From contig DASVTZ010000203.1 of the NCBI GenBank assembly GCA_036387335.1, positions 62,001 through 126,000 of the forward strand: a stretch of 64,000 nt of DNA, in the 5' to 3' direction. This document shows positions 1 through 64,000 of the stretch, in pieces. Source of the stretch: Longimicrobium sp. (GTDB lineage Bacteria > Gemmatimonadota > Gemmatimonadetes > Longimicrobiales > Longimicrobiaceae). A program made the translations under genes and the position numbers. Under the pieces are notes generated by a model. The model saw only the letters and a list, made by a program, of their open reading frames with translations, was not told the DNA's origin and searched no databases. Positions within the stretch are counted from its first letter, which is position 1, and every line of letters starts with the position of its first letter.

Positions 1-511
1 TCACCATGATCAGCCCCAGCATGCCGCGCGGCGCGTGGTTGGCCACGGGGCACCCGAACCAGTAGAGCCCCGGCTGGTCCAGCCGGATGCGCGCGCGCCC
101 GTGCGAGCCCACGGGCAGGAAGAGCGCGTGGCGGTTTCCCGCGTTGGGGAGGAAGGCGGCGTGGTACGAGAAGGGGTCCTCGTTGTAGAAGTCCAGCTCC
201 AGCTCGCCCCCGCGCGGCATCACCACGATGGCGGGGTACCAGATGTACTCGCCCTTGGGCACGCGCACGGTGGCGCGCATCACCCCGTCGCTCCCCACCT
301 TTGCGCGGTCCAGCCCCCCATGCGCAAAGAGCCGCGCGACGGTCTCCTCGTTGGGGTCGTCCACCCGCGGAAGCTCGTTGACCAGCCGCACCACGCGCGG
401 GTTGAGCTGCTTCAGCACGCTGGGCCTCAGCAGCTTGACGTACTCGCAGGACGAGAGGGCCGCAGCCGCCAGCAGGGGCAGCAGCGCGCGGTGAAGGCGT
501 TTGCGCGGCAT
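1..511 (-). CDS. Cupredoxin-fold lipoprotein, C-terminus outside window
   Basis: The reading frame begins at the ATG whose complement lies at 509-511 and runs off the left edge of the window after 170 codons, so the protein is partial. It opens with a basic, hydrophobic signal ending in LSSC, a plausible lipobox, so an exported lipoprotein is likely. The body contains the sequences DFYNEDPFSYHAAFLP and LYWFGCPVANHAPRGMLG: a His in the first, then a Cys, a His and a Met in the second. That is the His-Cys-His-Met ligand pattern of type 1 copper proteins. It resembles the cupredoxin-like proteins annotated as PQQ-associated (MSMEG_3727 type); that assignment is from memory of the family. Other cupredoxins lie at the far end of the window. 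Confidence 0.75.
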   Translation of the reverse strand, partial: MPRKRLHRALLPLLAAAALSSCEYVKLLRPSVLKQLNPRVVRLVNELPRVDDPNEETVARLFAHGGLDRAKVGSDGVMRATVRVPKGEYIWYPAIVVMPRGGELELDFYNEDPFSYHAAFLPNAGNRHALFLPVGSHGRARIRLDQPGLYWFGCPVANHAPRGMLGLIMV

Positions 512-692
512 GGCGCGGCCTCGCGGTGCGCAGGATGGGATACGACGCAGCGCCGGAGCGCCCGTCCATTTTGGACCTTAATCGACGCGCATTTCACGTG
601 CCGCAACATCAGGCGAGTTTGCCGCAGGTCCCAGCATTTTGCCGGCGCTGTAGCGCCCCCCACTAACCTCGCCGCCCCCGCCACCAAAACCC

Positions 693-723
693 GTAGGGCG
701 CAGCCCCGCGTGGCTGCCCGTGC
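693..723. repeat. Dispersed hairpin repeat, D-type, single copy
   Basis: In the 238-base gap between the cupredoxin gene and the next lipoprotein gene lies the motif GTAGGGCGCAGCC-CCGCGT-GGCTGCCCGTGCCC, an imperfect inverted repeat. The same motif is the fourth hairpin (D) of the arrays at 13671-13693 and about 60187-60210, and it occurs inverted near 49940-49961. The rest of the gap holds a short GGCGCT/AGCGCC palindrome near 652 and no convincing gene. Confidence 0.6.
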
Positions 724-749
724 CCCGCCACGCGCCGAACCCCGCCTCC

Positions 750-1139
750 TCAATCCACCGCGACCGCGATGTTGGACTGGATGTTCCAGCGGATGGTGCT
801 CGCGCCGCTGAAGCTGAAGGGGTTGGAGAGGATGTCGCGTCCGCCATTGGGTCGGGCGAGCAGGCGGTACTGCCCGCCAACCATCGGGCCGCGGTACTGG
901 AGGGACGCGTTCCGGTTGGGCGCCACGCTGCCGAGGAGCTGCCGCGTGCCGCTCACCCCGACCACGTACACGGTGAGGTCGCCCGACAGCGTGCCAGTGT
1001 TCTCGATCTCGATCGTCACTCCGCGCTGGCGTTCGCCCGCCGCGCCCGACTGCCCGCCGCCCGAGGTGCTGGCACACGCGCCCGCCACAACGATCATCGC
1101 GAAGGCCAGCAGGAAGCGGGGATCAAGGTACTTCTTCAT
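750..1139 (-). CDS. Small secreted lipoprotein, unknown function
   Basis: This 129-residue protein starts at the ATG preceded by a strong GAGGAGG Shine-Dalgarno sequence six bases upstream; an open frame continues further upstream but lacks such support. The N-terminus is a textbook lipoprotein signal (MKKYLDPRFLLAFAMIVVAG followed by ACAS, lipobox VAGAC). After a Ser/Gly linker, a compact beta-rich domain follows (VTIEIENTG, LTVYVVG, LLGSVAPN), typical of small beta-sandwich periplasmic lipoproteins. It ends 66 bases downstream of the TonB receptor gene on the same strand and may share its transcript. I do not recognise a named family. Confidence 0.75.
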   Translation of the reverse strand: MKKYLDPRFLLAFAMIVVAGACASTSGGGQSGAAGERQRGVTIEIENTGTLSGDLTVYVVGVSGTRQLLGSVAPNRNASLQYRGPMVGGQYRLLARPNGGRDILSNPFSFSGASTIRWNIQSNIAVAVD

Positions 1140-1204
1140 CGTGCCCTCCTCGAAGCGGATGTGGATCGGTTCCAAACACGGCCGGTGCGAAACGCGCGCC
1201 AGCC

Positions 1205-3289
1205 TCATCGCGCGGCGCCCAGCGCCACCGCGACCCCGGTGTACAGCGCGCGCCCCGGCCCCGGCTCGTAGAAGCGCCGCCCGAACGCGTTGACCACCAC
1301 CGAGGCGTTGTAGCGCACGTCGAACAGGTTGGTAACCCCCGCCGAGGGCGTCACGCGCGCCCGGCCCACGCGCAGCGCCTCCCACCCGGCGCGCACGTCC
1401 AGCAGCGAGTACGCGGGCGAGCGGAAGGCGCCCGCGCGGTCGTCGTCGCGCACGGGGATCGAGGAGACGCGGCGCGCGTCCAGCCCGGCAAAGGGACCGC
1501 GGGGGGTCGCCACGTTCAGCGTCCCCTCCCAGCGGTGCGGCGCGATGCCAGGAACGCGGATGCCCTCCAGGTCCACCGCCGCGCTGCCGGTCCCGACGAC
1601 GTACTCGGTGAAGCGCGCGTCGGTGTAGCTGTACGCCGCGCGCGCCGTGACGCCGGGGCGCGGCGAGAGGGCGGCGCTCACCTCCGCTCCACGGCGCCGC
1701 GAGCGGCCGGCGTTGCGGAAGAAGGTGCGGTCCGGCGCCTCGGGAACCTGGAAGCCGATCAGCTCGTCCCGGATCCGCGCGTCGTACACGGCGGCCTCCA
1801 CCCGCAGCGGCCCCGCCTGCGCCTTGCTTCCCAACTCGTACGAATCCGTCACCTGCGGCTCAAGTTCGGGGTTGAAGCCTCCCGCGCCGCCCGGCCGGTT
1901 CGCCAGCTCGGTGGTCGTGGGGGTCTCGAAGGCGTGCGCGTAGTTGGCGTACACGTTCACCCCGCGCAGCGCGGTCACGGACACCCCCAGCGTCGGGCTC
2001 CAGTGGCCGAGCGTGCGCGAACCGGAGTCGTCGGGGTTGGTGGCGCTCACCAGCCGGTCGTCGGCCGAGAAGCGGAAGCCGTCGTGGCGGAGGGCGCCCA
2101 GCACGTCCACCCGTCCGCCGAGCGAGACGGTGGCGAGCGCGAAGGCGGCGCGCGACCGCACCCGCTCCCTCTGGTCCAGGAGGAGGGCGCCGCGTGCGCC
2201 GGCCTGGTTGGCGTGGTTGCGGCGGTCGTCGCGCTGCAGCTCCGTCTCGGCGCCGGCCGTCCAGCGCAGCGACGCGGCCCCGCTCCCCGTGCGCCCCGAG
2301 AGCGACGCGCGGATGCCGCCCACGCGCCGGTCCAGGTCGATGATGCGGTCGGGGATGGGGTTGTCAAGCGAGCGTGTAAGCCCGTATGCCGCCACCTCGA
2401 GCGCACCCGCGCCCAGCGCATGCTCCCAGGTTGCGCCCACCTGGCCGTGGCGCCCCTCCTCGCCGGTGCGCTGCGCCACGTTGCGCGCGAAGGCCTGCGT
2501 GCGGTCCACGCGCAGGAGTGAGTCGCTAAGCGAGCCGGGGTTCAGCGCGTCGTAGCGCACGAAGCGCCCGGTGACGCGCAGCTCGTCGCCGCCGCGGCGG
2601 TACGACACGACGCCGCCGCCCAGCACGTTCTCCGCCGACGCGTGGGTGCGATAGCCGTCGTAGGCGAGCCGCGATGCGTCGGCCTGGTAGCGGAAGTGCC
2701 CGGCGGCGCCCCCCACGCTCCCCTGCGTGCGCAGGAGGCCGTCGCTCCCGGCCACGACGCGCCCCTCGGCCACCAGCGGCCCATCGACGGGGCGGAGCGT
2801 CGAGAGGCGGATCACGCCGCCGGACGCGTTGCCGTACAGCGCAGCCGCCGGCCCGCGGATCACCTCGGCGGAGCCCAGCGTCGCGGGGTCGACGTGGTTG
2901 AGGGTCGTCTGGCCGTCCGGCATTGTGGCGGGGACGCCGTCCACCAGCACGCGCACGCCGCGCACCCCGAACTGCGCCCGCGCGCCGAAGCCGCGGATGG
3001 AGATGCGCTCGCCGAGCGCGTAGTTGAACCGATTGTCGACCTGCACGCCCGGGATCGCCACCAGCGTCTCGTTGAGCGCCAGCCCCGGCCGCGCGCGTGT
3101 CAGCTCGGGGCCGCCCACCGCGCTCACCGCGTACGGCGCGCGGACCAGAGGGAGCGGCACGCGCAGCACCCGCACCGCCAGCGTGTCGAGCGCCACCGGC
3201 ACCGTGTCGCGCCGCACCTCCTGCGCGTGCAGCGTGGAGCAAGCCAGCGCGCCCGCCAGCGGCAGCGCGCGGCGAATCATCGAGAGCAT
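1205..3289 (-). CDS. TonB-dependent outer-membrane receptor
   Basis: About 694 residues, the usual size for a TonB-dependent receptor. After a signal peptide ending in LHAQ there is a short segment, then a plug domain: residues near 55-170 contain VSAVGGPELTRARPG, GVQVDNRFNYALGERISIRG and VLVDGVPATMPDGQT, all characteristic plug motifs, followed by VIRGPAAALYGNASGG. The remainder alternates as beta-barrel strands with repeated YEL/YxDAR patterns, for example TDSYELGSKAQ and NLFDVRYNAS. The C-terminus ends GVAVALGAAR rather than with the usual aromatic residue. The start at 3289 has a weak AGG upstream; 3280 or 3340 are possible. Substrate (ferric siderophore, cobalamin, other) cannot be read from sequence. 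Confidence 0.9.
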   Translation of the reverse strand: MLSMIRRALPLAGALACSTLHAQEVRRDTVPVALDTLAVRVLRVPLPLVRAPYAVSAVGGPELTRARPGLALNETLVAIPGVQVDNRFNYALGERISIRGFGARAQFGVRGVRVLVDGVPATMPDGQTTLNHVDPATLGSAEVIRGPAAALYGNASGGVIRLSTLRPVDGPLVAEGRVVAGSDGLLRTQGSVGGAAGHFRYQADASRLAYDGYRTHASAENVLGGGVVSYRRGGDELRVTGRFVRYDALNPGSLSDSLLRVDRTQAFARNVAQRTGEEGRHGQVGATWEHALGAGALEVAAYGLTRSLDNPIPDRIIDLDRRVGGIRASLSGRTGSGAASLRWTAGAETELQRDDRRNHANQAGARGALLLDQRERVRSRAAFALATVSLGGRVDVLGALRHDGFRFSADDRLVSATNPDDSGSRTLGHWSPTLGVSVTALRGVNVYANYAHAFETPTTTELANRPGGAGGFNPELEPQVTDSYELGSKAQAGPLRVEAAVYDARIRDELIGFQVPEAPDRTFFRNAGRSRRRGAEVSAALSPRPGVTARAAYSYTDARFTEYVVGTGSAAVDLEGIRVPGIAPHRWEGTLNVATPRGPFAGLDARRVSSIPVRDDDRAGAFRSPAYSLLDVRAGWEALRVGRARVTPSAGVTNLFDVRYNASVVVNAFGRRFYEPGPGRALYTGVAVALGAAR

Positions 3290-3489
3290 CTTTGCCTGTA
3301 CGAGGGGAGGACGCAGCATCGTGCGTCCATCCCCCCGCAAGCTTCGGGCAAAGTCAGGTGTCCGGACGTATCAACGACGCCTTACTCGCGCGCCGCACTA
3401 CCGGTCTGATGCTGACTGCTGAGCGCCGAGACGGTGATGCCTTAGGGGCAGAGAGACGTACGTCCGGACAAAGTCCATTTCTGCCCGCG

Positions 3490-4800
3490 TCAGCGGCGGT
3501 CGACGGTGCATCCCACGGCGATTTCCGTGAGATAACTTGCGAATGGCGGCTCCGCGCCCGGTGTTGGATCAGGGCCACCCGTAAGTACGAGAATTCGCCC
3601 ATCCTTCAGCGGGACCGCCTTCGTAACGAAGTTCATCAGGGGCACGGCCACGGTACCGGCATCCCGGACACGGGTGTCCGCCGCAGCGTACACTCTCAGC
3701 CGTTCGCGTGAGTCCGCATCGCGCGTCAGCCACACCATTGTTCGATCACCGAGCCCGACGATCGCCGGTATGTCCCCCGGTTCCATCTGTGTAAATACTG
3801 ATCGCTGACTGGTACCTTCGTCGTCAAGCGCCTCCCAAACGAGGCGTCTTTTCTCGGGCCCCCGAGCCGCTTTGAGCCACGATACCCCGCGTGCGTTTTC
3901 GCCGCCTGCGGTCTTCAAGACCTCGGGCACGTACTCTGGCGCGGGGTCGTCGACTAGGCGTGGGGTTCCCCAGCCATCGTTGTAATCGGCAGCAAATAGA
4001 GCGGGACCGTGCGGACGCCCGCCCGTGAAGTATGACTGCGCGATGAACGCACGTATGCGCCCGTTGATCACGGTGAGATGGACTGACTCTGGTGCTTCCC
4101 AGGTCCGCAGGGTATCGGCCGCCCAACCGCTCGGACGTCTGACCAACATGACCAGGCCCTGATTGCCCTCCGCGTTGGAGCGCAGCTCGGAGGAGCGGTC
4201 ATAGATATAGGCGAAGGCGAGCCCCTGATCTGTTTCTATCGGACCGCTGGCGAGCCGGGGCGAAATCATCGCGGAGCGAGCTCGGGCGACACGCTGGGTT
4301 CCAGTCCACCTCCGGCCGTCATAGTGCGCGTACCAGATATCGACCGTCCCGTATGCAAAGAGGCTCCACTTAGTGCCGCGCGTGCCCGTAGCGAATAGCA
4401 CATGCCAGCCACCCCCTTTTGCGGCAATCGCTTGAGCATCACGCACGCTGTCGGTGGATATCGGGGACGGAACGGTCGAGATCCTCCCGTGTCCGTTCCG
4501 CACGATCCCGATCACAGTAGCGCCCGTCGTGTTACTCGGACCATTGAATACGTAAGCAGGGGAGCCGAGAATCAACACGGAGTTCCCCTGGACAGCCATG
4601 CTGCTCGCATCAACCAGGATGCGGGAACCGTCAGGTAGCCTGACTGGGCGGGGCGGCCCCGCAGACACCCTGCACTCCTGCCCTCCCGGGTTTGGTCCCT
4701 GATTTTGCGCCGGTGCTCGCCCGCACGCTGCTCCCCCACACACCAGGAGTAGGAACGTCGCACGGAGGCGAGCGGCTAGCCCGCGCCCGCTCTTGTGCAT
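3490..4800 (-). CDS. Orphan exported lipoprotein, possible beta-propeller
   Basis: The 436-residue protein starts at an ATG preceded by GAGGGGGAAG; the frame is open upstream but without a better site. A basic N-terminus and hydrophobic stretch lead to CGGAAC, a candidate lipobox. Evenly spaced repeats such as GGWHVLFATG, VDIWYAHYDGRRW, GLAFAYIYDRSSE, VHLTVINGRIRAFIAQ and LRVYAAADTR resemble the blades of BNR/sialidase-like propellers, but no catalytic motif is evident. Base composition is visibly lower in GC than the neighbours and codon use is less biased, which suggests more recent acquisition. Function unknown. Confidence 0.7.
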   Translation of the reverse strand: MHKSGRGLAARLRATFLLLVCGGAACGRAPAQNQGPNPGGQECRVSAGPPRPVRLPDGSRILVDASSMAVQGNSVLILGSPAYVFNGPSNTTGATVIGIVRNGHGRISTVPSPISTDSVRDAQAIAAKGGGWHVLFATGTRGTKWSLFAYGTVDIWYAHYDGRRWTGTQRVARARSAMISPRLASGPIETDQGLAFAYIYDRSSELRSNAEGNQGLVMLVRRPSGWAADTLRTWEAPESVHLTVINGRIRAFIAQSYFTGGRPHGPALFAADYNDGWGTPRLVDDPAPEYVPEVLKTAGGENARGVSWLKAARGPEKRRLVWEALDDEGTSQRSVFTQMEPGDIPAIVGLGDRTMVWLTRDADSRERLRVYAAADTRVRDAGTVAVPLMNFVTKAVPLKDGRILVLTGGPDPTPGAEPPFASYLTEIAVGCTVDRR

Positions 4801-5190
4801 CACTTCCCCCTCGCGTGAATAAGCGGCCAATGAACTGCCGGAGGATTGTAATGGTTGGGAACTACGGCTACCGGCATGGAACCCGGGTGGGGTAGTTCTC
4901 CTTTTCGACCACAACGTGGCTACCGCTCCGCACAGACTCACACGGGCCCGGCGATCCGCGCCCAACGATTCTCAGCGCGTCGGGCACCGATTGTAATCGG
5001 CCGGAACCAAACGGCCAAGGTTGGAGGGAAACACATGTAGTCGGCGAAACACACGTGTGACGCCCTCATTTTCGGCGCGCGGACCGTCTAAGGAGCGTGC
5101 GATGATGCGAGTGCGCAGGCGCCGATGCTACGGCGACAGTCCGTGCCGTTCTCCAGAAGCGCGGCGCGAAATCGAACGGAAGTAGCCTGG
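4801..5190. other. Intergenic region without recognisable gene
   Basis: Nearly 400 bases separate the orphan lipoprotein start from the NAD-operon terminator. The region is relatively AT-rich for this genome and carries a weak inverted repeat (GGGAACTAC near 4857 with GTAGTTCTCC near 4893). Short open frames on both strands have no ribosome sites or protein-like composition. It must contain the promoter of the lipoprotein gene, which I cannot place with confidence. Confidence 0.4.
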
Positions 5191-5230
5191 AAACGAGAAA
5201 CGGCCGGACGACACGTCGTTGTCCGGCCGC
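5191..5230 (-). terminator. Rho-independent terminator of the pnuC-nadR operon
   Basis: Reading the minus strand, a perfect 9-bp stem CGGCCGGAC / GTCCGGCCG (5221-5229 with 5201-5209) encloses an 11-base loop and is followed directly by TTTCTCGTTT. It lies 55 bases past the nadR-like stop codon, where an intrinsic terminator would be expected. Confidence 0.8.
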
Positions 5231-5284
5231 ACTCCGCACTCTAGGCGCAACGTTCGTCTACAGCAGGGCATTCGCCAGGCGGCA

Positions 5285-6283
5285 TCAGAGGTCGAACGGT
5301 CGCGCGAGCAGGGCGTCGATGGCGGCGCTGGCGGCGGCGAGGCGCGATTCGAGCGGGCCGCGCAGCCGCACCACGGGTGTGGGGAGCGCGGCGAGCTGCT
5401 CCACGAACCGCCCGTGCATCCAGTCACGGATTGACTGGCCGTCGCGCCAGCCATCCTGCACGAACGGGAAATCGGGCTCCGCCAGCAGGTACAGGTCCAC
5501 GCGGTCGCGGCGGCCGATGGCATCCACCTCCTCGTCGCGCCGGCCCAGATAGCGCTCGTGCCAGGTGCCCGTCGCGAACGCGTTGGTGTCGCAGAGCAGC
5601 ACGCGGTTGGCGGTGCGCGCCAGCCGGTTCTCCCGCTCCTGCTGCCGGGCCGCGATGTCCCGGAACTCTTCGCTCGCCCAGTCCAGCGGCTCCGCGGGCG
5701 GCATGGGAAGCACGCCCCCGGCGCCCACCTTCGCCTGCCAGTACTCGCGCCCGAACTCCTCCACCCACGCCGTTTCGTAACGCTCGGCGAGCATCCGGGC
5801 CAGCGTGGTCTTGCCGGTGGATTCGGCGCCGATCAGCACCACTCGCCGCACCAGGTACGCGCGGACGCAGGGCTCCACCCACTCCAGGTTCTCCAGCGGC
5901 GCCGAGCGCACGGCCGTACCCGAGATGGGGAACGCGGCCCGGTCGCGGTCCACCATCACGTGCCGGCAACCCAGGAGCGCGGCGAAGCGCGGGCCGTAGT
6001 CCTCGCTGCTGAACACCACGTCCGGGGCGCGCCCGAGATGCTCCGTCGCGAAGCGCGCCCACTCCCCCAGGTCCTCGCCCAGCTCGTCGGGAACGAGGTG
6101 GATCTCGCAGTCCGGATGGATCTCCTCCAGCCAGGCCCTGCGCAGCTCGCCCGGGATCTTTTGCGACGGGTGGTGGGGGAGCAGCACTACGAGCCGGTCG
6201 CAGGCGCGGCGCGCCGTCTCTATGAGGTGCCTGTGGCCCCGGTGCGGCGGATAGAACTTGCCGACGACGAACCCCAGCGTCAC
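5285..6283 (-). CDS. nadR: NadR-like NMN adenylyltransferase / nicotinamide riboside kinase
   Basis: This 332-residue protein has two catalytic domains. The N-terminal one opens with GKFYPPHRGHRHLI, the nucleotidyltransferase GxFxPxHxGH signature, and carries ISGTAVR, the second conserved motif. The C-terminal half has the P-loop GAESTGKTTL and an acidic ADP-binding region, as in ribosylnicotinamide kinases. It therefore should phosphorylate nicotinamide riboside and adenylate NMN to NAD. Enterobacterial NadR has an additional N-terminal DNA-binding domain; none is present here, so no repressor role is expected. The GTG start overlaps the pnuC stop by four bases (GTGA), implying translational coupling with the riboside importer. 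Confidence 0.9.
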   Translation of the reverse strand: MTLGFVVGKFYPPHRGHRHLIETARRACDRLVVLLPHHPSQKIPGELRRAWLEEIHPDCEIHLVPDELGEDLGEWARFATEHLGRAPDVVFSSEDYGPRFAALLGCRHVMVDRDRAAFPISGTAVRSAPLENLEWVEPCVRAYLVRRVVLIGAESTGKTTLARMLAERYETAWVEEFGREYWQAKVGAGGVLPMPPAEPLDWASEEFRDIAARQQERENRLARTANRVLLCDTNAFATGTWHERYLGRRDEEVDAIGRRDRVDLYLLAEPDFPFVQDGWRDGQSIRDWMHGRFVEQLAALPTPVVRLRGPLESRLAAASAAIDALLARPFDL

Positions 6284-6942
6284 GCGGCCGCCACCGGCAG
6301 CGCCCGCCAGCTCCCCCGCCAGTGAAAGAGGCCCATCGTCGCCATCACCAGGAAGACGGCGTAGAGACCGGCCGTGAGGTACAGCTCCTTGTAGGCGTAG
6401 AGCGGGATGTAGATGAGGTCGGCCGCGATCCATGCGTACCAGCTCTCGACGTACTTGCGATTCAGCATCCACTGCGCGCAGAGCGAGATGCTGGTGGTGA
6501 GCGCGTCGAAGAACGATGCGCTGCCGCCCGCGAGGCGCAGCGTGATCCAGAGCACGGCGGTCAGCGTGGCGCCCACGGCGGCCAGCCACGCCGCCTGGCG
6601 CGCGCCGATGCGGGAGATGCGGAGCGCCGTGCCCCGCTCGCCGCCGTGCAGCCACAGGTACCAGCCGATGATGGAGAGCGCGAAGTACACCACCTGCAGC
6701 CCTGCATCCGCGTACAGCTTCGCGCCGACGAAGAGGACGCAGAACAGCGACACGTTGGCGAGGCTCAAGGGAAAGTTCCAGACGCTCTCCCGCACGGTGA
6801 GCCACACGCACACGGCGCCGGTCGCCACGCCCGCCGCCTCCAGCGGGCTCGAAAGCCCCAGCCGCACGCCCACGAACGCCAGCACCGTCACGGCCGCCGT
6901 GAGCGATGCCAGCAGGGCCTGCTGTCTCGCGTTGGTGAACAT
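6280..6942 (-). CDS. pnuC: Nicotinamide riboside transporter PnuC
   Basis: A 220-residue inner-membrane protein with about seven hydrophobic segments, the usual PnuC size. Diagnostic stretches include ESVWNFPLSLANVSLFCVLF, KLYADAGLQVVYFALSIIGW and YLWLHGG, which match the conserved W-N-x-P and riboside-binding aromatic residues of the family. PnuC performs facilitated uptake of nicotinamide riboside, and phosphorylation by the overlapping downstream kinase traps it. I looked for a riboswitch in the 150 bases upstream and saw only a short AGGAT/ATCCT stem, not a known NAD class. Confidence 0.9.
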   Translation of the reverse strand: MFTNARQQALLASLTAAVTVLAFVGVRLGLSSPLEAAGVATGAVCVWLTVRESVWNFPLSLANVSLFCVLFVGAKLYADAGLQVVYFALSIIGWYLWLHGGERGTALRISRIGARQAAWLAAVGATLTAVLWITLRLAGGSASFFDALTTSISLCAQWMLNRKYVESWYAWIAADLIYIPLYAYKELYLTAGLYAVFLVMATMGLFHWRGSWRALPVAAA

Positions 6943-7094
6943 GCGCGCACACGGTTGTGAGGATTCCGCCGGCTCCCGACTCTATCCTGAGACGCGAACT
7001 CCGGCAACCCGTCGGCACTCCAACGGCAGTCACTCGCGCCCGCCGCGCCGCGCCAGCATCTTGGGTGCTCGAAATCACCTGAACACGGTCGAAG

Positions 7095-7553
7095 ATGAAC
7101 AGGGAAGCAGACGCGCGGCCGCTCGTGATGGACCGGGTGTACGGGATCGTGGCGGCGGTGCTGGCGATGATGGCGCTGTTCTTTCTCCTGCGGGGCGGGC
7201 CAGCGGACGCGGGGGCGGGCAGGCCGGCCGCCGCGCCGGCCATCACGCTGATCGAGCCGCGCGAGGGGGCGGAGGTGGCGCTGCCGGTGGCGGTGGTGTT
7301 CGATGCGGGGACGCGCCTGGAGGCGGGGCCCTTGGGGTGGAACGCGGCGGGGCGGCACCTTCATCTGCGCGCGGGCGAAGCCGAGCTCATGGCCGCCCCC
7401 GGCGACGTGCAGCCGCTGGGCGGCAACCGCTACCGCTGGACCGTGCCGGCCCTCCCTGGCGGCGAGCAGACGCTCCAGCTCACCTGGTCCGACGAGCGGC
7501 ACCGCCCCGTGGCCGAGGGGGCGTCGCGGCCGGTGCGGGTGCGGGTGCGCTGA
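7095..7553 (+). CDS. Membrane-anchored small beta-domain protein (DUF4399-like)
   Basis: 152 residues. A single transmembrane or uncleaved signal segment (residues about 14-33, VYGIVAAVLAMMALFFLL) is followed by a periplasmic domain of about 100 residues with the order ITLIEPREGAEV, LHLRAGEAELMAAPGDV and YRWTVPALPGGEQTLQLTWS. This resembles the DUF4399 type of small extracytoplasmic proteins, although the usual HHH motif is reduced. It is transcribed divergently from pnuC. Function unknown; confidence that it is a real gene is good because composition and topology are protein-like. Confidence 0.65.
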   Translation: MNREADARPLVMDRVYGIVAAVLAMMALFFLLRGGPADAGAGRPAAAPAITLIEPREGAEVALPVAVVFDAGTRLEAGPLGWNAAGRHLHLRAGEAELMAAPGDVQPLGGNRYRWTVPALPGGEQTLQLTWSDERHRPVAEGASRPVRVRVR

Positions 7554-7575
7554 CATCCATCCGTTTCCGCCGAGG

Positions 7576-7605
7576 TTGACACCCGGCACGCGAATGGCCT
7601 AGAAT
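7576..7605 (+). promoter_or_regulatory. Sigma-70-type promoter of the DUF58/MoxR operon
   Basis: TTGACA at 7576-7581 and TAGAAT at 7600-7605 are separated by 18 bases, near-consensus elements and unusual in such GC-rich DNA. The predicted start site near 7612 lies about 33 bases before the ATG at 7645. Confidence 0.7.
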
Positions 7606-7644
7606 GGGCGTCCTCCTGCCCTCTTACCCGCGCCCTCCCCCTCC

Positions 7645-8556
7645 ATGAGCACGTCGCACCTCCGCCCCCTGTCTTTCGGGGAGATCCTGGACAGCGCCTT
7701 CAGCCTGTACCGCCGCCATTTCGTGCTGCTGGTGAGCGCGGCGCTGCTCCCCCTCATCCCCAGCATGCTGATGACGGGCGTCTTCACCCGCTCGGCGCTG
7801 AGCGCCAAGCCGGCGGACGCGGCCGCCGCCGTCGGCGCGGCGATGATCCCGCTCATCCTGCTGGGCTTCATCGTCCAGCTCGTGATGTGGTCCGCGCTCA
7901 CGCGCATGGTGGGCGAGGCGTGGACCGGCGGCGAGGTCTCGGTGGGCGACGGCTACCGCCGCGGGCTGCGGGCCTTCTTCCCGCTCCTGCTCTCCATGAT
8001 CGTGGCGTACCTGATCCTGGTCGTGAGCATGTTCATCGTCATCCTGATCGGCGCGGTGGTCGGGGGGATCTTCGCGGCGATCGGGGTGGGCATCGGGAGC
8101 CCGACCGCCACGGTGGTGCTCATGGTGCCGGTGATGATCCTGGCGATGGGGGCCATGATCGCCGCCATGTCCACCCTGTTCGCCGTGCTGCCCGCCATCG
8201 TGATCGAGAGAAAGGGGCCGATCGAGGCGATCGGGCGCTCCATCCGGCTGGCGCGGGGAGCCCTCCCGCGGGTGGCGGGGATCGTGTTCGTCACCTTCCT
8301 CATCATCGCGCTGCCCATGATCGTCGTGATGGCGGTTACGGGCGGCTTCGCGGCGTTCACCAACCCCGGGGCGGTCCCCAGCGCGGGGAGCTTCTGGACC
8401 CAGCAGGTGGCGAACTCGGTGGTGGGCGCGCTCACCACCCCCTTCATGATCGCATCGATCGTCATCCTGTACTTCGACCGCCGCGTCCGCACGGAGGCGT
8501 TCGACGTGCAGCTCGCCACCGACCAGCTCGCGGCCGACACCTTCGCGGCCCGGTGA
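7645..8556 (+). CDS. Integral membrane protein, GPDPase membrane-domain family
   Basis: The 303-residue protein begins LRPLSFGEILDSAFSLYRRH, the typical amphipathic opening of proteins with a glycerophosphoryl diester phosphodiesterase membrane domain, and has about six long hydrophobic helices. The C-terminus ends with YFDRRVRTEAFDVQLATDQL, also conserved in the family. No phosphodiesterase catalytic domain is present. It is the first gene of an operon with an almost identical paralogue next, then DUF4129, DUF4350, MoxR and DUF58 genes. Such modules are thought to act in envelope or regulated-secretion functions, but the biochemical role is unknown. Confidence 0.8.
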   Translation: MSTSHLRPLSFGEILDSAFSLYRRHFVLLVSAALLPLIPSMLMTGVFTRSALSAKPADAAAAVGAAMIPLILLGFIVQLVMWSALTRMVGEAWTGGEVSVGDGYRRGLRAFFPLLLSMIVAYLILVVSMFIVILIGAVVGGIFAAIGVGIGSPTATVVLMVPVMILAMGAMIAAMSTLFAVLPAIVIERKGPIEAIGRSIRLARGALPRVAGIVFVTFLIIALPMIVVMAVTGGFAAFTNPGAVPSAGSFWTQQVANSVVGALTTPFMIASIVILYFDRRVRTEAFDVQLATDQLAADTFAAR

Positions 8557-9353
8557 TGGAACTCGCCACGCAGGCCGGGGCCGGGGAGCTTCCCCGCCCG
8601 GCCGGCTCCACGTACCAGCCACACCTTCGGCCGCTGGGGTTCGGGGAGATCCTGGACGGCGCGTTCGTCCTGTACCGCCGCAACTTCGCCGCCTTCCTCA
8701 AGTTGTCCGCCCTTCCGCTGGCGCCCGTGCTGGCGTGCCAGCTCCTGCTGCTGGCGGCCGGCGTGAAGCAGTCCGGCGCGTGGCTGCTGCTCGCGGTCGT
8801 GGGCGGGCTCCCGGGCCTCCTGGCGTCCGGCGCGCTCATCTGCGCCACGGCGGACGCGTACGACGGGCTGCCGGTGGACGTCCGCCGCGCGTTCGCCACG
8901 TCGCGCGCACGCTACTGGACACTGCTGCGCGCGGCGATGGTGGCCGGGCTCGCGATCGCGGCTGCCCTCTTCCTGTTCATCATTCCGGGAATCATCGTCG
9001 CCGTCCGCTACTTCGCGGTGTCGCAGACGGCGGTTCTCGAAGACACCACGCCGCGTGAGGCGCGGCATCGCTCCACGCACCTGTCGCGCGGGGCGGGGTG
9101 GCTGATCCTGGGGATGATGGTGGTGCTGACCGTGATCGGGCGGCTCCCCGTCCTGGCGCAGCTCGTGTTCGGGCAGTGGCTTGGGGGCGGGTACGCGCAA
9201 TCGGGGCTGCGGCCGGTCGCCGAGCAACTGATCCTGATCCTGACGCTGCCGCTGACCACCGCCGCGCAGACGCTGCTGTACTTCGACCGACGCGTGCGCG
9301 TCGACGCCATGGACGTGCAGGCGGCGGTGCAGCGGATGGCGCTGGAGGGGTGA
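8556..9353 (+). CDS. Second GPDPase membrane-domain protein
   Basis: A 265-residue paralogue of the preceding protein: it has LRPLGFGEILDGAFVLYRRN near residue 26 and ends LLYFDRRVRVDAMDVQAAVQ, both echoing its neighbour. Several hydrophobic helices (for example LAIAAALFLFIIPGIIVAVR) indicate an integral membrane protein. The ATG overlaps the upstream stop by one base (TGATG), so translation is probably coupled. The pair may form a heteromeric membrane assembly; this is inference from tandem paralogy. Confidence 0.8.
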   Translation: MELATQAGAGELPRPAGSTYQPHLRPLGFGEILDGAFVLYRRNFAAFLKLSALPLAPVLACQLLLLAAGVKQSGAWLLLAVVGGLPGLLASGALICATADAYDGLPVDVRRAFATSRARYWTLLRAAMVAGLAIAAALFLFIIPGIIVAVRYFAVSQTAVLEDTTPREARHRSTHLSRGAGWLILGMMVVLTVIGRLPVLAQLVFGQWLGGGYAQSGLRPVAEQLILILTLPLTTAAQTLLYFDRRVRVDAMDVQAAVQRMALEG

Positions 9354-9355
9354 CG

Positions 9356-9985
9356 ATGCAGCTACCCGGCGTCGAGCAGGTGGACCGCGCGCTGCGCGAG
9401 GTGTACGCGCAGCCGGACTTCGTGGCGCAGACGAAGCCGCCGGGGCTGATGGACATGATCCGCGAGCAGATCCGCAAGGCGCTCGGCTGGATCATGGACC
9501 GGCTGAGCGGCATCGCCGCCGTCGAGAAGGCGGGGCCCGTCGTCTTCTACATCATGGCCGTGCTCCTGGCCGCGGCCGCCATCGGCCTCCTGGCGCACCT
9601 CTTCTACACCAGCGGCGTCGCCTTCTCGAGCGAGCGCGGCCCCGGCCCCGGTGAGGACGGCGAGGCGCTGGGGGGCCCGCGCACCGCGGCGGACTGGGAG
9701 GGCGCGGCCCGGCGCGCCGCTGGCGAGGGGCGCCTGCGCGAAGCGTCGCTGGCTCTCTACAATGCGCTGGTGCTGCGGCTGGACGCCCGCGGCGCGCTGC
9801 GCTTCGACCCGGCCAAGACGCCGGGCGACTACCGCCGCGAGGTGAGGGCAAACCCCGAGGTGGCGCGCCCCTTCGCCGCGTTCGTGCGCGGCTTCGAGCC
9901 GGTGGTCTTCGGCGGGCGGGCGCTGGACCCGGACGGCTATGAGCGGCTCCGCGCCGCCGCCGGCGAGGCGGGCGCGCGTGGGTAG
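9356..9985 (+). CDS. DUF4129 domain protein
   Basis: 209 residues. An N-terminal amphipathic region (residues 1-55) is followed by one membrane helix (VVFYIMAVLLAAAAIGLLAH) and a C-terminal cytoplasmic helical domain with WEGAARRAAGEGRLREASLA, LALYNALVLRLDARGAL and PGDYRREVR, the hallmark of DUF4129. Such domains recur beside MoxR ATPases and DUF58 proteins, as here. The start follows the previous stop by two bases; a GTG two codons earlier is an alternative. Confidence 0.8.
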   Translation: MQLPGVEQVDRALREVYAQPDFVAQTKPPGLMDMIREQIRKALGWIMDRLSGIAAVEKAGPVVFYIMAVLLAAAAIGLLAHLFYTSGVAFSSERGPGPGEDGEALGGPRTAADWEGAARRAAGEGRLREASLALYNALVLRLDARGALRFDPAKTPGDYRREVRANPEVARPFAAFVRGFEPVVFGGRALDPDGYERLRAAAGEAGARG

Positions 9986-11150
9986 CCGCCGCGACATGCT
10001 GGTGCTGGGGCTGCTCTTCCTGGTGGTCGCCCTCCTCTCCACCCTGGCCACGCCGCAGCGGCAGGAGTCGGCCGATCCGCGCCCCTCCTCCTTCCACTCC
10101 ACACGGTGGGGTACGCGGGCGCTGCACGACCTGCTGGGCCGCCTGAAGATGAAGACGGGCCGCCGCCTGACGCCCTACGTGGACGCGGACTCGCTCGCGG
10201 GGACGCTGGTGCTGGTGGATCCCAGCGAGGGCGTCTCCCCCGCCGAGATCCACGCACTGGCGCAGTGGGTGCGCGCCGGCGGCACCCTGATCTACGTCGC
10301 GGGACGGCGGGACGACGTGGCCGACTCGCTCGGGCTGCAGCTCCGCGATCTCAAGGGCGATACGCTGCGGATGTGGGGCGCGGAGACCGAGGTGCGCACG
10401 GCCCTCGCCGCGCGCCACGCGTGGACTGCCGGAGTGGTCAAAGTGGACGGATTCCGCCGCACCTTCGCGCCCCGCTCCCCCGCGCTGGCGCGGGCCGGCG
10501 CGGCGCGGCTGCTGGCGGTGGGCGAGCGGCCGGTTGCGGCCACCTTCCCTCTGGGACGCGGGCGGGTGGTGGCGTGGAGCGATCCGCGCCCGCTCGTCAA
10601 CGACACGTTGCGCGGGAGCGGCGCCGCGCCGGTCTTCGCGCGGGCGGCGGCGGAGCTGGCGCGCGGCGGGCGCACGGTGTACTTCGACGAGTACCACCAC
10701 GGCTACCGGGGCGGCGGCAGCGCCGTGGCGGGCACGCTGCGCTTTCTTCGCGACCGCCCGTGGGGGCACGCGGCGCTGCAGTGGTTCGCGGCGGCGCTGG
10801 GGCTGCTCCTGCTGGCGGGGCGGCGCTTCGGCGCTCCCCTGGCGCCCGCGCCCGCACTGCGGCGCTCGCCGCTGGAGCACGTGGAGGCGCTGGCCGGCGC
10901 GTACCGGCAGGGCGGCGCACGGCGCACCGCGCGCCGCCTGCTGCTGGCCGGGCTGGCGCGCCGCATGGGCCGCCGCCCGCCGCGCGAAGGCACGGGCGAG
11001 CGCGAGACGCTGGAGAAGCTGACCTCGTTCGCCTCCGCGGGTCCTGCCGCGGCGGCGCTGAGGGAAGAATGGAAGAAGGGTGACGCCGCCGACCTGGTGG
11101 CGCTCTCACGCGACGTGGACCGACTCCTGGAAGAGGCGAAACGAACGTGA
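9978..11150 (+). CDS. DUF4350 domain membrane protein
   Basis: The 390-residue product begins with a GTG inside the previous gene (8-base overlap). A first membrane helix (MLVLGLLFLVVALLSTLA) is followed by a periplasmic DUF4350-like domain with STRWGTRALHDLLGRL, TLVLVDPSEGVSPAEIHAL and WVRAGGTLIYVAG, then a second helix (ALQWFAAALGLLLLAG) and a cytoplasmic tail rich in Arg and Glu. The fold resembles a glutamine-amidotransferase-like sandwich without an obvious catalytic triad. It may act as a scaffold for the downstream MoxR/DUF58 proteins. Confidence 0.8.
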   Translation: MGSRRDMLVLGLLFLVVALLSTLATPQRQESADPRPSSFHSTRWGTRALHDLLGRLKMKTGRRLTPYVDADSLAGTLVLVDPSEGVSPAEIHALAQWVRAGGTLIYVAGRRDDVADSLGLQLRDLKGDTLRMWGAETEVRTALAARHAWTAGVVKVDGFRRTFAPRSPALARAGAARLLAVGERPVAATFPLGRGRVVAWSDPRPLVNDTLRGSGAAPVFARAAAELARGGRTVYFDEYHHGYRGGGSAVAGTLRFLRDRPWGHAALQWFAAALGLLLLAGRRFGAPLAPAPALRRSPLEHVEALAGAYRQGGARRTARRLLLAGLARRMGRRPPREGTGERETLEKLTSFASAGPAAAALREEWKKGDAADLVALSRDVDRLLEEAKRT

Positions 11151-12118
11151 CGATCCTGGAAACGCCGGCCGCCCCCGGCGACCGCGCGCAGGCCGTGCTG
11201 GACCGGCTGGGCACCGTGGTGCTGGGGCAGGAAGACGTGCTCCGCCAGATGATGGTGGCGCTGCTGGCCGGCGGGCACGCCCTGATGGAAGGAGTCCCCG
11301 GCACCGCCAAGACGCTCTCCATCCGCTCGCTGGCGCTGGCGCTGGAGCTGCGCTTCGGGCGGGTGCAGTTCACCCCGGACCTGATGCCCACCGACCTGGT
11401 GGGCGTCAACATGCTGGACGAGCTCAAGCGCGAGTTCGTCTACCATCCCGGCCCCATCTTCACCGACCTGCTGCTGGCGGACGAGATCAACCGCGCCCCC
11501 GCCAAGACGCAGGCCGCCCTGCTGGAGGCGATGGCCGAGCGGCAGGTGACGGTGGACGGCAGGACGCGCGTCCTCCCCGCCTCCTTCACCGTCTTCGCGT
11601 CGCAGAACCCGGTGGAGTACGAGGGGACGTACCCGCTCCCCGAGGCGCAGCTCGACCGCTTCCTTCTCAAGATCGTCATCGGCTACCCGGGCCACGACGC
11701 CGAGCGCGCCATCCTGGACCGCTACGCCGAGGGCTTCAGCGCCGACCGTGTGGAGAGCTACGGCCTGGCGCCCATGATGTCGGCCGCGGAGCTGATCGGG
11801 CTGCGGCAGGCGGTGGCGGCGGTACACGTGGAGCCGGCGGTGCGCGACTACGTCACCCGCATCGTGCGCGCGACCCGCGAGGAGCCGACGCTGGCGCTGG
11901 GCGCGTCGCCGCGGGCGAGCGTGGCCCTCTTTCTGGCCTCGCGCGCCGAAGCCTTCCTCTCCGGCCGCGACTTCGTGACGCCGGACGACGTGAAGGCGCT
12001 CGTCCTTCCCGTCCTGCGCCACCGCGTGATCCTGACCCCCGAGGCTGAGGTGGAGGGGCAGACGGTGGACGAGCGGCTGAACGGGCTCCTGCAGACGCTT
12101 CCGGCGCCCATCCGGTGA
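11147..12118 (+). CDS. MoxR-family AAA+ ATPase
   Basis: A 323-residue AAA+ ATPase with Walker A GVPGTAKT (about residue 46), FTPDLMPTDLVG, Walker B LLLADEINRAPAKTQAALLE and sensor region FASQNPVEYEGTYPLPEAQL, followed by DRFLLKI. These are exact MoxR hallmarks. MoxR ATPases act as chaperones for maturation of complexes, usually with VWA/DUF58 partners; the next gene is DUF58. The start is a GTG overlapping the previous stop by four bases. Confidence 0.92.
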   Translation: MTILETPAAPGDRAQAVLDRLGTVVLGQEDVLRQMMVALLAGGHALMEGVPGTAKTLSIRSLALALELRFGRVQFTPDLMPTDLVGVNMLDELKREFVYHPGPIFTDLLLADEINRAPAKTQAALLEAMAERQVTVDGRTRVLPASFTVFASQNPVEYEGTYPLPEAQLDRFLLKIVIGYPGHDAERAILDRYAEGFSADRVESYGLAPMMSAAELIGLRQAVAAVHVEPAVRDYVTRIVRATREEPTLALGASPRASVALFLASRAEAFLSGRDFVTPDDVKALVLPVLRHRVILTPEAEVEGQTVDERLNGLLQTLPAPIR

Positions 12119-13434
12119 GCCGCAAGCCCCGCCGGGAGTGGGCGCCCGGCGTCCTTCCGTCGCACCGCTTCCTCATCGTGCTGGCGGGCGCGGCGCTCCT
12201 CCACCCGCTGAGCACCGCGGGCGCGCTGGCGGCGGACGCCCTCCTCCTGGTCCTCTTCGCCGTGGATGCCATCCTGGCGCCCCGCGCGCTGCGGGTGGAG
12301 CGGCGCGCGCCCCGCCGCGTCTCGCTCAACGCCGAGGCGGAGGTCACGCTCTCGGTCCAGAACAACGGCCCCCGCCCGACCCACCTGCGCATCACCGACG
12401 ACCTCCCGCCGATCCTTACCAGGCTGGACGGCGACGTGCGCGAGCTCACCATCCGCCCCGGCCACACCGAGCGCGCCACCTACCGCGTCCGCGCCGCGCG
12501 CCGCGGCGACGCGCAGTTCGGTGACGTTCACCTGCGCGTCTTGGGCCCGCTCGGCCTCGCGTGGAGGCAGCGCCGCGTCACGCGCGAGGACGCCGTGCGC
12601 GTGCAGCCGGGAGTGGCCGAGCTGCGCCGCTACCGCCTGCTGGGCCTCCACAACCGCCTGCGCGACGCCGGCTTCCGCGCCGTCCGCCAGCGCGGCGAGG
12701 GCGGCTCCTTCGAGAGCCTGCGCGAGTACGTGCGCGGCGACGACCCGCGCAGCATGGACTGGAAGGCGAGCGCGCGCCGCGGGCAGATGATCGTGCGTCA
12801 GTTCCAGGTGGAGAAGCGGCAGAACGTGATGATCGCCATCGACGCCGGCCGCCTGATGACGCAGAAGATCGGCGGCCAGGAGCGCCTCGACTATGCCCTG
12901 ACCGCCGCCCTGCTGCTGGCCGACGTGGCCGCGCTGCACGGCGACCTCGTCGGGCTCCTCGTCTTCAGCGACCGCGTCACGCAGTACCTGCCGCCGAGCA
13001 AGGCCTCCCTCTCGCGCATGGCGGACGCGCTGGGCGACGTGCACGCGAAGATGGTGGAGCCCAACTACCCGGCGGCGTTCACCTACCTGGCGCACCAGCT
13101 CCGCCGCCGCTCTCTGCTGGTGATGTTCACGGACATCATCGACGCGCGAGCCTCTTCCGCGCTGGTGGCGCACCTGGGCCGCGCGGCGGAGCGGCACCTC
13201 CCCATCGCCGTCGCCATCCGCAACCCCGAGCTGGAAGCCGCCGCCACCCTCGCCGCCAAAGACGAGGCCGACGTCTTCCGCCGCGCCGCCGCCGAGGAGC
13301 TACTCCAGGCCCGCGCCGCCGCGCTCGCCGCCATGCAGCGCGCCGGCGTGTTGGTCGCGGACACCCGCCCCACGGACGCCGTGCCCTCGGCGGTGAACCG
13401 CTACCTGGACGTGAAGCGGCGGGGGTTGTTGTAG
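12115..13434 (+). CDS. DUF58 (VWA-like) domain protein
   Basis: 439 residues from a GTG that overlaps the moxR-like stop by four bases. One or two N-terminal membrane helices are followed by a beta-sandwich region and the DUF58 core FESLREYVRGDDPRSMDWKA, RRGQMIVRQFQVEKRQNVMI and AIDAGRLM, the last resembling a degenerate MIDAS strand. This is the canonical partner of MoxR ATPases. It ends the operon and is followed within 20 bases by a large hairpin that may serve as terminator. Confidence 0.9.
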   Translation: MSRKPRREWAPGVLPSHRFLIVLAGAALLHPLSTAGALAADALLLVLFAVDAILAPRALRVERRAPRRVSLNAEAEVTLSVQNNGPRPTHLRITDDLPPILTRLDGDVRELTIRPGHTERATYRVRAARRGDAQFGDVHLRVLGPLGLAWRQRRVTREDAVRVQPGVAELRRYRLLGLHNRLRDAGFRAVRQRGEGGSFESLREYVRGDDPRSMDWKASARRGQMIVRQFQVEKRQNVMIAIDAGRLMTQKIGGQERLDYALTAALLLADVAALHGDLVGLLVFSDRVTQYLPPSKASLSRMADALGDVHAKMVEPNYPAAFTYLAHQLRRRSLLVMFTDIIDARASSALVAHLGRAAERHLPIAVAIRNPELEAAATLAAKDEADVFRRAAAEELLQARAAALAAMQRAGVLVADTRPTDAVPSAVNRYLDVKRRGLL

Positions 13435-13451
13435 GGCCCTCACCCCCCCGG

Positions 13452-13693
13452 CCCCCCTCTCTCGATAACAGGAGAGGCTGGCGCCTCTGTTATCGAGAGA
13501 GGGGGGAGATCGTCCAGTCCCGGAACGCGTAGGGGCGCGATTCATCGCGCCCGTGCCCGCCCCCGCTCCGTCCGCCGCCCCACGCGCACGAATCCCGTAG
13601 GGGCAGACCTGCGTGTCTGCCCGCCCTCGCCGCCGCACCTCCCCCCGCCCCTCGCACCCCGAAACCCGTAGGGGCCGCCCCGCGTGGCTGCCC
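13452..13693. repeat. Composite hairpin array, copy 1 (hairpins A-B-C-D)
   Basis: Four hairpins follow one another just after the DUF58 stop. A: CTCTCTCGATAACAG and its complement (13452-13506). B: GGGCGCGA-TTCA-TCGCGCCC (13533-13552). C: GGGCAGAC-CTGCGT-GTCTGCCC (13601-13622). D: GGGGCCGCCCCGCGTGGCTGCC (13671-13692). B, C and D are each preceded by GTAGG. The same four elements recur in the same order and orientation at about 59961-60210. The first hairpin probably doubles as transcription terminator. Loops and spacers differ while stems are conserved, as expected for structured repeats. Confidence 0.8.
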
Positions 13694-13744
13694 GTGCCCG
13701 CCCGCGCCCCGTCCCCGATAGCCCTGCACCAATGCACGCCAACA

Positions 13745-13808
13745 CCCCCACCCCCAAGGCAGGTTTTGGGGGAGGGGGATGCGTCGCGGAGCGACGCTGG
13801 GGGTGGGG
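13745..13808. repeat. G-rich hairpin element E, copy 1
   Basis: A C-run, GGCAGGTTTTGGGGG, then GCGTCGC-GGA-GCGACGC (13781-13797) and a G-run form a strongly structured element lying right at the end of the OLD-family gene. A 51-base core is identical except for one base to the copy at about 50045-50098, which sits at the same position relative to another minus-strand gene end. Confidence 0.75.
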
Positions 13809-13810
13809 CC

Positions 13811-15676
13811 TCACGCCGCCGGCTTCCGCTCCTTCCTCTCCACCCGCTCCGTGCGCGGCCCTGTCCTCGCGGCAGCACTCACCCCCCGCCCCAGCTCCGC
13901 CACCCCCTCCACCGCACCCACGTCCTCGTCCTCCTCGGGCGGGGCGATCTGGTGGGCGACGTCGATGACCTCGTCGGCCATGCCGCGGCGGTGCGGGTCG
14001 GCGATCCAGGCGGCGAGGCGCTGCATGAACTTCCACACCCCGCCGCCCGCCGGCCGCATGTAGTCGGGCGACGTCGGGTCGGTTCCCATGCGGTGGAAGA
14101 CCTGCGTCAGCCACTCCGGCCCGTGCCCACCCACCTCCAGCTCGGGCAGCCAGTTCTCCAGCTCCCCCACCGGCACCACGAAGAGGCCGTATTCCGCCAG
14201 CCCGGCCAGCAGCGCGTCCGCCTGCTGGCGTGCACCGCGCGGGAGCGTGTAGATGCCGCCCGACTTGTAGTCCTCGTTGCGCATCTCCTGGTGGAGGCGC
14301 TTGCGGCGCTCCTCCCACGGCTCCCAGAAGACGGGCGGAACGAAGCCCGCGCGCATCAGCTCGCGGAAGTCTTCCTTCCCCTTGAAGATGTCCAGGTCCA
14401 CCAGCGCCACGGCGGGGATCCCCATCTCGCGCAGGGGGCGCACGATGCGGCGGATCGTCTGCTTGTTCTGCGCGTTGAGGAAGACGCAGCCGTCCGCCCC
14501 TCCGCGCCGCGCGCCCAGCAGCCGCTCGTTCATTTCGGCGTAGAAGACGCGGTCGGCGTCCGCTTCGCAGACGATGGCGCCCTCGTGGAAGAGCGCCCCC
14601 AGCACCCCCGTGGAGCGGAGGAGCGGGTCGCGCATCATCGTCTGCAGCTTGTCCGCGGAGAGCAGGCGCGCGCTGGCGACACCCGAGCGCCACGTCAGGC
14701 GCACGATGTTCACGCGCTTGCCGCTCTGGATGCACCCCATCACGAAGTCGGGCGAGTGCGTGGAGGCGAGCAGGTTGGCCCCGCGCTCGGCCGCGAGCTC
14801 CGTCAGGCGCTTCCCCAGCTTGCGGATGAGCGGCGGGTGCAGGAAGGCCTCCGGCTCGTCCACCAGCATCAGCCGGTAGTCGGCGCTCATCACCGCCGCG
14901 GTCAAGCCGGTGAAGGCGCGCACCCCGTCACTCATGGTGGCGATGTCGTGCGCGCGGCCGTGGAAGGCGCGGGCACGCTCGTCCAGCGCCTGCTCCTCCG
15001 CCAGGTCCAGCGGCGCACGCTCGGACATGCGGATGCGGAAGCGCGGGCTTCCCGTGGGATCGATGGTGAAGTACAGCCCCAGCGCATCGGCCGTGATCTC
15101 GCGGATGCGCTCGCGGGCCGCATCGTCCTTGAAGAGCGCGGCCAGGTGGTTGGCGGGATTCGCCTGCAGGTCGCGCGCGAGCCTTGGCTGCGTGAGGGCG
15201 AGGCGCGTCTGCCCGTCCAGCCGCAGGGTGAACAGCGACAGGAACTCGCGGCTCACCATGCGGAGCTCCTCGCCGCTGAGGCCGCCGCCGTGCTCCACCG
15301 CCGCCCGAAGCGCCGCCAGGTTCACGAGCTGTTCGCGCGGAGTCTCCAGCAGGTCTGTGGCGCGCTTTCCGCCCTCCTCGTCGCGCGCCATCAGCCGCAG
15401 CACGCGCACCCAGCCTTCGTCCACCGGCTCGCCCTCCACCTCGCGCGAGCGCACCATCCGCTCCACCGTCTCCGCATCGGGAAGATAGGGGGTGATGGAG
15501 CGCACGATGTGCAGGAGCGAGGGGTCGCCGCTCTCGATCAGCGCCTCCAGCTCGCGCAGCGCCAGGCTCTTCCCCGAGTTGTTGGGCCCGACGAAAACCG
15601 TCATCGGCCCCGGCGCGAAGCTGAGCGCGGGCTCGCCGGGTGCGGCACCGAAGCGAAGGGTGACGTTGCGCAGCAT
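13811..15676 (-). CDS. OLD-family ATPase/TOPRIM nuclease
   Basis: 621 residues. The N-terminal ABC-type ATPase has Walker A GPNNSGKS (residues 30-37), signature MSDGVRAF (about 248), Walker B LMLVDEPEAFLHP (about 269) and the switch His in STHSP (307). It is followed by a TOPRIM-like nuclease region: Glu371 in CEADADRVFYAE and the Asp pair in VALVDLDIFKG (427 and 429). This order is that of OLD (overcoming lysogenization defect) proteins. No UvrD-like helicase is adjacent, so it is not a Gabija-type pair. The likely role is DNA cleavage or nicking in phage or plasmid defence; that is inference from the family. It is isolated, convergent with the DUF58 operon. Confidence 0.8.
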   Translation of the reverse strand: MLRNVTLRFGAAPGEPALSFAPGPMTVFVGPNNSGKSLALRELEALIESGDPSLLHIVRSITPYLPDAETVERMVRSREVEGEPVDEGWVRVLRLMARDEEGGKRATDLLETPREQLVNLAALRAAVEHGGGLSGEELRMVSREFLSLFTLRLDGQTRLALTQPRLARDLQANPANHLAALFKDDAARERIREITADALGLYFTIDPTGSPRFRIRMSERAPLDLAEEQALDERARAFHGRAHDIATMSDGVRAFTGLTAAVMSADYRLMLVDEPEAFLHPPLIRKLGKRLTELAAERGANLLASTHSPDFVMGCIQSGKRVNIVRLTWRSGVASARLLSADKLQTMMRDPLLRSTGVLGALFHEGAIVCEADADRVFYAEMNERLLGARRGGADGCVFLNAQNKQTIRRIVRPLREMGIPAVALVDLDIFKGKEDFRELMRAGFVPPVFWEPWEERRKRLHQEMRNEDYKSGGIYTLPRGARQQADALLAGLAEYGLFVVPVGELENWLPELEVGGHGPEWLTQVFHRMGTDPTSPDYMRPAGGGVWKFMQRLAAWIADPHRRGMADEVIDVAHQIAPPEEDEDVGAVEGVAELGRGVSAAARTGPRTERVERKERKPAA

Positions 15677-15852
15677 CGCGAGTCGGGTGCGGGCTCCGGT
15701 GCCGGCGGAAAAGCCGGGCGCCGAACGCCGGATATCCCCGCTTCAAACGCGAGAAGCGAGCCAGCCACGTGCCACCCGCCCCCCTTGCAGAACCCGCCCG
15801 CGGGCCGCACCGTCAGGCATCCGCCACCCCTCTCCGCCCTTCACCGCGACCC

Positions 15853-16314
15853 ATGAAACACACCGTACCGGCGCTCCTCCTCGTCATCCTTGCCGCCTGC
15901 CCCACCGCCTCCGTGCACCGCCCCGAGCTGGAGATGCGCCTGGCTGCCTCCCCCGAAGTCCCCCGCGCCGGCGACACGCTGCGCCTGACCGCCACGCTGG
16001 CCAACCCGTTCGACGAGCCGATCGAGGTGGAAGCGCGCTGCACCCCCGCCGTCGTCTTCAGCGTCGTGCCCGCGGACCGCAGCCGGGTCGCGCACAAGAC
16101 CTCGGAGTCGTGGCCCTGCGGGGTCGCGGGGGAGCGCTACCGCCTCGCGCCGGGCGACTCCGTGTCCTTTCACGACCGCTGGGTCGCCGATTCCGACGGC
16201 GCCTTCACCGTCACCGCGTCCATCGGCGAGCATTACGTGGTGCGCGGGGAGCGGCGCGCGTTCAAGACCGGCCACGCGTTCGCGCCCGTCACCGTGCGCG
16301 TGGCGCCGCGCTGA
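15853..16314 (+). CDS. Exported lipoprotein with BsuPI-like beta domain
   Basis: A 153-residue protein with signal MKHTVPALLLVILAAC, the Cys following LAA as in a lipobox. The mature part reads LRLTATLANPFDEPIEVEAR, VVFSVVPADR and YRLAPGDSVSFHDRWVADSD, the order of strands seen in BsuPI-type (intracellular proteinase inhibitor) beta-sandwiches, which occur widely in exported proteins. Divergent from the OLD-like gene. Function unknown; no neighbour gives a clue. Confidence 0.65.
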   Translation: MKHTVPALLLVILAACPTASVHRPELEMRLAASPEVPRAGDTLRLTATLANPFDEPIEVEARCTPAVVFSVVPADRSRVAHKTSESWPCGVAGERYRLAPGDSVSFHDRWVADSDGAFTVTASIGEHYVVRGERRAFKTGHAFAPVTVRVAPR

Positions 16315-16324
16315 AAACAGCGGG

Positions 16325-16502
16325 TCTCACGCGGAGACGCGGAGGGCGCGGAGAATCGCGACCGCATGGCTCACACAGAGACACAGAGCCACAGAGGAAG
16401 AACAGCAAGAGGGTTCTCTGTGGCTTGCGGTTCTCTCTGTGTTCTCTGTGTGAGGCTCTTCCAGGCTGTTTCTCTCTGCGTCTCCGCGTCTCCGCGTGAG
16501 CC
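16325..16502. repeat. Long two-stem inverted repeat of short tandem units
   Basis: The 306-base gap between the lipoprotein and the MFS gene is mostly a large palindrome. The outer arms are CTCACGCGGAGACGCGGAG (from 16326) and CTCCGCGTCTCCGCGTGAG (ending 16500). The inner arms are GGCTCACACAGAGACACAGA (from 16368) and TCTCTGTGTTCTCTGTGTGA (ending about 16454). Each arm is itself built of near-repeated 8-mers (ACGCGGAG, ACACAGAG). The structure could act as a transcription barrier between the two genes. See the other members at 18106, 45190 and 49472. Confidence 0.75.
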
Positions 16503-16620
16503 ATTCTGTTGGAGCCTGTACGCCGCGCCGGCCTCCGCGGTACGAGGGATGCAAACGCACCGCGCACCCGGCCCCCGGACTGTTCGGAGGCCGGGCTCAC
16601 TTCCGTCCCGGCATCGTCGC

Positions 16621-18096
16621 GTGAAGGAACGCTCCACCCACCGCTCGCTCGTATTCACCGGGCTCCTCCTGGCGATGTTCATGTCCGCCATCGAGGGGAC
16701 CATCGTGGCCACGGCCATGCCCAGCATCGCGTCCGAGCTGGGCGGGTTCGCGCTCTACAGCTGGGTCTTCTCGTCGTACCTGCTGATGCAGGCCATCGCC
16801 ATCCCCATCTTCGGAAAGCTCTCCGACCTGGTGGGGAGGAAGCCGGTGTTCATCTGCGGCGTGGTGGTCCTGCTCGTGGGCTCGGTGCTCTGCGGCTTCG
16901 CGCACTCGATGACGGCGCTGGTGGGATACCGCTTCCTTCAGGGGCTGGGCGCGGGCGCGGTGCAGCCCATCACCACCACGCTGGCCGGCGACCTGTACAC
17001 GCTGGAGGAGCGCGGCCGCATCCAGGGCTACATCTCCAGCGTGTGGGGGATCTCGTCCATCGTGGGGCCGCTGGCGGGCGGGCTGCTGGTGCACAGCATC
17101 GGGTGGCCGTGGATCTTCTGGGTCAACCTGCCGCTGGGGCTCGCGTCCATCGGGCTGGTCGCGATCTACCTGCACGAGGGGCTCGAGCCGAAGGAGCGCA
17201 GCATCGACTACCCCGGCGCGCTCCTCCTGCTCGTCGGCGTCGGGTCGCTGATGCTGGCGCTGACCCAGGCGAGCACGTGGGGGATCGGGATCGTGGCGGG
17301 ACTGCTGGCGCTCTTCGTCATCTCGTTCTACCTCTTCATCAAGCAGGAGCGCCGCGCGCCCGACCCGCTGATGCAGATGGACCTGTGGTCGAGCGGCCTC
17401 ATCCGCTACGGCAACATCGCCACGCTCGGCGCCGGGATCCTGCTGATCGGCATCGTCACGTTCCTGCCCACGTTCGTGCAGGGCGTGCTGGGCGGGACCG
17501 CGCTGATGGCAGGCTTCGCGCTCTCGGCGATGACGCTGGGGTGGCCGCTCGCCGCCTTCATCGCGGGGCGGCGCATCGTGACCACGGGCGTGCGGCGTAT
17601 CGTGCGCGCGGGCGGCGTCGCGGTGCTCGCGGGGACGCTGACCATCGCGCTGCTGGCGGGCTTCGGGCCGGTGCCGGCGGGGATCGGTTCGTTCGTGCTG
17701 GGGGTGGGCCTGGGCCTCCTCACCAGCACCTCGCTCGTCGCCATCCAGAGCAGCGTCCCCTGGAACCAGCGCGGCGTCGCCACCGCATCCAACATGCTGA
17801 TGCGCATCCTGGGGAACGCCCTGGGCGCGGCGCTCTTCGGCGGCCTCCTCAACCTGATGATGTCGCGCTACATCCGCCGCGAGGGCCTGCAGGGACGCGT
17901 CTCGCTCGACAGCATCCAGTCGCTGATGGGCGAGTCCGCCCCCTCCGGCGCCCTGAGCCCCGCGGTGCTCGACCTCCTCCGCGCGGGCCTGTCGCAGAGC
18001 CTGCACGTCGTCTTCTGGGGAATCGCCCTCCTGGGCGTCCTCACCCTCATCGCCGCCTGGCGCATCCCCGAGATGGAGCGGGCGGCAGAAGATTGA
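16621..18096 (+). CDS. MFS multidrug exporter, DHA2 type
   Basis: 491 residues from a GTG; the open frame extends upstream through the palindrome, which is not coding. Motif A appears as GKLSDLVGRKPVF after the second helix, the first helix carries MFMSAIEGTIVATAMPSIAS (the D1-like motif of drug/proton antiporters), and about 14 hydrophobic segments follow. That matches the DHA2 family of proton-driven multidrug efflux pumps. No regulator gene is adjacent. Substrate unknown. Confidence 0.88.
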   Translation: MKERSTHRSLVFTGLLLAMFMSAIEGTIVATAMPSIASELGGFALYSWVFSSYLLMQAIAIPIFGKLSDLVGRKPVFICGVVVLLVGSVLCGFAHSMTALVGYRFLQGLGAGAVQPITTTLAGDLYTLEERGRIQGYISSVWGISSIVGPLAGGLLVHSIGWPWIFWVNLPLGLASIGLVAIYLHEGLEPKERSIDYPGALLLLVGVGSLMLALTQASTWGIGIVAGLLALFVISFYLFIKQERRAPDPLMQMDLWSSGLIRYGNIATLGAGILLIGIVTFLPTFVQGVLGGTALMAGFALSAMTLGWPLAAFIAGRRIVTTGVRRIVRAGGVAVLAGTLTIALLAGFGPVPAGIGSFVLGVGLGLLTSTSLVAIQSSVPWNQRGVATASNMLMRILGNALGAALFGGLLNLMMSRYIRREGLQGRVSLDSIQSLMGESAPSGALSPAVLDLLRAGLSQSLHVVFWGIALLGVLTLIAAWRIPEMERAAED

Positions 18097-18105
18097 TCGC
18101 CACCT

Positions 18106-18173
18106 GGAGGCACAGAGACGACTTCATCTCTGTGCCTCTGTGCCTCTGTGCCTCTGTGCCTCTGTGTCTCCTG
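18106..18173. repeat. Hairpin with five tandem CTCTGTGC units
   Basis: Ten bases after the MFS stop, GGAGGCACAGAGA (18106-18118) faces TCTCTGTGCCTC and four further CTCTGTGC copies. The left arm contains only one unit, so the array can slip among pairing registers. It probably forms the end of the MFS transcript. Confidence 0.65.
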
Positions 18174-18287
18174 CTGGAGCGATACCGTCCCATCCGCGCC
18201 ACCTACCGAACTACTTTCGCAAGATAGGGTTACGTCGCCTGGCAATGCGTCCAGCGCACGTCTACTTTCGCTCGTTAGCGCTCTGTC

Positions 18288-18316
18288 TTGCATAACCCAA
18301 CTCGATAGGTTATCCT
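18288..18316 (+). promoter_or_regulatory. Candidate promoter with overlapping inverted repeat, possibly leaderless
   Basis: TTGCAT (18288-18293) and TATCCT (18311-18316) are 17 bases apart; a start site six or seven bases later would fall on the ATG at 18322, giving a leaderless message. ATAACC (18292-18297) and GGTTAT (18308-18313) form an inverted repeat straddling the elements, a possible operator. No Shine-Dalgarno sequence precedes the ATG. Confidence 0.4.
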
Positions 18317-18321
18317 GGATC

Positions 18322-18567
18322 ATGCCGGTGATCTACGTGGGTGACGGGCTCACCGTAAAGGTCTTCACGCGCGAACACCGCCCGCCGCACGTGCACGTGT
18401 TCTGCCGGGACGGCGAAGCAATCATCGTGATTGGGGCGCCCGGAGAGGACCCGGAGGTGCGGGCCGTGTACGGCCTGCGCACCTGGGAAGTGGCGCGGGC
18501 AGTGGAGATCGTGCGGGAGAACCAGGCTGCTTTCCGCGACGCGTGGAGAAAGTACCATGGATACTGA
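18322..18567 (+). CDS. DUF4160 protein
   Basis: 81 residues, almost entirely the DUF4160 domain: GLTVKVFTREHRPPHVHVFC contains the conserved PPHxH motif, followed by DGEAIIVIGAP and VYGLRTWEVARAVEIVRENQ. Such genes nearly always precede a DUF2442 gene, as here with an 11-base overlap, and the pair is often suggested to be a toxin-antitoxin-like system. That role is unproven. Confidence 0.85.
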   Translation: MPVIYVGDGLTVKVFTREHRPPHVHVFCRDGEAIIVIGAPGEDPEVRAVYGLRTWEVARAVEIVRENQAAFRDAWRKYHGY

Positions 18568-18979
18568 GGCAGGGGTGGACCCGGCACTGATCCGCCAGAT
18601 CGCGGAAGCCCGCCGCGCTGGGCAGCGCGCGCTGAAAAACGAGCCGCGCGTCGCATTCGCCGCATACGATTCGGCTACCGGTGAGGTGCGTGTCCGGATG
18701 CACAACGGATCCTCCTTCGCCATACCCGTCCGCATGCTCATCGAGCTCGATGGGGCGGGCGATGAGGATCTTGCTGGCGTGAAGGTCCCGCCCTCTGGAT
18801 GCGGTCTCAGCTGGCCCGCTCTCGACGTGGACATCGCACTGTCGGGGATTCTGGACGCGGCATTCGGAAGCGTCGTGCGAAGCGGCATCGCCCGGAAAGC
18901 CGGCTCCACCCGCAGCAGCGCCAAATCACGCGCGTCCCGCGAGAATGGGAGAAAAGGCGGCAGGCCGCGAAAGGAGTAG
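18557..18979 (+). CDS. DUF2442 protein
   Basis: 140 residues. The core VRVRMHNGSSFAIPVRMLIE, DEDLAGVKVPPSGCGLSWPA and LDVDIALSGILDAAFG is the DUF2442 domain with its GxxLxWxxLDxDxxV pattern. The C-terminal tail is basic and ends NGRKGGRPRKE, a frequent DNA-binding-like extension in this family. Its ATG lies inside the DUF4160 gene, so the two are translationally coupled. The basic tail would fit an autoregulatory DNA-binding partner; this is inference. Confidence 0.85.
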   Translation: MDTEAGVDPALIRQIAEARRAGQRALKNEPRVAFAAYDSATGEVRVRMHNGSSFAIPVRMLIELDGAGDEDLAGVKVPPSGCGLSWPALDVDIALSGILDAAFGSVVRSGIARKAGSTRSSAKSRASRENGRKGGRPRKE

Positions 18980-19113
18980 CGGCGGGGCTGATACAGAGGC
19001 AGAGACCAACTCATCTGGCGCCGAACCGGGTCCGTCATTGTCGAAAACGGTGACCTTCGCGTAGACGGAAGAGGCCGCGCGGAGATACGGTCGTACCCAC
19101 CACGGGAGCATCG

Positions 19114-19347
19114 ATGAGCAAGCACCTTAATCGCATCCAGATTGATCCCACGATCTGCCACGGAAAGCCGACCGTGCGGGGCCTCCGCTATCCCGTCGAG
19201 TTGATTCTGGATCTGCTTAGTGCGGGGATGACGCACGAGGAGATCCTCGCGGACTATGAGGATCTGGAGCGCGAGGACATCCTGGCCGTTCTCGAGTATG
19301 CCGCGCATCTCAGCCGCGTGAAGCGGATCGACCCGCTCGCCGCGTGA
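19114..19347 (+). CDS. DUF433 antitoxin
   Basis: 77 residues preceded by GGGAG nine bases upstream. The sequence RIQIDPTICHGKPTVRGLRY, PVELILDLLSAGMTHEEILA and DYEDLEREDILAVLEYAA is a complete DUF433 domain, a small winged-helix protein that usually neutralises a downstream DUF5615 PIN-like toxin. The stop codon overlaps a GTG that opens the expected toxin frame, but the toxin is truncated (next entry). The antitoxin itself looks intact. Confidence 0.88.
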   Translation: MSKHLNRIQIDPTICHGKPTVRGLRYPVELILDLLSAGMTHEEILADYEDLEREDILAVLEYAAHLSRVKRIDPLAA

Positions 19348-19424
19348 GGTTTCTGGTTGACGCGCAGCTTCCACGGCGGTTCGCGGGATGGTTGCCGGTT
19401 GCGTTAGTGACCGCGAGGTACTGA
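19344..19424 (+). pseudogene. Remnant of DUF5615 PIN-like toxin
   Basis: From the GTG overlapping the DUF433 stop (GTGA), 26 codons read VRFLVDAQLPRRFAGWLPVA and then LVTARY before a stop. The first 18 residues match the start of DUF5615 toxins (xFLVDAxLPxxLAxWL), including the first catalytic Asp; normal proteins have about 110 residues. The remaining acidic residues of the PIN-like site are missing, so the product cannot be active. The antitoxin is retained without its toxin. Confidence 0.7.
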
Positions 19425-19451
19425 ATAGAAGCCGAACAGCGCAGAAGTAAA

Positions 19452-19480
19452 GCAGCCGCGGGCATACTGTCCACGGCTGC
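19452..19480. terminator. Possible hairpin terminator
   Basis: GCAGCCG (19452-19458) pairs with CGGCTGC (19474-19480), extended by CGG/CCA contacts. Only a short T-run follows on the plus strand (GATGTTT); on the minus strand TTTACTTCT follows. It sits after the DUF433/toxin remnant. The following 140 bases before the HEAT-like gene hold no recognisable feature. Confidence 0.35.
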
Positions 19481-19621
19481 CGATGTTTACGCGCTCGACC
19501 GCCGCACCACCTCCACCGCCATGCCTGGGTACACCGTCAGGCACACCAGCTCACGGCGGCACACTGAATGCGGCGCGAGCGCACCTCCACCACCTACAAC
19601 TCATACTTCGAATCACGCGAC

Positions 19622-20434
19622 ATGGAAGCATCGTACTCACCGCCCGTGGCGCAGCTGCTGGAGCTTGGCGAGGAACCGGCTCGCCAGAGCCCGTGGCACG
19701 ACTACCTGGCGCTGGGGCTCACGCGAGAGCACGTGCCGGAGCTGATCCGACTGCTCACCGACCCGGACGTGCAGGAATACGACGAGGAAAGCGCACGGGG
19801 GTTCTGGCCGCCGATCCACGCGTGGCGAGCGCTGGGGCAGCTTCAGGCGGAGGAGGCGCTGGAGCCGCTCGCGACGCTCCTCCAGGAGCCGGAGGACGAG
19901 GAGGACGACTGGAGGCTCACTGATATTCCGAGAGTGCTCGGGATGATCGGCCCGGCCGCGATCCCGGTAGCCCAGAGAATCGTGGCGCGGGAAGAGCTCG
20001 ACGTATATACCCGCTACGCCGCCATGGCCGTCCTGAGCGAGGTGGCGACCCGCTGGCCGGAGGCGCGGGACCAGTCCGTCGAGATCCTGACCGGGTACCT
20101 CCACGACTGGGAAAACCGCGATCCCGAGTTCAACGCCTTCGTGATTTCACATCTCATGCACATCGGCGCGACGGAGGCCGCACCCCTCATCACCGACGCG
20201 TTCGAGGCGGGCGCGGTGGATCTTTCGCTGGTCGGCGACTGGGAGGACGTGCAGGTGGAGATGGGATTGCTCGCCGAACGCACCACGCCGCGCGCAGACA
20301 ATTTCCCGTACAAGATGCGTAGTTCGTCGGCTCCCCCGCCGGAGGCGGCGCCCAGGCACGCCCGCTCCACCCAGAAGGCGAAGAACCGCCGCAAGGACGC
20401 CAGGGCTTCACGCAAGCGCAACCGGCGGAAGTAG
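19622..20434 (+). CDS. HEAT-repeat-like protein with basic tail
   Basis: About 270 residues. The first 230 residues form paired helices with repeated patterns such as HVPELIRLLTDPDV, AWRALGQLQAEEALEPLATL, IPRVLGMIGPAAIPVAQRIV and YAAMAVLSEVATRWPEARDQ, typical of HEAT/armadillo scaffolds (DUF1186-like). The last 35 residues are very basic (RSTQKAKNRRKDARASRKRN), suggesting nucleic-acid contact. The start is uncertain: no Shine-Dalgarno sequence is visible and an in-frame ATG at 19568 adds 18 residues. It is convergent with the gene downstream of the Wadjet operon. Function unknown. Confidence 0.7.
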   Translation: MEASYSPPVAQLLELGEEPARQSPWHDYLALGLTREHVPELIRLLTDPDVQEYDEESARGFWPPIHAWRALGQLQAEEALEPLATLLQEPEDEEDDWRLTDIPRVLGMIGPAAIPVAQRIVAREELDVYTRYAAMAVLSEVATRWPEARDQSVEILTGYLHDWENRDPEFNAFVISHLMHIGATEAAPLITDAFEAGAVDLSLVGDWEDVQVEMGLLAERTTPRADNFPYKMRSSSAPPPEAAPRHARSTQKAKNRRKDARASRKRNRRK

Positions 20435-20444
20435 GCGCCTGCGA

Positions 20445-21631
20445 TCAGGCCAGCGATAGATCGGTTTGCGTGGTGGCGACGGGGCCCGCAGGCCGCTCAT
20501 TGCGGAGGGCCTGGTCCAGCCGCTCCACGAAGCGGCGCTTCTTCATGTGCCGCTCGCGAACGGCGACGGTGCGCGCATCCGACTCGTCTTTTCGGCCGTC
20601 TCGCACCGCGATCTCGCGGAGGTCGATCAGGAGCCGCACGGCCTCGTCGTAAGCCCCGGCGTTCTTTTGAGCGGCGAGCTCGTCCACCCGCGCCCAGGAT
20701 TCCTCCTCGCGCTCCGCGATCGCGTCCAGGCGGCGCTCGCGGGCGGCGGCCTCCGCGCGTTCGCGCCGCGCCAGGTCCCGCGCGGCCTCCAGCTCCTCGA
20801 CGCGGACCCGCTCCGCCGCGATCCGCTCCGCCGCCTCGAGCAGATCCGCCACGGTGCGGGGCTCCGCCTGCTCCGGCCGGACTCGGCCTGCGCCTCGCGG
20901 AAACGGCGCAGAAGCTCCGCGCGCACGGAGGCGGGGTCGCGCTCGGCCACCTGCGCGAGAAGGTCGGCGGCTTCGGCGGCGGGGAGCGCGGCGACCCAGG
21001 CCCGTACCGCCGCCGGGTCATCGGCGGGAACGGTGCTGGCGCTGCCCTCCGCCGCGGCCGCGATCAGGTCCGGATCGATGCGCAGGAAGTCCGCGAAGGC
21101 GTGCTGCGCGGGCGTGAGATCGCCGAGCCCCGGCGGAACCGGTGGCTCCAGCTCCTCGTCCGCCACCTCGCCGGAATAGACGCACAGGAGCCACCCGAGA
21201 TACAGCGCCCGGTGGTCCCCGCTCGCGATCTCGCCGCGCACCGCGACGATGGATGCAAGCAGCCCCGACGGCTCCAGCCATTCGTCGTCCCCGCCGTCCA
21301 GCTCACTGGTGAAGCAGAGGATCACGGGCTCGCCATCCGCCGACGCCGGAGGGCCGGGGCAGTACGGGTGGGCGGTCTCCAGCGCCAGCGAACCGGGTGG
21401 AAGGCGCAAGAAGATCTCGCGCGTTCCCCAGTTCGCCAGGTACAGGAAGGCGTCGAAGTACTGCTCCACCCAGGCGAACGCATCTCCCTTGAAGTCGCCC
21501 CAGTGGTACTCGTTCACGAACCGCGTGGGCGTGATCTCGGCGCGCGTGGAGACGGCGCGCAGCTCGCGCATCTCGGCCGGGGAGAGCTTCCGGTCGATCG
21601 CCAGGAACTCGTAGTACTGGTATTCGCTCAT
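20445..21631 (-). pseudogene. Frameshifted gene of uncharacterised family (starts MSEYQYYEFLAID)
   Basis: Two overlapping frames together encode one protein of about 395 residues. The first (from 21631) reads MSEYQYYEFLAIDRKLSPAE, TRFVNEYHWGDFKGDAFAWV and YLANWGTREIFLRLPPG, a recognisable widespread family of unknown function, and loses protein-like composition after REAQAES. The second frame continues naturally with PEQAEPRTVADLLEAAERIA and a long coiled coil ending in KKRRFVERLDQAL. A single-base deletion near 20873-20886 (a CCGGCCGG run) explains the switch. It lies 44 bases after jetD and could belong to that transcript. Either a real mutation or a sequencing error. Confidence 0.7.
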
Positions 21632-21675
21632 CTGGATCGTTTTCTTCTGGATGATGCGCCGCGCCGCGGACGGAG

Positions 21676-23037
21676 CTACCGCGCGGCGTGCACGGAGCGA
21701 GCGGTGCCTGGATCACCACCGCGCCGGGGCGGCGGTTCGCCGCGGAGGACGAACCGGTCCAGATCGGCCTTGAGCGAATCGATGAGACCCTCATGGTGGG
21801 CGGCCTGGCGGAGAACGGACATCTCGGCGACCAGGCCCGGGAAGAGGCGTGCGGAAGTCTGAACGGCGGCAGGGTCGAGCGCCGCGCTGCCGGCGCGCAC
21901 TGCCGCCCGGTAGTCTTCCGGCTCCATGCGCCACGGGCTTGCGGACGCGGCATAGCGGTCGAGCACCGCCGCGGCGATCTCCAGCCCTCCAGCATCGAAG
22001 TCTCCGCTGTAGAAGAGATGGACCCCGGTTTCCGTGAGAAGCCGGAGCAGCTGATGGTCGGCGGTGTTCAGGTTACCGTTGGTGCAGATGAGCGTGGGGT
22101 GGTGGTCGGCACGATAGTGGGCGTTCACGTGCCGTACGAGCGCCGCGAAGACGGTGGGGTTCTCCACCACGAAAGCGACATCCCTCCAGGCGCGCACGTC
22201 TCCGCCCAGCTCAGCCAGGGAGTAGAGCGTCAGCGGACGATCCACCCCCTTTTTGCGAAGCACCCTCAGGTATTCGTCGTCCCCGCACAGGCCAAAGGTG
22301 TCCACGCGTACGGAGACCGGATCGCGCGCGATCCCCGCCTCGGACAGCAGAAGGGTCCGCCAGGCCACGGTACGACGCTCCTCGCGCCGCGCCGCTTCCG
22401 GGAAGGTGAACTCCAGTGCCCGCAGGAGGAGCGCGCCGGCGGGGCGGTCGGCGTCCAGCCCATGCGCGTTTCCAGTGACCTCGTTCGCCAGCTCCGCCAG
22501 GTAGATGGGCGGCGAGGCGCTCCCCGGCATGCAGTCGAACACCCGCGCGACGGCACGCACGGCGTCCAGCAGCGTCGCCTCGCCCCAGCGGTGGAAGTCC
22601 GCGCGGAGCGCCGACTCACCCGCGTGCAGCCACGTCATCATCCGGGTCTGCGCGCCCATGGAGAGCCCTAGCGAAGGGAGCATCTGGAAACAGCGGCTGA
22701 TGGCGCGCTCCCTCGCGGCCAGCGCACGCTCCTCCCCTTCCTTCTTCCAGACGATGGGCGCACCGAGGTGAAGCTCCAGCGCTTCGCGGAGCGAACACCG
22801 AAACCGGGTCCTCTCCCGAAGGATCCGGTCGATCTCGGCCACGCGCATCGTGCCACCCGGACGCAAGAGCCTGCCGACCAGGTCGTGCAGCGCATCGGCC
22901 TGATCCGGCGTCTCGATGGTGAGCACCCCCTTTGGCGCGCCGTGCCGCTCCAACGAGCGGTGCAGCGCATCCAGCAGTGGAGCAAAAGCGGGGTTCCGCA
23001 GGAGCGTGAGCAGATCCTCGACGACGTCACGTCGCAC
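21676..23037 (-). CDS. jetD: Wadjet type II JetD, DUF2399 TOPRIM nuclease (TIGR02679)
   Basis: 453 residues from a GTG overlapping the jetC stop by 11 bases. The C-terminal DUF2399 region has the TOPRIM signature: Glu in FVVENPTVF (about residue 292), LICTNGNLNTADHQLL (about 317-332) and the Asp pair in YSGDFDAGGLEIA (346 and 348). The N-terminal half is the helical arm region of TIGR02679 proteins. In Wadjet systems JetD is the topoisomerase-VI-A-like nuclease that cuts small circular plasmids after the SMC complex has extruded them. All expected acidic residues are present, so it should be active. Confidence 0.88.
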   Translation of the reverse strand: MRRDVVEDLLTLLRNPAFAPLLDALHRSLERHGAPKGVLTIETPDQADALHDLVGRLLRPGGTMRVAEIDRILRERTRFRCSLREALELHLGAPIVWKKEGEERALAARERAISRCFQMLPSLGLSMGAQTRMMTWLHAGESALRADFHRWGEATLLDAVRAVARVFDCMPGSASPPIYLAELANEVTGNAHGLDADRPAGALLLRALEFTFPEAARREERRTVAWRTLLLSEAGIARDPVSVRVDTFGLCGDDEYLRVLRKKGVDRPLTLYSLAELGGDVRAWRDVAFVVENPTVFAALVRHVNAHYRADHHPTLICTNGNLNTADHQLLRLLTETGVHLFYSGDFDAGGLEIAAAVLDRYAASASPWRMEPEDYRAAVRAGSAALDPAAVQTSARLFPGLVAEMSVLRQAAHHEGLIDSLKADLDRFVLRGEPPPRRGGDPGTARSVHAAR

Positions 23038-26000
23038 GCTCCACCTCCCGGGCCCGCGGGGTCTCGACGCCGAGGAGCTCGTCGCCGATGAAGTCGAAGC
23101 GGCGCTCGCCGTCCCACACGGAGAGGGTGGGGGCGACGGTGATGCCGTCCGAGAGCATCTCGTAGGTGGCGGAGCCGCGCACGCCCGCGCCGAGCCCCGC
23201 GGCCTTTTCCGTCGCCATGATCCAGCAGAAGCCCAGCTCGGTGAGAAGGGCGTAGATCTCGCCGGCGTTGCGGTCGTCCACGCCCGCGAAGGCCTCATCG
23301 AAGCCCACCAGGCGGGGCGCCGCGCGGTCCGCGGTGGCGAGGCGCGCGGAGACGGCCGCGATCAGCGGAAGGAGGAGGTCCAGCGTGCGCCGCCCGCCGC
23401 TCCCCTGGCCGTACACGCGCTTCGTCAGCGGCATCCAGCGCCCGCTCTCGTCGCGCCGCTGCACGGACAGGGTGTACCACTGCTGGTACGCCACCATCTC
23501 GCGCAACGCGGTGGCGTAGTCCACCAGCAGCTCGCGCTCGCGGCTCCTGCGGCGGATGTCGGACACCATCCTGCGGAAGATCTCCATCAGCTCGTCCCGC
23601 CGCGACTCGTCCAGCGCGATGCCCCGCTGCGAGAGGAGGTCGTCCAGCCGCCGCGGGTCGAAGGCGTCGGCGGTCTCGCGCGGGCGCACCTCCCAGTGCA
23701 GGCGCATGATCCCGCCCTTGAAGAGCTTCATGCGGCCCAGCGTGGCGTTGATCTCCTCCACCCACCGGCGCGTGCCGCGGATGGCGTCGCGGATGGCGTC
23801 CACCACGTCGCGCAGCATCAGCTGCTCGATGAGCTTCCGGTCCTCCTCCTCCAAGAGGTTCTCGTTGCGCACCTGCAGCGCTTCGAGGACGCGGTAGAGC
23901 TCGTACAGCGGCATCTCGCCCTGCTCGTGCGTGAAGCGGAGGATGTCGCCGTCGAGCGTGGGGCTGAGCTCCTCGAAGGTGCTGCTGGCCTGCGCGAACG
24001 CGCGATGGAGGTCGTCGCGCGCGGCCTTGGCTTGCCCGTCCACTTCGCGGATCTCCACCCCGGTCAGGATGAGCTCGCCGGCGCGGCCGAGCCCCGGACC
24101 GCGCGCGGCCTCCACGTACTCTTCGAGCGTGGGATACGCTTCCAGGCGGGTGCGGAAGGCGGCCTCGTCCCCCTGCAGTCGTATCGCGGCGGAGCGGAGC
24201 TGGTCCGCGTAGTCCGGCTCCGACTCCGAGAGCTGGGTCACCTTGCCCGTGTTCTGCGCGATGGAGTCCCTCGCCGCCTCGTCCGCGCGGGCGATGTCCG
24301 CCAGCCTGTCCTGGAGCACGCGGATCTCCGCCGCCAGCTCTTCGCGGCCGATGCTCGCCTGCGTGAGCTGCTCTTCGAGGGTGCGGAGCTGCGCGTCCAG
24401 CGTGCGCACTCGCGCGTCCGATTGCGCGATGCGCGGCGCCAGCTCCTCCAGGCTCGTACGAAGATCCTCCAGCCTTCGAACCCGCGCGGCGTGCGTGCGG
24501 CGGATCTCCTCCAGCCGCTCCACGTCCTCTCCCACCGCGCGCGCCAGTGCCGATACTTCGCGGAGCGCGCCCGCCACCGCTTCGACCTCGGCCTTGGAGC
24601 GGTCCTTGAGGTAGGGTGCCGCGTCGGTGGCGCGGTCGAGCGCCGCGGTGCGCTCCTGCACGTCGCGCGTGTCCGTCTCCACCGTTTCCGCGGCGAGCTC
24701 AGCGCGCTTGCGGCGGCGCTCGCGCTCCTGCTCCTCGCGGTGGACCGCCAGGAGGCTGTCGTGGAGCGCCTGCAGGGCGCGCAGCTCCTGCGCATCGCGC
24801 CACTCGCGGCCCAGCGTGCGCTCGCGGGCGGTGAACGACTCGATCTCCGCGGTCAGCGTCGCCAGGGTGCCGCGCAGCTCTTTCAGTCTGGCGCGTGCCT
24901 CGTCCATGCGGCGGCGGCGCTCTTCGCGGCGGGCCGTCTCGCCCAGGAAGCGGACGCGCGCCTCGGCCGGTGCGGCGGTGTGGCCATGGAGCGGACCCAG
25001 GCGCCAGCCACCGTCCGGCTGCACCACCCCGCCCTCTCCGCCCAGCCCCAGCGTGCGCAGCGCGGCGCGAACGTCTTGCTCCGTCACTCCCGAAAGCGCG
25101 ACGGGCACCAGCCACTCGTCCGCCACCGCCACGGAGTCAGACGGCGCGATCCAGCGGTCGCCCAGTCCGTGTGCATCCAGCAGCGTGCGCACCCGCTCCG
25201 CCTCATCTACCGGGACGATGAGCGCATCGAGGAGCCCGGAGTCGTGGAGTGCGGCCTCGACTCGCGCAGCCAGCTCCGCGTCCTTCGCCAGCGGGTCCGC
25301 GAGGTCGCACGCGGCGAAGAGCGGGACGTGCGGGATGCCGTGCTCGCGCAGGAGGCGCCGCGCGGCGGCCTGTGCCGGGGTGCGGTCCGGCTCCACGTCG
25401 CGCTCGGTCGCGAGCCGCTTCAGCCGCGCCTCCACCTCCGACACCTCGCCCTGCACCCGGCCGCGCACCGTCTCCAGCTCCACCGCCAGCGCGCGCAGCT
25501 CGTCGCGCGCTTCGTCGTGCGCGGGGTGCAGCGGCGCGAGCATGGCGGCGGGGCGATGCCCCCGCGGATCGTACGCTTCGAGCCGCGCGAGCACTTCGCC
25601 GAAGGCCGCGTCCGGCACGCGCAGCTCCGTCGCCGCCGCCCGCCACGCCTCCAGCGCCGCGGCGGCCCCGGCGCGGCCCGCCTCCGCCTCACGCGCCGCG
25701 GCGCGGAAGCGTTCGTCCGCCTCGCCGAACTCGCGGCGCGCGAGGTCGCTGGCCCTGCGCGACAGCTCCAGCCGCCCGTTGGCCGCTGCGAGCGCGTCGT
25801 GCGCCGCGCCGATCGTGGCGAGCACGCGCCGCCGAGCCTCCACCTCGTCATCGATGGAGGACCGGGCGAGCTCCGATCCCGGCGCCGCACCGGCCTCGAC
25901 GCCGATCCCTTCGAGCGCATCGCGGGCCCGCTCCACGCGCGACGACAGCGGCACCCAGAACGCGCGCCGCGCCGCGCCGGCCAGCTCCTCCAGCCGGCCG

Positions 26001-27283
26001 GCGAGCCGCCCCCGCTGGCGCGTCCAGGCCGCCGCATCGCCCTTGAGCTGCTCCTCCTCATGCGCCAGGACCGACTGCGCCCGGCGCCGGTCGTCGCGGA
26101 GCGCGTCGAATGCCGCCGAGGATTCACGCTGCTCGCCCCGTACGGCGTCCAGCCGGGCCTCCAGGTCGAACGCGCCGTGCTCGCGATACTGCGCCTGCCG
26201 CACGGTCAGCCGCCCCTCGATCTCCGCCCGGTCCTCGGCGAGGCGGTCGCGCTCCGCCGTTCGGCCGGCGATCTCGTCGCGGGCCGCCGCCAGTTGGGCG
26301 AGGAGCTTCGCGTGTGCCTTCTGCCGGCTGGCGTGCTCCGCCGACGACGCCTGGTACGCGACCGCCGCCTGCCGCGCCGAAGCGAGCACGGCCTTCTCCT
26401 GCGGCTCCTCCAGCGAGCGGATCGTCTCGAGCTGGCCTCGCACGTGGTCGAGCTCGGCCTCGATGGTGTCCAGCCGCGAGAACACCTCCGACGCACCCTC
26501 GATGGCGGCGCTCTGGATGGGCGGCAGCGATTCCTTGAGGTACGCCTCCACTTTTCGCGGGTTGAGCCCCTCCCCGAGCTTGGGAGTGCGCACCACGTGC
26601 AGCATTTCCAGGAAGCTCTCGTACTCCTTCACCGACCTGAACTTGAAGAGCGCCTCGTTGACGGCGGCCTTGTACCCCTGCTGGTCCGTGAACACCTGGC
26701 CCGTGTGCCCCAGCCGGTCGCGCAGCTCGCCGGGACGGAGCGGGCGCGTCGGCTGCTTCCCGTCGTGGAGGTGGAAGTCGATGGCCACGCGGCGCGGACC
26801 CGACATGACGAAGCCCCACCGTTCCACCTTTTGATTGGCCCAGTCGCGCGAGGAACGGAGGCCGATCCCGATGGTCTGGAACACGCCGGAGCCGCCGCGC
26901 TCGAACTCCAGCGCGATGTAGGCGGTGCGCTCGCGGTGGTAGGTAGGCGCGTCGGGCGATGCGTCGTCCTTGCCGATCAGGTAGTAGCGGATGGAGCGGT
27001 CGTTGCTCCCCATGGTGTCCACCCGGTCAGGGGTGAGCATCATGTCGAGCACCAGCGTGATGGCCGTTACGAGCACCGTCGACTTCCCCGACTCGTTCTG
27101 CCCCGTCAGCATCAGGTTGCCGCGCGCGAAGTGGAATACCTCCGCCTCTCCGAACAGCCAGTAGTTCTGCAGGATCAGCCGGCGAGGAATCCAGCGGTCC
27201 CCGTCCGATGCATGCATGGCGGCGAGCACGTCCAGCATGCGCGCCGGGGTACCGGCCAGGCGGAAGAATTCGGGTTGTGTCAT
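23027..27283 (-). CDS. jetC: Wadjet type II JetC, SMC-like ATPase (TIGR02680)
   Basis: 1,418 residues. Walker A GQNESGKST at 61-69 follows ILQNYWLFGEAEVFHFARGN, the characteristic opening of TIGR02680. The middle is long Ala/Arg/Glu coiled coil on both sides of a hinge-like globular section around residues 630-800 (HGIPHVPLFAACDLADPLAK). The ABC signature GSGGRRTLDLLLPLI begins near 1294 and Walker B RLVGFDEAFAGVDDRN near 1324. This is the DNA-loop-extruding motor of the Wadjet complex, partner of JetA (kleisin role) and JetB. The start ATG lies 35 bases after the DUF4276 stop; it has no clear Shine-Dalgarno sequence. Confidence 0.92.
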   Translation of the reverse strand: MTQPEFFRLAGTPARMLDVLAAMHASDGDRWIPRRLILQNYWLFGEAEVFHFARGNLMLTGQNESGKSTVLVTAITLVLDMMLTPDRVDTMGSNDRSIRYYLIGKDDASPDAPTYHRERTAYIALEFERGGSGVFQTIGIGLRSSRDWANQKVERWGFVMSGPRRVAIDFHLHDGKQPTRPLRPGELRDRLGHTGQVFTDQQGYKAAVNEALFKFRSVKEYESFLEMLHVVRTPKLGEGLNPRKVEAYLKESLPPIQSAAIEGASEVFSRLDTIEAELDHVRGQLETIRSLEEPQEKAVLASARQAAVAYQASSAEHASRQKAHAKLLAQLAAARDEIAGRTAERDRLAEDRAEIEGRLTVRQAQYREHGAFDLEARLDAVRGEQRESSAAFDALRDDRRRAQSVLAHEEEQLKGDAAAWTRQRGRLAGRLEELAGAARRAFWVPLSSRVERARDALEGIGVEAGAAPGSELARSSIDDEVEARRRVLATIGAAHDALAAANGRLELSRRASDLARREFGEADERFRAAAREAEAGRAGAAAALEAWRAAATELRVPDAAFGEVLARLEAYDPRGHRPAAMLAPLHPAHDEARDELRALAVELETVRGRVQGEVSEVEARLKRLATERDVEPDRTPAQAAARRLLREHGIPHVPLFAACDLADPLAKDAELAARVEAALHDSGLLDALIVPVDEAERVRTLLDAHGLGDRWIAPSDSVAVADEWLVPVALSGVTEQDVRAALRTLGLGGEGGVVQPDGGWRLGPLHGHTAAPAEARVRFLGETARREERRRRMDEARARLKELRGTLATLTAEIESFTARERTLGREWRDAQELRALQALHDSLLAVHREEQERERRRKRAELAAETVETDTRDVQERTAALDRATDAAPYLKDRSKAEVEAVAGALREVSALARAVGEDVERLEEIRRTHAARVRRLEDLRTSLEELAPRIAQSDARVRTLDAQLRTLEEQLTQASIGREELAAEIRVLQDRLADIARADEAARDSIAQNTGKVTQLSESEPDYADQLRSAAIRLQGDEAAFRTRLEAYPTLEEYVEAARGPGLGRAGELILTGVEIREVDGQAKAARDDLHRAFAQASSTFEELSPTLDGDILRFTHEQGEMPLYELYRVLEALQVRNENLLEEEDRKLIEQLMLRDVVDAIRDAIRGTRRWVEEINATLGRMKLFKGGIMRLHWEVRPRETADAFDPRRLDDLLSQRGIALDESRRDELMEIFRRMVSDIRRRSRERELLVDYATALREMVAYQQWYTLSVQRRDESGRWMPLTKRVYGQGSGGRRTLDLLLPLIAAVSARLATADRAAPRLVGFDEAFAGVDDRNAGEIYALLTELGFCWIMATEKAAGLGAGVRGSATYEMLSDGITVAPTLSVWDGERRFDFIGDELLGVETPRAREVERAT

Positions 27284-27318
27284 GCTGATGCCATGCGTAT
27301 GAAAAACCAGGTCTACCG

Positions 27319-28011
27319 TTATTCCGCGCCGGACCGTCCCAGTGACTCCAGCCTCTCGACCCACCGGGAAAAGTGCGGACACCGCTCCCGCAGCCGGACG
27401 ATGCCGATCTGCCGCGCGATCTGAGGTCCGACGCTCGCCTTCTGGAAGGCGTATTCGGGAATCTCCGCGATGATCCGCTTGGATGGAGCCGTGTCCGGGC
27501 CGTCGTCGATCAGCTCCGGGCTCTCGTACCCGCTCGCGAGCTCGACCAGCCGCGCAATCGGACGGGGGTGCTCCAGGTACTCCCAGTCCAGCTTCGCCGG
27601 ATCGGCGAACAGGAGTGCCTCGAACTCGTGGAGCTGGATGTAAGGGGTGAGCCGCCAGTCTCCGACGTCGGCGGCCATCGCCGATTCGAGCGTGCGAACG
27701 CGATCGTACGGATCCGTCAGCCGTGCGGCGCTCTCGTACCCGGGGAAGTCCGCCGGCAGCGCGTACAGGTCGAACATCGTGGTGAACGACGCGCTTCCAT
27801 CCTCCGCCATCCACCGCTGAAGGTCCCGGCGGGCCTTGCCATAGTCCGGCAACCCGCCACGGTGGACGACGTCGGGGCGCCTGCGGTCGCGGCGCGTCGT
27901 CACACAGCGCACCGAGGTCACCACACCGTAATCCGCGAGGTGGGGAGCCAGAACCTCGTTCACGAACGCTTCCTCCGTCTGACCCTCCGCCAGCACGTTT
28001 AGACGGCGCAT
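27319..28011 (-). CDS. DUF4276 protein, TOPRIM-like partner of the ATPase
   Basis: 230 residues. It begins MRRLNVLAEGQTEEAFVNEV, where EGQTEE is the diagnostic DUF4276 start and supplies a TOPRIM-like Glu. Further conserved blocks are TTMFDLYALPADFPGY, YIQLHEFEALLFADPAKL, IDDGPDTAPSKRI and CPHFSRWVERLE. DUF4276 genes pair with AAA ATPase genes, and the pair is thought to be a split OLD-like nuclease; here the ATG overlaps the ATPase stop by one base (TGATG). The unusual point is the location between jetB and jetC of a Wadjet operon. Confidence 0.88.
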   Translation of the reverse strand: MRRLNVLAEGQTEEAFVNEVLAPHLADYGVVTSVRCVTTRRDRRRPDVVHRGGLPDYGKARRDLQRWMAEDGSASFTTMFDLYALPADFPGYESAARLTDPYDRVRTLESAMAADVGDWRLTPYIQLHEFEALLFADPAKLDWEYLEHPRPIARLVELASGYESPELIDDGPDTAPSKRIIAEIPEYAFQKASVGPQIARQIGIVRLRERCPHFSRWVERLESLGRSGAE

Positions 28012-29141
28012 CAGCGGGGCCTTCCACCCAGAACGTTCTTGTCCCACAGCTCCGACAACGTGTACTCCTCCAGCCAGGACGAGAGCTTTTCGGCGTCGAG
28101 GCGCCGGAACACGGACTCCGCGCCCTCGCGCTCGGCCACGATCACTTGACCAGGCTCGAAGTGGTCCAGCAGCACGGGCGACTGCGTTGCCACGATAACC
28201 TGACTGTGGCTGGACGCCCCCTGAAGCAGCCCCGCAAGGATCGAGATCGCCCGCGGATGCAGACCCAGCTCGGGCTCGTCCAGGATGATCACCGCGGGCA
28301 GCTCCTCCCTCGGCTGAAGCAGCAACGCGACAAGCGCCATGGCTCTGAGGGTGCCATCGGAAGCCTGGTGCGGCCCAAAGACCGCGTCATTGCCGAACTC
28401 TCGCCATCGCAGGAGGAGCGTGGCATTCTCCGGCTCCAGGACGAAATCGGCGAAGAAGGGGGCAATCTGGCGTAGCGTACCGGTGATGCGCTGGTAATGG
28501 GCAGGGTGCTGCTCACGAATACGCAGCAGGAACGGCGCGAGGTTGGCGCCATCCTCCTTAAGATGCTGGCTATCCGTAACACTCCAACGCTGTCTTATGC
28601 GAGCCGTCTCGGAGGTATTGTGGAACTGGTAGACGGCGCAATCCCGCAGGAAGCTCCAGAAGGTGCGGATCGTTTTAAGAATATTATTTTCTCGCGCAAC
28701 CCCCATGAGCCTCGTCTCCTGCTGCCCTGCTCCCAGCTTGACCCACGTCTCGACCTGTTCCGAACGCGTACTCTGAGCGATCCCCAGCTTCTCCTCGGCG
28801 AACACCAGTGTGTCCTGTGCGGCGTGGGACAGCCGGAAGGAGTAGCCACTGGCCCCACCGTGGGTCCTGAAGGTAAGTGCCGCCTCGATTTCGGGAGAAA
28901 TGGCGGGTCCGCTGTGAAGCAGTGTGCTACCTCCACCCGACTTCGCCACGTACAGCTGAAGGCCGCCGGGCGGTGTCATCATCCGGTTCAACATCCGGAA
29001 GAACGACACGAAGTTCGACTTGCCGGCCCCATTCGGTCCGATCAGCACGTTGACGGGCCCCAGCTCGAGCTCCTCCAGCCTGCGGATCGTCTTGAAGCCG
29101 TTCAGCGTAAGCCGGTGCAGCATCAGGTTAGGTTCTTTCAT
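28011..29141 (-). CDS. AAA (ABC-type) ATPase paired with DUF4276
   Basis: 376 residues. Walker A GPNGAGKSNF near residue 31, signature-like QASDGTLRAMALVALLL, Walker B VIILDEPELGLHP and the switch region VIVATQSPVLLDHF place it with the AAA_21/OLD-like ATPases. It lacks its own nuclease domain; the overlapping DUF4276 gene provides the TOPRIM-like half. The start at 29141 gives MKEPNLMLHRLTLNGFKTIR; 29123 is an alternative. It begins 92 bases after jetB on the same strand. Base composition is slightly lower in GC than jetA-jetD, consistent with insertion of the pair as a unit. Confidence 0.87.
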   Translation of the reverse strand: MKEPNLMLHRLTLNGFKTIRRLEELELGPVNVLIGPNGAGKSNFVSFFRMLNRMMTPPGGLQLYVAKSGGGSTLLHSGPAISPEIEAALTFRTHGGASGYSFRLSHAAQDTLVFAEEKLGIAQSTRSEQVETWVKLGAGQQETRLMGVARENNILKTIRTFWSFLRDCAVYQFHNTSETARIRQRWSVTDSQHLKEDGANLAPFLLRIREQHPAHYQRITGTLRQIAPFFADFVLEPENATLLLRWREFGNDAVFGPHQASDGTLRAMALVALLLQPREELPAVIILDEPELGLHPRAISILAGLLQGASSHSQVIVATQSPVLLDHFEPGQVIVAEREGAESVFRRLDAEKLSSWLEEYTLSELWDKNVLGGRPR

Positions 29142-29233
29142 GCTCGCCGTGCGTGGGCTGACTCGGCTGGGTGCGGAATTCGTTGACGGCGCCAAGATAG
29201 CTCGCCACCACCCGCGGGTGCGAGCAACTCGCA

Positions 29234-30415
29234 TCAACCATCTTCACCGACAACCACATCGTCTTCGTAATGCGCCGTCAATCGCCCGGCCGTGGGAAGG
29301 ATGAGATACTGCCCATCCTCGCCGGTGCGGCGCAGCATCCCCCACGCCTCCATCTCCACGATCAGCTCCGCGGCGAGCGAGCGCACCGGCTGCTCGCGCA
29401 ACGTCTTTCCCCACTTCGCGCCGAAGCGCGACTGCAGCTCGGCCACGTCCTGCTCGATGCGGCCTACGTCAACCAGGAACGCGTCACCACCGCCTGGCGC
29501 AGGCACCAGCCGCTTCTCGGCGAACCGGTCGCGCAGGAGTCCACAGAAGCAAAGGAGTACGTGGGCGATGCCCGCGGCGAGCGGGATGGGCGTCTGGATC
29601 GCGTCGGCGGAGCTGGCGGGGCGCAGCACGCGCGCGTACTCCGGCGTGACTTCCAGCTCCCAGTGGGTGAGCTTCTTCAGGTTGCTCCGCACCATCTCGC
29701 ACTGGGCGGGGACGTCCAGCAGGCGGAAGGCGGCTGGGTCGTCGCGCCGGAAGAGGGCCGGGTTGAGCAGGAGGGTCCGGTACAGGCGGATCTCGTCCGT
29801 TCCCTCGGGCACGACGATGGGCGGTGCCGCGCGGCCCTCGGCGAGCGCCTCCAGCTCCGCGGCGGGGATGCCGACGTGGAGCCGCCACCCCGCGTCGCCC
29901 CAAGCGTACAGCGCGTCCTCCTTGCCGTTGCGGTCCGCCCACTCGTCCACGCTCCCGTCCTGCAGCCGCAGGACGCCCATCTCCTCCAAGCCGCGGAAGA
30001 CCCGGCGGGCGGCGAGACGCTGGTCGCGCCGGCTCCAATCCACGGCGGCGACACCCTCTTCCCCGCTGCGCAGGCGGATCTCTTCGGCGATCTGCGAGAC
30101 CGTGAACTTCCGCCCGCTGGTGTGCTCGCCATACCAGAGCACCCATGCGAGCAGCGCGTAGTCGAGCGAGCCGCGGGCCCACGCCAGCCCGTGCGACGCC
30201 TCGGCGCGGGCCGGCGTCTTCACCAGCCGCGCGAACTCGGTGTGCGTCTGCAGCCGCCAGCCGGTGAAGCGGGAGAAGGCGTTCTGGAGAGCGGGTCCAT
30301 TGCGGCGGATCTTCTCCAGGAGCGGCCGGTCGTCCGCCGCGGCGATGATGGGCCGGTCGATCAGCGCCTCGGCGCACGCCTTGACGTCGTCTTCCAGCGC
30401 GTGGGAGGTGATCAC
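29234..30415 (-). CDS. jetB: Wadjet type II JetB, DUF2398 protein (TIGR02678)
   Basis: 393 residues from a GTG overlapping the jetA stop by four bases. Blocks such as ALQNAFSRFTGWRLQTHTEF, DYALLAWVLWYGEHTSGRKF, RLYRTLLLNPALFRRDDPA and LEVTPEYARVLRP identify DUF2398/TIGR02678. The protein consists of tandem winged-helix-like modules as in MukE/JetB subunits, which bind the kleisin partner. It fits the fixed gene order DUF2397-DUF2398-SMC-DUF2399, except that two extra genes separate it from the SMC gene. Confidence 0.87.
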   Translation of the reverse strand: MITSHALEDDVKACAEALIDRPIIAAADDRPLLEKIRRNGPALQNAFSRFTGWRLQTHTEFARLVKTPARAEASHGLAWARGSLDYALLAWVLWYGEHTSGRKFTVSQIAEEIRLRSGEEGVAAVDWSRRDQRLAARRVFRGLEEMGVLRLQDGSVDEWADRNGKEDALYAWGDAGWRLHVGIPAAELEALAEGRAAPPIVVPEGTDEIRLYRTLLLNPALFRRDDPAAFRLLDVPAQCEMVRSNLKKLTHWELEVTPEYARVLRPASSADAIQTPIPLAAGIAHVLLCFCGLLRDRFAEKRLVPAPGGGDAFLVDVGRIEQDVAELQSRFGAKWGKTLREQPVRSLAAELIVEMEAWGMLRRTGEDGQYLILPTAGRLTAHYEDDVVVGEDG

Positions 30416-31941
30416 CGCGCCACCTCCGTGCGGCGCAGGCGGAAGGCGCGCAGGTACAGGTAGCCGTCCGGCGCCGCCACCTCGGCCACCGCCGCCGGGT
30501 CTGCGGGCGGAAGGATCTGCACGCGCGACCCATCCGTCAGCCGCACGTGACGGTCGGGGGAGCGAAGGCAGTCGCGCACCAGCCGCACCACGCGCGAGCG
30601 GTCGCCGGGGGAGCGCAGCACCAGCCCCTCCAGCGCCAGCTCGCCCGTGCCGAAGAGGTCGTCCCAGAAGCGGGCCTCCTCCCTTCGCTCCTCCTGCATC
30701 CGCGCGCGCAGCTCCGCGCGCTCCAGGCTCGCGTCGCGCAGGGCGGTGACGGCGCGGAAGCTGGGGTTGCCGCGCACGCGGGGGTGCAGCTCCACGTCCC
30801 AGGGCGGCTGATGCCAGACGGACGCGCGCTCCAGCAGCTCGGGGGCAGCGCTGGAGCTGTAGTCGCGCGTGTGCCGCGGGGTCCCCCACCCGAAGGCGCG
30901 CGACGCCAGGCGATGCGCCTCGTCGTTGCTCGACCGCTGGAACGCCTGGGCCAGCAGCCGCAGGTCACGTCCGCGATTCAGCGCGTTCCGGCGCTCCGTC
31001 ACCACCCGCTCGATCTGCTCCACCAGCGCACGGACGCGCGCTGTGGTCTTGGCGTGCAGGATCTCCGCGTCGCCGCCGCGCGCCGAGAAGCCGCGGAGGG
31101 CGCGGAGCTGACCCTCGAACCCGGCGAGCAGCTCTTCCTCCGTGCGTAAATCGCCCTTGCGCTCGCGTTCGTTCCGGGCGAGAAGCGTCACCAGGCGCGC
31201 ATCGGTCCCCGCCGCGGCCCAGTCCTCGAAGAGGTCCCGGGTGCGCTCCACGAAGTCCTTGAGCCCGAGCGCGAACTCGTCCAGGTAGTCGCGGAGCATG
31301 CGCTTGTACTGGAGGAAGACCACCAGGTCCGCCGCGGACGGCATGCGGTCGTGGTCCAGCTCGCGCAGATAGCGGCCGGCCTGCTCGCGGATCTCCTGGC
31401 GCGCGTCCTCCGCCGCGTTCCAGGCGCCCTCCAGCGCGCGCAGCGTGTCGGCGGTGGCGTGTTCGACCGAGACGCCGGCGAGGAGACGGTCCAGCTCCAG
31501 CAGCGCCTCGCGCAGGCGGTGCAGCCGGGTGGTGTCCAGCGAACCGCGCGAGCCCTCCTGCCCGCTGAGGCGGATGAGCATCTCCTCGATCATCCGCGCG
31601 CTCTCGCTGATCTGGTAGCGCCGCGCGGCGCGCACGAACTCCTCTATGGTGCGCGCCTGGTTCACGTCGTGCTCGGAGACGACGACGCGCCAGCTCTCCA
31701 GCTGCCGCAGGTGCGCCTCGCACGCCTCCTCCGTATACGCATCATGATGCGGGTGATGGGCGCGTACGAACGCAGCCACCTCGCTCGGCCAGAGCCACCC
31801 CGTCTCGCCCGACTCGTACCGCTGGTGGAAGAAGCGCACGATGGGGCGGTACAACGCGGCGTTCTCGGCGACCAGATAGCTGACTTCCTCCACTTTTCGC
31901 ATGAGGAGGTCGTCAACAATTAACCGTTCGGTGCGGTGCAT
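30412..31941 (-). CDS. jetA: Wadjet type II JetA, DUF2397 protein (TIGR02677)
   Basis: 509 residues. The order EEVSYLVAENAALYRPIVRF, LRQLESWRVVVSEHDVNQAR, TIEEFVRAARRYQISESARM and LFEDWAAAGTDARLVTLLA is that of DUF2397/TIGR02677, the kleisin-like (MukF/JetA) subunit: an N-terminal winged helix, a helical bundle and a C-terminal basic domain. An open frame continues 189 bases upstream, but the family alignment as I remember it begins near MHRTERLIVDDLL or MRKVEEV (31902). It is the first gene of the operon and is divergent from a DinB-like gene. Confidence 0.87.
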   Translation of the reverse strand: MHRTERLIVDDLLMRKVEEVSYLVAENAALYRPIVRFFHQRYESGETGWLWPSEVAAFVRAHHPHHDAYTEEACEAHLRQLESWRVVVSEHDVNQARTIEEFVRAARRYQISESARMIEEMLIRLSGQEGSRGSLDTTRLHRLREALLELDRLLAGVSVEHATADTLRALEGAWNAAEDARQEIREQAGRYLRELDHDRMPSAADLVVFLQYKRMLRDYLDEFALGLKDFVERTRDLFEDWAAAGTDARLVTLLARNERERKGDLRTEEELLAGFEGQLRALRGFSARGGDAEILHAKTTARVRALVEQIERVVTERRNALNRGRDLRLLAQAFQRSSNDEAHRLASRAFGWGTPRHTRDYSSSAAPELLERASVWHQPPWDVELHPRVRGNPSFRAVTALRDASLERAELRARMQEERREEARFWDDLFGTGELALEGLVLRSPGDRSRVVRLVRDCLRSPDRHVRLTDGSRVQILPPADPAAVAEVAAPDGYLYLRAFRLRRTEVAR

Positions 31942-31990
31942 GGCGATTGGTCCACAGCGAGTCGCCGAAACAGCCCGGGCAGGAGCGAGC

Positions 31991-32020
31991 AAGATAGGAA
32001 AGGTACGCAGGCAAGCACAA
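31991..32020 (-). promoter_or_regulatory. Candidate promoter of the Wadjet operon
   Basis: On the minus strand TTGTGC (32015-32020) and TATCTT (31991-31996) are spaced by 18 bases; the predicted start site near 31984 lies about 43 bases before the jetA ATG. The match is moderate. The same 247-base gap must also hold the promoter of the divergent DinB-like gene. Confidence 0.4.
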
Positions 32021-32188
32021 CTATTCCGAGTCAGTAAAGCCCCGACCGCAGTCCCAGAAAGGGCTGAGCCGATCGAACCTCTTGCGACACGCATGCGCGC
32101 GAAGCAGTTTGACACCGCCACCGAACACACGCCGAATCAGGTGGCGTCCGCAGACCTTGAGCTTCCCCAGATTCCACCGAGGCACCCC

Positions 32189-32671
32189 ATGTCCGACGAT
32201 TCCGCGCCGTCCACGCAGGTCATCACACCCGAAGCGCTGCTGGAGCACTGGCAGGGCCACCGCCGCCTCACGCGGCGCGTGATCGATGCGTTCCCGGAGG
32301 ACCAGCTCTCTACCTATTCACTGGCCGGGATGCGCACCTTTGGCGAGATGGCGATGGAGCTGCTCGCCATCGCCGTGCCGATGGTGCGCGGGGTGCTAAG
32401 CCAGGAGTGGGACACCTCCTTCGACCGCACGACCGTCGCCAAGGACGAGATCCTCCGCCAGTGGGACGCCGCGACGGAGGAGATGAACACGCTCTGGCCG
32501 CAGATCCCGCTCGAGAAGTTCAGGGAGCAGATGACGGCGTTCGGCATGTACCCTGGCCGCGCATCGGACCTCATCCTGTACGCGATCGACAACGAGATCC
32601 ACCACCGCGGCCAGGGCTACGTTTACCTGCGCTCGCTCGGAATCGAGCCGCCGCCGTTCTGGGAGCGCTGA
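32189..32671 (+). CDS. DinB-like family protein
   Basis: 160 residues with GAGG eight bases before the ATG. Four-helix-bundle composition with LEHWQGHRRLTRRVIDAFPE near the start, FGEMAMELLAIAVPMVRGVL in the second helix and EIHHRGQGYVYLRSLGIEPP near the end. The HHRGQ motif is the usual DinB/YfiT metal-binding site. These proteins are putative metal-dependent thiol S-transferases; DNA-damage regulation is known only for some members. Frame is open upstream, but only this start has a ribosome site. Confidence 0.8.
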   Translation: MSDDSAPSTQVITPEALLEHWQGHRRLTRRVIDAFPEDQLSTYSLAGMRTFGEMAMELLAIAVPMVRGVLSQEWDTSFDRTTVAKDEILRQWDAATEEMNTLWPQIPLEKFREQMTAFGMYPGRASDLILYAIDNEIHHRGQGYVYLRSLGIEPPPFWER

Positions 32672-32750
32672 CGAACGCGCGCCGATAAAGATCTAGAAGG
32701 GGAACTTCCAACATCCTGCGAAGCTGGTCGCCCAAGGAGGCCCGGCTGGT

Positions 32751-33829
32751 ATGAGTCCGTCGAAGAAGCTTCCCAAGCGCGAGACCGCCATCGCGGCACC
32801 GGTCACACTGGGTGAGGAGGTCCGGGAGTTGATCCGGACCGCCCGGCAGCAGGTGGCGCAGGTGGTGAACGCTGGCCTCACGCTCCTTCACTGGCGGATC
32901 GGCGACCGTATCTTGCGGGAGATCCTGCGGGGCGAACGCGCCGAGTACGGGGCGGAGGTCCCGCGCTTTCGCGCGATCTCCAGGCGGAATTCGGCCGTGG
33001 CTTTGGACCGCGCAACCTGTTCAACATGATCCGCTTCGCGGAGGTGTTCCCAGAACCCGAAACTGTGCAATCACTGATTGCACAGTTGGGGTGGACCCAC
33101 TTCCTCCACCTCATCGCAATCGAGGACCCACTGAAGCGAGACTTCTACGCCGAGATGTGCCGCGTCGAGCACTGGAGCACGCGCACACTGGCCGCGAAGA
33201 TCCAATCGATGCTGTACGAGCGCACCGCCCTCTCGCGAAAGCCAGACGCAGTCATAAGGCAGGAGCTGGACCAACTGCGGTCTGAGGGAGCGCTGACGCC
33301 CGAGCTCGTCTTCAAGGACCCTTATCTGCTCGATTTCCTCGGACTGGCGGACCACTACAGCGAACGTGACCTCGAGGCGGCCCTCCTGCGAGAGATCGAG
33401 CGCTTCCTTCTCGAGCTCGGTTCGGGCTTCGCATTCGTTGAGCGGCAGAAACGCATCACGCTCGACGGGGACGACTACTACATGGATCTCCTCTTCTTCC
33501 ACCGGAAGCTGAGGCGCCTCATCGTAATCGAACTGAAGCTGGGTGCGTTCAAGCCGGCCGACTCCGGGCAGGTGGAGCTTTATCTTCGCTGGCTTGATCG
33601 CCACGAGCGCCAGCCTGGCGAGGATACCCCGCTCGCGATCATCCTGTGCGCGGGAAAGAAGCAGGAGACGGTCGAGTACCTCAATCTCGGCCGCAGCGGA
33701 ATACACGTTGCCGAGTACATCACGGAGCTGCCGCCGCGCGAGTTGCTGCGCGAGCGGCTTCACCAGGCGGTCGCCGCCGCACGCTCTCGCCTGGAACATC
33801 GGAGCGTGAATGGCGATGCGCCTGCATGA
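32751..33829 (+). pseudogene. Frameshifted DUF1016 (YhcG-type) PDDEXK nuclease
   Basis: The first frame, preceded by AAGGAGG, encodes LGEEVRELIRTARQQVAQVV, LLHWRIGDRILREIL and GERAEYGAEV, the DUF1016 N-terminus. After 32958-32970 the family sequence continues in another frame (SRDLQAEFGRGFGPRNLFN, then MIRFAEVFPEPETVQSLIAQ), consistent with loss of one base in GTCCCGCGC. The C-terminal part is complete, including the PD-(D/E)XK core DDYYMDLLFFHRKLRRLIVI followed by ELK. The 3' part could be translated alone from 33026 and would keep the nuclease domain. A sequencing error is possible. Family members are linked to DNA repair or mobile-element defence. Confidence 0.8.
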
Positions 33830-33832
33830 GGC

Positions 33833-35143
33833 TCATCGGCCGTGCCGCGCCGCGCCGTGCACCGGAGGGAGTTCCAGCGTGGCCTTGAAGACCTCCAGCT
33901 CGGGATCGAGCGGCTCGGCGTGGCCGGGGCGGTCCAAGAGCCGCGCGAGGTCGGGGGGGACGGAGACGGGCCGGCCGATCAGCGGCTCCACGACGGCCTC
34001 GAACTTGGCGGGGTGGGCGGTGGAGACGACGATCCAGTGCGGCGCATCGAGCCGCTCGAGCACGGCGATGGCGACGGCGGTGTGCGGGTCCCAGATCTCG
34101 CCCCAGGAGGCGGGGCCGTCGCGGATCACGCGGCGGATCTCGTCGTCGTCCACGAGAAAGGCGCGGAGGGCGGAGCGCGTCCCGGCCTCGCCGCCGAACA
34201 GGTGGAGGAGGCGCTCCATGTTGCTGGCGCTCCCCACGTCCATCGCCGTCGCGAGGGTGGCGAGGGTGGGGTGCGGGGTCCAGGGGGCGCCGCCGAAGAA
34301 GGCGGTGACGGCGGGGTTGGCGTTGGTGGCGAGCACAACTTCGCGCACGGGCAGGCCGCAGCGGCACGCCCACATCGCGGCGGCCGCGTTCCCCAGGTTG
34401 CCGGAGGGGACGACGAAGCCGGGCGCGACGCCGTGCAGCGCGCGGTACTCGAGCGATGCCCACGCGTAGTAGGCCATCTGCGGCAGGAGCCGGCCCACGT
34501 TGATGCTGTTGGCGGACGACAGCCTGCGGCGCGCGCGCAGCTCCGGATCGGCCATGGCGCCCTTGACCAGCCGCTGACAGGCGTCGAAGTCGCCGCGCAC
34601 GGCGAAGGCGCGCACGTTGCCGCCCCACGAGGTGAGCTGCTTCTCCTGGCGGGGCGACACCATCCCCGCGGGGAATAGGACGGCCACCTCCACGCCCGGC
34701 CGCCCGTGGAAGGCGGCCGCCACCGCGCCCCCCGTGTCGCCCGAGGTGGCGACGAGGAGGGTGAGCGGGCGCGCGTCTTCGGCGGCGATGCGCGACAGGC
34801 ACCCGGCCAGGAAGCGCGCGCCCACGTCCTTGAACGCCGCCGTGGGCCCGTGGAAGAGCTCCAGCACGGCCGTGCTCCCGCGCAGCTCCTTGAGCGGCAC
34901 GGGAAAGTCGAACGCCTCGCGGCAGATTTCGCCCAGCGCCGGGGCGAGCGCGTCGCCCGCGAAGAAGGGCGCCAGGAGCCGCGCGGCGACCTCGGGGAGC
35001 GTGTCGGCGCCCGCGAAGTCCGCGTCGCTGAACGACGGGAAGGACTCGGGCACGTAGAGGCCGCCATCGGGAGCCAGTCCGCGCGAGATCGCCTCCGAGA
35101 GGGTGGCGGAGTGGGCGGGGTCGCGCGTGCTGTGGTACCTCAC
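33833..35143 (-). CDS. thrC: Threonine synthase
   Basis: 436 residues; converts O-phosphohomoserine to threonine using pyridoxal phosphate. Evidence: MRYHSTRDPAH start, LAPDGGLYVPE, the PLP-Lys motif HGPTAAFKDVGARF, the phosphate-binding loop LVATSGDTGGAVAAAFHGRP, the FPAGMVSPRQEKQLTSWGGN block and SSANSINVGRLLPQMAYY. It is a full-length ThrC of the bacterial type. The GTG start overlaps the thrB stop by four bases. The gene is convergent with the DUF1016 gene, with only three bases between them. Confidence 0.95.
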   Translation of the reverse strand: MRYHSTRDPAHSATLSEAISRGLAPDGGLYVPESFPSFSDADFAGADTLPEVAARLLAPFFAGDALAPALGEICREAFDFPVPLKELRGSTAVLELFHGPTAAFKDVGARFLAGCLSRIAAEDARPLTLLVATSGDTGGAVAAAFHGRPGVEVAVLFPAGMVSPRQEKQLTSWGGNVRAFAVRGDFDACQRLVKGAMADPELRARRRLSSANSINVGRLLPQMAYYAWASLEYRALHGVAPGFVVPSGNLGNAAAAMWACRCGLPVREVVLATNANPAVTAFFGGAPWTPHPTLATLATAMDVGSASNMERLLHLFGGEAGTRSALRAFLVDDDEIRRVIRDGPASWGEIWDPHTAVAIAVLERLDAPHWIVVSTAHPAKFEAVVEPLIGRPVSVPPDLARLLDRPGHAEPLDPELEVFKATLELPPVHGAARHGR

Positions 35144-36075
35144 GCCCACTCCTCCACCTGGGCGCCGGGTCCGTTCACGGGGCAGGTCCACCCCTCGGCG
35201 GGGAGGCCGTGGCGCGCGAAGCCGTCCACCATCGCGGCGCGCACGGCCTCGGCGGCATCGTCGCCGTCGCACCAGGCGACGAGGGCGGGGCCGCCGCCGG
35301 AGATGGAGCATCCCAGCGCGCCCGCCGCCATCGCCGCGCCGCGCACGTGGGCGAAGCCAGGGATCAGCGACGCGCGGTGGGGCTCCACCAGCACGTCGCG
35401 CATCGAGCGGCCCACGAGCGCGAGGTCGCCGGTGCAGAGGCCGGCCATCACCCCCGCCAGGTTCGCGGTTTGCTCGATGACGGTGTGGAGCGGGTAGCTC
35501 GCGGGGAGCACCGCGCGCGCCGTCCGCGTGTCCAGCCGCATGCGCGGAAGGGCCATCGCGCAGCGGAGCGAGGGCGGCACCGGCAGCGCCGCCACATCCG
35601 CGGGCTCGGCGGAGCGCACCAGGACGAGGCCGCCGAAGAGCGACGGCGCCACGTTGTCGCCGTGAACCGCACCGCTCGCGACGGCCTCGCCCAGCAGCGC
35701 GTAGCGGAAAAGCTCGATGCGCGGGAGCGGCTCGGGGAGGAGCGCGTTGAAGGCGACCACCCCCGCCACCGCCGACGCCGCCGACCCGCCGACGCCGGAG
35801 CCCAGCGGGATCCCCTTGTGCACGTGCACCTCCACGCCGAACCCGGGGCGCAGCTCCTCCAGCATGCGCAGCACGCCGACGGTGGCGGTGTTGAGCGCCG
35901 GATCGGTGGGGAGCGCGCCCGTGACGCCGGCCACCCGCACGCCGGGCTCGTCGCTGCACACGACGGTCACACGGTCGCCCATCGGCCCCACGGGGTGTCC
36001 CAGAATGTCGAAGCCCACCGCCAGGTTCGAGGTGCTGGCCGGCGCAAAGGCGGTGGCGCGGGTCGGCATCGTCAT
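35140..36075 (-). CDS. thrB: Homoserine kinase
   Basis: 311 residues, GHMP kinase family. ATAFAPASTSNLAVGFDILG is the N-terminal motif, HKGIPLGSGVGGSAASAVAG the ATP-binding Pro-x3-Gly-Leu/Ser-Gly-Ser-Ser-Ala-like motif, and GCSISGGGPALVAW the C-terminal GHMP motif 3. It phosphorylates homoserine, feeding ThrC encoded by the overlapping downstream gene. The ATG at 36075 has GAGGGGGTGG upstream; a second ATG two codons later is possible. No attenuator or riboswitch is seen upstream. Confidence 0.94.
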   Translation of the reverse strand: MTMPTRATAFAPASTSNLAVGFDILGHPVGPMGDRVTVVCSDEPGVRVAGVTGALPTDPALNTATVGVLRMLEELRPGFGVEVHVHKGIPLGSGVGGSAASAVAGVVAFNALLPEPLPRIELFRYALLGEAVASGAVHGDNVAPSLFGGLVLVRSAEPADVAALPVPPSLRCAMALPRMRLDTRTARAVLPASYPLHTVIEQTANLAGVMAGLCTGDLALVGRSMRDVLVEPHRASLIPGFAHVRGAAMAAGALGCSISGGGPALVAWCDGDDAAEAVRAAMVDGFARHGLPAEGWTCPVNGPGAQVEEWA

Positions 36076-36199
36076 CCACCCCCTCGCGTGGGTGCGGGTC
36101 CGGGTGACATCGTGTGCATGTGCGAATGCGCGGCGTGCATGCGACCAGGATGTCCGACAGGATAGGACATCGGTCCCGTCCCGCGCGAGGGGACGCGGT

Positions 36200-36241
36200 A
36201 AAAAGGGCGAGGCCCGGCGGGGATCTCCCACCGGGCCTCGC
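36200..36241 (-). terminator. Rho-independent terminator of the L,D-transpeptidase gene
   Basis: On the minus strand GCGAGGCCCGG (36231-36241) pairs perfectly with CCGGGCCTCGC (36207-36217) around a 13-base loop and is followed by CCTTTTTACC. It lies 19 bases past the stop at 36261 and upstream of thrB, so thrBC must have its own promoter in the following 120 bases. Confidence 0.85.
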
Positions 36242-36260
36242 GCATCGCCAAGCCTACACC

Positions 36261-37073
36261 TCAGCCCTCGACGGCCGCCCAGGGATCGCGCTTCATCCAG
36301 TTGCGGTCCAGCGGCGAGAAGAGGAAGACGAGGCTCCCGTTGGCGAGCTGCGGAAGGAGCCAGCGGGCGCGCGACTGCTCCAGCGCCGGGCATCCCTCGC
36401 TGCGGCCGGCGCCCAGCCGCGTGACGTACGGCGCGCCGTGCACCACCACCCCGCGCTCCCGCGCCGTGCTGTTGAACGCCCCCGACAGCCCGCTCAGCCG
36501 CAGCCCGATGGAGCGGTAGCGGCTCCCGTTGTTGCTGCCGCTGAACGAGTACGTCTCCCCCGCCAGGAAGAGGCCCAGCGAGGTGGCGTTGCTCCCGTGC
36601 CGGTTGGAGAAGCGCCGCGGAACCCCCGCCCGGTCCGGCGCCGACCCGCGCCCGTGCGCCACGGTAAAGGGCCCGTCCACCACCCGCAGCTCGTCCATGT
36701 CGAAGACGTAGCCGCGCGGCGTCCGCGCGTCCAGCCCGTAGTCCACGTAGTACAGGTACGGCTTGCGGACGTCGTCCGGGTGCGCCGCCTTGTAGTTGTA
36801 GTACGCGCGAAAGGCGAAGCGCAGCGCATCCGGGTCGCTCTGCCGCCGCACTCGCGAGCGCAGCGCGGTGAGGGCGGCGCGCGTGCGGGCCGTGGTGGTC
36901 GCGCTCTCGAGGCCGACGCCGTTCAGCACCGCGCGCGCGGCGCTGCGTACCATGCGCGCGCTAGTGGGGAGCGTGTCGGTCGCTTCGATGCGGGGAGCGG
37001 ACGGGGCGCGCGGCCCTGCGGGGGCGTCACCCGCGGAGAGGGTGGCGGCGAGGATCAGCAGGTCGAAACGCAT
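36261..37073 (-). CDS. Murein L,D-transpeptidase, YkuD_2 family
   Basis: 270 residues with a short signal peptide (MRFDLLILAATLSAGDAPAG). The catalytic domain carries RHGSNATSLGLFLAGETY, IGLRLSGLSGAFNSTARERG, VVVHGAPYV and RSEGCPALEQSRAR; the His of VVHG and the Cys of EGCPAL are the catalytic pair. The C-terminal SLVFLFSPLDRNWM is also typical of the family. It should form 3-3 crosslinks or attach proteins to peptidoglycan in the periplasm. Monocistronic, with a clear terminator downstream. Confidence 0.88.
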   Translation of the reverse strand: MRFDLLILAATLSAGDAPAGPRAPSAPRIEATDTLPTSARMVRSAARAVLNGVGLESATTTARTRAALTALRSRVRRQSDPDALRFAFRAYYNYKAAHPDDVRKPYLYYVDYGLDARTPRGYVFDMDELRVVDGPFTVAHGRGSAPDRAGVPRRFSNRHGSNATSLGLFLAGETYSFSGSNNGSRYRSIGLRLSGLSGAFNSTARERGVVVHGAPYVTRLGAGRSEGCPALEQSRARWLLPQLANGSLVFLFSPLDRNWMKRDPWAAVEG

Positions 37074-37190
37074 TTCTCTCTGGATGGGGAGCGACGCGCG
37101 TGGCGGCGCTCGGGTGGGCCGAGGCGGGGTTCCGCGTACGCCGCACGACGCCGGGGGAGGCGGTCGCGGGCGGTGTTATGGGGGTGTGAA

Positions 37191-37206
37191 CCGAATATGT
37201 ATTCGG
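37191..37206. promoter_or_regulatory. 16-bp palindrome CCGAATA-TG-TATTCGG
   Basis: A perfect 7-bp inverted repeat with a two-base centre stands out as AT-rich within a GC-rich 200-base gap upstream of the L,D-transpeptidase gene. On the minus strand it overlaps plausible -10 sequence (CATATT, 17 bases after TTGCAT), so it could be an operator for a dimeric regulator. No regulator gene is adjacent. Confidence 0.35.
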
Positions 37207-37274
37207 TCGGCGGGGGATGCAAGGGTCTCGTTCGCGGCAGCCGTTCACCGCATCTGTCGTGTGCTTCTCAGCTG

Positions 37275-37697
37275 CTAGAGCCGCTCCTGCAGCATTTCGG
37301 CGCTCCACTGGGCGTAGATGCGGGTTTCCGTGAGCACGCGCACTCCATCCGCGAGGGTGTAGAAGTTTCCGCTGTACGACGCGCTGCTCTTCGCGCTCAG
37401 AATCCCGCGAAGGCGCCTCACCTGGTCCGCATCGGCCCTGTGGCCCATGGCATGGACGAGGAGATCCGCCGCACGGGTGTGGTCCCCATCCGTGGACTTC
37501 AGCTCACGGTACTTCACGGTAAGCGCGTCCGTGAACGCGATGGCTGCGTGGATGGCGATGATCGCCAGTGCGTTTCCATACCGGGGATCGGCCAGCGCGT
37601 CTAGATCGCCCGCCGTCTGCAGCAGCGCCTGGCCGATCTCGTGGTATCTCGCTGCCCGTGTGCGCTCCTCGCGTTTCGACTTCCCGATGCTCACCAT
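37275..37697 (-). CDS. HEPN-like protein, toxin of a MNT/HEPN pair
   Basis: 140 residues, all helical. The middle block NALAIIAIHAAIAFTDALTV and the block DHTRAADLLVHAMGHRADAD match the small HEPN-like proteins encoded next to nucleotidyltransferases (IHAxIAxxDAxT pattern), which act as RNase toxins or inactive partners. The usual RxxxxH catalytic motif is not obvious, so catalytic status is open. It begins four bases after the nucleotidyltransferase stop; the two form one operon. Confidence 0.75.
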   Translation of the reverse strand: MVSIGKSKREERTRAARYHEIGQALLQTAGDLDALADPRYGNALAIIAIHAAIAFTDALTVKYRELKSTDGDHTRAADLLVHAMGHRADADQVRRLRGILSAKSSASYSGNFYTLADGVRVLTETRIYAQWSAEMLQERL

Positions 37698-37701
37698 TTC
37701 C

Positions 37702-38322
37702 CTACCACCTCAGAGAATGGCTCGCCAGAAGTTCCCGGCCTTCGGTCCGGATCGCTTCCATCAGGGGATCGCCCTGCCTCGTGCGCTCGCGCACCTGTTC
37801 GGCGGGGATGACGATCCCAGCGAGGCGCAGCCCGAGACGGTTCTGTATCTCACCGGAGGCATCGATGATCGCGCGCTCCACGTCCGCAACCCTCTCAGCG
37901 GCGCAGGCGACGAACAGGACATCCAGATCGCTGTCGGCGCGCGCATCGCCACGTGCCTGGCTGCCGAACAGCACGGCGGAGCGGATGCCATCGAGCACAC
38001 CGGCGCGTGTCAGCGCATCGGTCAGAGCCGCCTTCAGGATTGCGATCCGCCGTCCTTCGGCGTCGAAGAGCGCGCGGAGCGCCGGCTCTAGATGGTGGTC
38101 CCGGTTGACGCGATACTGGTGCGTGCTCGAGGTCCCGCCGCGCATCAGAATCCCGAGGGCGGTCAGCTCGTTGAGTGCCGTCGCGGCTCCAAGAGTTGAG
38201 CGCACTCCTCCCAGCCGCTGCGCCTCCCGCCCGGTGACAGGCGATTCGAGAGGCATCAGCGCGCGAAGGATCTGGATCTTGGCCGTAGTGGCCAGGACCG
38301 CGTCGAGCGCATGAAAGAGCAT
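37702..38322 (-). CDS. MNT-type nucleotidyltransferase with N-terminal winged helix
   Basis: 206 residues. The first 85 residues form a winged-helix domain (AKIQILRALMPLESPVTGRE, TALNELTALGILMRGGTSST). The second half is a minimal nucleotidyltransferase with VLFGSQARGDARADSDLDVL, containing the GSxxxGxxxxxSDxD motif. Such MNT proteins neutralise HEPN toxins by adenylylation, and the fused DNA-binding domain suggests autoregulation: two or three palindromic sites lie directly upstream (next entry). Start at the ATG at 38322; the frame is open for 15 codons upstream through the operator repeats. Confidence 0.85.
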   Translation of the reverse strand: MLFHALDAVLATTAKIQILRALMPLESPVTGREAQRLGGVRSTLGAATALNELTALGILMRGGTSSTHQYRVNRDHHLEPALRALFDAEGRRIAILKAALTDALTRAGVLDGIRSAVLFGSQARGDARADSDLDVLFVACAAERVADVERAIIDASGEIQNRLGLRLAGIVIPAEQVRERTRQGDPLMEAIRTEGRELLASHSLRW

Positions 38323-38342
38323 GTGCGATCCGGTGCACGTGC

Positions 38343-38388
38343 ACCAGATTTGGTACGGTTGCACCAAATTTGGTACAGACGCACCAAT
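38343..38388. promoter_or_regulatory. Operator repeats upstream of the MNT/HEPN operon
   Basis: ACCAGATTTGGT (38343-38354) and ACCAAATTTGGT (38363-38374), the second a perfect 12-bp palindrome, lie in 20-bp direct repeats starting GCACCA; a third copy is begun by GCACCAAT at 38381-38388. The exact 20-bp period (two helical turns) puts the sites on one face of the DNA, as for cooperative repressor binding. The downstream gene encodes a winged-helix protein that could be the ligand. Confidence 0.65.
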
Positions 38389-38588
38389 AGTAGCGCACCG
38401 GCTCGTCTGTCGGCAAGATTCATGTCGTCCTCTGGGCTTCTGCGGTCACCGTCCTGGCCCACAGCTCTCGGTTCGCCAGCTAGATCCTTCGATCGCCGCC
38501 GGAGGCTGAAGAGTGCTGCTGAGATCGGTGTGGCGGCTCTCTCAAAGATGACAGAAGAAGGCGCGCGCTTTCACCAAGGAGCGCGGCG

Positions 38589-38864
38589 CTATCTGGATGC
38601 GCTCTCCACGTCCAGTGCGTTGAGGAAGCGTTCCAGGCGCTCAAGGCTGAAGCGAGCCAGCTTGCCAACCGTGAGGTCGGAGACGTCCAGCGGGCTGATG
38701 CCGAGCAGCTCGGCCGCGGACGGCTCGTCGAGGCCGAGTTCTTCGAGGGCCTTGCGGATCGCGCGGGCGAGCTCAGCTTTGGCAAGGCGAGTCTCCGCAT
38801 CCGCGAGGCCCATGTCCGCGAAGACGTTACCGGTGCTGTCGTGGACCATCGTGTCATTGCTCAT
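38589..38864 (-). CDS. HTH antitoxin of a HigBA-type module
   Basis: 91 residues. The central region ADAETRLAKAELARAIRKAL and LGLDEPSAAELLGISPLDVS with DLTVGKLARFSLERLERFLN is an XRE-like (HTH_37) domain: the pattern of helix, ELLG and a recognition helix is clear. GGGGGA lies seven bases before the ATG at 38864. The gene overlaps the upstream toxin gene by 11 bases, and toxin-before-antitoxin order is that of HigBA. Likely represses its own operon and neutralises the toxin. Confidence 0.82.
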   Translation of the reverse strand: MSNDTMVHDSTGNVFADMGLADAETRLAKAELARAIRKALEELGLDEPSAAELLGISPLDVSDLTVGKLARFSLERLERFLNALDVESASR

Positions 38865-39243
38865 CGTCATTCCCCCAGGGGCGGTAGTGTTCCTGGTAGT
38901 GCTCCGCGGCGGTGCGGAGGCGGTTGCGGAGCAGCTCGATCTCCGCGAACGGAGTGCGGCTCCCCCTGACCGACTTCTTCTTGAAGGCGTGGAGGACGTA
39001 CACCGCCCTCGGGAACTTCTCCGTGCAGGCGAGGCGGTAGGTATCTCCATAGTGGTCCACGGCCAGCTTCAGCACCCGGCCAGGCAACCCCTCCCCAAAC
39101 GCACGCGTGTTGGGAGACGATTCGCCATGCTGCGCATCCAGCAGCGCCGCGCCAAAGACGTCCTGCACATCCTCAGGCATTGCCCTGAGATCCTTGTGGC
39201 TCGATCCTACGAAGTGAAGGGGCTTCCGTGCGGCGACGGGCAT
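38854..39243 (-). CDS. HigB-like (RelE/Gp49 family) toxin
   Basis: 129 residues. PLHFVGSSHKDLRAMPEDVQ, DVFGAALLDAQHGE, YRLACTEKFPRAVYVLHAFK and KKSVRGSRTPFAEIELLRNR match the phage-derived Gp49/HigB toxin family, ribosome-dependent mRNA interferases. The block AVYVLHAFKKKS is the conserved central strand with basic residues. Intact in length and partnered with an overlapping antitoxin gene, so the module is probably functional. Confidence 0.85.
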   Translation of the reverse strand: MPVAARKPLHFVGSSHKDLRAMPEDVQDVFGAALLDAQHGESSPNTRAFGEGLPGRVLKLAVDHYGDTYRLACTEKFPRAVYVLHAFKKKSVRGSRTPFAEIELLRNRLRTAAEHYQEHYRPWGNDDEQ

Positions 39244-39581
39244 CGGTTTCAGTATCGCTGTTCGCTGGTTGGGCCGAACACCGAAATCGGCCGGGGATAA
39301 GAGGAGATACCCCGGATTCGGCCCAGCGCGGCTGTCGTTTGGAAACTGGTCCGTCCGATGGCAGGTAACGACCGGGAGCGCTCCCTGGGCGCAGTTCCGG
39401 CACGCGATTTGGGGGGACGGCGACGGCGGATGGCTCGTGAAGAGCGGGAGACACTACTTCGAGAGCGGGTCACGGTTCGGGGCCGCGCGTGCTGACGGTG
39501 AGGAGGGTTGTCTTCTTGCGGTGCTTGCTGGGAGAAAGGTACACTCGTGGTTGTCCGAATCGCCCGCCAGGAAGGTGGATT
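39244..39581. other. Intergenic region, no recognisable feature
   Basis: About 340 bases between the divergent HigB-like and AbrB-like genes. Open frames exist on both strands but lack ribosome sites and protein-like composition. A moderately AT-rich stretch near 39290-39330 may hold promoters for both sides. No hairpin repeat of the types found elsewhere is present. Confidence 0.4.
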
Positions 39582-39881
39582 TTGAACGCATCAGAACCAC
39601 TCCGCATCGATCAGCGTGGCGCACTCGTTCTACCGGCGGAGCTCCGGGAGCGCTTCGGCATCGAGGGAGGCTCCACGGTGCTGGCGGAGGCCACCGCGGA
39701 GGGCATCCTGCTGCGCCCCGCCGTGGTCCTTCCCGTGGAGATCTACACGCCCGAGCGGCGCGCGGAGTTCCTTCTCAACAGCGCCTACGACGCGGACAGC
39801 CACCAGTGGGCTTTGGCGGAGGTGCGGGCATTGGGGCTCGACTCCGACGCGATACCACACGAGCGCCCGGCGGCCTCGTGA
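39582..39881 (+). CDS. AbrB/MazE-type antitoxin
   Basis: 99 residues from a TTG start with GGAAGGTGG just upstream. The first 50 residues LRIDQRGALVLPAELRERFG followed by IEGGSTVLAEATAEGILLRP form a swapped-hairpin AbrB DNA-binding domain (xxxxxGRxxLPxxLRxxxGxxxG pattern). The tail VEIYTPERRAEFLLNSAYDA would wrap the toxin. It overlaps the remnant of a PIN toxin by four bases (GTGA). The antitoxin is intact. Confidence 0.85.
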   Translation: MNASEPLRIDQRGALVLPAELRERFGIEGGSTVLAEATAEGILLRPAVVLPVEIYTPERRAEFLLNSAYDADSHQWALAEVRALGLDSDAIPHERPAAS

Positions 39882-40089
39882 ACGTGGATCTCCTATCCTC
39901 ATCGCTCAGGGTGTTTGGGCGTGGAGGGGGCGGGCTGATCACGTCCGCCTGACCGCCGCGATCGCGTCGCGGGCCACGCACCTGGTGACTGGCGACAGGA
40001 GGCACTTCGGCGCGCTGTACGGGCGTACGAGCATGGGCGTGACAGTGACCGCCCCGGCGGGCTATCTTGCCCAGCGCGGCAGACGATAA
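39878..40089 (+). pseudogene. PIN-domain (VapC-type) toxin with internal deletion
   Basis: The GTG overlapping the antitoxin stop opens 24 codons ending in GLITSA before a stop; LITSA resembles the L-x-TSAY segment of AbrB-partnered PIN toxins. From about 39949 another frame reads RLTAAIASRATHLVTGDRRH and FGALYGRTSMGVTVTAPAGY, the C-terminal part of a PIN domain with its conserved THLxTGDxRHFG motif. The central part with catalytic acids is gone and the frames do not agree, so the gene is dead. Same pattern as the DUF433 locus. Confidence 0.7.
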
Positions 40090-40205
40090 ACACGCTCTGG
40101 CGCGCTTCCGCACTGTGACGCTCCGCGGCGTGGTTCCTGCTTCGCGGCACGGGCAAGAGCGTGCGCGCGCCGGAGCGTGGCACGCGGCGCACAGGCCAAC
40201 CGAGC

Positions 40206-41384
40206 ATGCCCGGCAAACCAGACGACGATCCGATTCTCGGGGGCGAGTCCGAGACGCTCCTGGCGCGCGGCAGGCCCGTGCGGCGGGAGGAGGGGCGCCG
40301 GCCCGAGAGCCCGCCGCCACGCCCGCCTGCATCCGTTCGCCCAGCGGCCGGCGGGGGGCGCGTGCGGGGGTTCATGGAGCGCATCTCCGAGTCGCGGCGC
40401 GCACCCTTTCTGCGGCTCGTGGGTTACTACGTGCTGCTCATCGGCGTCATGGGCGCGCTGGTGTACTGGGTGCCGATGGTGCGCGACGCCTTCATCTCGC
40501 CCGTGGTGCTCCCCGACCTGGGGAGAGGAGGGAGCGGGTCTGAGCTGCTGACCCGCGCACCCACGCTGGGCGACTACGGCGCGCGGCTGTCGCTTGGGGA
40601 GGCGCTGCACCGCGCGCTGACGACGCTGCTGGTGATCGCCGGCGCGATGTCGCTGGTGATTCCGGTGGCTTGGGTGTACATGTTCACCAAGCGCTTCCGC
40701 TACGATCCCGCGCTCGTTTCCTCGGTCATCATTCTGCCGATCGTGGTGGCGGGGATCGCGCTGGTGGTCAAGAACTCGCTGGCGCTGGCCTTTTCGCTGG
40801 CCGGGATCGTGGCGGCGGTCCGCTTCCGCAACACGCTCAAGGACCCGCGCGACGCCGTCTACATATTCCTGGTGATCGGGATCGGGCTGTCGGCGGGGGT
40901 GCAGGCGCTGGACGTTGCGCTCGCGATGTCGCTGGCCTTCAACTTCGTCGTGCTGCTGGTGTGGAAGTACAACGTCGGGTCGATCTACAGCGGGAGCTAC
41001 GGGCGGACGGGGATCCTGTCGGTGGGCGATCCGGAGCTGATGATCGCCGACGATCCGGCTGCGCAGCGCGACATCCGGCGGCGGATGCTGGAGCACGACG
41101 GCGACATGCGCACGGACGGCATCCTGCTGGTGCACTCGAGCGCGCCGGACGTCGCGCGGCTCACGGTGCAGGAGGCGCTCGGCGACACCGCCAGCGACTG
41201 GCGGCTGGTCAACGTGCGGCGCGAGCCCGAGCGCCCCGCGGTGCTGGAATATCTCGTGCGGCTCAAGACGGAGATCACTCCGGCCGAACTGGTGGGCGCG
41301 CTGGACGAGCGCTGGTCCGCCCAGGTCACGGCCGCGGAGTACGTGCCCTTCCGGACGCGGAAGAAGAAACGCAAGCGGGATTAG
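40206..41384 (+). CDS. DUF4956 membrane protein
   Basis: 392 residues. A Pro/Arg-rich cytoplasmic N-terminus is followed by about four membrane helices; VVKNSLALAFSLAGIVAAVR, FRNTLKDPRDAVYIFLVIGI and GLSAGVQALDVALAMSLAFN are the DUF4956 signature. The C-terminal cytoplasmic domain of about 130 residues ends in a basic tail (RTRKKKRKRD). DUF4956 proteins frequently neighbour polyphosphate-polymerase (VTC/CYTH) genes; here a CYTH-PPK1 fusion is encoded three genes downstream, suggesting a polyphosphate role. That is inference. Confidence 0.88.
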   Translation: MPGKPDDDPILGGESETLLARGRPVRREEGRRPESPPPRPPASVRPAAGGGRVRGFMERISESRRAPFLRLVGYYVLLIGVMGALVYWVPMVRDAFISPVVLPDLGRGGSGSELLTRAPTLGDYGARLSLGEALHRALTTLLVIAGAMSLVIPVAWVYMFTKRFRYDPALVSSVIILPIVVAGIALVVKNSLALAFSLAGIVAAVRFRNTLKDPRDAVYIFLVIGIGLSAGVQALDVALAMSLAFNFVVLLVWKYNVGSIYSGSYGRTGILSVGDPELMIADDPAAQRDIRRRMLEHDGDMRTDGILLVHSSAPDVARLTVQEALGDTASDWRLVNVRREPERPAVLEYLVRLKTEITPAELVGALDERWSAQVTAAEYVPFRTRKKKRKRD

Positions 41385-41397
41385 AGGACTACATCGG

Positions 41398-42672
41398 ATG
41401 AAGACGAATCGACATCGCTGGACGACCGCCGCGGCCGCGCTCCTCCCCTGCGCCCTGCTGCTGGCCGGGTGCTACAAGTCGGCCTTCAACGTGGGCAAGG
41501 TGATCGAGGCGGTGCAGCGCGACTCCATCGCCTACACGCTGCTCCTGATCGGCGACGCGGGGCTCCCGGAGCCCACCCCCCAGGGCGACCCGGTGATCAA
41601 CGCGCTGCGCCAGGCCATCAAGGACGACGACCCGGGGCAGACCTTCGTCGTGTACCTGGGCGACAACGTGTACCCGCGCGGGCTCGTCGACTCCACGCAG
41701 GCCACGGAGCGCGCGGTGGGCGAGGGGATCCTGAACGAGCAGATCGACGCCATCCTGGAGAGCGGCGGGCGCGGGGTGCTGATCCCCGGCAACCACGACT
41801 GGGAAGCGGGCGGCACGGAGGGGTGGCGCTACATCCGCCGGCAGGACCTGTACGTGGACGCACGCGGCAAGGGGCGGGTGGCGATGCTCCCCAACAGCGG
41901 GTGCCCCGGGCCCGAGGTGCTGGACCTGAACCCCACGCTGCGCCTCATCATGATCGACACGCAGTGGTGGCTGCAGGCCGGCGGCTCGCGGCCGGAGGGG
42001 CCCGGCTCGGAGTGCGCGGTGAAGTCCGAGCGGCAGGTGGTGGACTCCATGCGCGCGGCGCTGGCCAGCGCCGGCGGGCGGCGCACGGTGGTGGTGGGCC
42101 ACCACCCGCTGGTGAGCGGCGGCGAGCACGGCGGCTACTTCGACTGGCCCACGTACCTGCAGATCCACCCGTACGTGCGCAACGCCGGCTTCTTCGCCCG
42201 GCAGGACGTGAACGGGGTGGAGTACACCCGGCTGCGCGTGAACATGGCGGGAGCCTTCCAGCAGCACCCGCCGCTGATCTACGCGGCTGGGCACGAGCAC
42301 AACCTGCAGGTGTTCCGCCGTGCGCCGGCGCGCTACCAGGTGGTGAGCGGCGCGGGGATCTACGGCCACACCACCACGGTGCGGAGAATCACCGGGTCGC
42401 AGTACACGCGGCGGGCGAGCGGCTTCCAGCGCATCACCTTCCTCAAGGACGGACGCGTGCGCCTGGCGGTGCTCGTGGTGGACCAGACCGGGAAGGCGAC
42501 CGAGGACTTCTCCATGTTCCTGGACACGCAGGGTCTGCCGCCGGTGCAGTCCACCGAGAGCGAGCTTCCCCCGGCGGGCACCGACACCACGCGTCTGAAC
42601 CCGGCGGGCCCCGTGCGCCCCGCCCCTCCGCGGCCCAGCACGCCGGCGGGCAGCCGGCCGGTGGCTCCGTGA
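41398..42672 (+). CDS. Exported calcineurin-like metallophosphoesterase lipoprotein
   Basis: 424 residues, lipoprotein signal ending LLLAGC. All metallophosphoesterase motifs are present in order: LLIGDAG, VVYLGDNVYPRG, LIPGNHDWE, VVVGHHPLVS and AAGHEHNLQVF. The C-terminus is Pro/Thr-rich. The start lies 13 bases after the DUF4956 stop and the stop overlaps the GTG of the Omp85-like gene. In other bacteria this phosphoesterase occurs fused to an Omp85 barrel; here the two are separate but overlapping genes, so they probably work together at the outer membrane. Substrate unknown. Confidence 0.88.
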   Translation: MKTNRHRWTTAAAALLPCALLLAGCYKSAFNVGKVIEAVQRDSIAYTLLLIGDAGLPEPTPQGDPVINALRQAIKDDDPGQTFVVYLGDNVYPRGLVDSTQATERAVGEGILNEQIDAILESGGRGVLIPGNHDWEAGGTEGWRYIRRQDLYVDARGKGRVAMLPNSGCPGPEVLDLNPTLRLIMIDTQWWLQAGGSRPEGPGSECAVKSERQVVDSMRAALASAGGRRTVVVGHHPLVSGGEHGGYFDWPTYLQIHPYVRNAGFFARQDVNGVEYTRLRVNMAGAFQQHPPLIYAAGHEHNLQVFRRAPARYQVVSGAGIYGHTTTVRRITGSQYTRRASGFQRITFLKDGRVRLAVLVVDQTGKATEDFSMFLDTQGLPPVQSTESELPPAGTDTTRLNPAGPVRPAPPRPSTPAGSRPVAP

Positions 42673-45185
42673 GGCTCGCGCGGCGGGTCCTCGCGGCGGC
42701 GGCGGTCGCCCTCCTCCCGGCGCTTGCCGCCGCGCAGGAGCGGGTGGCAGCCGGGGCGCAGTACGCGCATCCGCCGCTCCCCGAGTCGCTTCTGGGGGAG
42801 TCGTACCGAAACCTGTGGACGACGCCGGTGCAGGTGCCGGTGCTGGACCTGCGCGGCTACGCGGGCGGGCTGACGCCGACGGGCACGGGAGGCGGCAACC
42901 AGACCGAGTCGGTCCGCTTCCGCGGCGCCAACGGGCGCGAGTACGCCTTCCGGCTGGTCAACAAGAACCAGACGCGCGGCCAGTCGCCGGACATCCAGGG
43001 GACGATCGTAGGCGAGGTGGTCCAGGACCAGGTGTCGTCGCTGCACCCCGCGGCGGCGCTGGTGGCGGACCCGCTGCTGGCCGCGGCCGGCGTGCTGTAC
43101 GTGCCGCCCACGCTGTACGTGATGCCTGCCAGCGGTCTGCCGCAGCAGCACGCCTCCTTCCACGGCAGGCTGGGGCTGCTGGAGGAGCGCCCGCGCGCCG
43201 GGAACAGCGAGGTGGCGGGGATCGCGGCGGCCAGCGCGATCGAGGACACGGAGGACTTCCTCAAGGCGCTGGAGTCCGCCCCGTCGCACCGGCTGGACAC
43301 GCGCGACTACCTGGCCGGCCGGCTGATGGACATCTACTTCGGCGACTGGGACCGGCACGAGGACCAGTACAGCTGGGCGCGATACGACCGCGGCGGCGAG
43401 CAGCTCTGGAGGGCCGTCCCCCGCGACCGCGACTACGTCTTCGCGGACTACGACGGGCTGGCGCTGGACGTGGCGCGCGGGCAGCTCCCCAAGGCGGTGC
43501 GCTTCCAGGAGGACTACGAGGGGCAGCTCTTCGGGCTGGTCCAGAACGCGCAGCTCCTGGACCGGCGCCTGCTGGGCGACCTGGACCGCGCCGCCTGGGA
43601 ATCGGTGGTCTCGACGCTCCAGACGCGCCTCTCGGACGCGGTGATCGACGGCGCAGTGGCACGCATGCCGGCCGAGTACCGGCCCCTGAACGCGGACTTC
43701 CTGCGCACCATGCTCCGCGCCCGCCGCGCGCGGCTGCGCGAGGTGGCGATGACGTGGTACGGGTGGATGGCGGCCGAGCCCGAGATCCACGCCCGCGACG
43801 AGCGCGACGTGGCCATCGTGCAGCACGCGCCGGACGGGAGCGCCGAGGTGCGCATCCACGCCGGCGGCGAAAACGTGGCGCCCTACTTCCGCCGCCGCTT
43901 CCTGCCGGACGAGACGCGCGAGATCCGGCTCTTCCTGCACGGCGGCGCGGACCGGGCGTCCGTCCGCGGCGGGCCGGGGCGCATCACCACCCGCGTGATC
44001 GGCGGCGCTGGCGACGATGCGCTGGCGGACTCGTCGAGCGGAGCGCGGGTAAGGTTCTACGACGACCGGGGCGACAACGGCTTCGTGCGCGGCACGCGGA
44101 CCCACGTGGACACGCGCGAGTACTCGCCGCCCGCGTACGAGCGCGGCGCCGGCGTGAGCCCGCCCCAGGACTGGGGGCGCAGCCGCAGCCTGTTCGCGCC
44201 GTACGCCGGATGGCGCTCGCGCATCGGCGTGGTGGTGGGCGGCGGGCCGGCGTTCAAGACGCACGGGTTCCGGCGCTTCCCCTTCGCCAGCGAGGGGCAC
44301 CTGCGCGTGCTGTGGGCGCCGCAGTACACCCGCTTCGGGGCGGAGTACAACGCGGAGTACCACTTCGCCGGCACGCGCCGCTGGCTGCTGACGGACGTGC
44401 GCGCCACCGGGCTGGCGGCCACGGACTTCCACGGCTTCGGCAACGAGACGCCGGAGGTGGAGGACCGCGAGGTGCGCCGCGTGTGGGAGCGCCAGCTGCT
44501 GGTGCAGCCCACCTGGTTCTTCCCCCTCTCGCGCCGCAGCTGGCTCACGGTGGCGCCGGTGGGACGCCTCACCGACCCCGGCGTCCCCGACGGATCGCCC
44601 GCGGAGCAGCCGGGGGTGCGCGGCACGCGGACGTGGGGAGCGCTGGGCGCGCGCACCGGCCTGCTGGTGAACAGGGTGGACAACGCCACCTTCCCGCGCC
44701 TGGGCTTCGCCCTCTCGGCGGACGCGAGCGCGTTTCCGGCGGTGTCGCGGCTGGACGGGCCGTTCGGGAGCACGGGAGCGCAGGCGAGGGCGTACCTCGG
44801 AGGGAGCGCGGGCCCGGTGCTGGCCCTGCGCGGCGGGGTGCGCCAGGCGTGGGGCGACTTCCCGCTCCAGGAGGCCGCCTTCATCGGCGGCGGCAACTCG
44901 CTGCGCGGCTCCAGCACCCAGCGCTACGCCGGCGACCGCGCGGTGCACGGGAGCGCGGAGCTGCGCCAGCCCCTCTTCCGCGCGAACCTGGGGGTCCGCG
45001 GCACGGTGGGCGCCTTCGCGCTGGCCGACGCCGGGCGCGTGTACGTGGACGGCGACTCGCCCGGCGGATGGCACACCGCCGCGGGCGGCGGCCTGTTCTT
45101 CATCTTCCTGAACCGCGCCGTGAGCGTGTCATACGCGGCGGGCGAGAAGGGGCGGGTTTACTTCGACATGGGGCTGCCGTTTTGA
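42669..45185 (+). CDS. Omp85-type outer-membrane protein with DWDRH-containing N-terminal domain
   Basis: 838 residues from a GTG overlapping the previous stop by four bases, with signal peptide ending AAAQ. Residues about 30-430 form a soluble domain with LDTRDYLAGRLMDIYFGDWD and RHEDQYSWARYDRG; GDWDRH at 225-230 recalls the GDxDRH catalytic loop of HipA/Fam20-like kinases. The C-terminal half is a 16-strand barrel with FIGGGNSLRGSSTQRYAGDR (the Omp85 L6-like RG motif) and ends in Phe, the outer-membrane insertion signal. It may anchor the preceding phosphoesterase or secrete a product. Kinase activity is speculative. Confidence 0.8.
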   Translation: MRLARRVLAAAAVALLPALAAAQERVAAGAQYAHPPLPESLLGESYRNLWTTPVQVPVLDLRGYAGGLTPTGTGGGNQTESVRFRGANGREYAFRLVNKNQTRGQSPDIQGTIVGEVVQDQVSSLHPAAALVADPLLAAAGVLYVPPTLYVMPASGLPQQHASFHGRLGLLEERPRAGNSEVAGIAAASAIEDTEDFLKALESAPSHRLDTRDYLAGRLMDIYFGDWDRHEDQYSWARYDRGGEQLWRAVPRDRDYVFADYDGLALDVARGQLPKAVRFQEDYEGQLFGLVQNAQLLDRRLLGDLDRAAWESVVSTLQTRLSDAVIDGAVARMPAEYRPLNADFLRTMLRARRARLREVAMTWYGWMAAEPEIHARDERDVAIVQHAPDGSAEVRIHAGGENVAPYFRRRFLPDETREIRLFLHGGADRASVRGGPGRITTRVIGGAGDDALADSSSGARVRFYDDRGDNGFVRGTRTHVDTREYSPPAYERGAGVSPPQDWGRSRSLFAPYAGWRSRIGVVVGGGPAFKTHGFRRFPFASEGHLRVLWAPQYTRFGAEYNAEYHFAGTRRWLLTDVRATGLAATDFHGFGNETPEVEDREVRRVWERQLLVQPTWFFPLSRRSWLTVAPVGRLTDPGVPDGSPAEQPGVRGTRTWGALGARTGLLVNRVDNATFPRLGFALSADASAFPAVSRLDGPFGSTGAQARAYLGGSAGPVLALRGGVRQAWGDFPLQEAAFIGGGNSLRGSSTQRYAGDRAVHGSAELRQPLFRANLGVRGTVGAFALADAGRVYVDGDSPGGWHTAAGGGLFFIFLNRAVSVSYAAGEKGRVYFDMGLPF

Positions 45186-45189
45186 ACTG

Positions 45190-45390
45190 CGGGGAATGGG
45201 GAATGGGGAATGGGGAATGGGATGATTTCGGCGCGGTGCAGAGGCTCCGTCGGCGCGCGCCGTCTTCGGTGGGGCGCGGGCGTGCGCGCGCCGGGGACGC
45301 GGTGAGCCTGGCCGCGCCCTGTCACGACTCCGTACGGGGAGCTCCCCTTACGCTCGATTCCCCATTCCCCATTCCCCATTCCCCCCGTTC
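45190..45390. repeat. Inverted arrays of the heptamer GGGGAAT flanking a 135-base loop
   Basis: Four tandem GGGGAAT units (45190-45222) begin just after the Omp85 stop, and four ATTCCCC units (45357-45387) end immediately before the CYTH-PPK1 start codon at 45397. The arms are complementary over about 28 bases. The right arm fills the position where a Shine-Dalgarno sequence should be, and none is visible. The intervening loop is GC-rich and non-coding. Confidence 0.85.
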
Positions 45391-45396
45391 CCCCCG

Positions 45397-48300
45397 ATGA
45401 CCGCCCAGCCCGGGGTCCGCTTCACCGCGCGCGGACGCGACGTGCTGGACCGCATCGCCACCGAGACGCTGCCGGACGGGCTGCGCGGCGGCCAGGCGGA
45501 GACCTCCTTCTTCCGCGAAGTCTTCTTCGACACCCCCGAGGGCGACCTGGAGCGGCGCGGGGCGTGGGTGCGCGTGCGCGTGGAGGAGGACGGCACGCAG
45601 TCGCTCGCTGTCGAGGTGCATGATGGCGGGGACGATGGCGTCCTGCCGGAGGCGCCGCTGCGGCGGGCGCTGGAGGTGGGGCCGGACGTGGAGCCGCGCG
45701 ACCTCTTCGCCGCCGACACGGAGCACGGGCGGCTGCTGCGCGCGCTGGTGGAGCCGGACCGCCTCGTTCCCTGGATGGAGGTGGAGACGCGCCGCCGCAT
45801 CCGCCGCGTGCGCCGCGACGACCAGGCGCGCGCCGAGGTGCTCTGCGACGACATGACCGTGCGCGAGGCCGACCTCTCCGCCGAGCTGGCGGAGGTGGAG
45901 ATCCGCGTGGACCGCGACGCCAAGGGGCGCAAGAAGCTGCTGCGCGCCCTGGAGCTGGAGTACGGCCTCGATCCCGTCACCGATCCCCTCCCCACCCGCG
46001 CGCGCCGCACTCTGGCCGAGGAGGAGGTCGACTGGCTGGAGGAAGCCGTGCGCGCATCACGGCGGGTGGCGGTGGTGGCGTTCGACGAGGGGCGTGTGGC
46101 GCTGCGCAACGAGGGCCGCCTGCTGCGCCTCCCCACCGGCGAGGGGACGGGAGAGGAGACCTGCCGCCGCGTGCTGCGCGAGACCTTTGACCACCCCGCC
46201 GCGCGCGTCCGCCTGGTGGGCACGGCGCCGGGATCGGTGCGGCGCCCCGCCACCGAGGTATGGCTGGCGGAGGGGCTCGCCGGGCCGCTCCCCGCGCTGG
46301 GGACGGGGGTGCTGCACCTGCCGCTCGGCGAGCTGCTGCAGATGGTGGGCTCCCCCGCCCTGCGCGACGACGCCACGCTGGCCGCCCTGCACGTCCTCGC
46401 GCGCAGCGAGCTGCCGCTGGAGGCGGAGATCCGGCGCACGGAGGCCGCGGCGCCGCACATCCTGCGCTCCATCCCCGACGTGGAGATGGAGCTGGAGACG
46501 GGGAACCCGGCGGAGCTTCCCACGGGCGCGCTGCTGAACATGGAGCTGAGCCTCCTCGCCTTCAACCGCCGCGTGCTGGCGCTCGCGATGGACGAGCGGG
46601 TGCCGCTGATGGAGCGCGTGCGCTTCGTCTCCATCTTCGGCGCCAACATGGACGAGTTCTTTCGCGTCCGCGTCTCCGGCTTCAAGCGCCAGCTCTCCGA
46701 GGGAAGCACCAAGCGCACGATGGACGGCGTCACGCCCGAGCAGCAGCTCGACGCCATCGGCATCCGCGCGCGCCGCCTGGCGGAATCGTCGTACCGCGTG
46801 CTGCACACGGAGCTGCTGCCGGCGCTGCGCGAGCACGGCGTCGTCATCGTGGAGCCGGACGCGCTGACGCCCGAGGACGACGACTTCCTGCGCGGCTACT
46901 ACGAGGGGAGCGTGCACGCCGTGCTCACCCCGCTCGCGGCCGGGCCGGGACACCCATTTCCGCACATCCGCAACCTGCGCCCCGCCGTCGCCGCCATTCT
47001 GCGCGAGCCGATGACGGGAACGGAGCGGCTGGGGATCGTGGAGCTCCCGGACGGCCTCCCGCGCTTCATCCCGCTCCCCGGCGATGGGCGCTTCCTGCCG
47101 CTGGAGGCGCTGGTGCGCGGCGCCCTTCCGCGCCTCTACCCCGGCGTCGAGGTAGAGGTGGCATCCACCTTTCGCGTCACGCGCAGCGCCGAGCTCAACC
47201 TGCATGACCGCTCCGCGGCCGACCTCCTGAACGCGGTGCAGGAAGAGGTGAGGCAGCGCCGCTTCCGTCCCGTGGTGCGCCTGGAGGTCGAGAGCGAGAT
47301 GCCACCGCGGATGCGCGACATCCTCCTGCGCGAGCTGCAGTACGAGGTGCCGGAGCGGGTGAGCGCGCTGGGCGAGAGCGACCTGTACTCGCTTCCGCAG
47401 CCCATCGACCTGCGCGCCGTCCGCGAGCTGGACGTGGTGGACGAGCCCGGGCTCCACTATCCGCCCGCCCCGGAGCACACCTCGCCGATCGCCGCGGACC
47501 GGCCGATCTTCGACGTGCTCAAGGAAGGGGAGGTGCTCGTCTCCTTCCCCGAGGACTCGTTCGAGGCGACGGTGGAGCGCTTCGTCCTGGAGGCGGCCGA
47601 GGACCCGGACGTGCTGGCCATCAAGCTCGCGCTCTATCGCACCAATCGTAAGTCGCGGCTGGTGGAGGCGATGCGCAAGGCCAGCGCGCGCGGCAAGCAG
47701 GTGGTGGCGCTGGTGGAGCTTACGGCGCGCTTCGACGAGGAGAGCAACATCGAGTGGGCGCGCCACCTGCGGCAGCACGGGATCCACGTGATCTACGGCA
47801 TCCCGGGGCTCAAGGTGCACGCCAAGGTGGCGCTGGTGGTGCGGCGCGAGACGGCGGGGGTGCGCCGCTACGCGTACGTGGGCACCGGCAACCTGAACGC
47901 CACCACCGCCGCCGCGTACACCGACCTCGGCATCCTCTCCGCCGACCCGGGGCTGGGCGAGGACGTCAACGAGCTCTTCAACATCCTCTCCGGCGCGGGC
48001 GGCACGCCGGTCTTCAAGCACCTGCTGGTCGCGCCCTACAACATGCGGCGCCGCTTCCTGGAGATGATCGCGCGTGAGGCGGAGCACGCGCGGGCGGGCC
48101 GCGGCGGGCACATCCAGGCCAAGTTCAACGGCTTGGCGGACCGCGAGATGATCGCCGCCCTCTACCGCGCCTCGCAGGCGGGGGTGCGGGTGGACCTCAT
48201 CGTCCGCTCCCTCTGCTCGCTGCGGCCGGGGGTGCGGGGGCTGTCGGACAACATCCGCGTCTTCAGCATCCTGGGGCGCTACCTGGAGCACGCGCGCATC

Positions 48301-48564
48301 TTCCGCTTCGCCAACGCGGGCGAGCCGGAGTACTACATCGGCTCGGCGGACTGGCGCACGCGCAACCTGAGCCGCCGCGTGGAGGTGGTGGCCCCCATCC
48401 GCGACCCGGCGCACCGCGCGCGGCTGGACGCCATCCTCGCCGCGCAACTTGAAGATCCGTACGCCTGGGAGCTGGGGCCGGACGGCACCTACTACCAGCG
48501 CCCCGACACCCCGCCGCGCGACGCGCGCCCCGCCTCCGGGCGCGTCGCCATCCTCACCGAATGA
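45397..48564 (+). CDS. ppk1: CYTH domain - polyphosphate kinase 1 fusion
   Basis: 1,055 residues. From residue 381 (NMELSLLAFNRRVLALAMDE) to the end it is a complete PPK1, which makes polyphosphate from ATP: SIFGANMDEFFRVRVSGFKR, KLALYRTNRKSRLVEAM, GLKVHAKVALVVRRE and YVGTGNLNATTAAAYTDLG. His808 in LKVHAK is the phosphorylated His, and His965 in YLEHARIF is the second conserved one; their spacing of 157 equals that in E. coli. Residues 1-200 are a CYTH-like domain (REVFFDTPEGDLERRGAWVR, SAELAEVEIRVDRDAKG), but the N-terminal ExExK motif is replaced by VRFTA, so it may bind rather than hydrolyse polyphosphate. Residues 200-350 are a linker region, partly phosphohistidine-phosphatase-like at best. 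Confidence 0.9.
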   Translation: MTAQPGVRFTARGRDVLDRIATETLPDGLRGGQAETSFFREVFFDTPEGDLERRGAWVRVRVEEDGTQSLAVEVHDGGDDGVLPEAPLRRALEVGPDVEPRDLFAADTEHGRLLRALVEPDRLVPWMEVETRRRIRRVRRDDQARAEVLCDDMTVREADLSAELAEVEIRVDRDAKGRKKLLRALELEYGLDPVTDPLPTRARRTLAEEEVDWLEEAVRASRRVAVVAFDEGRVALRNEGRLLRLPTGEGTGEETCRRVLRETFDHPAARVRLVGTAPGSVRRPATEVWLAEGLAGPLPALGTGVLHLPLGELLQMVGSPALRDDATLAALHVLARSELPLEAEIRRTEAAAPHILRSIPDVEMELETGNPAELPTGALLNMELSLLAFNRRVLALAMDERVPLMERVRFVSIFGANMDEFFRVRVSGFKRQLSEGSTKRTMDGVTPEQQLDAIGIRARRLAESSYRVLHTELLPALREHGVVIVEPDALTPEDDDFLRGYYEGSVHAVLTPLAAGPGHPFPHIRNLRPAVAAILREPMTGTERLGIVELPDGLPRFIPLPGDGRFLPLEALVRGALPRLYPGVEVEVASTFRVTRSAELNLHDRSAADLLNAVQEEVRQRRFRPVVRLEVESEMPPRMRDILLRELQYEVPERVSALGESDLYSLPQPIDLRAVRELDVVDEPGLHYPPAPEHTSPIAADRPIFDVLKEGEVLVSFPEDSFEATVERFVLEAAEDPDVLAIKLALYRTNRKSRLVEAMRKASARGKQVVALVELTARFDEESNIEWARHLRQHGIHVIYGIPGLKVHAKVALVVRRETAGVRRYAYVGTGNLNATTAAAYTDLGILSADPGLGEDVNELFNILSGAGGTPVFKHLLVAPYNMRRRFLEMIAREAEHARAGRGGHIQAKFNGLADREMIAALYRASQAGVRVDLIVRSLCSLRPGVRGLSDNIRVFSILGRYLEHARIFRFANAGEPEYYIGSADWRTRNLSRRVEVVAPIRDPAHRARLDAILAAQLEDPYAWELGPDGTYYQRPDTPPRDARPASGRVAILTE

Positions 48565-49466
48565 TGCCCCTTTCGCGGCGGACGATCCCCCTGCTCGCCG
48601 TCCTCGCCGCCTGCTCGGGAGCCGGCGGCGGCGCGGAGGAGAAGGCGCCCGAGGAGGGCTGCCGGATCGAGGCGCGCGGCCTCACCCTTCCCGAAAACGT
48701 GAAGGAGGCGAGCGGCGTCGCGTTCAGCCGAACCCTCCACGGCGTGCTCTGGACGCACAACGACAGCGGCCACGAGCCCGAGCTGTTCGGGCTGGACGCC
48801 ACGGGGCAGGAGCTGGCCAACTTCCCCGTCGGCGTGCCCATGCGCGACTGGGAGGACATCGCGGTGGGCCCCTGCGCGGAGGGGAGCTGCGTCTACATGG
48901 CCGACATTGGCGACAACAGCCGCGGCAGCGAGCCCCTGGCCCTTTTCGTCGCCCCGGAGCCGAGCGCCGCGGGCGAGCGGGTCGGCCCGGTGCGTACCTA
49001 CACCGCGCGCTTCCCCGACGGCCGCACGCGCGACGCGGAGGCGATCTTCGTGCTCCCCGGCGGCGAGGTGTACCTGATCAGCAAGGGAACCCGCACCCCC
49101 GTGGACCTCTTCCGCTGGCCCACCCCGCTCCGCGAGGGCGCCCCCGCGACGCTGGTGCACGTGCGCCAGCTCGCCCCCACCCCCGCGCAGCCGGGCGACC
49201 GCGTGACCGGCGCCAGCGCTTCGCCGGACGGGCGGTTCGTGGCGGTGCGCACCTACAGCCTGCTGAACGTGTACCGCACCACGGACCTGGTGGGCCCCTC
49301 GCCCGCCCCGCCCGCCCCCCTGCGCCGCACCGACCTCATCCCCCTCGGCGAGGCCCAGGGCGAAGGCGTCGCCCTCGCGGACGACGGCACGGTGGCGCTG
49401 GTGAGCGAGGGGCACGGCCGGCACGTGCCGGGGACGCTGGCGTTGTTGAGGTGTCCGTTGAAATGA
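48561..49466 (+). CDS. Exported beta-propeller lipoprotein
   Basis: 301 residues; the first ATG overlaps the PPK stop. Signal ends LLAVLAACSG, a lipobox. The mature part contains evenly spaced blade-like repeats: ASGVAFSRTLHGVLWTHNDS, MRDWEDIAVGPCAEGSCVYM, ADIGDN, AEAIFVLPGGEVYLISKG and GASASPDGRFVAVRTYSLLN. These resemble six-bladed propellers of esterase/phytase-like type, but no catalytic residues can be assigned. A role near polyphosphate metabolism is only suggested by position. Confidence 0.75.
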   Translation: MMPLSRRTIPLLAVLAACSGAGGGAEEKAPEEGCRIEARGLTLPENVKEASGVAFSRTLHGVLWTHNDSGHEPELFGLDATGQELANFPVGVPMRDWEDIAVGPCAEGSCVYMADIGDNSRGSEPLALFVAPEPSAAGERVGPVRTYTARFPDGRTRDAEAIFVLPGGEVYLISKGTRTPVDLFRWPTPLREGAPATLVHVRQLAPTPAQPGDRVTGASASPDGRFVAVRTYSLLNVYRTTDLVGPSPAPPAPLRRTDLIPLGEAQGEGVALADDGTVALVSEGHGRHVPGTLALLRCPLK

Positions 49467-49471
49467 AAGGA

Positions 49472-49592
49472 AGTGCCAAGTGCTCAGTGCCGAGTGCCGA
49501 GTTGAACAGCGGTGCGTGAGTGCGTAAGTGCGTAAGTGCGCTGTTGTTCGGCAGTTACTTACGCACTCACGCACTAACGCACTAACGCACTT
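49472..49592. repeat. Tandem heptamers followed by inverted octamer arrays
   Basis: Three parts lie between two genes. First, four AGTGC-based heptamers (49472-49499). Second, octamers GTGCGTGA, GTGCGTAA, GTGCGTAA, GTGCG (49512-49540). Third, the complement of the octamers, TTACGCAC, TCACGCAC, TAACGCAC, TAACGCAC (49557-49592). Parts two and three form a long hairpin with a 16-base loop. The architecture equals that at 45190 and 16325 with different unit sequence. Confidence 0.8.
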
Positions 49593-49613
49593 CTTCCTAC
49601 ACGAGGGGGAGCG

Positions 49614-49832
49614 ATGAGCGATGAGAAGCTGGAAGGCAGTGTCCCGCTCACGGACGCCATCATCCAGGAGATCGTGGAGAAGGGGCTGGCGAAGCAGGAG
49701 GCGCTGGTCGAGGCCAAGTCGTTCGGCGCGCGTTATCACCCCGTGCGCAACTCCCTGATCTTCCCCTTCGATCCATCCGAAGGCGCGGAGGACGACGACG
49801 AGGTCGATGATGAGGACGTGGCGGAGGCATGA
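49614..49832 (+). CDS. Small acidic protein, unknown function
   Basis: 72 residues with a strong GAGGGGGA ribosome site seven bases before the ATG. The sequence LTDAIIQEIVEKGLAKQEAL then GARYHPVRNSLIFPFDPSEG ends in an Asp/Glu-rich tail. The middle resembles a shortened DUF2442-like strand pair (ARYxPxxNxLxxxF), but the match is weak. A perfect terminator follows 20 bases after the stop, so it is a monocistronic small gene. Confidence 0.7.
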   Translation: MSDEKLEGSVPLTDAIIQEIVEKGLAKQEALVEAKSFGARYHPVRNSLIFPFDPSEGAEDDDEVDDEDVAEA

Positions 49833-49852
49833 CGCGCCACCGTGAGACACGA

Positions 49853-49887
49853 GGCCCCTCCCGCGTAGGCGCGGGAGGGGCCTTTGT
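49853..49887 (+). terminator. Rho-independent terminator of the small acidic protein gene
   Basis: GGCCCCTCCCGCG (49853-49865) and CGCGGGAGGGGCC (49870-49882) form a perfect 13-bp stem with a TAGG loop, followed by TTTGTG. Confidence 0.88.
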
Positions 49888-49939
49888 GCAATGCGGAGCA
49901 GGCGTTGGCGGCGCAAGGCGTCGGAGCCGGGGCGAGCAC

Positions 49940-50098
49940 GGGCAGCCACGCGGGGCTGCCCCTACCGGGATCCGGGTCAGGGGCGGAGGTCCCGTTGGCG
50001 GTGAACCGCGCAAAAGGTCCCCGATCCAACCTCCCCCTCCCCCAGGCAGTTTTTGGGGGAGGGGGATGCGTCGCGGAGCGACGCTGGGGGTGGGGGCC
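49940..50098. repeat. Hairpin D (inverted) and element E, copy 2
   Basis: GGGCAGCC-ACGCGG-GGCTGCCC (49940-49961) followed by CCTAC is the D hairpin of the composite arrays in reverse orientation. Element E follows: GGCAGTTTTTGGGGG, then GCGTCGC-GGA-GCGACGC (50068-50084) and a G-run, ending at the stop codon of the next minus-strand gene. Its core differs by one base from the copy at 13757-13808. Confidence 0.75.
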
Positions 50099-50100
50099 CC

Positions 50101-50481
50101 CTACGCCTCCTCCTCCTCGTCCCACTCCACCGCCGCATCCAGGTCGTCGAACACGAACGTCGTCTCGCCGCCGCGGGCGCGGGCGGCGGCGATCTCGAGC
50201 GTGTCCAGGAGCGCGTCCTGCGCGGGGGAGCGCTCCAGGCGGTACTCGCGCTTCTCGTACTCCCCGGCCAGGAAGCGGGCCATGAACTCGTACATCGCGA
50301 GCTGGTCCGTCTCGAAGACCCCCGGCGCACCCTCCGTCTCGCTGGAGTCCAGGACGAAGTGGTGGAGCTCGCCCTCGCCGTCGAGCGCGTCGCGGAACTC
50401 GAAGTGCCCCAGCGCGAACAGGTGCCGCGTACCCGCCTCGCACGCCTGCTCGTACTCCTCTTCGCTGCTCTGTCGGAACAT
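50101..50481 (-). CDS. Acidic hypothetical protein
   Basis: 126 residues beginning MFRQSSEEEYEQACEAGTRH and ending in a Glu run. Blocks EFRDALDGEGELHHFVLDSS and YEFMARFLAGEYEKREYRLE indicate a compact alpha/beta protein, strongly acidic. No signal peptide or known motif. I do not recognise the family; the neighbours (GNAT, hydroquinone reductase) do not suggest a job. Codon use fits the genome, so it is likely real. Confidence 0.65.
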   Translation of the reverse strand: MFRQSSEEEYEQACEAGTRHLFALGHFEFRDALDGEGELHHFVLDSSETEGAPGVFETDQLAMYEFMARFLAGEYEKREYRLERSPAQDALLDTLEIAAARARGGETTFVFDDLDAAVEWDEEEEA

Positions 50482-50545
50482 GGCTGCCCCCCGGGTGGAT
50501 GCGCTTTGCCGGCCGCTCCCCGGCAGAAATCGCTCCGCGGCGGAG

Positions 50546-51064
50546 TTAGCGACCGTCCAGCGGAAGGCGGTACGCCATCACCAGCTCGGCGCCGGGGGGG
50601 CGGAAGTCGTGCTCGGGGGCGCGCTCGAAGCCCATCCGCTCGTACATGCGCACGGCTGCGCGCAGGCTCTCGGAGGTGTGGAGCCCCAGCTCGCGGGCGC
50701 CGGACTCGCGGGCGCGGCGCACGCACACGTCCACCAGCGCCTGGCCCACGCCGGCTCCGCGCGCGGTGGGCGCCACCGCCAGCAGCCGCAGCTCGGGCCA
50801 GCTCGCCCGCTCCGCCAGGCCGCCGTAAGCATCCGCGGATGGCGCGAAGAGCATCACGCTCCCCACGATCTCGCCACCCCGCTCCGCCACGATGCGCTCC
50901 ACGCCCTCCCCCTCCACTTCCAGCGCGGCGCGGACGGCGCCATCGAGCCCCGCCCACGCGTCCGGCGCCATCACGCTGGCGAGCTCCGAATACGCGGTCA
51001 GCGTCAGCGCTTTGATCGTCTCGCGGTCGGCAGGGCGCGCGTCACGGATGGAGACGCCGCTCAC
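50546..51064 (-). CDS. GNAT-family N-acetyltransferase
   Basis: 172 residues from a GTG overlapping the upstream stop by four bases. VSIRDARPADRETIKALTLT opens the fold; LRLLAVAPTARGAGVGQALV is motif A with the acetyl-CoA-binding RGxGxG/A-like loop; RAAVRMYERMGFERAPEHDF is motif B. Acetyl-CoA-dependent acetylation of a small amine or protein is expected; substrate unknown. Coupled to the glutathionyl-hydroquinone reductase gene upstream. Confidence 0.87.
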   Translation of the reverse strand: MSGVSIRDARPADRETIKALTLTAYSELASVMAPDAWAGLDGAVRAALEVEGEGVERIVAERGGEIVGSVMLFAPSADAYGGLAERASWPELRLLAVAPTARGAGVGQALVDVCVRRARESGARELGLHTSESLRAAVRMYERMGFERAPEHDFRPPGAELVMAYRLPLDGR

Positions 51065-52011
51065 GCGCCGAGCCCCTCGCGGCCGTGCGGCGTCGTCCAG
51101 TCGACGAGCGGCCCGGCCGGCACGATGCGCGACGGGTTGAGCTGCTCGTGCGTCATGTAGTAGTGGCGCTTGATGTGGTCGAAGTTCACCGTCTCGCCGA
51201 ACGCGGGGCGCTGGTACAGGTCGCGGGCGTACCCCCACAGGTTGGGATAGTCCACCAGGCGGCGCAGGTTGCACTTGAAGTGGCCCACGTACACGGCGTC
51301 GAAGCGCGCCAGCGTCGTGAACAGCCGCACGTCCGCCTCGGTGAGCTGCCCGGCGACCAGGTAGCGCTGCCCCGCCAGCCGCTCCTCGAGCCAATCCAGC
51401 CGCGCGAACAGCGTGTGCACGGCCGCGTCGTACGCCTCCTGCGACGCCGCGAACCCGGTGCGGTACACCCCGTTGTTCACGTCCTGGTACACCACCTCGT
51501 TCACCCGGTCGATCTCATCGCGCAGCGCGACAGGATACAGATCCGGCGCGTCCTGCTTCTGGAACGCGCCGAACTGCGTCTCGAAGTCGATGGTGATGTC
51601 CGGGTAGTTGTTGGTGACGAGGCGCTTCGTCACGCGGTCCCAGATGCAGGGCACGGTGTAGCGCCCGGTGTACTCCGGATCGGTGAGGAGGTACGCCTCC
51701 GACAGGAACTGGAAGCCGCACACCCCGTCCGCCGTGTGGTCCGGCCCTTCGCGAAAGGCCCACCCCCGCTCGTCGCGGACCGGATCGACCACGGTCATGG
51801 AGATGACGTCTTCCAGCCCCAGCAGCCGGCGCACGATGATGGCCCGGTGCGCCCACGGGCACGCCAGCGACACGTACAGGTGGTACCGCCCCGCCTCCGC
51901 GGGAAAGCCCGACGATCCATCGGCCGTGATCCGGTCGCGGATCGAATACTTCTGCCGCACGAACTCGCCGGTCGCGCTCGTCTCAGCGGGAAACTGCCCG
52001 GTCACGCTCAT
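51061..52011 (-). CDS. S-glutathionyl-hydroquinone reductase
   Basis: 316 residues, the usual length for the Xi-class glutathione transferases (EcfG/PcpF, YqjG type). The thioredoxin-like domain has YHLYVSLACPWAHRAIIVRR with the catalytic Cys51, followed by VVDPVRDERGWAF, VPCIWDRVTKRLVTNN and the C-terminal helical domain with DVRLFTTLARFDAVYVGHFK. It reduces glutathionyl-quinones, releasing glutathione and hydroquinone. The ATG overlaps the stop of the upstream secreted protein by four bases (ATGA). Confidence 0.92.
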   Translation of the reverse strand: MSVTGQFPAETSATGEFVRQKYSIRDRITADGSSGFPAEAGRYHLYVSLACPWAHRAIIVRRLLGLEDVISMTVVDPVRDERGWAFREGPDHTADGVCGFQFLSEAYLLTDPEYTGRYTVPCIWDRVTKRLVTNNYPDITIDFETQFGAFQKQDAPDLYPVALRDEIDRVNEVVYQDVNNGVYRTGFAASQEAYDAAVHTLFARLDWLEERLAGQRYLVAGQLTEADVRLFTTLARFDAVYVGHFKCNLRRLVDYPNLWGYARDLYQRPAFGETVNFDHIKRHYYMTHEQLNPSRIVPAGPLVDWTTPHGREGLGA

Positions 52012-52544
52012 TTCGTTGATCCACGTTGAAGGCACGGCCGCCCCGCCGCCTGGTCCGCGGCGCGGCGGGCCAGCTCGTTGGCGTTGGCGCTGGGAGCGAT
52101 GCGGTCCGTCACGCAGCTCCCCCGCGCCGACACCCTGGCGACGGCGAGGTACGAGGTGGTCCGCCCCGGGTTCGACGGGTCTTCGCTGGCGTTCACCCGC
52201 ACGATCAGCGCGATGGGCCGCTCGCCGCGCATCCGCCACTCCGCGCGCGGCCCCAGGCTGGAGAAGTTGCCGGTGATGACGCCCCAGTAATTCAACTCGT
52301 GCACCCGCCCCGCCGGCGTGACGACGTTCACGGACATGCGATCGTCGTCGTACGCCACCTGGAGCGCGTACCCCGCCACGCCCCGGCAGCGATGCAGCGT
52401 GCCACCCGCCTCCTCGTCTCTGCTGAGAAGGCGGCAGCGTGCGGTATCGAGCGAAGTGTACACGCTGCGGAGCGCCTGCCCCGAAGCCTCGAGGGGAAGC
52501 CCTACGAGCGCGGCGACGGCCGCGAGACGGAGCGATGCGCGCAT
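52008..52544 (-). CDS. Secreted protein of unknown function
   Basis: 178 residues with a signal peptide (MRASLRLAAVAALVGLPLEA, cleavage near SGQA). The mature protein starts SVYTSLDTARCRLLSRDEEA and contains CRGVAGYALQVAYDDDRMSV with a Cys pair, then VNASEDPSNPGRTTSYLAVA and a second Cys pair near the end. Similar proteins with the SVYTxLDxxxC start occur in many Gram-negative bacteria, all uncharacterised. First gene of a coupled three-gene operon with the quinone reductase and GNAT genes. Confidence 0.75.
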   Translation of the reverse strand: MRASLRLAAVAALVGLPLEASGQALRSVYTSLDTARCRLLSRDEEAGGTLHRCRGVAGYALQVAYDDDRMSVNVVTPAGRVHELNYWGVITGNFSSLGPRAEWRMRGERPIALIVRVNASEDPSNPGRTTSYLAVARVSARGSCVTDRIAPSANANELARRAADQAAGRPCLQRGSTK

Positions 52545-52566
52545 GAAAGCTACCCGGTGGAGGTGG

Positions 52567-52863
52567 TCAGGGCCCGCACTTGGTGCATCGGTCGATCAGC
52601 CCCGCGTGCTCCGGCACCTCGCGCCCATGCCAGCTGCGCAGCGCCGACTTGGTTTCCGCGCAGATCTGGCGTGCGCCCTTGGCCTTGAGCCGCTTGGGGT
52701 GCCGGTCCCGATCCACCTCCGAGCACCCGGCGCGATGGAGAATCGGGGCGTGGCGCGCGCGCACGGCCAGCACGAACCCGTCCGGGTGCGTATCGCGCCA
52801 CCACGAATACGTGGCATCGTCGTCCGTCTCCAGCGTGTCCGCGAACGAGTTCGAGGTTTCCAT
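52567..52863 (-). CDS. Cysteine-containing hypothetical protein
   Basis: 98 residues. WWRDTHPDGFVLAVRARHAP, ILHRAGCSEV, RQICAETKSALRSWHGREVP and DRCTKCGP match a small family of unknown function in which HPDGFVLN, LHxAxC and a terminal C-x2-C recur, suggesting a zinc-stabilised fold. The family is often seen near restriction or helicase genes. Start at 52863 or five codons upstream. It is divergent from the Fic gene; an AT-rich stretch (TTATATTGTAAAAAA) in the short gap probably serves as promoter for one or both. Confidence 0.65.
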   Translation of the reverse strand: METSNSFADTLETDDDATYSWWRDTHPDGFVLAVRARHAPILHRAGCSEVDRDRHPKRLKAKGARQICAETKSALRSWHGREVPEHAGLIDRCTKCGP

Positions 52864-52918
52864 CGTGTGTACCGGCACCCGGTTATATTGTAAAAAATCG
52901 CACAGAAGCGTAGCTTAG

Positions 52919-54457
52919 ATGGTAGATTATCTGCCTTCGGCCCGGACAAGTATTCCCATGGTGGCAAAAACTCCGCCTCGCGGTTTACCGGAAGTGCTGG
53001 TGAGCACGTCCGAAACGAGCGGTGCCGTCCAGCGGATGGTGAAGAGGGGCGAGCTTCGGAAGATCGGACCGCGCCTGTACACGCCGAACCAGGTGGATGC
53101 GCCGGAGAGCATCGTCGGCAGGAACCTGTGGCAGGTGATCGCCCTCCTCTTCCCCGGCGCGGTCGTCTCCCACCGCACCGCGCTCACTCAGAAGCCGACG
53201 CCTAAGGGCACGGTGTTCCTGACCGGCGCGTACGAGCGGATCGTGCGGCTTCCCGGCGCTACCGTCCGCATCCTCAAAGGCCCAGGACCGCTCGAGGGTG
53301 ACAACGGATACTTTGGGGCGCTGTACATGGCGTCTGAATCACGCGCGCTCCTGGAGTGCCTCAGGTTTTCGCGGGTTCGGAGCAGCGAAGCGTCCGTCGT
53401 TTCCGCCACCGAGCTGGAGACGATCCTCGAGCGCAGGCTCTCCTTCAAAGGGGAGGGCTGGATCAACAGCATACGCGACCGGGCGCGGGCGATCGCACCG
53501 GAGCTCGGGCTGGAGGAAGCGTATGCAAAGCTCGACAGGATCGTCGGGGCGCTCCTCGGCACCCGCAAAGCAAGGATGCATGCTCCGACCGCGATCGCGC
53601 GCGCGGCGGGAGCGCCCTACGATGCCGCGCGCCTGGAGCGGTTCACGCGTCTCGCGGACGCGCTGCGGCTCTGGCCTTCGGCGGATCGCCCGGATCCCGT
53701 GATCCGTGGGCCCGCGTTCCAGAACCTCGCGTTCTTCGACGCCTACTTCTCCAACTTCATCGAGGGAACCGAATTCGAAGTCGAAGAGGCGCTGGAGATC
53801 GTCTTCGAGAACCGCATTCCGGCCGCGCGTCCCGCTGACGCGCACGACGTCCTGGGTACGTTCCGCCTAGTGTCCAGCAGCCACGAGATGGGCCAAAGCG
53901 CGGCGGATCTGGCCCGCGACTTCCCCGCGTTCCGTGCGATGCTCGAGTCCAGGCACGAGACCATCCTGCACGGCAGGCCGGAGACGCAGCCGGGCCGCTT
54001 CAAGGAAGTGGTCAATCGCGCCGGTGACACGGTCTTCGTACATCCCGAGCTGCTGGTGGGCACGATGTCGAGGGGTCTGGAGATCATGCCGTCGCTCCCC
54101 GACCCGTTTCACCGGGCGGTCTACATGATGTTCTTGGTATCGGAGACCCACCCGTTCAACGATGGAAACGGCCGCCTCGCGCGGGCGATGATGAACGCCG
54201 AGCTGATCTCCGGGGGCCAGCGCAGGCTCCTCATCCCCACTGCATTCCGGGGCGACTACATTGGCGGCTTGCGCCGTCTTTCCAAGCAGGACGATCCCAA
54301 GACGCTGATCCAGGTGCTCGACTTCGCCCAGCGATTCACCGCCGCGGTGGACTTCGGCGATCTCGCCGCCGCGCAGCGGGTCCTCACGCAGTGCGGCGCC
54401 TTCCAGTCCGGCGACGAGGCGCGCCTCCGCATGCCGCGCTCAACGACCGGATCGTAG
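52919..54457 (+). CDS. Fic protein with fused N-terminal winged-helix domain
   Basis: 512 residues. Residues about 20-95 look like the winged-helix of AbiEi/antitoxin-type regulators: SETSGAVQRMVKRGELRKIG, PRLYTPNQVDAP and VSHRTAL. Residues 270-470 form a Fic domain with the active site HPFNDGNGRLARAM (411-424), complete for AMP transfer. An inhibitory (S/T)xxxE(G/N) motif is present as SNFIEG (278-283), upstream of the Fic core, so activity should be self-restrained. The combination suggests an AMPylase that also binds DNA or carries its own antitoxin-like module. Start: 52919 or 52958. Confidence 0.85.
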   Translation: MVDYLPSARTSIPMVAKTPPRGLPEVLVSTSETSGAVQRMVKRGELRKIGPRLYTPNQVDAPESIVGRNLWQVIALLFPGAVVSHRTALTQKPTPKGTVFLTGAYERIVRLPGATVRILKGPGPLEGDNGYFGALYMASESRALLECLRFSRVRSSEASVVSATELETILERRLSFKGEGWINSIRDRARAIAPELGLEEAYAKLDRIVGALLGTRKARMHAPTAIARAAGAPYDAARLERFTRLADALRLWPSADRPDPVIRGPAFQNLAFFDAYFSNFIEGTEFEVEEALEIVFENRIPAARPADAHDVLGTFRLVSSSHEMGQSAADLARDFPAFRAMLESRHETILHGRPETQPGRFKEVVNRAGDTVFVHPELLVGTMSRGLEIMPSLPDPFHRAVYMMFLVSETHPFNDGNGRLARAMMNAELISGGQRRLLIPTAFRGDYIGGLRRLSKQDDPKTLIQVLDFAQRFTAAVDFGDLAAAQRVLTQCGAFQSGDEARLRMPRSTTGS

Positions 54458-54617
54458 CCATTTGAAACGTGCCGGCGAGCACGATGGCGTCCGGCTCCGT
54501 GCAATAGCGGAGATCGTGCGAGATGTAGAACCTGCTCCGTGCGGCCTGCTCGAGCGCCTCATCGACTTCGCGAATATACCGGCGGAGCCGGCGCGGCGAG
54601 AACCTATCGGGGAACAC
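54384..54617 (-). CDS. Possible small protein overlapping the fic 3' end
   Basis: From a GTG that lies 14 bases inside the upstream small gene, a frame of 77 codons reads FSPRRLRRYIREVDEALEQA, then ARSRFYISHDLRYCTEPDAI and VLAGTFQMATIRS, which is protein-like, before becoming Arg-rich in the part antisense to fic. The real end could be a variant of this or the frame could be the shifted continuation of the upstream gene. Kept at low confidence because 74 bases overlap the Fic coding region on the other strand. Confidence 0.35.
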   Translation of the reverse strand: MFPDRFSPRRLRRYIREVDEALEQAARSRFYISHDLRYCTEPDAIVLAGTFQMATIRSLSAACGGAPRRRTGRRRTA

Positions 54618-54771
54618 GCCCCGGTGAGAAGAACCTACGGATCGCGTGGAGGACGTGCATGATCCGGGACTCCTCCTCCCGATGCGCCGTCGCCGCCTTC
54701 GCCATCTCACCGATCACGCGGTTCCGCTCGCGCCGGCTCATCGCGGCCAGATCTTTCTGCTGGACCTCCAT
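54604..54771 (-). CDS. Small basic protein of 55 residues
   Basis: The ATG at 54771 has a strong GGGAGGGG site six bases upstream and a near-consensus promoter 50 bases further. The product MEVQQKDLAAMSRRERNRVI continues with GEMAKAATAHREEESRIMHV and a basic end FFSPGRVPR; it is predicted to be helical. No family recognised. It is convergent with fic. The combination of promoter, ribosome site and short frame makes it a credible small gene, and it may be co-transcribed with the overlapping frame at 54384. Confidence 0.6.
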   Translation of the reverse strand: MEVQQKDLAAMSRRERNRVIGEMAKAATAHREEESRIMHVLHAIRRFFSPGRVPR

Positions 54772-54821
54772 CGCACCCCTCCCGTTCACATCTGCGTGAC
54801 ACGACAACTCCGGCTGCATGG

Positions 54822-54851
54822 AGTGTACTCGGCCTCACAGCGATTTGTCAA
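54822..54851 (-). promoter_or_regulatory. Strong sigma-70-type promoter for the small gene
   Basis: On the minus strand TTGACA (54846-54851) and TACACT (54822-54827) are separated by 18 bases. The start site near 54815 leaves a 5' leader of about 44 bases before the ATG at 54771. Confidence 0.65.
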
Positions 54852-55004
54852 CGAAAAACAGGCGGAGCCCTGCCTATCTAAGTCGTTGAAATAGCCATAC
54901 TTGCAAAGAGTGACGAAAGTCGTCCGCGCGCCGTCCAGTCAGTCCCGCTCTCCTGCGGAAGAACGCTTCACCGGGATGCCGAACGGTGGCTCCATCGGGC
55001 CTGG

Positions 55005-55045
55005 CAATTCCTCTCCTCTGCGGCTCTGCGCCTCCGCGTGAGGCC
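55005..55045. repeat. Single-arm array of CTCTGCG-type units
   Basis: Just after the helicase gene end, CTCTCCTCTGCGGCTCTGCG and CCTCCGCGTGAGGC repeat the right-arm vocabulary of the palindrome at 16325 (CTCCGCGTGAG). The partner arm is missing or decayed. The rest of the 205-base gap holds nothing recognisable. Confidence 0.5.
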
Positions 55046-55057
55046 GTTGTTCAGTGA

Positions 55058-58000
55058 CTACGCGCGCAGGCGGACGCCGGTGCTTCCTTCGCCGATGATG
55101 CCTTCGGCGAGGAGGGCGTCGAGGGCGGCGCCGACGGCTTCTTCCAGGCGTGGGCCGGTGCGGCTGAAGCCCAGGAGGCCGCACACCTCACTCGCCAGCT
55201 CGCGGCGCGGAAGGCCGTCGCCGGTGCGCAGGACGGCAAGGATGGCTTCGCGATACTCCTCCGGCGCGATCCGCTCGGCGGGGATGCGGGTGCCGGCGCG
55301 CGAGCGAACCGTCACCGCGCCGTCCGCGCCCCACACGAAGTCGCCACGCAACTGCACGCGGCCCGCGCGTTCGGCCGCGGAGAGTGCGTCCATCACCCGC
55401 GCCACCATCCGGCTCCCGGCGCGCGGGACGTCCCACATCGCCGCGACGCGGGATACGAGGTCGTCCACGTGCAGCGGCGCCTCGGCTTCGGTAACGTCGG
55501 CGATGGCGCTCAGCAGCTCGTCGTCGCGGGCGGCGGCGAGCTCGGAGCCGGTGTGGCGCGGGGTGGTGTCCGCCATCGTGTAAGGCGTGGCGGCGAGGCT
55601 GGAGGGGGCCTCGCCGTCGTTCTGAGGCGCATCGTCATCGGGGGCCACTGCCTGCGTGTTCTCCTCGGGGGCGGAGACGATGCGGTCGACCTGCACCTGC
55701 GCGGGGGCGGTGCGGGCACGGGCGCGCGATTCCTCCACCTTGCGCAGGATGCGCTCGATCTGCCCCTCACGGTCCTTGAACCAGTCGGTGGACCAGATGC
55801 GGTGGATCTCCCAGCCACGCCGCTCGAGGACCTGCTGGCGGAGGCGGTCGCGGTCGCGCGCGGTTTCGGACGAGTGGTACGCGACGCCATCGCACTCAAT
55901 TCCGCAGACGTAGCGGCCGGGCGCCTGGTCGTCGATCACGCCGAAGTCGATACGATAGCCGGCGACGCCCACCTGCGGCTGCAGGCGGAGGCCCCGCTGC
56001 GTCAGCTCGGCGAGCACCTCGCGCTCAAAGGGCGAATCGGTGTCCGCGGCGGCGCTGGCGGTGGCGCTGTCGAGGCGGCCATGCTCGGCGTACAGGAGGA
56101 ACTCGCGCAGGAGGGCGGCGCCGCGGGAGGTGGTGGCGGCGGGGTTGATGTCGTCACCGCGCATGGAGGCGAAGACCACCATCCGCTGGCGCGCGCGGGT
56201 GGTGAGGACGTTCAGGCGCCGCCAGCCGTTCTCGCCGTTGATGGGGCCGAAGTTGTGGCGCAGCTTCCCATCGCGCCCGCGGGCGTAGGTTACGCTCAGC
56301 AGGATGACGTCGCGCTCGTCGCCCTGGATGTTCTCCAGGTTCTTGACGAAGAAGGGTTCGGTGTTGCTGCGCGCGAAGAAGGCCTCCAGCGACAGGTCTT
56401 CGCGGCGGCGCAGCTCCAGCTCATCCTGGATGGCGAGCTGCTGGCGAAGGTTGAAGGTGCCGACGCCCAGCGACAGATCGGGCGTCTCGCGGGCATGGCG
56501 CACCACCTCGTCGGCCACGCGACGCGCCTCCACCAGGTTCAGCCCCTTTCCCTCGTAGACGCCGTCCGCCACGAACTCGAACACCAGCCCGGCGGAGTGC
56601 GTCGCCGTTTCCACGCTGGGAAAGGTGTGCAGCTCCGCGTCGTAGAACGAGACGTTGGAGAAGGTGATCAGCGACTCGTGCGTGCTGCGGTAGTGCCAGC
56701 GCAGGCGCGTGCGCGGGACGCCCGCGCCCATGAACTCCTCCAGCACGCTCTCCGTGTCTTCCAGGACCGGGGTGCCGTCGTCGGCCACGGGTGCCTCCGC
56801 CTGGCCGGACATCACGGCGAAGAAGTTGGTCGGAGGCAACTGCTTGGGATCGCCCACCACCACCAACTGCGCGCCGCGGACGATGGCGCCCACCGCGTCT
56901 TCGGAGGGGAGCTGGCTGGCCTCGTCAAAGATCACCAGGTCGAAGGAGGGGCGGTCGCCGTCCAGGAGCTGCGCCACGGTGAGCGGGCTCATCATGAAAC
57001 ACGGCTTGATGGCGCGGATGGCGGCGCCGGCCGAGCGCAGCGTCTTGCGCAGCGGCGCGTGGCGGCGCTCCTTGGCCATCTCGCGCTGGAGGAAGGGCAT
57101 CCCCTCGCGCGCGTCCGGCTCGCGGAGGCGCGCCTGCACCGCCTCGCGCATGCGGCCGATGAGCGCATCGCGGTTCTCGCGCAGCACCGCCTCGTCCAGC
57201 GCGCGGAACTCGGCGGCGCGCTGCTCGTGGGTGAGTGTCGCGAACTGGCGCAGCGGCTCGCGCTCCGCGACCGCGGCGGCCGTCCACTTCGCGTGGAAGG
57301 CGCGGCGGAATGCACGCGCGAGCTCCGCCCACGCCACCTCCCCCGCGAGCGCCGGGGCGACCAGTTCCCCCGCGACGCCGGCGGCTACGCGCTGCCTCAC
57401 CATCTCGAACGCAGCCCAGCGCGGCGCCAGCCCCGCGCCTTCGTCCAGGGCCGCGGCGCGCGCGATCAGCTCCTCCAGCGGCGCACCGGCCAGATAGTCG
57501 AGCGGCCACTCCGCCCGTACGCGCAGCCCCGCCAGCGCCTGGCGCGCCCCCTCCGCCGCCCGCGCGAGCGCCTGCGAGAGCGAGATGTCGGGGGCCACGC
57601 GGGATGCCAGCTCGGCGGCCTTTTCATCGAGCCCGTGCGCCACGCACACGCCGCGGAACTCCACCACCCAGCGCACGTACCCCTCCAGCGCCTCCCAATC
57701 CGACTCCTCGCCGTTCCACAGCGCGCCAAAGAGCTGCCGTCCGTTTGCGTCGCCCGACGCAAGCGCGGCACGCTCGCGCCGCAGCTCGTCCGACTTCCGC
57801 ATCTCGTCCGCCTGCTCCAGCAGCGTGGCCGTGTAGCCGGGGAGACGCAGGGCGAGCCAGCGCCGCTTGAGCATGCGGTGCCGCCCGCTGAGGAAGTTCA
57901 GGAAGCGGAAGGGGGAGCTTTCCTTCGCCTCCATGAACGCGGCGTCGTCCGCGTGCTCCTGCGAGAGCACGTCCGACCCGAGGCGCGAAAGGACCCGTTC

Positions 58001-59845
58001 GCGCAGCTCCTTGACCCGCCTGCCGAGCGCCGCCAGCTCCAGCGCCTCTCGCGGCGGGGCGTTCCAGGCGTCGCTGCGCAGCACCGCCAACGGCGCGCCC
58101 GGCGAGCGCCCGACCACGGCGGCCACGCGCACCGCCGTGTCCACGTCCGAGAGCGTCTTGACGGGTGGGAGACCGAAGCCGGCCGCCACTTCGCCCGCGA
58201 GCCGTGCCGCCTCGGCCAGGTGCGCGCGCAGCTCGCGGATCAGGGCGCGCGCGGATTCCATGTCATCCTCCGGCCAGAAGGTGCGCGCCGAGTCGCGCCA
58301 GGGGTGGCGCGCGGGGTCGCCCGTCTCGGCGGCGGCGCGGGCGAGCTCCTCCAGATCGCGCACGGCCGCGTCCAGCTCCTCGCGCGTCACGTTCTCAATC
58401 GGGCGTTCCAGGCGCACGCGGGGCGCATCCTTCAACGCCAGCAGCTCGCCGAAGCCGCGGAACGGGGTGAAGCCCGCCGCGCCGAACGGGGCGTGCACCG
58501 CATCCGCGTACGCCGTCAGCGCGCCGCGCACCGCGGGGAGGCGCGCGGCGGCGCCCTCGGGCGGGCGCGGGCGCTGGAGCGATGCGTCGACGGCGCGCGC
58601 GATCTCCTTCACCACCGCGCGCTTGTTCGCCTTGCCGGAGTGCAGCTCGAGGCAGAACTCGCCCAGCCCCGCGCGCACCAGCCGCTCGTGCACCACGGAG
58701 AGCGCGGCCATCTTCTCGGCCACGAAGAGAACCGACCGCCCGTCCGCCAGCGCCTGGGCAATCAGGTTGGTGATCGTCTGCGACTTCCCCGTCCCCGGCG
58801 GGCCCTCGAGCACCAGGTCGTGCCCGCGCGCCACCGCCGCGATCGCGCGAAGCTGGCTTCCGTCCGCGTCGACCACCTGCGCCGTGCGCTCGGGCGGGAA
58901 GTCGGCGTCGAGCTGCATGGTGCGCACGTCGTCCGGGAGCTGCGACAGGTCGCCGCCCTTGCGTGTGACGAGCTGCCGCACGAGCCGGTGCGTGCCGAAC
59001 GCGGTGCCGTTCGCCTCCAGGTCCTTGTACATCACGAACTTCTGGAAGGCGAAGAGGCCCAGGTACACCTCCGTCGTCACCTGCCACCCCGCCTGCCCCT
59101 TCACCGCCTCCGTCACCGCCTGGAAGAACCCCTGGAGGTCGTAGTCGTCCGCGATGGTGGCAGCGTCGGGGAGCTCGGGGAGGACCACGCCGAAGTCGCG
59201 GCGCAGGTGCTCGGCGAGGGCGGGGTTGACGATGGGATCGTCATCCGTGGCCGTCACCGTGTACCCGGCGGCCGCCGAGGAGCGCTTCAAAGCGACCGGC
59301 AGCAGCACGAGCGGCGCGCGCAGCGTCTGGTCCGAATCGGCGGACTCGCGGTAGTGCAGCATCCCGAGCGCCATGAAGAGCGTGTTGACCCCCTGCTCCT
59401 CCTGCGTTTCGATGGCCTGCGCGTCGATGCGGCGGAGCGAGTGGTCCAGCTTGTCCGCGGGCGAGGTGGTCTGGAGCGTGTCGTCGCGATGCTTCTCGTG
59501 GAGCGCCGCGGCCTCGTACGGCGCGTACCCCGCCGCCTGCGGCATCGCTTCGTCGTCCGTCTCCACCCCCGCCTCCGCCACGGCGGGCTCGGGCGCGGCT
59601 TGCTGTTGGGACGCGGCGGCGGTCTCCGGTTCCGGCGCGGCGGCGCGGAAGCGCATCGGCTTCTCGGCCAGGTAGAGGCGGCGGAAGATCTCGGCCGGCT
59701 GCTCGTCCACCACGGCGATGGTGGAGACGCGCGTCATCTTGAAGTTGAGCGCGCGGTTGCGCTTGCTCAGGTCCAGCAGCTTGCGCTTCCAGTGGTCGAG
59801 CGAAGCGGCGACGCGCGCGTCGTCGGCGGCGGTGTCCGGGAGCAT
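55058..59845 (-). CDS. DUF4011 - SF1 helicase - Vsr-like nuclease - DUF3320 protein
   Basis: 1,595 residues. The N-terminal DUF4011 domain is marked by HWKRKLLDLSKRNRALNFKM. The SF1 (Upf1-like) helicase has Walker A VLEGPPGTGKSQTITNLI (about 346-362), Walker B LVIFDEASQLPSEDAVGAIV and a C-terminal domain with ILLSVTYARGRDGKLRHNFG and RLNVLTTRARQRMVVF. From about residue 1273 comes a Vsr-like (MTES_1575) PD-(D/E)XK nuclease: YRIDFGVIDD, YVCGIECDGVAYHSSETARD and GWEIHRIWSTDW. The last 150 residues include a DUF3320 wing. This architecture is known among single-gene antiphage candidates. Start at 59845; no strong ribosome site. The gene stands alone. Confidence 0.9.
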   Translation of the reverse strand: MLPDTAADDARVAASLDHWKRKLLDLSKRNRALNFKMTRVSTIAVVDEQPAEIFRRLYLAEKPMRFRAAAPEPETAAASQQQAAPEPAVAEAGVETDDEAMPQAAGYAPYEAAALHEKHRDDTLQTTSPADKLDHSLRRIDAQAIETQEEQGVNTLFMALGMLHYRESADSDQTLRAPLVLLPVALKRSSAAAGYTVTATDDDPIVNPALAEHLRRDFGVVLPELPDAATIADDYDLQGFFQAVTEAVKGQAGWQVTTEVYLGLFAFQKFVMYKDLEANGTAFGTHRLVRQLVTRKGGDLSQLPDDVRTMQLDADFPPERTAQVVDADGSQLRAIAAVARGHDLVLEGPPGTGKSQTITNLIAQALADGRSVLFVAEKMAALSVVHERLVRAGLGEFCLELHSGKANKRAVVKEIARAVDASLQRPRPPEGAAARLPAVRGALTAYADAVHAPFGAAGFTPFRGFGELLALKDAPRVRLERPIENVTREELDAAVRDLEELARAAAETGDPARHPWRDSARTFWPEDDMESARALIRELRAHLAEAARLAGEVAAGFGLPPVKTLSDVDTAVRVAAVVGRSPGAPLAVLRSDAWNAPPREALELAALGRRVKELRERVLSRLGSDVLSQEHADDAAFMEAKESSPFRFLNFLSGRHRMLKRRWLALRLPGYTATLLEQADEMRKSDELRRERAALASGDANGRQLFGALWNGEESDWEALEGYVRWVVEFRGVCVAHGLDEKAAELASRVAPDISLSQALARAAEGARQALAGLRVRAEWPLDYLAGAPLEELIARAAALDEGAGLAPRWAAFEMVRQRVAAGVAGELVAPALAGEVAWAELARAFRRAFHAKWTAAAVAEREPLRQFATLTHEQRAAEFRALDEAVLRENRDALIGRMREAVQARLREPDAREGMPFLQREMAKERRHAPLRKTLRSAGAAIRAIKPCFMMSPLTVAQLLDGDRPSFDLVIFDEASQLPSEDAVGAIVRGAQLVVVGDPKQLPPTNFFAVMSGQAEAPVADDGTPVLEDTESVLEEFMGAGVPRTRLRWHYRSTHESLITFSNVSFYDAELHTFPSVETATHSAGLVFEFVADGVYEGKGLNLVEARRVADEVVRHARETPDLSLGVGTFNLRQQLAIQDELELRRREDLSLEAFFARSNTEPFFVKNLENIQGDERDVILLSVTYARGRDGKLRHNFGPINGENGWRRLNVLTTRARQRMVVFASMRGDDINPAATTSRGAALLREFLLYAEHGRLDSATASAAADTDSPFEREVLAELTQRGLRLQPQVGVAGYRIDFGVIDDQAPGRYVCGIECDGVAYHSSETARDRDRLRQQVLERRGWEIHRIWSTDWFKDREGQIERILRKVEESRARARTAPAQVQVDRIVSAPEENTQAVAPDDDAPQNDGEAPSSLAATPYTMADTTPRHTGSELAAARDDELLSAIADVTEAEAPLHVDDLVSRVAAMWDVPRAGSRMVARVMDALSAAERAGRVQLRGDFVWGADGAVTVRSRAGTRIPAERIAPEEYREAILAVLRTGDGLPRRELASEVCGLLGFSRTGPRLEEAVGAALDALLAEGIIGEGSTGVRLRA

Positions 59846-59959
59846 GGCGGTGCGGCTTGGGAAGAGGACCGGCGGGCGGATGATGATGCTGATGTGTAGC
59901 GCGGCGGGGGGCGTGGGACAAGAGGGGGGGAGGGAGGCCCTCACCCCCGCTCGTTCCTC

Positions 59960-60212
59960 GCTGCCCCCTCTCCCGATAACAGGAGAGGGCTGCGCCCTCG
60001 CCGTTATCGAGAGAGGGGGCGGAACTCCACGCGCGTGGCAACATCCCGGTAGGGGCGCGATTTATCGCGCCCGTGCCCGACCGCGTTCCGATCTCCGCCC
60101 CTCCGCACCAACCTCGTAGGGGCAGACCTGCGTGTCTGCCCTCCCCCGCCCCGGCCTCCACCCCTGCGTTCGGCAACCAACACCGTAGGGGCCGCCCCAC
60201 GTGGCTGCCCGT
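59960..60212. repeat. Composite hairpin array, copy 2 (A-B-C-D)
   Basis: Upstream of the helicase gene the four hairpins of 13452-13693 recur in order: A with CTCTCCCGATAACAG and CGTTATCGAGAGAG (about 59967-60017); B GGGCGCGA-TTTA-TCGCGCCC (60053-60072); C GGGCAGAC-CTGCGT-GTCTGCCC (about 60120-60141); D GGGGCCGCCCCACGTGGCTGCC (about 60188-60209). Stem changes are few, loops and spacers differ more. About 250 further bases up to the next gene are non-coding and contain its promoter, which I cannot place. Confidence 0.8.
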
Positions 60213-60463
60213 GCCCGCCCGCGCGCCATCCTCACCAACGGGCCTGTCCTCCCGCACGACACGGTGTATCGCTGCGCTACACACCGATCCCGCCGCGCTC
60301 CAGTCCACCCGCCACGCACCACACATCCAACCACCGCCCTTGCAACGGGTTGCGGCGCGGCTCGCGCGCGCGATGGGGCCGGTCCCCGTGTTGCCTTTGC
60401 ACAGGGCACGAAACAAACGACTCCCATCCGACGGGAGATCCTCGCAGCGGAAGGGACCCCCCG

Positions 60464-61987
60464 ATGTACAAGCCCTTGATCACTGTTCTGGCCCTCGCCG
60501 CGCTGGCCGCGTGCGGCGGCGGCGGGGCGGCCACGACGCCGTCGGAGAACGGGTCCGGCAACGGAGGCGAGATCACCGCCCCCGCCGGACTCACCCTGAG
60601 CCACACCACCGCCAGCGTCACCGCGGGCGGCACCCTGCAGCTATCCGCCACACCCGTGAACGCTTCGGGGACGGCGATGAGCGGGCTCCCGGCGCCCACC
60701 TGGACGAGCAGCGACGCCGCCGTGGCCACGGTCAGCGGCAGCGGTGTGGTGTCCGGCGTGGGAGCGGGGACGGCCACGATTACGGCCTCCCTCACCGCCG
60801 CGGGGGCCACGCGCACCGCCGGCGTGCAGGTGACGGTTACGCGGCCGGCGGGCGCCACCTTCGCCTCGCTCGCACTGTCGCCCGCATCGGGCGCGGTGGC
60901 GGCGGGGTCGACGCTGCCCCTGACGGCCACCCCGCGCGACGGGAGCGGCCAGGCGATGACGGGACTGCCGGCCGCCACGTTCAGCACCAGCAACGCATCG
61001 GTGGCCACGGTGAGCCCCGCGGGCGTCGTCACCGGCGTGGCGGCGGGGACGGCGGCGATCACGGCATCGCTCACCTCGGGCGGGGTCACGCAGACGGCGA
61101 CGGCCACCATCACCGTCACCGCGAGCGCGCCACCTCCGGGCGGCGGCGGAAGCAGCAGCGCGACGGTCCGCGGACTGGAGCACGCCTTCTCACCCGCCAG
61201 CGTCACCATCACCCCGGGCGGCACGGTGACGTGGACGATGGTGGACGACGAGCACGACGTCACCTGGACGGGCACGGCGCCTCCGGGGGGCAACATCCCC
61301 AAGATGGACGAGGGACAGTCCGTCACGCGCACGTTCCCCGCGGCGGGCAGCTACACGTACCGCTGCGCGCGCCACGAGAACCACAACGAGACGGGCACCG
61401 TCATCGTGCAGGGCGGCGCGTCGGCGGCGGTGTTCACCTCCGTGTCCGTGGTGCCGGGCGCGCCGAGCGTGGCCGCGGGATCCACCGCCCAGCTCCTGGC
61501 GACCCCGCTCGACCAGAACGGCCAGCCGATGTCCGGCCTGCCAGCGGCCACCTGGACCACCAGCGACGCCACACGCGCCACCGTCAGCGGCACGGGCCTG
61601 GTCACGGGCGTGGCGGCGGGGAGCGCGACGATCACCGCCTCTATCACCTCCGGCGGCGTCACGCGCACGGGCTCGACGACTGTGACCGTGACCACGGGTG
61701 GGGGCACGACACCGCCGCCTCCGCCGCCGGGCAGCTCGTCGGCGACGGTCACCACGCCGGGCGAGACGTTCGCGCCGCAGACGGTCACCATCACGGCGGG
61801 CGGCACGGTGACGTGGCAGATCAGCGGGGCCACGCACAACGTCACCTTCAGCGGCGCGGCGCCCACGGGAGGCAACATCCCCGACACCCGCAGCGGCAAC
61901 GTCGCGCGCCAGTTCACCACCGCGGGAAGCTACGACTACCAGTGCACCCGTCACGCGGGCATGCAGGGGCGCGTCGTCGTCCAGTGA
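60464..61987 (+). CDS. Lipoprotein with bacterial Ig-like and two cupredoxin domains
   Basis: 507 residues; AAGGGA precedes the ATG, and the signal ends ALAACGGGG, a lipobox. Layout: two BID_2-type Ig-like repeats (LSATPVNASGTAMSGLPAPT, TWTSSDAAVATVSGSGVV; then a near copy), cupredoxin 1 (about 235-320: AFSPASVTITPGGTVTWTM, EHDVTW, YTYRCARHENHNE), a third Ig-like repeat, and cupredoxin 2 (about 430-507: THNVTFSG, YDYQCTRHAGMQGRVVV). Domain 2 has the complete His-Cys-His-Met type 1 copper site; in domain 1 the Met is absent. It is probably a surface-anchored electron carrier or copper-binding protein, and the first of a cupredoxin operon. Confidence 0.88.
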   Translation: MYKPLITVLALAALAACGGGGAATTPSENGSGNGGEITAPAGLTLSHTTASVTAGGTLQLSATPVNASGTAMSGLPAPTWTSSDAAVATVSGSGVVSGVGAGTATITASLTAAGATRTAGVQVTVTRPAGATFASLALSPASGAVAAGSTLPLTATPRDGSGQAMTGLPAATFSTSNASVATVSPAGVVTGVAAGTAAITASLTSGGVTQTATATITVTASAPPPGGGGSSSATVRGLEHAFSPASVTITPGGTVTWTMVDDEHDVTWTGTAPPGGNIPKMDEGQSVTRTFPAAGSYTYRCARHENHNETGTVIVQGGASAAVFTSVSVVPGAPSVAAGSTAQLLATPLDQNGQPMSGLPAATWTTSDATRATVSGTGLVTGVAAGSATITASITSGGVTRTGSTTVTVTTGGGTTPPPPPPGSSSATVTTPGETFAPQTVTITAGGTVTWQISGATHNVTFSGAAPTGGNIPDTRSGNVARQFTTAGSYDYQCTRHAGMQGRVVVQ

Positions 61988-62022
61988 CGCGTCCAACCAC
62001 ACTCATCGAACGGAGCCATACC

Positions 62023-62436
62023 ATGCGCAAAACGACCATCCTCGCGGCGCTCGTCCTCGCCATCGCCCCCTTCGCCGTCCGCGCGTCGGCGGACACGCCT
62101 CCCACCACGCACGAGGTGAAGATGGTGATGGTGGGGAGCACCGCCCGCTTCGAGCCGGCGAGCCTCACCATCAAGGCCGGCGACCGGGTTCGCTTCGTCA
62201 ACGCCAGCGGCGGCCCGCACAACGTCTCCTTCGATCCGGCCAAGGTGCCGGACGACGCCGAGCGCGCCCTCTCGGCCGGGATGCCGGCGCAGATCCAGGC
62301 GCTCTGGGGGCCGCTGGTCACCGAAGCCAACGGCGCCTACACCGTCAGCTTCGCCGGGGTGAAGCCGGGCCGCTACGAGTTCTTTTGCATGCCGCACATG
62401 GCGATGGGGATGAAGGGAGTCCTCACCGTCCAGTAG
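62023..62436 (+). CDS. Secreted plastocyanin-like protein
   Basis: 137 residues with CGGAG upstream of the ATG and a Sec signal (MRKTTILAALVLAIAPFAVR, cleavage after ASA). The mature protein is one cupredoxin domain: FEPASLTIKAGDRVRFVNAS, GPHNVSFDP and FFCMPHMAMGMKGVLTV, giving His, Cys, His and Met ligands. It would be a soluble periplasmic electron shuttle, 36 bases downstream of the multi-domain lipoprotein. Confidence 0.92.
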   Translation: MRKTTILAALVLAIAPFAVRASADTPPTTHEVKMVMVGSTARFEPASLTIKAGDRVRFVNASGGPHNVSFDPAKVPDDAERALSAGMPAQIQALWGPLVTEANGAYTVSFAGVKPGRYEFFCMPHMAMGMKGVLTVQ

Positions 62437-62496
62437 ACGCGAACGGGCGGCGTGCATCCGCGCGCCGCCCGCCGCCCAACGCACCGGAGCCCGATC

Positions 62497-63600
62497 GTGC
62501 CGAAGCCCATCCCAGCCGCCGCCCTCATCCTTCTCGCGCTCAGCGCCCCCGCGGCGCACGCCCAGTCGCTGCTGGACCGTTCGCCCAACGTGACGGGGGG
62601 ATGGGTGGGGAACAGCGGTCAGCTGTACTTCCACTTCATGCACCGCTTCACCGCGAGCTCGGCGCCGGAGCGCAAGGTGATCAACGTCCCCACCTTTACG
62701 GTGGCGGCGGGGCTCCCCATGCGCACCCTGGTGGGTGCCCACTACGCCACCAACTCGCAGCTCGCGCCGCGCTATCCCAACGAGTGGGAGCTGTGGGCGC
62801 GCCACGCCTTCTTCGCGCAGGATGCCGGCTCGCCCGCCGACGTCGCGGCGCAGGTCGCCTACAACCTCGCCGCCGCGGGTGTGGACGGCGAAGTGACGCT
62901 GGCCCGGCGCCAGGGCCCCGTTCGCCTGATGACCGCCGCCCGCGTCCTTTCCGATCCGCTCATCGCGGGGCAGACGCGCTTCGCCGTGGCGGGCGGCGGA
63001 ACGCTGCGCATCTCGCGCTACCTCGCCCTCGCCGGCGACGTGGCGACGCTGATGGACCGCACGCCGGAGGAGCGGATGGCGTGGAGCGCGGGGCTGCACG
63101 TCGCCCTCCCGCACACGCCGCACACGCTCTCGCTGCAGGCTGCCAACACCAACGCGTACACCCTGCAGGGCTCGTCGCGCGGGGAGAAGGAGATCCGCTA
63201 CGGCTTCGAGTTCACCATCCCGGTGACGCTGGCGCGCTGGTTCGGCGGTGGCGGCGCGCAGCCGGCCGCGCCCGAGCACCCCGCGCCCGCTGCTCCCACC
63301 GCCGCTCCCGCCACGGCGCCACCCGCGTCCCCCTCCGCTCCCGCCACGGGACCGGTGTTCAAGGCCGGGATGCGCAACCTGGCCTTCGTCCCCGCGCGCA
63401 TCGAGATCGCGGCGGGGACGACGGTGGAGTGGACGAACAGCGACGCGCTGGCGCACACGGTGACGGCGGTGGACCGCTCGTTCGACTCGGGGCTGATCGA
63501 GCCGGGGCGGGTGTGGCGGCACACTTTCACCGCGCCGGGCACCTACAACTTCCAGTGCACCCCGCACCCGTTCATGAAGGGAGTGGTGATCGTCAAATGA
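62497..63600 (+). CDS. Outer-membrane barrel (DUF5777-like) fused to a cupredoxin domain
   Basis: 367 residues from a GTG with CGGAG eight bases upstream; signal MPKPIPAAALILLALSAPAA ends AHAQ. Residues about 20-255 resemble DUF5777-type beta-barrels (GQLYFHFMHRFTASSAPER, YEF-like strands such as EKEIRYGFEFTIPVTLARWF). A Pro/Ala linker of about 40 residues follows. The last 85 residues are a cupredoxin with NLAFVPARIEIAAGTTVEWT, ALAHTVTAVD and YNFQCTPHPFMKGVVIV: His, Cys, His and Met ligands all present. The copper domain would be displayed next to the barrel, on one side of the outer membrane. Confidence 0.85.
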   Translation: MPKPIPAAALILLALSAPAAHAQSLLDRSPNVTGGWVGNSGQLYFHFMHRFTASSAPERKVINVPTFTVAAGLPMRTLVGAHYATNSQLAPRYPNEWELWARHAFFAQDAGSPADVAAQVAYNLAAAGVDGEVTLARRQGPVRLMTAARVLSDPLIAGQTRFAVAGGGTLRISRYLALAGDVATLMDRTPEERMAWSAGLHVALPHTPHTLSLQAANTNAYTLQGSSRGEKEIRYGFEFTIPVTLARWFGGGGAQPAAPEHPAPAAPTAAPATAPPASPSAPATGPVFKAGMRNLAFVPARIEIAAGTTVEWTNSDALAHTVTAVDRSFDSGLIEPGRVWRHTFTAPGTYNFQCTPHPFMKGVVIVK

Positions 63601-63992
63601 CCATCAAATCGATCTACAGCTTCGGCTGCGCGGCCTTTGCCACGACGGTCGTGGCGGCATCGCTGGGCGGGTGCTTCTCCGAGCGGGTGGCGGGGAGCAC
63701 GGGCGGGAGCGCGGCCGAGCTTTGCGGCGGCACGCAGGCCAACGTGGTGCGCATCCGCAACTTCGCCTTCGGTCCGGGCGAGCTGCGGGTGCGCCCCGGC
63801 ACGCGCGTGATCTTCGCCAACTGCGACGGCGTCCAGCACTCCTCCACCTCCGACGCCGAGGGCGCCGAGAGCTGGGACTCGGGCCTGATCACTCCCAACA
63901 CCACCTTTGAGCACACCTTCACCGATGCCGGCCGCTTCCCCTACCACTGCGAGCCGCACCCGTCGATGAAGGGGACGATCGTGGTGGAGTGA
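63597..63992 (+). CDS. Cupredoxin lipoprotein
   Basis: 131 residues; the ATG overlaps the barrel-cupredoxin stop by four bases (ATGA). Signal ends VVAASLGGC, a lipobox. The domain has NFAFGPGELRVRPGTRVIFA, DGVQHSSTSD and FPYHCEPHPSMKGTIVV, again a full His-Cys-His-Met set. Its metal-site region closely resembles that of the fused domain in the preceding gene, so one probably arose by duplication. The gene is complete; eight bases remain before the window ends and the operon may continue. Confidence 0.9.
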   Translation: MTIKSIYSFGCAAFATTVVAASLGGCFSERVAGSTGGSAAELCGGTQANVVRIRNFAFGPGELRVRPGTRVIFANCDGVQHSSTSDAEGAESWDSGLITPNTTFEHTFTDAGRFPYHCEPHPSMKGTIVVE

Positions 63993-64000
63993 TGGCTGGG

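Follow-up and report, generated by a model that had tools for sequence, protein, structure and literature searches.

Wadjet's JetABCD extrudes circular DNA and cuts it via JetD. OLD-like ATPases that are paired with an effector, for example AriA with AriB in PARIS, act as trigger-toxin pairs, and defence genes embedded in the operons of other defence systems have served the discovery of new systems. Cleavage of plasmids by Wadjet is established (review PMC10586767). HEC stands for "Hma-embedded candidate" and goes back to a 'guilt-by-embedding' screen in the preprint of Payne et al. 2024, as cited in PMC12988326, according to which some HECs are reportedly active. Our literature search, which covered Payne et al. 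2024 through the citing paper PMC12988326, yielded no published test of HEC-01 as such, no paper with the term DUF4276, none joining DUF4276 and Wadjet, and no earlier report of HEC-01 within Wadjet. Here, we describe a 64,000-nucleotide stretch of a Longimicrobium genome (the window), in which an ATPase gene and a DUF4276 gene lie inside a type II Wadjet operon.

Operon layout and Wadjet subunits

The operon runs from 31941 down to 21676 on the minus strand, in the order jetA-jetB-(AAA ATPase-DUF4276)-jetC-jetD (Table 1). The PADLOC profiles JetA2, JetB2, JetC2, and JetD2 all matched, on one strand and in canonical order, confirming the claim of an earlier note on this DNA that a complete type II Wadjet is present. 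The same note had placed the pair between jetB and jetC on the same strand, with a one-base overlap and a 35-base gap, and all of its coordinates are exact. The genes jetA and jetB overlap by 4 bp, jetC and jetD by ~11 bp, and the ATPase stop and DUF4276 start share one base (TGATG). With 92–110 bp before the pair and 35 bp after it, and with the other junctions overlapping, the pair thus interrupts an otherwise overlapping operon.

Table 1. Genes and gaps of the Wadjet operon and its borders, in window positions.
Feature	Position	Strand	Matches and remarks
jetA	30412..31941	-	DUF2397, TIGR02677; first gene of type II Wadjet; Pfam DUF2397 1.4e-76; PADLOC JetA2 2.3e-69
jetB	29234..30415	-	DUF2398, TIGR02678; GTG start; Pfam DUF2398 4.3e-58; PADLOC JetB2 7.5e-78
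jetB-to-ATPase gap	29124..29233	-	110 bp, or 92 bp from the alternative ATPase start; unalignable in G321, where it is ~270 bp
Nested ATPase, HEC-01A	28011..29123 (alternative start 29141)	-	Pfam AAA_21 3.4e-30; PADLOC HEC-01A 1.8e-132
Nested DUF4276 protein, HEC-01B	27319..28011	-	Pfam DUF4276 1.4e-52; PADLOC HEC-01B 3.7e-76
DUF4276-to-jetC gap	27284..27318	-	35 bp
jetC, SMC-like	23027..27283	-	TIGR02680 7e-131, just below NCBI's cut-off; PADLOC JetC2 7.8e-193
jetD, TOPRIM nuclease	21676..23037	-	DUF3323 and DUF2399; Pfam DUF2399 7.1e-31; PADLOC JetD2 6.3e-75
Flanking conserved protein	20627..21631	-	No Pfam family; one border of the site without Wadjet in G319
DinB-family gene	31901..32671	+	Pfam DinB 3.6e-16; true start within the ORF; other border of the Wadjet-less site in G319

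No intrinsic terminator was called on the operon strand between 21000 and 32800, in a scan whose promoter model may not suit the phylum. Co-transcription of the pair with Wadjet, as the earlier note had proposed, is plausible from the shared strand, the short gaps, and the lack of a called terminator. At the operon borders, a search for mobile-element ends gave nothing beyond a 9-bp chance repeat. An assembly chimera is unlikely, because a second, independent genome (G321) shows the same order jetA-jetB-ATPase-DUF4276-jetC.

The catalytic motifs of the Wadjet subunits are present. JetC carries a Walker A (GQNESGKST), a Walker B (GFDEAFAGVDD), and the signature GSGGRR, which is found in the window and in a further Longimicrobium genome (G032), most other aligned JetC proteins having an LSGGE-like motif. 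The TOPRIM motifs of JetD are intact (VVEN and GDFDAGG), with E292, D346, and D348 invariant in the alignment.

Other defence-related genes occur in the window. A YhcG/DUF1016 nuclease gene (PADLOC PDC-S02) adjoins the Wadjet operon at 32751-33829 on the plus strand; it consists of two overlapping ORFs (32751-33029 and 33026-33829) that correspond to the N-terminal and C-terminal portions of the profile, and it looks frameshifted. The aligned stretch of this gene is missing from G319. Another OLD-like ATPase, apart from the nested pair, is encoded at 13811-15676 (minus strand; PADLOC Old 1.3e-21), and there are weak matches to the PADLOC candidates PDC-M05A at 37702-38367 (minus strand; 8.4e-13) and the Fic-like PDC-S04/SoFic at 52919-54457 (plus strand; ~1e-12).

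The nested pair is HEC-01

Both nested proteins match the PADLOC profiles HEC-01A and HEC-01B over nearly their full length, and their genes are adjacent, which identifies the pair as HEC-01. The feature that gave HEC-01 its name, embedding in an Hma system, is not seen in the window, where the host is Wadjet. Since HEC-01 was named for its site of discovery and the majority of sampled pairs stand outside recognised operons (see below), Hma embedding is a feature of the discovery and not of the proteins.

The nested ATPase has intact Walker A (GPNGAGKSN) and Walker B (LDEPELGLHP) motifs, and is an OLD-type ABC ATPase by its profile matches to OLD (6p74, 1.3e-10) and GajA (~1e-9); the PADLOC AriA profile also matches it (4.7e-30). 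For the DUF4276 protein, six aligned HEC-01B sequences (alignment A2) share E9, D81, E129, and E131 as invariant residues. E9 follows strand 1 and D81 follows strand 3, an arrangement that only hints at a TOPRIM fold; a literal DxD is absent. A profile search of the PDB and an hhalign comparison with JetD both came back empty, and Foldseek of a low-confidence AF2 model (pLDDT 52) against the PDB gave no match below 1e-3. The earlier note had spoken of two ATPase-TOPRIM machines; this holds for JetD, with its Glu and DxD, and a TOPRIM assignment was not obtained for DUF4276. Between the window and G321, the pair has a dN/dS of 0.08-0.09, a value that is rough because dS is near saturation, and which argues that the pair is functional and under purifying selection.

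HEC-01 occurs widely outside Wadjet

With A2 as the search profile, and sampling phyla by genome, we found HEC-01B matches in 30 of 399 genomes of Pseudomonadota, 27 of 284 in the phylum of a deltaproteobacterial MAG, 12 of 249 in the window's own phylum, 3 of 290 in Bacillota, and 1 of 297 in Actinomycetota. A HEC-01B ORF was present in 76 of the 78 loci from this search, adjoined by HEC-01A in 69 of the 76. Within ~1.5 kb on each side of these 78 loci, a jet gene was found only at the window's own locus. The same was true of 27 longer HEC-01 contexts, in which most pairs stood outside any recognised operon, and HEC-01 lacked an adjoining Wadjet in every sampled genome outside the window's genus. 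Conversely, a search with A2 of 20 other genomes with type II Wadjet, a set without a positive control, detected no HEC-01.

Lone pairs are carried on plasmids of Piscirickettsia, Acinetobacter, and Nostoc. Embedded pairs were also seen: in Aeromonas media within a WYL-SNF2 helicase-methylase operon, and in Ideonella between a methylase and Mrr. The ATPase and DUF4276 genes are therefore one free-standing, widespread two-gene unit. A phage-borne pair (L239, 3149-5660) lies directly after the repressor gene of a Mu-like prophage.

The jetB-jetC junction is a variable slot in the genus

A JetC scan covered public genomes of 84,980 species, of which the best 80 loci were kept. Wherever both jetB and jetC were visible in these loci, they were adjacent, mostly overlapping or less than ~0.3 kb apart, with two exceptions that have ORFs at the junction, one in the Longimicrobium MAG YPbin7 (L033) and one in a member of the Clostridiales (L112). 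HEC-01 stood at the junction in none of the best 80. The Clostridiales type II Wadjet (L112, 8563-15765) has BRO-N and a small ORF between jetB and jetC, as well as GNAT and RhuM between jetC and jetD. In two actinobacterial loci (L052 and L066, 5345-14000), jetD comes before jetA and not after jetC.

Within Longimicrobium, the junction is a variable slot that holds HEC-01 twice, an Nmad2 gene, an HTH gene, or nothing. HEC-01 fills it in the window and in G321, whose proteins are 82-90% identical to the window's throughout. In YPbin7, where jetC is 90% identical to the window's, the slot contains an Nmad2 gene (6.9e-48). An 85-aa HTH gene occupies it in G180, which also encodes, on a different contig, a HEC-01 pair with 68% identity. 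In G032 the slot is empty and jetB and jetC overlap by 4 bp. Between the window and its relatives, similarity breaks off ~30 bp ahead of the jetB stop codon and returns at jetC codons 2-3. The YPbin7 jetC is split into two ORFs (L033, 1598-5657), with part of the window's coiled coil absent, reflecting either a decaying Wadjet or an assembly error.

History of the operon and of the pair

In the rpoB tree, the window genome (G000) groups with G319, followed by G316 (taken as YPbin7) and then G321, as ((G000,G319),G316),G321 with supports of 0.955 and 0.996. The sister species G319 has no jetB match and lacks the whole operon, with the flanks kept: the flank gene and dinB are 92% and 90% identical in nucleotides to the window's and lie ~220 bp apart. 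Between them (L300, 7903-7938) lie 36 bp that match the jetA start at 83% identity. The retained flanks and this remnant suggest that the Wadjet operon is ancestral and was deleted in G319. YPbin7 has the downstream flank in common with the window, and in G321 the neighbour beyond jetA differs from the window's.

The history of the pair may be a separate one. In the pair tree, the nested pairs of the window and G321 are sisters, and the free G180 pair branches next to them (supports 0.994 and 0.999). The boundaries of the pair differ on both sides between the window and G321 and are unalignable. Codon divergence at amino-acid-identical sites, as a fraction of saturation, is 0.89-0.90 for the pair, 0.66-0.69 for jetA-C, and 0.60 for rpoB, and GC3 is 0.78-0.84 in the pair versus 0.90-0.92 in jetA-C. 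The high silent divergence, the unalignable boundaries, and the presence of Nmad2 in the intermediate species together fit separate captures in the two species or a replacement of the pair. Alternatively, silent sites may have changed faster during adaptation of foreign codons (GC3 0.73-0.84 versus 0.90-0.93).

Discussion

The reading that we favour, and consider probable, is that HEC-01 is an independent defence module that occupies a cargo slot in a type II Wadjet operon, as a passenger transcribed together with it. Because the slot holds other genes or none in sister species, the pair appears to ride along with Wadjet as an exchangeable passenger and not to belong to it. The pair would be transcribed with Wadjet, a position that would bring it expression and joint inheritance. 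Without involvement of JetABCD, its OLD-like ATPase may sense infection or foreign DNA and license the DUF4276 protein to act as a nuclease or as another toxic effector, by analogy with the trigger ATPases and effectors of OLD, Gabija, and PARIS. One operon would then equip the host with a machine against plasmids and with a separate module that probably acts against phages. However, both species keep the arrangement intact at low dN/dS, so some positional benefit is possible. In addition, the Wadjet loci known in the genus number only five, of which one carries a frameshift and another is spread across contigs, and the gap upstream of the pair, also in its longer form in G321, could house a promoter of its own.

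A more ambitious version of this picture, which we regard as unlikely, would make the Longimicrobium Wadjet a platform, whose dedicated exchange slot swaps HEC-01 (perhaps captured twice), Nmad2, and HTH genes under one promoter, with functional coupling between Wadjet and the second module.

It is doubtful that the ATPase and DUF4276 proteins are true accessories of Wadjet, acting as a second effector, a back-up, or a sensor fired by a plasmid or phage that blocks it. Both partners are intact, and the same order in two species, on the same strand with short spacing and no called terminator, would suit such a composite. However, HEC-01 is missing from this junction in the other Wadjet II loci surveyed, and from the 20 other Wadjet II genomes searched without a positive control; the pair is common without Wadjet; unrelated genes fill the slot in YPbin7 and G180; and G180 carries Wadjet and HEC-01 on different contigs. 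The earlier note had suggested a Wadjet-specific second effector, back-up, or anti-countermeasure, an idea which is possible but unsupported, nothing here favouring it, given a pair that is free-standing elsewhere and a slot with unrelated genes or none in sister species. It had also named recurrence of the gene order in unrelated genomes as support, and restriction to this strain or its close kin as refutation; we saw the order in just two species, both of the same genus, which is close to the latter.

We think it similarly improbable that the pair landed neutrally or selfishly in a tolerated spot, where it would be driven by a promoter of its own and be linked to Wadjet neither functionally nor through regulation. 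The differing boundaries, the silent divergence of the pair in excess of the jet genes and rpoB (as if it had been captured or replaced separately), and its lower GC3 all agree with this, but the sense orientation and polycistronic layout in both carrier species do not, and the embedded pairs of Aeromonas and Ideonella share this layout pattern. Very improbable is a toxin-antitoxin-like guard that penalises cells in which the Wadjet operon is lost or inhibited. The AriA profile match and the analogy to AriA/AriB of PARIS speak for it, but G319, whatever its slot once contained, lost the whole operon down to its jetA-start-like remnant, and nothing points to toxicity of DUF4276.

Finding a catalogued pair in a Wadjet host, in a slot that other genes occupy in sister species, strengthens the case that HEC-01 is an independent module. 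The survey of the slot also names further candidates, Nmad2 and a small HTH protein, and the type II Wadjet operon tolerates exchangeable insertions between jetB and jetC.

Compared with known systems, the locus agrees with type II Wadjet in its four subunits, their canonical order, and intact ATPase and TOPRIM motifs, but differs in the two foreign genes between jetB and jetC and in GSGGRR in place of LSGGE. Its nested ATPase is related by profile to OLD, GajA, and AriA, as in OLD-family and PARIS-type pairs, whereas the DUF4276 protein matched no solved TOPRIM protein here, either by sequence or by fold. As in the embedded defences of the 'guilt-by-embedding' screen (Payne et al. 2024, as cited in PMC12988326), a second defence gene set lies within the operon of another system. 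With PADLOC's HEC-01, the pair shares gene order, stop/start overlap, and embedding in another defence operon, but its host is a type II Wadjet and not an Hma helicase-methylase-ATPase system; the pair itself is already catalogued, and what is new here is the host operon and its exchange slot.

Follow-up and report, generated by a model that had tools for sequence, protein, structure and literature searches.

A conserved fusion of a predicted outer-membrane barrel with a cupredoxin in a four-gene cupredoxin locus of Longimicrobium sp.

The window analyzed here, a 64,000-nucleotide stretch of a Longimicrobium sp. contig, carries four co-directional genes at positions 60464-63992 of the + strand with five cupredoxin domains in total (2+1+1+1), and the third of these genes joins a predicted outer-membrane barrel to a C-terminal cupredoxin (Table 1). 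This barrel-cupredoxin fusion is widely conserved within the bacterial class. We consider it about 50% probable that the locus encodes several electron carriers with type 1 copper, located on the periplasmic side of the outer membrane, one of which would be tethered to a channel.

Table 1. Features of the four-gene cupredoxin locus, in positions of the window.
Feature	Position	Strand	Details
Gene 1: predicted lipoprotein (AAC lipobox), Big_2 Ig-like domains and two cupredoxin domains	60464..61987	+	507 aa; Big_2 E 2.3e-23; Copper-bind 53.3 bits, two stretches
Gene 1, cupredoxin domain 1: His, Cys, His; axial Met absent (C-x2-H-ENHNETG)	61145..61411	+	
Gene 1, cupredoxin domain 2: canonical C-x2-H-x2-M	61727..61984	+	
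Gene 2: predicted secreted plastocyanin-like protein, signal peptide, CMPHMAMGM loop	62023..62436	+	137 aa; Copper-bind 65.9 bits
Gene 3: barrel-cupredoxin fusion, GTG start, signal peptide (mature from Q23)	62497..63600	+	367 aa
Gene 3, predicted 12-stranded outer-membrane barrel with conserved N-terminal segment; remote DUF5777 relative	62563..63246	+	
Gene 3, Pro/Ala-rich linker	63247..63351	+	low-confidence part of model
Gene 3, C-terminal cupredoxin; predicted ligands H320, C354, H357, M360	63352..63597	+	
Gene 4: predicted cupredoxin lipoprotein (GGC lipobox)	63597..63992	+	131 aa; Copper-bind 39.8 bits

Independent gene calls support genes 1-4. Genes 1 and 2 lie 35 bases apart and genes 2 and 3 lie 60 bases apart, whereas genes 3 and 4 share 4 bases (ATGA); a GGAG/GGAAGG-like sequence was seen by eye upstream of every start. 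All four proteins (4/4) matched the profile of the plastocyanin/azurin family (Pfam Copper-bind, PF00127) above its curated cut-off of 21.2 bits, gene 3 with 47.1 bits and the others with the scores listed in Table 1. The original prediction of five cupredoxin domains in four adjacent genes is thus confirmed in its domain make-up, and the placement that it proposed (lipoprotein, secreted, barrel-linked, lipoprotein) is borne out at the level of prediction, lipidation included. It had also suggested a search for oxidase or reductase genes beyond position 64000. None was found in the window genome within reach of the four-gene locus, the contig past the window included; instead, the contig runs into a convergent NtrC/kinase pair. 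Control by this neighbouring NtrC-type regulator was not supported, since a search that allowed up to 2 mismatches to the consensus detected no sigma-54 promoter ahead of the operon or at nine related loci. The tRNA and Rfam scans of the window gave no matches.

Type 1 copper sites are typical of electron transfer, and the products of genes 1-4 are predicted from their sequences to bind copper. In the fused domain of gene 3, the His-Cys-His-Met set is invariant in 14/14 and 26/26 alignment rows, and the Met after C-x2-H is retained in 89 of the 90 fused domains of our census, in which 12 non-standard loops were read by eye. In gene 1, the first domain keeps His-Cys-His, but its axial Met is missing in all five (5/5) four-gene loci, so only four of the five domains carry canonical type 1 sites.

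The barrel of gene 3 is predicted with good confidence. The AlphaFold2 model has a mean pLDDT of 83.7, with 12 strands at residues ~42-244, a linker of pLDDT < 50 at 251-275, and the cupredoxin at 287-366. Hydrophobicity alternates in and out along the barrel strands, and the two strand faces differ in mean hydropathy (-0.79 and +1.93); because hydropathy was itself the basis for assigning the faces, only the width of this gap carries information. The protein combines a signal peptide (recognized by eye), a closed barrel with an even number of strands (12, in the model), and a hydrophobic outer face, as expected of outer-membrane barrels, and it is accordingly predicted to be located in the outer membrane. 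The copper domain comes after the final strand and is therefore expected to be periplasmic, given the usual topology of outer-membrane proteins as described in PMC8406198. On the polar face of the strands, five charged residues (R50, E96, D130, R149, and D181) are near-invariant. On average the barrel interior was not more conserved than the outside (mean entropy 1.65 vs 1.79, p 0.50). Neither Pfam nor NCBIfam yielded a significant match to a named barrel family when scanned with the barrel by itself, nor did Pfam when scanned with 14 homologues, and a sequence search of the PDB with the barrel returned nothing significant (best E 0.22).

Profile-profile comparison aligned the barrel collinearly with DUF5777 (PF19089) over 204 columns with an E-value of 2.7e-8, and the two half-alignments gave 1.5e-8 and 2.4e-9. 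Reversed profiles, used as controls, gave 0.18 and 0.22, and the best of 30 column shuffles gave 0.02. The test of common ancestry was therefore positive, and at the level of sequence profiles the barrel is a remote relative of DUF5777. The Pfam DUF5777 model itself did not match the barrel (E up to 10), 14 members (E up to 1), or the barrel's own genome, and none of the gene-called DUF5777 loci had a cupredoxin fused to the DUF5777 protein. Several DUF5777 genes of Gemmatimonadota adjoin cytochrome-c-like, Rieske, or YceI genes: in locus L134 the neighbours are Rieske and DUF2231 proteins, with like proteins by position in L122, L123, and L125, in L133 they are YceI and a PSCyt1-like protein, and small CxxCH proteins lie nearby in L123 and L134. 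In genome G134, a DUF5777 gene stands beside both a cupredoxin gene and a barrel-cupredoxin gene. The context is uneven, as the neighbours are unrelated in L111-L114 and L116-L118.

The barrel was found in 96 of the 395 sampled genomes of the phylum Gemmatimonadota, a group with few cultured members; the source organism of the window is a soil bacterium. The C-terminal cupredoxin is present on 90 of the 96 full-length, stop-terminated copies, so the fusion is no oddity. In a tree rooted on DUF5777, the four copies that genuinely lack the cupredoxin branch from among the fused copies, which together with the 90 fused copies indicates that the fusion is old. The conservation of gene order, proposed as a check of the original prediction, held in part: the fusion itself and an adjoining cupredoxin gene (60/96 barrel loci) are conserved, whereas the full four-gene order was seen in five genomes, in one of which the first gene is cut by the contig end. 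Two further genomes of the family have a three-gene form, and outside the family the usual unit is the barrel alone or the barrel with one or two cupredoxin genes. In two genomes (G016 and G009) the barrel gene is present only as fragments with stops, and it is thus dispensable in some relatives.

Clustering of 744 neighbouring proteins from the 96 barrel loci, in which the first residues served to name the 30 largest clusters by eye, revealed only one neighbour shared by many genomes, namely another cupredoxin (75 proteins, 50 genomes). It lies on the same strand in 73/75 cases, at a median distance of 93 bases. No redox enzyme (oxidase or reductase) or metal pump was recognized as a recurring neighbour among these 30 clusters, and CxxCH proteins occur within 2 kb of the barrel in 7 places only. 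One barrel-only copy (G330a) belongs to a gene run that also encodes a ferric-reductase-like protein and a cytochrome c. The other clusters include an AraC regulator (10 genomes), a CHRD-like lipoprotein (7 genomes, named by eye), and RNase H-like and isopropylmalate dehydrogenase-like genes (by eye), which look like the housekeeping region of one lineage.

According to our preferred reading, the products of the operon would carry electrons by means of type 1 copper while being retained on the periplasmic side of the outer membrane. Gene 3 would form a 12-stranded outer-membrane channel with a copper carrier on a flexible tether, and this domain may swap single electrons with the lipoprotein carriers of genes 1 and 4 and with the soluble product of gene 2, a plastocyanin-like carrier that could provide the link to the respiratory chain. 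The channel would most likely admit or position a small redox-active substrate, to be oxidized or reduced by the copper domain at the periplasmic mouth; both the carriage of electrons by the copper sites and the passage of substrate through the channel are what we infer. The canonical ligands of the fused domain, the age of the fusion, the recurring cupredoxin neighbour, and the DUF5777 genes near one-electron carriers all support this reading. So do two other places in the window genome where cupredoxins are paired with redox enzymes: a cupredoxin lipoprotein adjoins a nitrite reductase NirK (TIGR02376, 305.9 bits; cut-off 296.3), and a MauG/peroxidase-like di-haem protein has its own C-terminal cupredoxin. 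On the other hand, the reading is weakened by the lack of a recurring redox-enzyme neighbour, the missing Met in the first domain of gene 1, the uneven DUF5777 context, and the dispensability of the barrel in relatives.

The fact that the recurring partners are copper proteins only would also suit copper trafficking, in which copper enters or leaves through the channel, is bound by the tethered cupredoxin, and is delivered to the cupredoxin lipoproteins for periplasmic acquisition, storage, or export. In S. pneumoniae, CupA and CopA are a known case of copper hand-over between cupredoxins (PMC7558416), and the first domain of gene 1 lacks the Met typical of electron carriers. We nevertheless regard trafficking as somewhat unlikely. 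The remaining sites are full type 1 sites, typical of electron transfer, the conserved charged residues of the barrel are Arg, Asp, and Glu with no Met or Cys cluster, and no copper ATPase, Cus-type pump, or multicopper oxidase was recognized among the recurring neighbours (clusters of at least 4 genomes, by eye). Similarly, CopB/PcoB (PF05275) did not match the barrel and was detected in 0/21 family genomes, while the control was found in Caulobacter vibrioides. It seems improbable that the barrel is a mere anchor or general channel and that the copper domains serve stress protection, e.g., peroxide removal via a peroxidase. This idea has a precedent in Laz, which in N. gonorrhoeae faces the periplasm, serves as an electron donor to cytochrome c peroxidase, and confers protection from peroxide (PMC6277709), and the MauG/peroxidase-like protein with its own cupredoxin would be in line with it; however, the near-invariant residues on the polar face suggest a specific channel, and no peroxidase was recognized among the recurring neighbours.

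The original prediction further envisaged an electron relay to or through the outer membrane. A relay to the membrane is plausible, whereas a conduit through it appears very improbable, even though the carriers would be placed at the outer membrane and an analogy exists with Cyc2 and Mtr-type complexes, as outlined in PMC8406198. The barrel shows no redox site: Cys is absent from 95/96 barrel segments and the haem motif CxxCH occurs in 0/96. In addition, the copper domain is expected in the periplasm, no oxidase or reductase lies near the locus in the window genome or was recognized among the recurring neighbours, and a 12-stranded barrel would be far too narrow for a cupredoxin. The MtrB/PioB porin (TIGR03509) was found in 0/21 family genomes, but its control also matched in no genome.

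Structural matches of the gene 3 barrel in the PDB include 12-stranded channels. The barrel architecture is common to FapF (Z 17.8, 200 residues, 3.4 Å), VhGalP (Z 17.7, 177 residues, 2.6 Å), and the COG4313 channel (Z 16.6, 195 residues, 3.6 Å), but the sequence identity to FapF, KdgM/NanC/VhGalP, and COG4313 (PDB 5o68, 4fqe, 2wjq, 8xua, 4rl8) is 7-13%, and the common fold says nothing on function. We know of no cupredoxin on any of these channels. The gene 3 cupredoxin matched PDB structures with Z 14.8-15.1 and an rmsd of 1.0-1.6 Å, including the purple cupredoxin of Nitrosopumilus maritimus and a multicopper oxidase with a C-terminal cupredoxin (5fc9, 9cck), neither of which has a barrel. 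A cupredoxin-barrel fusion was not named in the titles and abstract starts of the searched open-licence literature, in which no mention of DUF5777 was found either. If our preferred reading is true, this compact system, widely conserved in its class, would add a copper-based member to the few known fusions of redox domains with outer-membrane barrels and would give a first functional lead for the unnamed barrel family and, via homology, for DUF5777.

Among known systems, Laz of Neisseria resembles the products of genes 1 and 4 as a membrane-tethered type 1 cupredoxin, but it is an azurin and has no link to a barrel (PMC6277709). Cyc2 (PMC8406198) resembles gene 3 in that an outer-membrane barrel is joined to a one-electron redox domain predicted to lie on the periplasmic side. 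It differs in its N-terminal c-type haem, 16 strands, and demonstrated Fe(II) oxidation, whereas gene 3 has a C-terminal cupredoxin on a linker, 12 strands in the model, and a barrel free of the haem motif. As a tentative and rather doubtful extension, gene 3 might be a copper counterpart of Cyc2, in which dissolved donors or acceptors would meet the tethered type 1 copper at the periplasmic mouth, and its family might be one branch of a wider superfamily of 12-stranded channels that also includes DUF5777, each with a periplasmic one-electron carrier such as a cupredoxin, a small cytochrome c, or a Rieske protein.

The original prediction described genes 1-4 of the Longimicrobium window as a four-gene cupredoxin operon. 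Genes were called with a custom script on MAG contigs, and lipoboxes, signal peptides and part of the gene names were judged by eye; the resulting features are listed in the table. The window corresponds to G000:C203:62001-126000 in a genome of 5.8 Mb in 265 contigs, and the contig continues for 30 kb past it.

Operon features, in window coordinates
Feature	Position	Strand	Remark
DUF4011/AAA/MTES_1575 nuclease/DUF3320 large protein (DUF4011/helicase/nuclease gene)	55058-59845	-	upstream of operon, divergent
Four-gene operon	60464-63992	+	gene calls
Gene 1: lipoprotein, Big_2 domains and two cupredoxins	60464-61987	+	Copper-bind match over cut-off
Gene 2: plastocyanin-like protein, predicted secreted	62023-62436	+	Copper-bind match over cut-off
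Gene 3: barrel with C-terminal cupredoxin	62497-63600	+	Copper-bind match over cut-off
Gene 4: lipoprotein with cupredoxin	63597-63992	+	Copper-bind match over cut-off

With 1527.8 bits, the large divergent protein is a strong match to PDC-S37, a candidate defence model. Elsewhere beyond the window, L009:7741-9097 holds a row of four short low-complexity lipoprotein genes, alike in appearance.

The barrel of gene 3 matched no Pfam or NCBIfam family. Its AlphaFold2 model (26 rows, mean pLDDT 83.7) has twelve strands in residues 42-244; a disordered linker then leads to the cupredoxin at 287-366, which is modelled with confidence. In VIA-align the barrel part was closest to FapF (Z 17.8 over 200 residues, 3.4 A), followed by VhGalP (17.7), KdgM (17.4) and COG4313 (16.6), and the cupredoxin scored 15.1 with 9cck, 14.8 with 5fc9 and 14.7 with the plastocyanin 1bxu. 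R50, D181, W36, W196, G236 and P242 do not vary across 96 copies; E96, D130, R149 and H49 are identical in 94. Overall conservation is no higher on the inward than on the outward face (p 0.50). None of the 96 barrel segments contains CxxCH, and 95 lack Cys altogether.

The barrel is remotely related to DUF5777, whose Pfam model does not detect it and matches other genes of the phylum in 20 of 121 genomes. Profile-profile comparison (28 versus 18 rows) gave a collinear match of 204 columns with E 2.7e-8 and probability 95.2; a preliminary comparison with only two DUF5777 rows had been weak (probability 5.3, E 0.0073). The controls gave E-values of 0.18 and 0.22 for reversed profiles, 0.02 for the best of 30 column shuffles and 0.11 for a cupredoxin profile, and each half of the split DUF5777 set matched the barrel (E 1.5e-8 and 2.4e-9). 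DUF5777 neighbourhoods were viewed in flanks of 1.5 kb and, in a few cases, over a larger locus. They include Rieske and DUF2231 genes at L134, identified by Pfam, similar neighbours at L122, L123 and L125 judged from position and sequence start only, CxxCH proteins at L123 and L134, and YceI with a PSCyt1-like protein just below cut-off at L133; at several other loci the neighbours are unrelated. At L128:8599-11476 (G134) a DUF5777 gene, a cupredoxin gene and a barrel-cupredoxin gene follow each other on one strand.

The barrel is present in 15 of 21 family genomes and in 96 of the 395 genomes of the phylum sample, all 96 from the same class. The phylum-sample places and four more family genomes gave 110 loci and 112 frames with a barrel match; once 16 frames had been left out as incomplete or truncated at a contig end, 96 frames from 88 genomes were counted. 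A C-terminal cupredoxin follows the barrel in 90 of these, after a linker of 16-123 residues (median 24, measured from the end of the barrel to where the cupredoxin match begins). Its Met spacing is C-x2-H-x2-M in 78 copies, C-x2-H-x4-M in ten and C-x2-H-x3-M in one, and one copy has no Met (G362). Two cupredoxin-less copies look disrupted, with a cupredoxin in a different frame (G247) or as a frame 141 bases downstream (G019a), and four are barrel-only (G159b, G330a, G330b, G267). In a quick tree of the 96 barrels, for which 18 DUF5777 rows served as the root and SH-aLRT was the only measure of support, the DUF5777 rows lie on one side and several forks are open. The barrel-only copies branch from within the fused ones, which favours loss of their cupredoxin. 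A barrel-only copy of G330 belongs to a gene run that also encodes a cytochrome c and a ferric-reductase-like flavoprotein (L139:5263-7806).

At 60 of 96 loci a same-strand cupredoxin frame lies within 1.5 kb of the barrel; 14 loci have one on each side. Among 744 clustered neighbour proteins, cupredoxins account for 75 from 50 genomes (73 same-strand, median distance 93 bases); every other cluster occurs in 15 genomes or fewer. The complete four-gene order was found in G000 (the window's genome), G013, G011, G014 and G005; in G005 the contig ends within gene 1. As the G000 and G013 barrels are 97% identical, the number of independent cases is below five. Gene 1 is missing from the operon in G012 and G007, and in G016 and G009 the barrel survives only as fragments with stops. 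In all five four-gene loci the first cupredoxin of gene 1 (window 61145-61411) lacks the axial Met, with varying replacements; its site possibly has a different potential. Convergent with the G012 operon are two secreted His/Met-rich proteins, possibly copper-binding, the second without a Pfam match (L037:4869-5915).

The original prediction also envisaged a relay to or through the outer membrane, and oxidase or reductase genes were sought by extending the sequence past the window. None was found there; the downstream side carries, in convergent orientation, genes for an NtrC-type regulator and for a HAMP histidine kinase. An electron conduit through the outer membrane is not supported. Most known type 1 copper domains act as electron carriers. 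Cupredoxins are paired with redox proteins in the window's own genome: at L010:3-2819 a cupredoxin lipoprotein adjoins NirK and a short COX1-like protein lies farther along, and at L012:3813-5504 a MauG/MbnH-like di-haem protein carries its own C-terminal cupredoxin. The genome also has three strong haem-copper oxidase matches.

Copper trafficking instead of electron transfer stays a serious rival, since copper can pass from one cupredoxin of a pair to the other, as described in PMC7558416. On account of the usual role of type 1 copper domains and of the redox pairings in the window's genome, we favour a set of periplasmic carriers that the outer membrane would anchor; the gene 3 channel would admit or position a substrate. 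Its placement has a parallel in Cyc2, whose redox domain is argued in PMC8406198 to face the periplasm; by analogy, a carrier domain that terminates an outer-membrane barrel would be expected to do the same.
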